This document shows positions 1 to 14,813 of a stretch of DNA of 14,813 nt, piece after piece. Position 1 is the stretch's first letter; every line of letters starts with the position of its first letter. Source of the DNA: Oscillospiraceae bacterium. Lineage in GTDB: Bacteria; Bacillota; Clostridia; Saccharofermentanales; Saccharofermentanaceae. Under the pieces are notes generated by a model. The model had not been told where the DNA came from. It ran no database searches and worked only from the letters and a program-made list of their open reading frames with translations. The position numbers and the translations under genes are program-made. Where the stretch lies: positions 1-14,813 of the forward strand of contig CACXGG010000077.1 of NCBI GenBank assembly GCA_902767145.1. Direction: 5' to 3'.

Positions 1-21
1 ACGATTTGATTTATCTGTTAC

Positions 22-27
22 TATAAT
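22..27 (+). promoter_or_regulatory. -10 box of the promoter for the polymerase-like gene
   Basis: A perfect TATAAT lies 40 bases before the TTG start of the membrane protein, giving an expected transcript start near position 34. With a normal spacer the matching -35 box would fall at or just beyond the left edge, so only half of the promoter can be seen. Confidence 0.5.
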
Positions 28-66
28 GTATTTTTTACTGTAAAGAAGGTAAAAGGAGAGATATCT

Positions 67-1320
67 TTGGAAAATAAGACCCTTATATCCCGGTCAAAGG
101 AACACCATCTGTGGGACTGGGCTTTCTACATCTCCTATTTCTATGCATTCAACCTCGCCTTTTTCAAGACGACTCTCTATTCTGAACTCGATATATTCGA
201 TTACTACTATGAGCTGCGCTGGCTCATGTTCATAGCCACCGGAGTCATCCTCTTGGTGCTCATAAGGGATATCCTTTTCGTCTACGAAGACAGAAAGACC
301 CAGATAATATCCCTGATACTTCTTCTCATCGCCCTGCCGGGAGGCTGGCGTGATGACACATCCTCAAGAACGGTATTTCTCTTTATCGCCATCATTCTGG
401 CCTCCAGGACCAGATCTCTCAGGACCATCCTGAAGGTCGCCCTTTATAGCGGAACCTTCTGGCTTTTCATCTCCTTCATCGGATCAAAGATCGGATGGAT
501 CGAGGATCTTGTATATGGTGGCGGCAGGCACTCCTTCGGCATCATCTACTGTACTGATCTGGCATGCCATATCTTCTTCGTCCTGGTAACCCTCTGTCTT
601 CTCCGTGAAGGTAAGCTGAAGATCTATGATTATGCCATCCTCATATTTGCAAATATCGCCAATCTTCTCTGGATCAGGGGAAAGGTCTGCGCCGTCTGCC
701 TTCTTCTCCTTCTTCTGGGCATGCTCTGGAACCAGTTCGTGATCCCGCTCTTCTCCGGCATCTCCGGGAAGAAATATTACCAGGTCACAAGAAATGCCAT
801 CTGCGTCTTTCTGATCACCCTTCCGGTGCTCCTGGCTCTCATGTCCATCCTTCTTTCCTATTTCTACACTGACGATCCCGGGATCTTCTACAACAAGTAT
901 CCCATCATGCATACGCTCCAGCTGCGCTATGAGATGGGCTGTGAAGCCTTTGACCTCTATGAGGTCAAGAACTACGGTGTAGGCGTCTGGGAACAGGGCT
1001 ACGGTTCATCCACCACTCCTCCCGACTCCTATTTTGTCCTGGATATTTCCTACATGAAGATCCTCTTCTCCTTCGGAAGAGTACCTCTTCTCATCTTCAC
1101 GGGACTTCTCGTCTATACAGGCATACGAGCGTTCAGGGAAAAGAGATCATATCTTCTGATCCTCATGGTCATAGTAGCCATCGATGCAGCAGTGGAGCAC
1201 CACCTGAGCGACATCTCCTACGACAGCCTTATACTCGCATCCCTGGCTGTATTTGACACAGAAAAAGGAGGATCGCTCCTCCCTTCTAAACTTTCAGATA
1301 CCGCTAAGTCCAAGTCTTGA
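67..1320 (+). CDS. Polytopic membrane protein, O-antigen/capsule polymerase (Wzy)-like
   Basis: 417 residues with about ten hydrophobic segments (for example 20-35, 51-72, 79-91, 102-113, 122-143, 160-178, 187-222, 242-267, 339-352, 362-378). Near 154-164 is an R-H-S-F-G stretch, and near 320-336 a D-S-Y then membrane-helix stretch after a long outside loop (268-325). Both resemble the conserved regions of Wzy-type polysaccharide polymerases, which join repeat units on the outer face of the membrane. That assignment is inference from topology and these short motifs; no glycosyltransferase or flippase gene is visible beside it. The start is TTG at 67, supported by AAGGAG about 8 bases upstream; no in-frame ATG fits as well. 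The last 27 bases overlap the 3' end of the convergent NagA-like gene, and no terminator lies between them. A generic polytopic membrane protein is the alternative. Confidence 0.75.
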   Translation: MENKTLISRSKEHHLWDWAFYISYFYAFNLAFFKTTLYSELDIFDYYYELRWLMFIATGVILLVLIRDILFVYEDRKTQIISLILLLIALPGGWRDDTSSRTVFLFIAIILASRTRSLRTILKVALYSGTFWLFISFIGSKIGWIEDLVYGGGRHSFGIIYCTDLACHIFFVLVTLCLLREGKLKIYDYAILIFANIANLLWIRGKVCAVCLLLLLLGMLWNQFVIPLFSGISGKKYYQVTRNAICVFLITLPVLLALMSILLSYFYTDDPGIFYNKYPIMHTLQLRYEMGCEAFDLYEVKNYGVGVWEQGYGSSTTPPDSYFVLDISYMKILFSFGRVPLLIFTGLLVYTGIRAFREKRSYLLILMVIVAIDAAVEHHLSDISYDSLILASLAVFDTEKGGSLLPSKLSDTAKSKS

Positions 1321-2211
1321 CAGGGGATTTCCATAGCAGGCCGCTTCTACAGAAGCCTGCGGTATCCCGAAGGATAAAAGCCGCTCTGCCTCCTGACTCA
1401 TATATGTAACTGAACCGCCCAGGTTTCCGCCTTCACCAAAATACGTCCTTCCGTTCCTGACCTCCACATCAGTGTCAGCCAGCTTATATACACCGTCAGG
1501 CATATGGGCACCCCTCATGGAATCTGAGACCACGATGATCCGGTCCTCCCTCAGGATCTTAAAGATCATACGAAGATATGAAGGCTCTATATGTAATCCG
1601 TCACAGATGACCTCAGCGAAAACATCCGGGTGATCCGAAAGGGCTCCCAGTATCCCTGGAGACCTCTTAAGGGAAGGATCCATGGCATTCATGAGATGTG
1701 TAACGCTGGTAACTCCCGCTTCAAAAGCCCTGCAGGCCGTATCGTAATCCGCTTTTGTGTGGGCCAGGGAGATAACATATCTGTCCTTGAACTCACCTAT
1801 GAACTCAAAGGCTCCCGGAAGCTCCGGTGCGATGTCGATGATCTTCAGAAGCCCCGGATAATCAGCTTCCAGCTTCTCGATGAGCCTGAAACCGTCACCG
1901 GGATCTCTCATGGATGAGACATCCTGTACGGCAGCCATCTCTTTATTGAGGAAAGGGCCTTCCAGGTGGATGCCCAGGATCCTGCTGTGGGAGATACCCT
2001 CCGACTCCAGTTTCTCCTTCGCCCTCATGACAGCATCAAAACACCTGAAGATCTTATCCTCCGGCAGGGTCATGGTGGTGGGACAGAAGGCGATGACATC
2101 GTCCTTTCTGAGCTTTACGGCAAGGGTCCTGATATCATCCGCGATACCGTCGGAAACATCGACTCCGTAGGCACCGTGTATATGTGTATCAACAAAACCT
2201 GGAATATGCAC
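1294..2211 (-). CDS. NagA-like N-acetylglucosamine-6-phosphate deacetylase, barrel domain only
   Basis: An amidohydrolase of the NagA family, which removes acetate from GlcNAc-6-phosphate to give GlcN-6-phosphate. With the GTG start at 2211 it has 305 residues. The active-site set is present: H-I-H at 10-12, H-L-E-G-P around E84, H151 in L-A-H-T, H172 in T-H-L-M-N-A-M, H207, and D230 in V-S-D-S-M. NagA proteins are usually about 380 residues. Here the leading beta-strands and the closing G-x-x-A-D-L strand region are both absent, so only the TIM barrel remains. The start was chosen because GGAGG (2217-2221) sits 5 bases before this GTG; the open frame extends to a TTG at 2244 with a poorer site. 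The GTG lies 1 base after the stop of the preceding gene, which suggests coupled translation. The exact substrate is uncertain. Confidence 0.82.
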   Translation of the reverse strand: MHIPGFVDTHIHGAYGVDVSDGIADDIRTLAVKLRKDDVIAFCPTTMTLPEDKIFRCFDAVMRAKEKLESEGISHSRILGIHLEGPFLNKEMAAVQDVSSMRDPGDGFRLIEKLEADYPGLLKIIDIAPELPGAFEFIGEFKDRYVISLAHTKADYDTACRAFEAGVTSVTHLMNAMDPSLKRSPGILGALSDHPDVFAEVICDGLHIEPSYLRMIFKILREDRIIVVSDSMRGAHMPDGVYKLADTDVEVRNGRTYFGEGGNLGGSVTYMSQEAERLLSFGIPQASVEAACYGNPLSRLGLSGI

Positions 2212-2212
2212 A

Positions 2213-2620
2213 TCAGCCTCCGAAGGGATGGGCCATGGTATCAACAGCCTCGTTAAGTGATGTGATGGAATCGTGAAGCCTTCCGATCTCTTCGTTCAGT
2301 CCTTCAATATCGATGGAATCGATCTTCTCCATGGTGGTGGCAAGATCTCCTGTAGCTGTTTCGGTAAGATCGTTTATATGTGTTACCGTATCTCCCAGAT
2401 GAGCATCTGTTATCTCCTGGGATATGGCATCGATCTTTGACAGGGACTGCATGGATGCGTCACATACGGCATTTACCTTTTTCATGATAAAGCCTGCCAG
2501 GATCAGGATAGTCGCTGCCATCACCACAATACCGCAGGCGGTAATAAGCTGCATGAGGAATTCCAGCTTCTGATACTTTACGAGTTTCCTGTTCACCATC
2601 TCTTCGTTGTTGTAGTCCAT
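2213..2620 (-). CDS. Small membrane-anchored coiled-coil protein
   Basis: 135 residues. A short charged N-terminus is followed by one strong hydrophobic segment at about 22-46, then a long, mostly helical stretch (48-125) with hydrophobic residues spaced as in a coiled coil (repeated I/L with D, E, T and S), ending in a short P-F-G-G tail. It looks like the membrane-plus-signalling-helix part of a receptor or a DUF948-like protein, but no sensing or output domain is attached. It begins 2 bases after the stop of the GGDEF gene, whose last codons supply an AAAGGAAG ribosome-binding site, and its own last codons hold the GGAGG of the NagA-like gene. I do not recognise the family. The tight spacing suggests it works with the diguanylate cyclase upstream or the deacetylase downstream. 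Confidence 0.8.
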   Translation of the reverse strand: MDYNNEEMVNRKLVKYQKLEFLMQLITACGIVVMAATILILAGFIMKKVNAVCDASMQSLSKIDAISQEITDAHLGDTVTHINDLTETATGDLATTMEKIDSIDIEGLNEEIGRLHDSITSLNEAVDTMAHPFGG

Positions 2621-2622
2621 AC

Positions 2623-4152
2623 TTACTTCCTTTCACCTTCCTTTTCGTGATGTATCTTCTTCACAGCATACATCATGCTGTCACCTTCGTGGATGAAACT
2701 GTCTATCTCTCTTGTTCCGTCACTTAAGGCGATTCCGATGCTTATGGTCAGATCGTGATCGTTAACGCTTATAAGCTCCCCTATCTTCTTGTCCAGGGTC
2801 TTACAGTACTTATCGATCTTTCCCTTATCAAGGATACCATTGACTATAACGGCAAACTCATCGCCTCCAAGTCTGGCAGCAACACCCTTGGGGAATGTCC
2901 CGGCGATGGCCCTGGCCGTCTTCTGCAGGATCTCGTCACCCCTCTTATGGCCGAAGTTGTCGTTTATGCTCTTAAAGCGGTCGAGATCCATATAGAAAAG
3001 GGTCATCTTCTTTTCGGAATTATATTTCAGGAATTCATAGAAATACCTTCTGTTGAAAAGACCTGTAAGGGCATCGGTATTGGCGGCCTCCACCATCATC
3101 CTCTCATAGTTCTTCTCCACGGTGACATCCTCGATTATGATGAAATATCCGGATGTGTTGTCAAAGTAGTCTATGATCTCCTGTTCTGTAATATTCAGGA
3201 TCTTGTCTTCGAATACAAACTGTCTCTTCCTGGTACGTGTCTTCTCGTTGATCTTAGCCTCTCCCACAGGCTCCAGGTTCTTCCTGATCCAGTTGTGCAT
3301 ATTTGTCTTCATCGGGATGTTGACGAGCCTCTTAAATGCGTCGTTCATCTTGATGGCCTTGTGGTGAACATCACAGAGCACAAGGGGGAAAGGAAGGTTT
3401 TCTATGAGTATCGTAAGTTCCAGTCCCAGCTTGCCGAAATCCGTAACGTCATGGGCAACGCCCACTGTTCCGAAGATCTTTCCGAAGGGATCATAAAGAG
3501 GTGTCTTATACGTCTTGAGCTGCTTCATGCCCTCACTGGTCTTAAGGGGCTCATCAAAGACACATGTCTTACCTGTCTTCATGGTCTCCTCTTCAGACTC
3601 CATACATACGAACTCGCCTGATGCATATTCCTCGGGAGTGATATCCCAGATATAGTAGTGGCCTCTTCCCCTGATATCCTCCTTGGTCTTGTGCACGGTA
3701 TCGGAGAACTTTGTATTGACCTTCATATGGGCACCCTTTACGTCTTTGAACCATACAAGTGAGGGCTCGCTGTCGATCATGGTCTCCAGCATACAGCCGT
3801 TGAGCCATGCCATATATCTCTCACGGATATTTCCGATGAGCTTTTCTATCCTGAAACGCCTGATCTCATCATCCTCGGAAGCTGGCCATATGTCCCTGAC
3901 CTTAGAAAGGATATCACTTACATCGGCTGCGTCGCCGATGTAGACGACACTCTTGAAATCCGTTTTCTCTCCTTTAAAAGCCTTCCGGACTTCATCCCGG
4001 TCATCGGTCACAAGGACGGCGAAAACATCTTTTTCGTCACTGTTGACCCTTACTTCGATATCCCAGTCGATATCCCCTCTCTTACCGTCAAACCCGCTTA
4101 TAAGCTCAGTTAGATGGTCATCTTTAAGTCTGGTTCTAATATCGAGTAACAT
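2623..4152 (-). CDS. Diguanylate cyclase with PAS domains (GGDEF protein)
   Basis: Predicted to make cyclic di-GMP from two GTP. The start is taken as ATG at 4152 (509 residues), because GGAGG lies 7 bases upstream; the open frame runs on to a GTG at 4170, which would place that site inside the gene. Domains: an N-terminal region of about 1-105 with a weak response-receiver look; a first PAS domain at about 126-238 containing S-L-V-W-F-K-D and ending G-V-A-H-D-V-T-D; a second PAS-like domain at about 245-345 ending I-I-I-E-D-V-T; and a GGDEF domain at about 355-505. The catalytic motif G-G-D-E-F is intact at 429-433, and N-T-D-x-L-T-G-L-x-N-R-R, the usual domain opening, is at about 358-369. 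The inhibitory RxxD site that normally sits five residues before the motif reads F-P-K-G, so product feedback by that site is unlikely. No membrane segment is visible, so it is probably cytosolic. Confidence 0.93.
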   Translation of the reverse strand: MLLDIRTRLKDDHLTELISGFDGKRGDIDWDIEVRVNSDEKDVFAVLVTDDRDEVRKAFKGEKTDFKSVVYIGDAADVSDILSKVRDIWPASEDDEIRRFRIEKLIGNIRERYMAWLNGCMLETMIDSEPSLVWFKDVKGAHMKVNTKFSDTVHKTKEDIRGRGHYYIWDITPEEYASGEFVCMESEEETMKTGKTCVFDEPLKTSEGMKQLKTYKTPLYDPFGKIFGTVGVAHDVTDFGKLGLELTILIENLPFPLVLCDVHHKAIKMNDAFKRLVNIPMKTNMHNWIRKNLEPVGEAKINEKTRTRKRQFVFEDKILNITEQEIIDYFDNTSGYFIIIEDVTVEKNYERMMVEAANTDALTGLFNRRYFYEFLKYNSEKKMTLFYMDLDRFKSINDNFGHKRGDEILQKTARAIAGTFPKGVAARLGGDEFAVIVNGILDKGKIDKYCKTLDKKIGELISVNDHDLTISIGIALSDGTREIDSFIHEGDSMMYAVKKIHHEKEGERK

Positions 4153-4213
4153 GATAAGACCTCCGGACACACATATTGATACAGTTTCATTTTCCCACAG
4201 ATATGTGTCAGAG

Positions 4214-4242
4214 AATAGAAATCAGCATGTCCTATCTGTAAA
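4214..4242 (-). promoter_or_regulatory. Candidate internal promoter for the GGDEF gene
   Basis: On the minus strand TTTACA (4237-4242) and TCTATT (4214-4219) are separated by exactly 17 bases, in the 92-base gap between dtd and the GGDEF gene. The -35 box matches consensus at 5 of 6 bases and the -10 at 4 of 6. Downstream, ACACATAT (4169-4176) and ATATGTGT (4201-4208) form 8-bp inverted arms. This could let the GGDEF, small-protein and NagA-like genes be expressed apart from the first three genes. Confidence 0.4.
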
Positions 4243-4244
4243 CA

Positions 4245-4694
4245 TTATTTGAGGTCAGCAGAATCCATGATGATGGTAAAGGGTCCGTCGTTTACAAGGC
4301 TGACATCCATATGGGCACCGAAGACTCCCGTGCCCACATCGGGACATCTCTTCCTTATCTCTTCGACAATGTAGTCGTATAGCATCTCCGCAGTCTGAGG
4401 GTCACCGGCATTTATGAAGCTGGGCCTGTTCCCGTGCCTTATGTCGGCGTAAAGAGTGAACTGGGAGATAAGGAGCATCCCGCCGTTTACGTCAGCTATG
4501 GAAAGGTTGGTCTTGCCGTTTTCATCCTTGAATATACGAAGGCCCATGAGCTTTTTTATGAGCTTGTCGGCGGTCTCCTTTGTATCCTCTTTTCCTACTC
4601 CGATAAGGACCACATAACCCTTACCGATCTTTCCGGTAAGTTCCCCGTCGGATACGACTGATGCCTCAGATACTACCTGTACTACAAATCTCAT
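4245..4694 (-). CDS. dtd: D-aminoacyl-tRNA deacylase
   Basis: 149 residues, the normal size for bacterial DTD. The enzyme releases D-amino acids wrongly attached to tRNA, and also glycine from tRNA-Ala, and acts as a cytosolic homodimer. Family motifs are clear: S-Q-F-T-L-Y-A at 77-83 and N-D-G-P-F-T at 135-140, the latter holding the Gly-cisPro pair that reaches into the partner's active site. The usual residue after Gly-Pro is Val; here it is Phe139. The R-P-S-F region after G-N (88-93) also matches. It starts 3 bases after the stop of the M28-like gene, with GAAGGG just before, so it is read from the same transcript. In many Bacillota dtd follows relA; here it follows two atypical enzyme homologues. 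Confidence 0.96.
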
Positions 4695-4697
4695 ATC

Positions 4698-5924
4698 TTA
4701 CCCTTCTATGGCAGTTGTGGCTGCCGCCTCGGATTCATCCACGATACCAGCCTGGATATCAGCCATCAGGGCATCGTAAGCCTCGTGGGTGATACCGTAG
4801 TCAGAACCCTTGAGAAGGGATTCCAGGATGACGAAGGCCACATTGTTTATCCTGGTCTGGAGAACATCAGTACCATCCTCGGTCATAAGGACCTCATCCA
4901 GTACCTCAGTGGAATCGAGATAAGTTCCCCTGATCATACCTCCGAACTCCTGAAGGTTCAGGTTCTTTGTCTCCTTCATATCATCCAGGGCATCGAAAAA
5001 GTAATCTCCGCTGTCGAAGAAAACGATGGGGATATTCGCTTCATCAAAGGGAACATAATCCGACTTATGTACCGTTACTTCCCTGTAGACATCATCAGTG
5101 CCGTCGCCGTTGACGTCAGCCACGATATTCGATTCGTTGTAAAGAAGGCTGAAGCCGTTAGTGGAAGCAAGAGTGTTGTCATAGGCAACGTCATATGCCT
5201 GATAGAGCTTTCTTCTCATGGCATATTTCTGGGAAAGGTCCAGTGAGTTAAATCCGGCACTGGCATATACCTTGTCACCCGAGTAGATACTGTCGATACA
5301 GTACATGACCTCGATGGACTGCTGCTCGGCAGAAGACAGTGTGTTATAGAAATGTGTAGCACCCATAAAGTCCCAGGAGCCGGCACCAAAGGCCACGATC
5401 ACCACATCAAATCCTGTCTTGTAATTCTGGATCTCCTTGGCAATGGTCATCAGGGTGGCGATACCCGATGCGTTGTCTGAGATACCGTCGTAGGAATAAT
5501 CAGAAGGCACCTCAGATGATGAATAAGCATCATCATAGTGGGCTCCGATGACTACAGTCTTCCTGATATCGGAATAATTACCCTCATCGTCTGCAGCGAG
5601 GAAGCCATCTCCCTCTATCCTGATAATGTAGTTGGCGGAGGTGGAGCCGTATACATTGGAGAAAGTCTGGGTCTCGACTTCATAGCCAAGCTCCTCGAAC
5701 TCCTCCTTTATCATCTGGCCTGCCTGGGCCTCACCTTCCGAAAAGGCTTTTCTGTAAGGGCATGCCTGGGCGAACTCCCTGGCAAAATCAGCTCCGTAGG
5801 TGCCGTAATCAGCAGGAAGGAGAGACTTTTCCGCCTCCTCGTCATCGGAACAGCCTCCCAGAGGCATAAGGATAAAACATGATGCCATAAGAGCGGCAAC
5901 TGTCTTCAGGATCTTCTTTGTCAT
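4698..5924 (-). CDS. M28-peptidase-like lipoprotein with a degraded active site
   Basis: 408 residues. A basic N-terminus, hydrophobic stretch and lipobox L-G-G-C (Cys25) mark a lipoprotein anchored on the outside of the membrane; an acidic linker follows. The fold matches M28 zinc aminopeptidases: G-A-H-Y-D-D with H129 and D131, and S-D-N-A-S-G with bridging D150. The next family signature, normally F-G-A-E-E-x-G-L-x-G-S, reads F-G-A-G-S-W-D-F-M-G-A, so Gly182-Ser183 replace the catalytic Glu and a zinc-ligand Glu. D211 in C-I-D-S fits the fourth ligand. The S-D-H element reads S-D-Y (288-290), and the final Y-H-T zinc His is not found in F-F-D-A-L-D-D (309-315). An Asp-rich loop at 270-278 has the D-x-N-x-D-G-x-x-D pattern of calcium sites. 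Its start overlaps the stop of the AroB-like gene as ATGA. It is probably a binding protein or altered hydrolase, not a standard peptidase. Confidence 0.85.
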   Translation of the reverse strand: MTKKILKTVAALMASCFILMPLGGCSDDEEAEKSLLPADYGTYGADFAREFAQACPYRKAFSEGEAQAGQMIKEEFEELGYEVETQTFSNVYGSTSANYIIRIEGDGFLAADDEGNYSDIRKTVVIGAHYDDAYSSSEVPSDYSYDGISDNASGIATLMTIAKEIQNYKTGFDVVIVAFGAGSWDFMGATHFYNTLSSAEQQSIEVMYCIDSIYSGDKVYASAGFNSLDLSQKYAMRRKLYQAYDVAYDNTLASTNGFSLLYNESNIVADVNGDGTDDVYREVTVHKSDYVPFDEANIPIVFFDSGDYFFDALDDMKETKNLNLQEFGGMIRGTYLDSTEVLDEVLMTEDGTDVLQTRINNVAFVILESLLKGSDYGITHEAYDALMADIQAGIVDESEAAATTAIEG

Positions 5925-6964
5925 TTATCATCTACCCCGCTTATTACCATAAGTCTCTTTGTAAAGACAGCCAGGGCCTCGTCGGTATCTGCCGTCCTGA
6001 CGATCCATCTTGAATCGGAAAGATCCACAAAATCGATCATCCTCTTACCCTGTCTTCTGAGGGAATCCTCCAGTGTCTTGACGATCATCTTAACCGGAGC
6101 GTCCCGGAGCATCACCGGAAGACCCAGTGCTTCATAGATCCTGGACAGGGGCTGTCTCCTTCTTTCATCTACAGACGCCAGAAGGCTCAGGGCAAGGGCC
6201 TCGCCTTCCGTATAGTTCATAAACCTGTAATAGCCTTCGATGGCACCGGCAAGCTCATTTCCAAGGGTCAGGAGCCTGGGATCCTTCTTCTCTATCCTGG
6301 TATGGGATGTATAGATCCTCCCCAGATATTCCCGAAGATCTCCCGGATCCTCAAGGCCTGTGATGAGCTCAAGATCGTCCAGGATGGCATATCTGATGAC
6401 TGCCGCATAACCGTTGGACCTGACCTTTGAAGGGATGGTCCTGTCAAAGGAGGGATCGATCATAACAAGGTCCGGATCAAAGGGGACCGAGAGCTCATCC
6501 TTCCTGCCGGACACATTGAGCCTTGCTTTTCTGGCAACGCTTCCCTCTATCATGGCATTGAGAGTCGTGGGTACGGCGATAAAGCCGATACCGGGATCGA
6601 ATATCTGCGCGGCAAAACCTGCTGCGTCAAGAACGCTGCCTCCCCCCAGGGCGATCATATAGTCACAGGGGCCAAAACCGAAGTCTGTGAGATATTTAAG
6701 GATCTCTTCAACGACAGAAAGCTTCTTTCCCGTATCCATGTTAAGGAGGGGGATCAGCACCGGCTTTACGCCTCTTTCGATGAACTGGTTCTCGAAACGG
6801 TTGTAATAATAACCGCTTACGGCGCGGTCAGACACCACGGCCACCTTAAGGTCCTTGGGATCCTTAACGCCGGTATGCTCCAGGACATAGGCTGCAACCT
6901 GGTCGAAAGCCACGCCCAGACCGCATAAACAGTGGTATCGTCTGTCACAATTTAAGATATCCAT
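5921..6964 (-). CDS. AroB-like (dehydroquinate synthase fold) protein lacking the zinc ligands
   Basis: 347 residues, the usual AroB length. AroB converts DAHP to 3-dehydroquinate using NAD and zinc. The NAD-binding half is well kept: L-G-G-G-S-V-x-D-x-x-G-F-A-A at 106-119, V-P-T-T-L at 131-135, K146 and N150 in the S-V-x-x-K-x-x-x-N segment, and F-D-P-D-L-V-M-I-D at 162-170. The metal half is not. G-L-A-E-V-I-K-Y reads G-Y-A-A-V-I-R-Y (185-192), so the Glu ligand is A188. G-H-T-F-G-H-A-I-E reads G-N-E-L-A-G-A-I-E (235-243), so both His are lost. L-H-G-E-A reads T-E-G-E-A (252-256), so the third ligand is E253. The start ATG has no clear ribosome-binding site. A diverged function or pseudoenzyme is likely; an iron-type or glycerol-1-phosphate dehydrogenase fits the motifs less well. 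Confidence 0.85.
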   Translation of the reverse strand: MDILNCDRRYHCLCGLGVAFDQVAAYVLEHTGVKDPKDLKVAVVSDRAVSGYYYNRFENQFIERGVKPVLIPLLNMDTGKKLSVVEEILKYLTDFGFGPCDYMIALGGGSVLDAAGFAAQIFDPGIGFIAVPTTLNAMIEGSVARKARLNVSGRKDELSVPFDPDLVMIDPSFDRTIPSKVRSNGYAAVIRYAILDDLELITGLEDPGDLREYLGRIYTSHTRIEKKDPRLLTLGNELAGAIEGYYRFMNYTEGEALALSLLASVDERRRQPLSRIYEALGLPVMLRDAPVKMIVKTLEDSLRRQGKRMIDFVDLSDSRWIVRTADTDEALAVFTKRLMVISGVDDK

Positions 6965-6971
6965 GCTCTAT

Positions 6972-6980
6972 ATAATATCA
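6972..6980 (-). promoter_or_regulatory. Extended -10 promoter of the AroB-like block, possibly leaderless
   Basis: On the minus strand TGATATTAT gives an extended -10 (TGnTATTAT). The transcript would begin 7 bases later, at about 6964, which is the first base of the ATG. No Shine-Dalgarno sequence is visible, which agrees with a leaderless or very short leader message. The -35 region is weak. Confidence 0.45.
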
Positions 6981-6993
6981 TTTTCGTCGAAAA
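6981..6993. promoter_or_regulatory. Palindrome between divergent promoters
   Basis: TTTTCG-T-CGAAAA is a perfect 6+1+6 inverted repeat located between the two divergent -10 boxes (6972-6977 and 6999-7004). The place suits an operator that would affect both gltX and the AroB-like block. It is short and could be chance. Confidence 0.3.
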
Positions 6994-6995
6994 AG

Positions 6996-7004
6996 TGATA
7001 CAAT
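6996..7004 (+). promoter_or_regulatory. Extended -10 promoter of gltX
   Basis: TGATACAAT is an extended -10 (TGn plus TACAAT, 5 of 6). The expected transcript start is near 7011, leaving a leader of about 39 bases before gltX. No good -35 is seen. The leader holds AAAGGACGG about 12 bases before the ATG, a rather distant ribosome-binding site. Confidence 0.5.
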
Positions 7005-7049
7005 GCCCGTTGTATGTATTTTTAAATAAAAGGACGGACAGCTGAACAA

Positions 7050-8525
7050 ATGAAGATCAGAACGAGATTTGCGCCCAGTCCCACGGGTTTCATGCACGTA
7101 GGAAACTTAAGGACAGCGCTCTATGAATTCCTTACCGCCAAGCACGAAGGCGGAGATTTTATCTTAAGGATCGAGGATACAGACCAGGAAAGATTCGTTG
7201 AAGGTGCCACAGACGTCATCTACAACACTCTCAAGACTGCAGGCATCACCCACGACGAAGGTCCCGACATCGGCGGCGATTTCGGTCCCTATGTCCAGAG
7301 CGAGAGGCTTTCCATGTATAAGCCCTATGCCGAGCAGCTGGTAAAGGAAGGCAAGGCATATTACTGCTTCTGCACAAAGGAGCGTCTTGAAGAGCTGAGG
7401 GCTTCCGCCAAGGAAGGCGAAGTCGTAGGATATGACAGGCACTGCAGGAACCTCTCCGAGGAGGAAGTAAAGAAGAACCTGGATGCCGGTATCCCCTATG
7501 TCATCAGGCAGAAGGCTCCCCTGGAAGGCGAATCCACATATCATGATCTTGTCTACGGAGATATCACCATCCCCAACGAGGAGCTGGACGACCAGATCCT
7601 CATCAAGGCTGACGGATTCCCCACATATAATTTTGCAAACGTTATCGACGATCACACCATGGGCATCACCCATGTTGTAAGAGGAAGCGAATACCTCTCC
7701 TCAACTCCCAAGTATAATGCCCTCTACGATGCATTCGGATGGGAGATCCCCACATATATCCATCTTCCCCTCATCATGGGAAAGACAGTGGACGAAAACG
7801 GAGAGACCACAGTATCCAAGCTTTCCAAGCGTCACGGCAGCACAGGCTTTGAGGACCTGGTAAAGGACGGCTACCTCCCTGAGGCGATCATCAACTACAT
7901 CGCTCTCCTTGGCTGGGCACCCGCCGGCGAATATGAGAACCGTGAGATCTTCACCATGGATGAGCTCATCAAGGCATTTGATATAAAGGGCATCTCCAAG
8001 TCCCCTTCCGTATTCGACTACGATAAGCTCCTGTGGATCAACGCAGAATACATAAAGGCCATGGACGATGATACATTTATCGCTCATGCAAAGCCCTTCT
8101 TCGATAAGTACGGTATCTCAGATGACAAGTATCCCCTTCTCATTGAGATCTTAAAGCCCAGGATCACAAAGTTCACTGAGATAGAAGAGAAGCTTGCCTT
8201 CCTCGCTGACTACCCTGATTTCGACCTGGCTCTTTTCGAGCACAAGAAGAGCAAGTCCACCAGGGAGACATCCATCGATGCCCTGGAGGCAGCAACGAAG
8301 ATCCTTGAGGGTACTGACTGGACAAGGGAAGCTATCTCCGGAGCCATGACAGACCTGGCTGCATCAAAGGAAGTAAAGAATTCCGTGATAATGTGGCCTG
8401 TCAGGATCGCGGCAGCAGGCGTTGCCGTTACCCCAGGCGGATGCGCCGAGGTACTTATCCTTCTCGGCAAGGAAGAATCCATGAGAAGGATCAACAAAGC
8501 ATTGGGAAGACTGAAAGGAGTATAA
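7050..8525 (+). CDS. gltX: Glutamate--tRNA ligase
   Basis: 491 residues, normal for bacterial GluRS. It charges tRNA-Glu with glutamate using ATP in the cytosol. Class I signatures: [11 protein letters not shown] at 9-19 (the HIGH element is H-V-G-N) and K-L-S-K-R at 257-261 (the KMSKS element). A zinc-type knuckle is suggested by C106-x-C108 and Y128-x3-C132; the His found after the last Cys in E. coli is Asn134 here. The insert [10 protein letters not shown] before the KMSKS element is of the kind I associate with clostridial GluRS. The C-terminal helical anticodon domain (about 330-491) is complete. glnS begins 4 bases after its stop. With a dedicated GlnRS next door, this enzyme is more likely the discriminating form that charges only tRNA-Glu. 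Confidence 0.97.
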
Positions 8526-8529
8526 GATA

Positions 8530-10191
8530 ATGGCTGAGAGCAAGCATTTTATACACGAGATCATAGACGAGGAACTTAAGGAAGGCGGAAGATGCTACGG
8601 CCAGACCGTCCATACCAGGTTTCCTCCCGAGCCCAACGGCTACCTTCACATAGGTCACGCCAAGGCTCTTGAGATAGACTTCGGTACAGCAGAAAAATAC
8701 GGCGGTATGTGTAACCTCCGTATGGACGACACCAACCCCACCAAAGAGGATGAGGAATATGTCGACGCCATAAAGGAAGACATCAAGTGGCTCGGTCACG
8801 ACTGGGGCGACAGGTTCTTCTATGCTTCAGAGTATTTCGAGAAGATGTACGGCTTTGCCGTGGAGCTCATCAAGAAGGGCCTTGCTTACGTCTGTGAGCT
8901 TACTCCCGAGCAGATGAAGGAGATGCGCGGAGATACGACTACTCCCGCCCAGAGCCCCTTCAGGGACAGACCCGTCGAGGAGAGCCTGGATCTTTTTGAG
9001 CGCATGAGGAACGGCGAGTTCGAAGACGGCTCCATGACCCTGCGTGCAAAGATCGATCTTGCCTCCGGAAACTTCAACATGAGAGATCCGGTCATCTACA
9101 GGATCAACCGTCTTCCCCACCACAGGACTGGAAACGAGTGGTGCATCTACCCCATGTACGATTTCGCACATCCCATCGAGGACGCACTTGAGGGTATCAC
9201 CCATTCCCTCTGCTCCCTTGAGTTCGAGAACCACAGACCTCTCTACGACTGGGTGGTAAACAACATCTCCGTTGAGACAAAGCCCAGACAGATAGAGTTC
9301 GCAAGGCTCGGTATCACCCACACTGTCCTTTCCAAGAGAAAGCTCAGGAACCTTGTTGAGACAGGCATGGTATCAGGCTGGGACGATCCCAGGATGCCTA
9401 CCCTCTGCGGCCTCAGAAGAAGAGGATATACCCCCGCCTCCATCCGTGAATTCCACGAAAAGAACGGCGTATCCAAGGTCAACTCCGTAGTTGAATACGC
9501 ATTCCTTGAGTACTGCCTGAGAGAGGACCTCAATAAGAACGCAAGACGTGCCATGGCAGTCATCGATCCCATAAAGCTCGTCATCGACAACTATCCCGAG
9601 GGACAGACAGAGGAGTTCGAGGTAGAGAACAATCCCGAAAAGCCCGAGGACGGCAAGAGGATCGTAACCTTCTCAAGAGAACTCTGGATCGAGCGTGAGG
9701 ACTTCATGGAGGAACCTGCAAAGAAGTACTTCCGCCTCTTCCCCGGAAACGAGGTAAGGCTCAAGTCAGCATACGTCATCAAGTGCACAGGCTGCGATAA
9801 GGACGAGAACGGCAACGTTACCTGCGTCCATGCAGAATACGATACGGAGAGCCGCGGCGGCAACACTGCTGACGGAAGAAAGATCAAGGCTACCATCCAC
9901 TGGGTAGACCAGAATACGGCAGTCGATGCTGAGATCAGGCTCTACGACCGTCTCTTCACCATCGAGGCTCCCGATCTTGCTGACGTTAACTATCTTGATT
10001 ACGTAAACCCCGACTCCCTAACAGTAGTAAAGGGCGCCAAGGTAGAGGCTTCACTGGCAGACTGCAACAAGGAAGACCGTTTCCAGTTCCTGAGGATCGG
10101 CTACTTCTGTGCAGACAACAGAGATTCCTCAAAAGATCATCTCGTATTCAACAGAGCCGTATCCCTTAAGGACAGCTACAGACCGGAATAA
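8530..10191 (+). CDS. glnS: Glutamine--tRNA ligase
   Basis: 553 residues, almost the length of E. coli GlnRS (554). It charges tRNA-Gln directly with glutamine. The class I catalytic domain shows [12 protein letters not shown] at 32-43 and V-L-S-K-R at 266-270. R-M-D-D-T-N-P at 64-70 and G-W-D-D-P-R-M-P at 283-290 are GlnRS/GluRS-family hallmarks. The two beta-barrel anticodon domains occupy about 345-550. Its ribosome-binding site, AAAGGAG, overlaps the last codons of gltX, so the two are co-transcribed and probably coupled. Many Bacillota lack GlnRS and make Gln-tRNA by amidation with GatCAB; a GlnRS in such an organism is usually viewed as acquired. Confidence 0.97.
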
Positions 10192-10214
10192 GATAAGGAA
10201 AAGGAGATAGATAT

Positions 10215-10976
10215 ATGATCACAAATGACATCTTAAAGGACAATGCCAGGAAAGTCCTGGCCACAAAGTACTGGATAATCTTCTGCGCCCTCCTCATCGC
10301 GGGAATGATCGGAGGAGCCATAAGCTCTGCCCTGAGCGGTGCTGTCTATGGCGTTAATCTCCTGATCTCGCTCCTGGGGACCGTCATCGGTGCTTCTACG
10401 CGATCCGCAGCAGGCACAGCCGTTTCATTCTTCGTGGCCGGCATCCTGAGCTTCAGTTTTTCCCTGGTGGTCATGGTAGCAAGCTGCTCCATATCAGGTA
10501 TCATCACGGTGGGTGTAAAGAGATTCACTCTTGAAGTAAGACAGGGCAAGGATGATATCGCCACCATCTTCTTCACTTTCACGTCAGGAAAGGCATCCAA
10601 TATCATCAGGGTTACCATCTTCAAGTATCTCTACATCTGCCTCTGGTCCCTCCTGTTCGTTATCCCCGGCATCATCAAGACCCTTGAGTATTTCATGATC
10701 GACTATATGCTTGCCGAGAATCCCGACCTTTCACAGGAAAGGGCCTTTGAGATCACCAAGAGGACCATGGACGGCGAAAAGGCTTTCCTCTTCACCCTGG
10801 GTCTTTCCTTCATCGGATGGATCCTTCTCTGCCTCCTGACCTGCGGATTCGGAGCTATGTTCCTTAGCCCCTACATCCAGACCACAATGGCAGAGTACTA
10901 CACATACCTCCGCACCAAGGCCCTGACAACAGGCATCGCCTCTGAGACAGAGCTTCCCGGAATAACAGTCATCTAA
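10215..10976 (+). CDS. DUF975 family integral membrane protein
   Basis: 253 residues with about five to six hydrophobic segments (17-40, 45-60, 65-100, 131-155, 190-225). The stretch V-I-P-G-I-I-K-T-L-E-Y followed by D-Y-M-L-A-E-N-P-D-L-S and later F-I-G-W-I-L is the hallmark of DUF975 proteins, common in Clostridia and of unknown function. ATG is preceded by AAGGAG at 8 bases. It starts 23 bases after glnS and is followed by a strong terminator, so it is the last gene of the gltX-glnS transcript. No biochemical link to tRNA charging is evident. Confidence 0.9.
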   Translation: MITNDILKDNARKVLATKYWIIFCALLIAGMIGGAISSALSGAVYGVNLLISLLGTVIGASTRSAAGTAVSFFVAGILSFSFSLVVMVASCSISGIITVGVKRFTLEVRQGKDDIATIFFTFTSGKASNIIRVTIFKYLYICLWSLLFVIPGIIKTLEYFMIDYMLAENPDLSQERAFEITKRTMDGEKAFLFTLGLSFIGWILLCLLTCGFGAMFLSPYIQTTMAEYYTYLRTKALTTGIASETELPGITVI

Positions 10977-10992
10977 GAAAAAAGACAAAAAG

Positions 10993-11027
10993 AAAAGCCG
11001 GTCCATACGGGCCGGTTTTTTTATTTT
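10993..11027. terminator. Bidirectional intrinsic terminator
   Basis: The stem CCGGTCC (10998-11004) pairs with GGGCCGG (11009-11015), with one G-T wobble and a four-base loop. It is followed on the plus strand by seven T and then ATTTT. On the minus strand the stem is followed by CTTTTCTTTTT. It therefore ends both the DUF975 gene and the convergent hydrolase gene. Confidence 0.9.
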
Positions 11028-11034
11028 CCAAATC

Positions 11035-12111
11035 TTATTCTATTGCTGCGTCATAGAACTCCAGGAACTGACCGAATAGCTCTTCATCCAACCTATGGCT
11101 CCATCTTTCACGGTCAAGATGTTCATTGAGATAATCTGTCTTATCCTCTAAAAACCGTTCAGTGTTTTCTTCAGCCTCATAATCATAGTCCAGTGTTTCA
11201 ACATAAGAAGCGAATTCTGAGTTTAATTCATCCAGGTAAGTATTATCCGGATCCATAAAAATGTTATTGTGTCCTCTGTCTTCAAACCTTATGAAAGTAA
11301 AACGGGGATCATCCTTATATTCCTCATAGTACATATCTAATCCATATTCGATCCCAATAACATTATCATCAGCACTATGCACTATCATCACCCGGGCATC
11401 AGTGGAATCAAAGCCGTCCATAGCAGTATTTGACGCATACTCACCGAAATTAAAGAGCTCATGCAATGTGATAAATGGACGCATTGCATATATAACGCTT
11501 CCGGCCTGCTCTTTGCCACCGGATTCAAACATATCGGGAGAACTGTTAAATCCACTACACTCAATTACTGCCTTTACCTCAGGGTGATATGTCAGAACAG
11601 CACTTACACAATATCCGCCCCAGCTGTGTCCGAAAAGAACGATGGGAAGATCAGGAATATCCTCATTTGATTCCACATAGGAAATGGCATGGTCCAGATC
11701 TATAACGCCCTGGGGAACACCACCCATTCCCTCTCCTTCGCTCTTATCCATAGCAGTAGCATCATATGCAAAGACATAATAACCATTCCTTGCAAAATAA
11801 TCTGCAACATCCATATATGAATTATGGCCGCCGTCACCAAATCCGTGGGCGATGATCACTATTCCCCGCTGATCATCTCCGTTACTGTAAAGATATCCTG
11901 CCAGCATCTGTCCCTTGTCAGACGGAAAAGAATATTCTGTACACTCTAAACCTTCGAAATCTTCCACTCGGAGCATCAAAGGCTCATAGCTTTTACCGCT
12001 GATATCAAAGTTATCTTTGTACATTTTTACGCAGAAAGCCCACCATCCTATAACCGTTAAAATGATGACAGCTAAAACTACGGAAATAACTATCTTAGTC
12101 TTTTTCTTCAT
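11035..12111 (-). CDS. Membrane-anchored alpha/beta hydrolase
   Basis: 358 residues. A lysine-rich start and one hydrophobic segment (about 8-27) anchor the protein, with the hydrolase domain probably outside. The catalytic set of the alpha/beta hydrolase (S9-like/esterase) fold is complete: oxyanion H-G-F-G-D at 89-93, nucleophile elbow G-H-S-W-G-G at 161-166 (Ser163), Asp249 in H-S-A-D-D, and His281 in R-G-H-N-N. An acidic helical tail (about 305-358) extends past the domain. Substrate cannot be told; it may be an esterase, lipase or peptidase. Start ATG has GAGGGA upstream. The gene is visibly richer in A and T than its neighbours and uses more AT-ending codons, which suggests a different history. 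Confidence 0.92.
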   Translation of the reverse strand: MKKKTKIVISVVLAVIILTVIGWWAFCVKMYKDNFDISGKSYEPLMLRVEDFEGLECTEYSFPSDKGQMLAGYLYSNGDDQRGIVIIAHGFGDGGHNSYMDVADYFARNGYYVFAYDATAMDKSEGEGMGGVPQGVIDLDHAISYVESNEDIPDLPIVLFGHSWGGYCVSAVLTYHPEVKAVIECSGFNSSPDMFESGGKEQAGSVIYAMRPFITLHELFNFGEYASNTAMDGFDSTDARVMIVHSADDNVIGIEYGLDMYYEEYKDDPRFTFIRFEDRGHNNIFMDPDNTYLDELNSEFASYVETLDYDYEAEENTERFLEDKTDYLNEHLDRERWSHRLDEELFGQFLEFYDAAIE

Positions 12112-12181
12112 AAAACTATCCCTCGGTCCCTTATATATCTATCCAACCGGCAGACTATCCCACCTGCCTATTCCAAAGTCG

Positions 12182-12190
12182 ATTATACCA
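12182..12190 (-). promoter_or_regulatory. Extended -10 promoter of the hydrolase gene
   Basis: On the minus strand TGGTATAAT is a perfect extended -10 (TGn plus TATAAT). The transcript would start near 12175, giving a leader of about 64 bases. No good -35 is seen; that position falls in the T-run at the edge of the first palindromic repeat (12206-12239), so the repeat touches the promoter. Confidence 0.6.
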
Positions 12191-12199
12191 CGACCAAAA

Positions 12200-12240
12200 T
12201 ACCAAAAAAGTACCATTCCGACATCGAAATGGTACTTTTC
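12200..12240. repeat. Palindromic repeat unit 1
   Basis: AAAAGTACCATT (12206-12217) and AATGGTACTTTT (12228-12239) form a perfect 12-bp inverted repeat around a ten-base loop, preceded by TACCAAA. A second, diverged copy lies exactly 60 bases to the right. Because of its T-rich arms it could also act as a weak terminator in either direction. Confidence 0.8.
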
Positions 12241-12259
12241 CGTTAATTTCATCCATTAT

Positions 12260-12300
12260 TACCAAACAATTACCATTCTCACCTCAAAATGGTATTTTTC
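12260..12300. repeat. Palindromic repeat unit 2
   Basis: A copy of the unit at 12200-12240 with about three quarters of bases the same: TACCAAA, then TACCATT (12271-12277), a ten-base loop, and AATGGTATTTTT (12288-12299). The inner 7 bp of the stem are perfect; a T-T mismatch interrupts the outer part. Confidence 0.75.
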
Positions 12301-12316
12301 TGAGACTTCTGAAGCC

Positions 12317-12350
12317 AAAATAAAAAGCCGGTCCCGAAAGACCGGCCTTG
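12317..12350 (-). terminator. Intrinsic terminator of the aquaporin gene
   Basis: On the minus strand GCCGGTC and GACCGGC (arms at 12340-12346 and 12327-12333) form a 7-bp stem with a six-base loop, followed by TTTTTATTTT. It lies about 25 bases after the aquaporin stop. The plus strand has no T-run after the stem, so it works in one direction. Confidence 0.88.
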
Positions 12351-12371
12351 GTTATTCAATTTAAGCTGTTA

Positions 12372-13037
12372 TTACTTCTCAGCGGGCTTGATAACGAGCC
12401 AGCAGAGAGCTGCAAGTGCACCACCTGCAAGAGGTCCTACGATGAAGACCCATACATCGGGAAGTGCTGCTGTGTTAAAGAGTGCGGAAGCAAGAGATCT
12501 TGCAGGGTTTACGGAAGTTCCGGTGAAGTGGATACCGAAGATATGTACCAGTGTAAGGGAAAGACCGATAACGAGTCCTGCAACGTTTGAGAATTCCTTC
12601 TTGCTGGTAACGCCAAGGATAGCAAGGACAAAGATAAATGTAAGGAGTACCTCAACAAGAAGGGAGATACCTACGTTGTCCTCATAAAGTCCGTTGGCAC
12701 CGAAGCTCGTATCAAAACCTGCAACAAGGCCAAGAAGGAGAGCACCGAATGCACCGCCCAGCACCTGAGAGATAACATAGAAGATGGCATCCTTTCCGCT
12801 GATGCCCTTATTGATCCAAACAGCAAGTGTAACTGCAGGATTGATATGGCATCCTGAGATATTTCCGATGGAATAAGCCATAGCTACGATAACGAGACCA
12901 AAAGCCAAAGCTGTCATAAGATATGCAGCATCACCTACTGCACCATTACATCCGACTGCAACTGCTGTACCGCAGGCAGCAAAAACAAGTACGCATGTAC
13001 CGATAAACTCGGCGATATACTTTTTGAAACCCTCCAT
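12372..13037 (-). CDS. aqpZ: Aquaporin, AqpZ-type water channel
   Basis: 221 residues, six membrane helices and two half-helices, as in the MIP family. Both pore motifs are N-P-A: 66-68 in G-C-H-I-N-P-A-V, and 177-179 in T-S-V-N-P-A-R. The selectivity-filter positions, by comparison with E. coli AqpZ, are F46, H165, T174 and R180, which is the narrow, water-selective set rather than the wide glycerol-channel set. It probably passes water across the inner membrane. ATG is preceded by GAGGT at 8 bases. It has its own promoter and terminator, so it stands alone despite lying downstream of purM. Confidence 0.95.
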   Translation of the reverse strand: MEGFKKYIAEFIGTCVLVFAACGTAVAVGCNGAVGDAAYLMTALAFGLVIVAMAYSIGNISGCHINPAVTLAVWINKGISGKDAIFYVISQVLGGAFGALLLGLVAGFDTSFGANGLYEDNVGISLLVEVLLTFIFVLAILGVTSKKEFSNVAGLVIGLSLTLVHIFGIHFTGTSVNPARSLASALFNTAALPDVWVFIVGPLAGGALAALCWLVIKPAEK

Positions 13038-13095
13038 AATCCGTACCTCGCTTTTCTTATTTTTTGGCGTTAATAAAAAAAATTAACTTAAGGTC

Positions 13096-13124
13096 AAAAT
13101 ACCTAAAATAAAAATATCAGTCAA
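13096..13124 (-). promoter_or_regulatory. Promoter of the aquaporin gene
   Basis: On the minus strand TTGACT (13119-13124) and TATTTT (13096-13101) stand exactly 17 bases apart. The matches to consensus are 5 of 6 and 4 of 6. Transcription would start near 13089, about 50 bases before the ATG. The region is very AT-rich and has a weak hairpin (TTTAGGT with ACCTTAA) followed after five bases by eight T, which may also end purM transcription. Confidence 0.55.
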
Positions 13125-13145
13125 CCGGTGAAAGGCTAATATAAC

Positions 13146-14324
13146 TTAATTGTAAAGATACTCCTCGCCGCCATAACGGATGACTACCTCATTGTCGGAG
13201 CCTTCAGGGAGTGCCTCAACATGACCCACGATCCTGGATTCGATATTGAACTTTGAAGCGATGGCCATGATGCCCTGGGCAGCCTCTTCACTGTTGCAGT
13301 AGAACTCAACACGGTGACCGCAGTTAAACACCTGGAACATCTCCTTCATGGGGATCTCGCCTGACTCGTAGATAGCCTTGAAAAGAGGCGGAAGCTCGAA
13401 AAGGTTGTCCTTTACATATCTGATGTTCTTACCGAAATCGCGGCACTTAGCCTGTCCGCCGCCTGTGCAGTGGATGATACCGTCTACACTGCCCTTATAG
13501 TTATCCAGGACTTCCTTGATAACAGGAAGGAATGTCCTTGTGGGAGAAAGGATAGCCTCACCCACTGTCTGCCCGGAACCCGGGAGCTTGTCCGTAAGCC
13601 TGAACTTACCGCAGTAAGCCTTATCCTCACCAATGGTGTCGGAGAAGGACTCCTTATAATTCTCGAAATAATACTTGGAAAGGAGCATATGCCTTGCAGC
13701 AGTAAGACCGTTACTGGACATTCCTGAATTGTAGGAATCCTCATATGTAGCCTGACCGAAGGAAGCAAGTCCTACGATGACGTCGCCGGGCTGGATATTA
13801 GCTGCATTGATGATATTGTCGCGTCTTTCACGTGCTACGATGGTGGAGTCGACGATGAGAGTACGTACCAGGTCTCCAACGTCGGCAGTCTCACCGCCGC
13901 ACATCTTGATGTCGATACCGAGGTCTGCCATCTTGCCGATCATCTCATCATATCCCTCGATGACCTTGGCGATAGCCTTTCCGTCGACCAGGTGTGCATT
14001 ACGGCCGATGGTATTTGAAAGTGAAAGATTATTGATGGCGCCTACACATGCAAGGTCATCTGTATTCATGACAAGGGAGTCCTGGGCAAGACCCTTGAAC
14101 CAGTCATAATTGCCTGTCTCCTTATACATGAGATAAGCAACGGAGGATTTTGTTCCTGCGCCGTCAGCATGAAGAGCCGTGCAATACTCGGGATCACCTG
14201 CTATATCCTCGATGAGCTTACAGAAAGCACCGGGGAAAACACCCTTATCCTGATTCTTTACTGCTGCCTTTACATCATCCTTTGTGGGAGATACTCCTCT
14301 GGAAAGATAAGACTCTGCTGACAT
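13146..14324 (-). CDS. purM: Phosphoribosylformylglycinamidine cyclo-ligase (AIR synthetase), long form
   Basis: Closes the imidazole ring in purine synthesis: FGAM plus ATP gives AIR, ADP and phosphate. 392 residues from the ATG at 14324, which has GGAGG 8 bases upstream (14333-14337); the frame runs on to a TTG at 14342, which would put that site inside the gene. Family elements: D-G-A-G-T-K-S at 54-60, N-T-D-D-L-A-C-V-G-A at 87-96, G-G-E-T-A-D at 143-148, S-N-G-L at 204-207, and M-F-Q-V-F-N-C-G-H at 329-337. Typical PurM is about 345 residues; this longer form and its opening R-G-V-S-P-T-K-D-D-V resemble the Bacteroidetes-type enzyme as I know it. No other pur gene is in view. It sits directly downstream of rnpB with no terminator seen between. 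Confidence 0.93.
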   Translation of the reverse strand: MSAESYLSRGVSPTKDDVKAAVKNQDKGVFPGAFCKLIEDIAGDPEYCTALHADGAGTKSSVAYLMYKETGNYDWFKGLAQDSLVMNTDDLACVGAINNLSLSNTIGRNAHLVDGKAIAKVIEGYDEMIGKMADLGIDIKMCGGETADVGDLVRTLIVDSTIVARERRDNIINAANIQPGDVIVGLASFGQATYEDSYNSGMSSNGLTAARHMLLSKYYFENYKESFSDTIGEDKAYCGKFRLTDKLPGSGQTVGEAILSPTRTFLPVIKEVLDNYKGSVDGIIHCTGGGQAKCRDFGKNIRYVKDNLFELPPLFKAIYESGEIPMKEMFQVFNCGHRVEFYCNSEEAAQGIMAIASKFNIESRIVGHVEALPEGSDNEVVIRYGGEEYLYN

Positions 14325-14361
14325 GTGTTGGTCCTCCGTCAATATAATACTTGATCTATGT

Positions 14362-14718
14362 CTTCCGACACGGCCGGTAAGCCGGGTTCTGTAATGACGA
14401 TCATCTGTCTAGACCCGATGTTTCCACCGGGTTCAAGCCATCTCCTCAAGGCCCGCGGACAACGGTTATGCCTTTCCACGATGTTGCTCCGGGTGGGGTT
14501 TACAAGGCCGGTATGTCTCCATACCGCCGGTGAGCTCTTACCTCGCCTTTTCATCCTTACCTTCATCCGAAGATGAGGGCGGTTTCCTTTTCTGTTGCAC
14601 TTTCCTTAAAGTCACCTTCACCGGGAGTTACCCGGCACCCTGTCCTGTGGAGCCCGGACTTTCCTCACGCACCGGCGTTAGCCCTCAATGTGCCCGCGAT
14701 CGTCTCGGCCGACTCGGA
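14362..14718 (-). ncRNA. rnpB: RNase P RNA, bacterial class A
   Basis: The catalytic RNA that trims the 5' leader from pre-tRNA. On the minus strand the conserved 5' core GAGGAAAGTCCGGGCTCC (about 14653-14670) is followed by A-C-A-G-G-A-C-A-G-G-G-T-G-C-C. Later come A-A-A-C-C-C-C-A-C-C-C-G-G-A-G-C-A and the 3' core ACAGAACCCGGCTTACCGG. The ends pair as helix P1: TCCGA with TCGGA and CGGCC with GGCCG, around a 2x2 internal loop. The length of about 357 and the overall layout fit class A rather than the Bacillus class B form. Ends are placed from P1 and may be off by a few bases. It lies about 37 bases upstream of the purM start. Confidence 0.96.
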
Positions 14719-14722
14719 AAAC

Positions 14723-14728
14723 ACTATA
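14723..14728 (-). promoter_or_regulatory. -10 box of the rnpB promoter
   Basis: TATAGT on the minus strand (5 of 6 to TATAAT) lies 6 to 7 bases before the predicted 5' end of the RNase P RNA. No convincing -35 box is seen in the T-rich stretch upstream. Confidence 0.45.
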
Positions 14729-14758
14729 ATTTTAAATAAAAAGAGCGATAAAGTACAG

Positions 14759-14812
14759 TTACAAACTGACCAAGAATCTCACATCAGGAAATCTTTTTGT
14801 AAGTTCATCTGC
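14759..14812 (-). CDS. Possible C-terminal end of a gene entering from the right
   Basis: Reading leftward from the right edge, a frame is open for 17 codons and stops at TAA (14759-14761), about 30 bases before the rnpB -10 box. The peptide end ...R-F-P-D-V-R-F-L-V-S-L is protein-like, but an open run this short can occur by chance. No function can be given. Confidence 0.3.
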   Translation of the reverse strand, partial: ADELTKRFPDVRFLVSL

Positions 14813-14813
14813 C

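Follow-up and report, generated by a model that had tools for sequence, protein, structure and literature searches.

A conserved dehydroquinate synthase-fold family with replaced metal ligands, encoded beside an M28-type lipoprotein gene

We found that the window, the whole stretch of 14,813 nucleotides analyzed here, encodes a member of a stable protein family (F1) that has the predicted fold of dehydroquinate synthase (DHQS, AroB) and its NAD-binding residues and that has largely lost the metal ligands of this enzyme. The adjacent gene encodes an M28-type lipoprotein (F2), a second enzyme-like protein without a catalytic residue. This adjacent gene, the many lost substrate-site residues, and a relative that retains the metal go beyond the first-pass annotation of this DNA; new here are the stable F1 family, its metal-retaining member, and the tie to F2. 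Judging from the sequences compared, F1 could be an old dehydroquinate synthase paralogue that no longer makes dehydroquinate and would serve mainly as a non-catalytic NAD(H) binder, sharing one envelope-related task with F2. We give this reading close to an even chance. The coordinates of all features are collected in Table 1.

Table 1. Position of F1, F2, key F1 codons and neighboring genes in the window
Feature	Position	Strand	Remarks
F2, M28-type lipoprotein gene, 408 aa	4698..5924	-	Lipobox LGGC (by eye); PF04389, 57.8 bits
Overlap of F1 stop and F2 start, 4 bp	5921..5924	-	From coordinates; F2 directly downstream of F1
F1, AroB-like (DHQS-fold) gene, 347 aa	5921..6964	-	ATG to stop, frame intact
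E253 codon, replaces third (ligand) His	6206..6208	-	His in 35/35 AroB rows, 9/77 F1 rows
G240 codon, replaces second His of GHxxGH motif	6245..6247	-	His in 35/35 AroB rows, 8/77 F1 rows
N236 codon, replaces first His ligand	6257..6259	-	His in 35/35 AroB rows, 2/77 F1 rows
A188 codon, replaces Glu metal ligand	6401..6403	-	Glu in 35/35 AroB rows, 1/77 F1 rows
NAD-binding Gly-Gly-Gly codons, residues 107-109	6638..6646	-	Gly in 77/77 F1 rows
Glutamyl/glutaminyl-tRNA synthetase-like genes	7050..10191	+	Divergent from F1; usual F1 neighbor in family f1

The F1 frame had been described as intact and full-length, which it is; its strand, which had not been given, is the minus strand. The protein of the window (P0001) matches the Pfam sugar phosphate cyclase superfamily profile PF01761 with 72.5 bits, above the gathering score of 24.2, and reaches 105.8 bits against the NCBIfam aroB equivalog TIGR01357, under the cut-off of 305. 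The predicted AlphaFold model, which was built with nine viral AroB-type rows added and leans on AroB, can be overlaid on solved DHQS along 328 residues, as expected of a DHQS fold. No signal-like stretch was seen in F1 residues 1 to 40 by a crude Kyte-Doolittle test (best 19-mer, 1.2).

We then aligned 114 distinct homologous rows from the fetched loci and compared 35 canonical AroB rows with 77 F1-type rows. L071 and L072, which both carry the full E/H/H/H set, were excluded from both groups. The 77 F1 rows are best-hit or hand-chosen loci from the 116 genomes with F1, and the genus of the window is over-represented among them. Fifty-six rows, defined by a score cut, make up the genus set; genus row L150, excluded by this cut (395 bits), likewise has A188 and E253. 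According to the first-pass annotation, Ala, Asn, and Glu replace the Glu, His, and His metal ligands, and Gly replaces the second His of the motif. The column-matched alignment against 35 of 35 AroB rows with E/H/H/H confirmed these four substitutions (A188, N236, E253, and G240).

The same loss extends to the orthologues. None of the three metal ligands is kept in 68 of the 77 F1 rows, one is kept in seven, two in a single row (G095), and three in a single row (G182). The Glu ligand is missing in 76 of the 77 rows, and this, together with a dN/dS ratio of about 0.04 (see below), argues that the metal loss is more than chance. P0001 contains only three histidines (residues 11, 30, and 221), and none of the His columns reaches 95% conservation among the 56 genus rows; no alternative His-based site is therefore evident. 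The relative with the full Glu/His/His set, L137:5968-6969 (+) in genome G182, lacks the Asp and the Arg that are invariant in the substrate loop of AroB and is a possible intermediate.

A misaligned metal site was also considered and could be ruled out, since the P0001 stretches NGYAAVIRYA, LLTLGNELAGAIE, and YTEGEALA align to the AroB Glu/His stretches and no His column of the genus is conserved.

The NAD-binding signature is kept, as had been noted earlier: K80, G107 to G109, D113, P132, T133, K155, and D170, to which we assigned an NAD-site role, are present in P0001 and in 76 to 77 of the 77 F1 rows. P0001 has an Asp just before K80; 37 of the 77 rows have a Glu at this position. The substrate and catalysis columns were likewise assigned by us, after the A. 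nidulans enzyme. Here, the AroB-invariant substrate-site residues R, K, R, N, H, K, and K are kept in 1, 1, 0, 4, 8, 0, and 3 of the 77 F1 rows, respectively. The Lys kept in one F1 row is replaced by R191 in the genus, and one loop has lost both its AroB-invariant Asp and its AroB-invariant Arg in all 77 rows, the Asp column being deleted in the genus. Other substrate positions are partly kept, namely Lys 146 (31/77), Asn 156 (35/77, otherwise mostly Asp), Asp 140 (20/77, otherwise mostly Glu), and Lys 221 (13/77, otherwise mostly Arg). Additionally, F1 has acquired new conserved residues: R247 (77/77), Y251 (74/77), R47 (69/77), and E237 (69/77). R191, E237, and R247 are invariant in the 56 genus rows, R191 being found in 61 of the 77 F1 rows, and R191 lies at, and E237 beside, a former active-site position.

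Column entropies were calculated with similar rows down-weighted. Because the AroB columns had been picked as invariant, only the contrast between column groups within F1 counts. The nine NAD columns have entropies of 0 to 0.19 bits in F1, whereas the metal columns (mean entropy percentile of 0.55 in the genus and 0.66 in the family) and the former substrate columns (0.49 and 0.54) are on average like the background. The main exception among these columns is R191, which is invariant in the genus. Positions 188 (2.35 bits) and 240 (3.00 bits), as well as positions 124, 146, and 303 (2.13, 2.44, and 2.34 bits), are freely variable within the genus. This conservation pattern fits the earlier proposal that the protein would bind an NAD-like ligand and would not perform the known reaction.

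F1 is under strong purifying selection. Compared with its nearest relative (95% identical), the one pair analyzed gave a dN/dS of 0.026/0.68, i.e., about 0.04; the corresponding single pair for F2 gave 0.051/0.99. A separate canonical AroB of 363 amino acids, with E/H/H/H kept and 342.2 bits against the cut-off of 305, is present in the same genome (78% complete), where its gene adjoins a prephenate-dehydrogenase-like gene (named from sequence). The F1 gene was found in 32 of the 35 genus genomes, and all 32 have at least one further AroB-type match. The canonical AroB of this genus (L001:1297-2385 (+), L064, L066, L067, and L073) has a branch of 1.05, which is long relative to that of the AroB of two sister genera. 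Genome G020 encodes a third AroB homologue (L071) with intact E/H/H/H, a branch of 3.21, and 108 bits to the F1 profile.

We found F1 matches at an E value of 1e-66 or better in 116 of the 188 genomes of the order (107 from family f1 and 9 from f3). In a class sample of 391 genomes, 60 had a hit at 1e-53 or better; 12 of these hits, all from the same order, reached at least 400 bits, and the other 48 did not exceed 207.6 bits. The 18 weaker hits that were fetched all carry E/H/H/H. No relative was found in the viral contigs scanned with A1, and a pattern scan of genome contigs beyond the class sample returned two near relatives, in the MAGs RGIG8390 (water buffalo rumen) and UBA9425; the UBA9425 protein is 67% identical to the F1 of the window. 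F1 is a stable family that, among the sampled genomes, is confined to its own order. A tree was built from 53 chosen rows; in it, the 28 F1 rows form one side of a branch with a support of 100/100. Seen from AroB, G182 branches first (90/80) and G180 follows (93/85), both under the tool's strong-support mark. Since the F1 stem is long (1.22) and the G180 branch is long and of odd make-up, the depth and the first branching order of F1 are uncertain.

F2 scores 57.8 bits against PF04389, above the gathering score of 21.3, and the M28 core is present. We aligned its key positions to 2ek8 and 1cp7. In the FGAEE motif, the first Glu, which is catalytic in peptidase M28, is G, S, or A in all 38 readable rows (39 rows, one being a fragment). 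The second Glu is kept in three rows. At the position of the late His, 22 rows have Tyr, 2 have Phe, and 14 have His; His 129 is kept in 38 and Asp 131 in all 39 rows. In the F2 of the window, G182-S183 stand where Glu-Glu is expected and Y290 where His is expected. Because the first Glu is lost throughout and the second Glu and the late His are mostly lost, F2 is very probably not a peptidase. Its best solved relative is PDB 9oqa, an autotransporter, with 97 bits against profile A2 and a common GDK.YA.AG.NS stretch.

F1 and F2 are same-strand neighbors, F1 followed by F2, in 112 of the 116 genomes. The exceptions are G140 and G180, which carry the two genes on separate contigs, each close to a contig end; G097, with an F2 fragment beside F1 (L146); and G182, in which F2 is on the opposite strand with one gene between F1 and F2. 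Both genes are present in 107 of the 115 f1 genomes, seven have neither, none has F1 alone, and one (G096, at a contig end) has F2 alone. The seven genomes without either gene are 64 to 88% complete, so that this absence may be partly technical. F2 has a wider range than F1 and was found, at an E value of 1e-40, in 178 of the 188 order genomes and, in the class sample, in all 16 genomes of the order and in none of the 375 others. It occurs without F1 in f2, f4, and part of f3 and is thus independent of F1 there. That F1 and F2 lost catalysis jointly was ruled out: the F2 Glu is missing even in genomes that lack F1, and the two losses are therefore not linked in time.

The names of the divergent tRNA synthetase-like genes were assigned by us from sequence. 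At L135, one gene lies between F1 and these genes, and at L149 one of the two only was called. Several f3 loci have two Rrf2-like regulators just upstream, and some f3 loci also have a PLP-dependent sulfhydrylase-like gene upstream (names from sequence); these genes may indicate a role in metabolism instead of the envelope. The F1 neighbor genes name no pathway. At Rfam gathering scores, RNase P RNA class A (14362-14716, minus strand, 282.1 bits) was the only match in the window, and none was found upstream of F1 or gltX. Furthermore, we observed a Peptidase_S11-like family (D-Ala-D-Ala carboxypeptidase-like), represented by L161:9304-10758 (+) with 71.5 bits and by 12 other rows (e.g., L057, L058, L135, L138, L151, and L163). 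Its gene and either the M28-like gene or F1 are divergently arranged in the listed f2 and f3 loci and in G095 of f1, and the Ser of its SxxK motif is replaced by Ala, Val, and others (by eye). The S11-like protein may represent a third enzyme-fold protein without a nucleophile at the F1/F2 locus.

F1 probably has a new job, given the lost metal ligands and substrate residues, the kept NAD residues, the strong selection, and the pairing with F2. In the reading to which we lean, F1 would be cytoplasmic, bind NAD(H), and act mainly without catalysis, possibly as a sensor or an adaptor, with a domain closure that would depend on NAD(H). F1 and F2 would be made together for one envelope-related task, with F1 inside and F2 outside the cell. 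Against this reading, F1 has no signal-like stretch and F2 is surface-lipoprotein-like, so that direct contact between them is not expected and the link is only genetic; F2 also occurs in many genomes that lack F1. We also considered a two-gene module in which both proteins lack enzyme activity, the cytoplasmic DHQS-fold protein reporting the redox state through bound NAD(H) and the M28-fold lipoprotein acting at the surface, so that both jointly adjust the envelope. This version appears unlikely to us; the S11-like (PBP5-like) protein, encoded divergently nearby in some f3 genomes and in G095 of f1, would be its candidate third enzyme-fold protein, seemingly without a nucleophile.

Our preference for a non-catalytic NAD(H) role is due to the free variation of positions 188, 240, and several substrate positions within the genus. 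The same variation, including positions 124, 146, and 303, speaks against F1 being a novel enzyme (a reductase, dehydrogenase, or lyase) that would depend on NAD(P)(H) and need no metal, with an active site formed by R191, E237, R247, and their neighbors, as does the incomplete conservation of E237 and R191 across the F1 rows. We nevertheless regard such an enzyme as quite possible, if doubtful. The NAD site is intact, and the invariance of R191, E237, and R247 in the genus counts against our main reading and would suit a new catalytic site as well. Similarly, the partly kept substrate positions 146, 156, 140, and 221 would argue against a non-catalytic protein, the upstream sulfhydrylase-like gene of some f3 loci favors an enzyme, and a metal-free enzyme of the same superfamily, in which the Asp ligand is replaced by Asn or Arg, has been published (PMC5125639).

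If F1 still bound a metal through changed ligands, carboxylates such as E237, E243, E253, and E255 would be the candidates. Indeed, all 56 genus rows have Glu at position 237, and at position 253 Glu occurs in 48 and Asp in 5 of them. However, position 253 is His in nine F1 rows and Ser or Pro in some others, the genus has no conserved His column, and positions 188 and 240 vary freely, which leaves this metalloenzyme a very slim chance. Only a little less improbable is a prozyme that would form mixed dimers with canonical AroB and tune the shikimate pathway. The further AroB-type match in each of the 32 F1-positive genus genomes and the long branch of the genus AroB would be compatible with it, but in the loci viewed F1 lies beside F2 and not beside recognized shikimate genes, and in two further f1 genera that carry F1 the AroB branches are ordinary (L165 and L166). 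A functionless, decaying aroB duplicate would explain the lost catalytic residues. We take this explanation as refuted for the family, and its likelihood as close to nil, in view of the low dN/dS, the conservation with new invariant residues, the open frames in two bacterial families, and the adjacency of F2 in nearly all genomes. This agrees with the first-pass argument, drawn from the intact frame, against simple decay.

DHQS, which converts DAHP to dehydroquinate, is the textbook case of an enzyme dependent on zinc and NAD. Other sugar phosphate cyclases include EEVS, DDGS, DOIS, and the EboD clade; EboD belongs to a six-gene operon, none of whose genes was noticed here. Compared with 3-dehydroquinate synthase (AroB, TIGR01357; 105.8 against 305 bits), F1 is without the metal Glu/His/His and many substrate residues, and its gene lies next to that of an M28-type lipoprotein and not beside shikimate genes. 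F1-type genes may well be labeled aroB by automatic annotation. F2 is like peptidase M28 in its PF04389 match, its M28 core, and its His 129 and Asp 131; unlike it, F2 is without the first Glu of FGAEE, mostly without the second, and often has Tyr for the late His. In the literature searched, mostly outside the subscription journals, we found no metal-less family of the DHQS branch described. EEVS and DDGS have three metal-ligand positions, according to a figure legend of PMC4426668, and these are missing in F1. DHQS and the polyol dehydrogenases are treated as having one common metal-based mechanism in PMC5760197. The earlier statement that relatives keep the metal set stands for the AroB rows (35/35), but the neighboring Fe-ADH family has metal-free maleylacetate reductases (PMC5125639). 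F1 would resemble these reductases as a metal-free member of the DHQ-FeADH superfamily with a replaced ligand position (PMC5125639), and its profile and fold score suggest that it belongs to another branch. Since the order contains proteins at every stage from three metal ligands to none, the proposed transition from metalloenzyme to pseudoenzyme is testable protein by protein. Depending on which reading of F1 holds, the DHQS fold would be able to act as an NAD(H) binder by itself or to carry metal-free chemistry, as in the Fe-ADH family.
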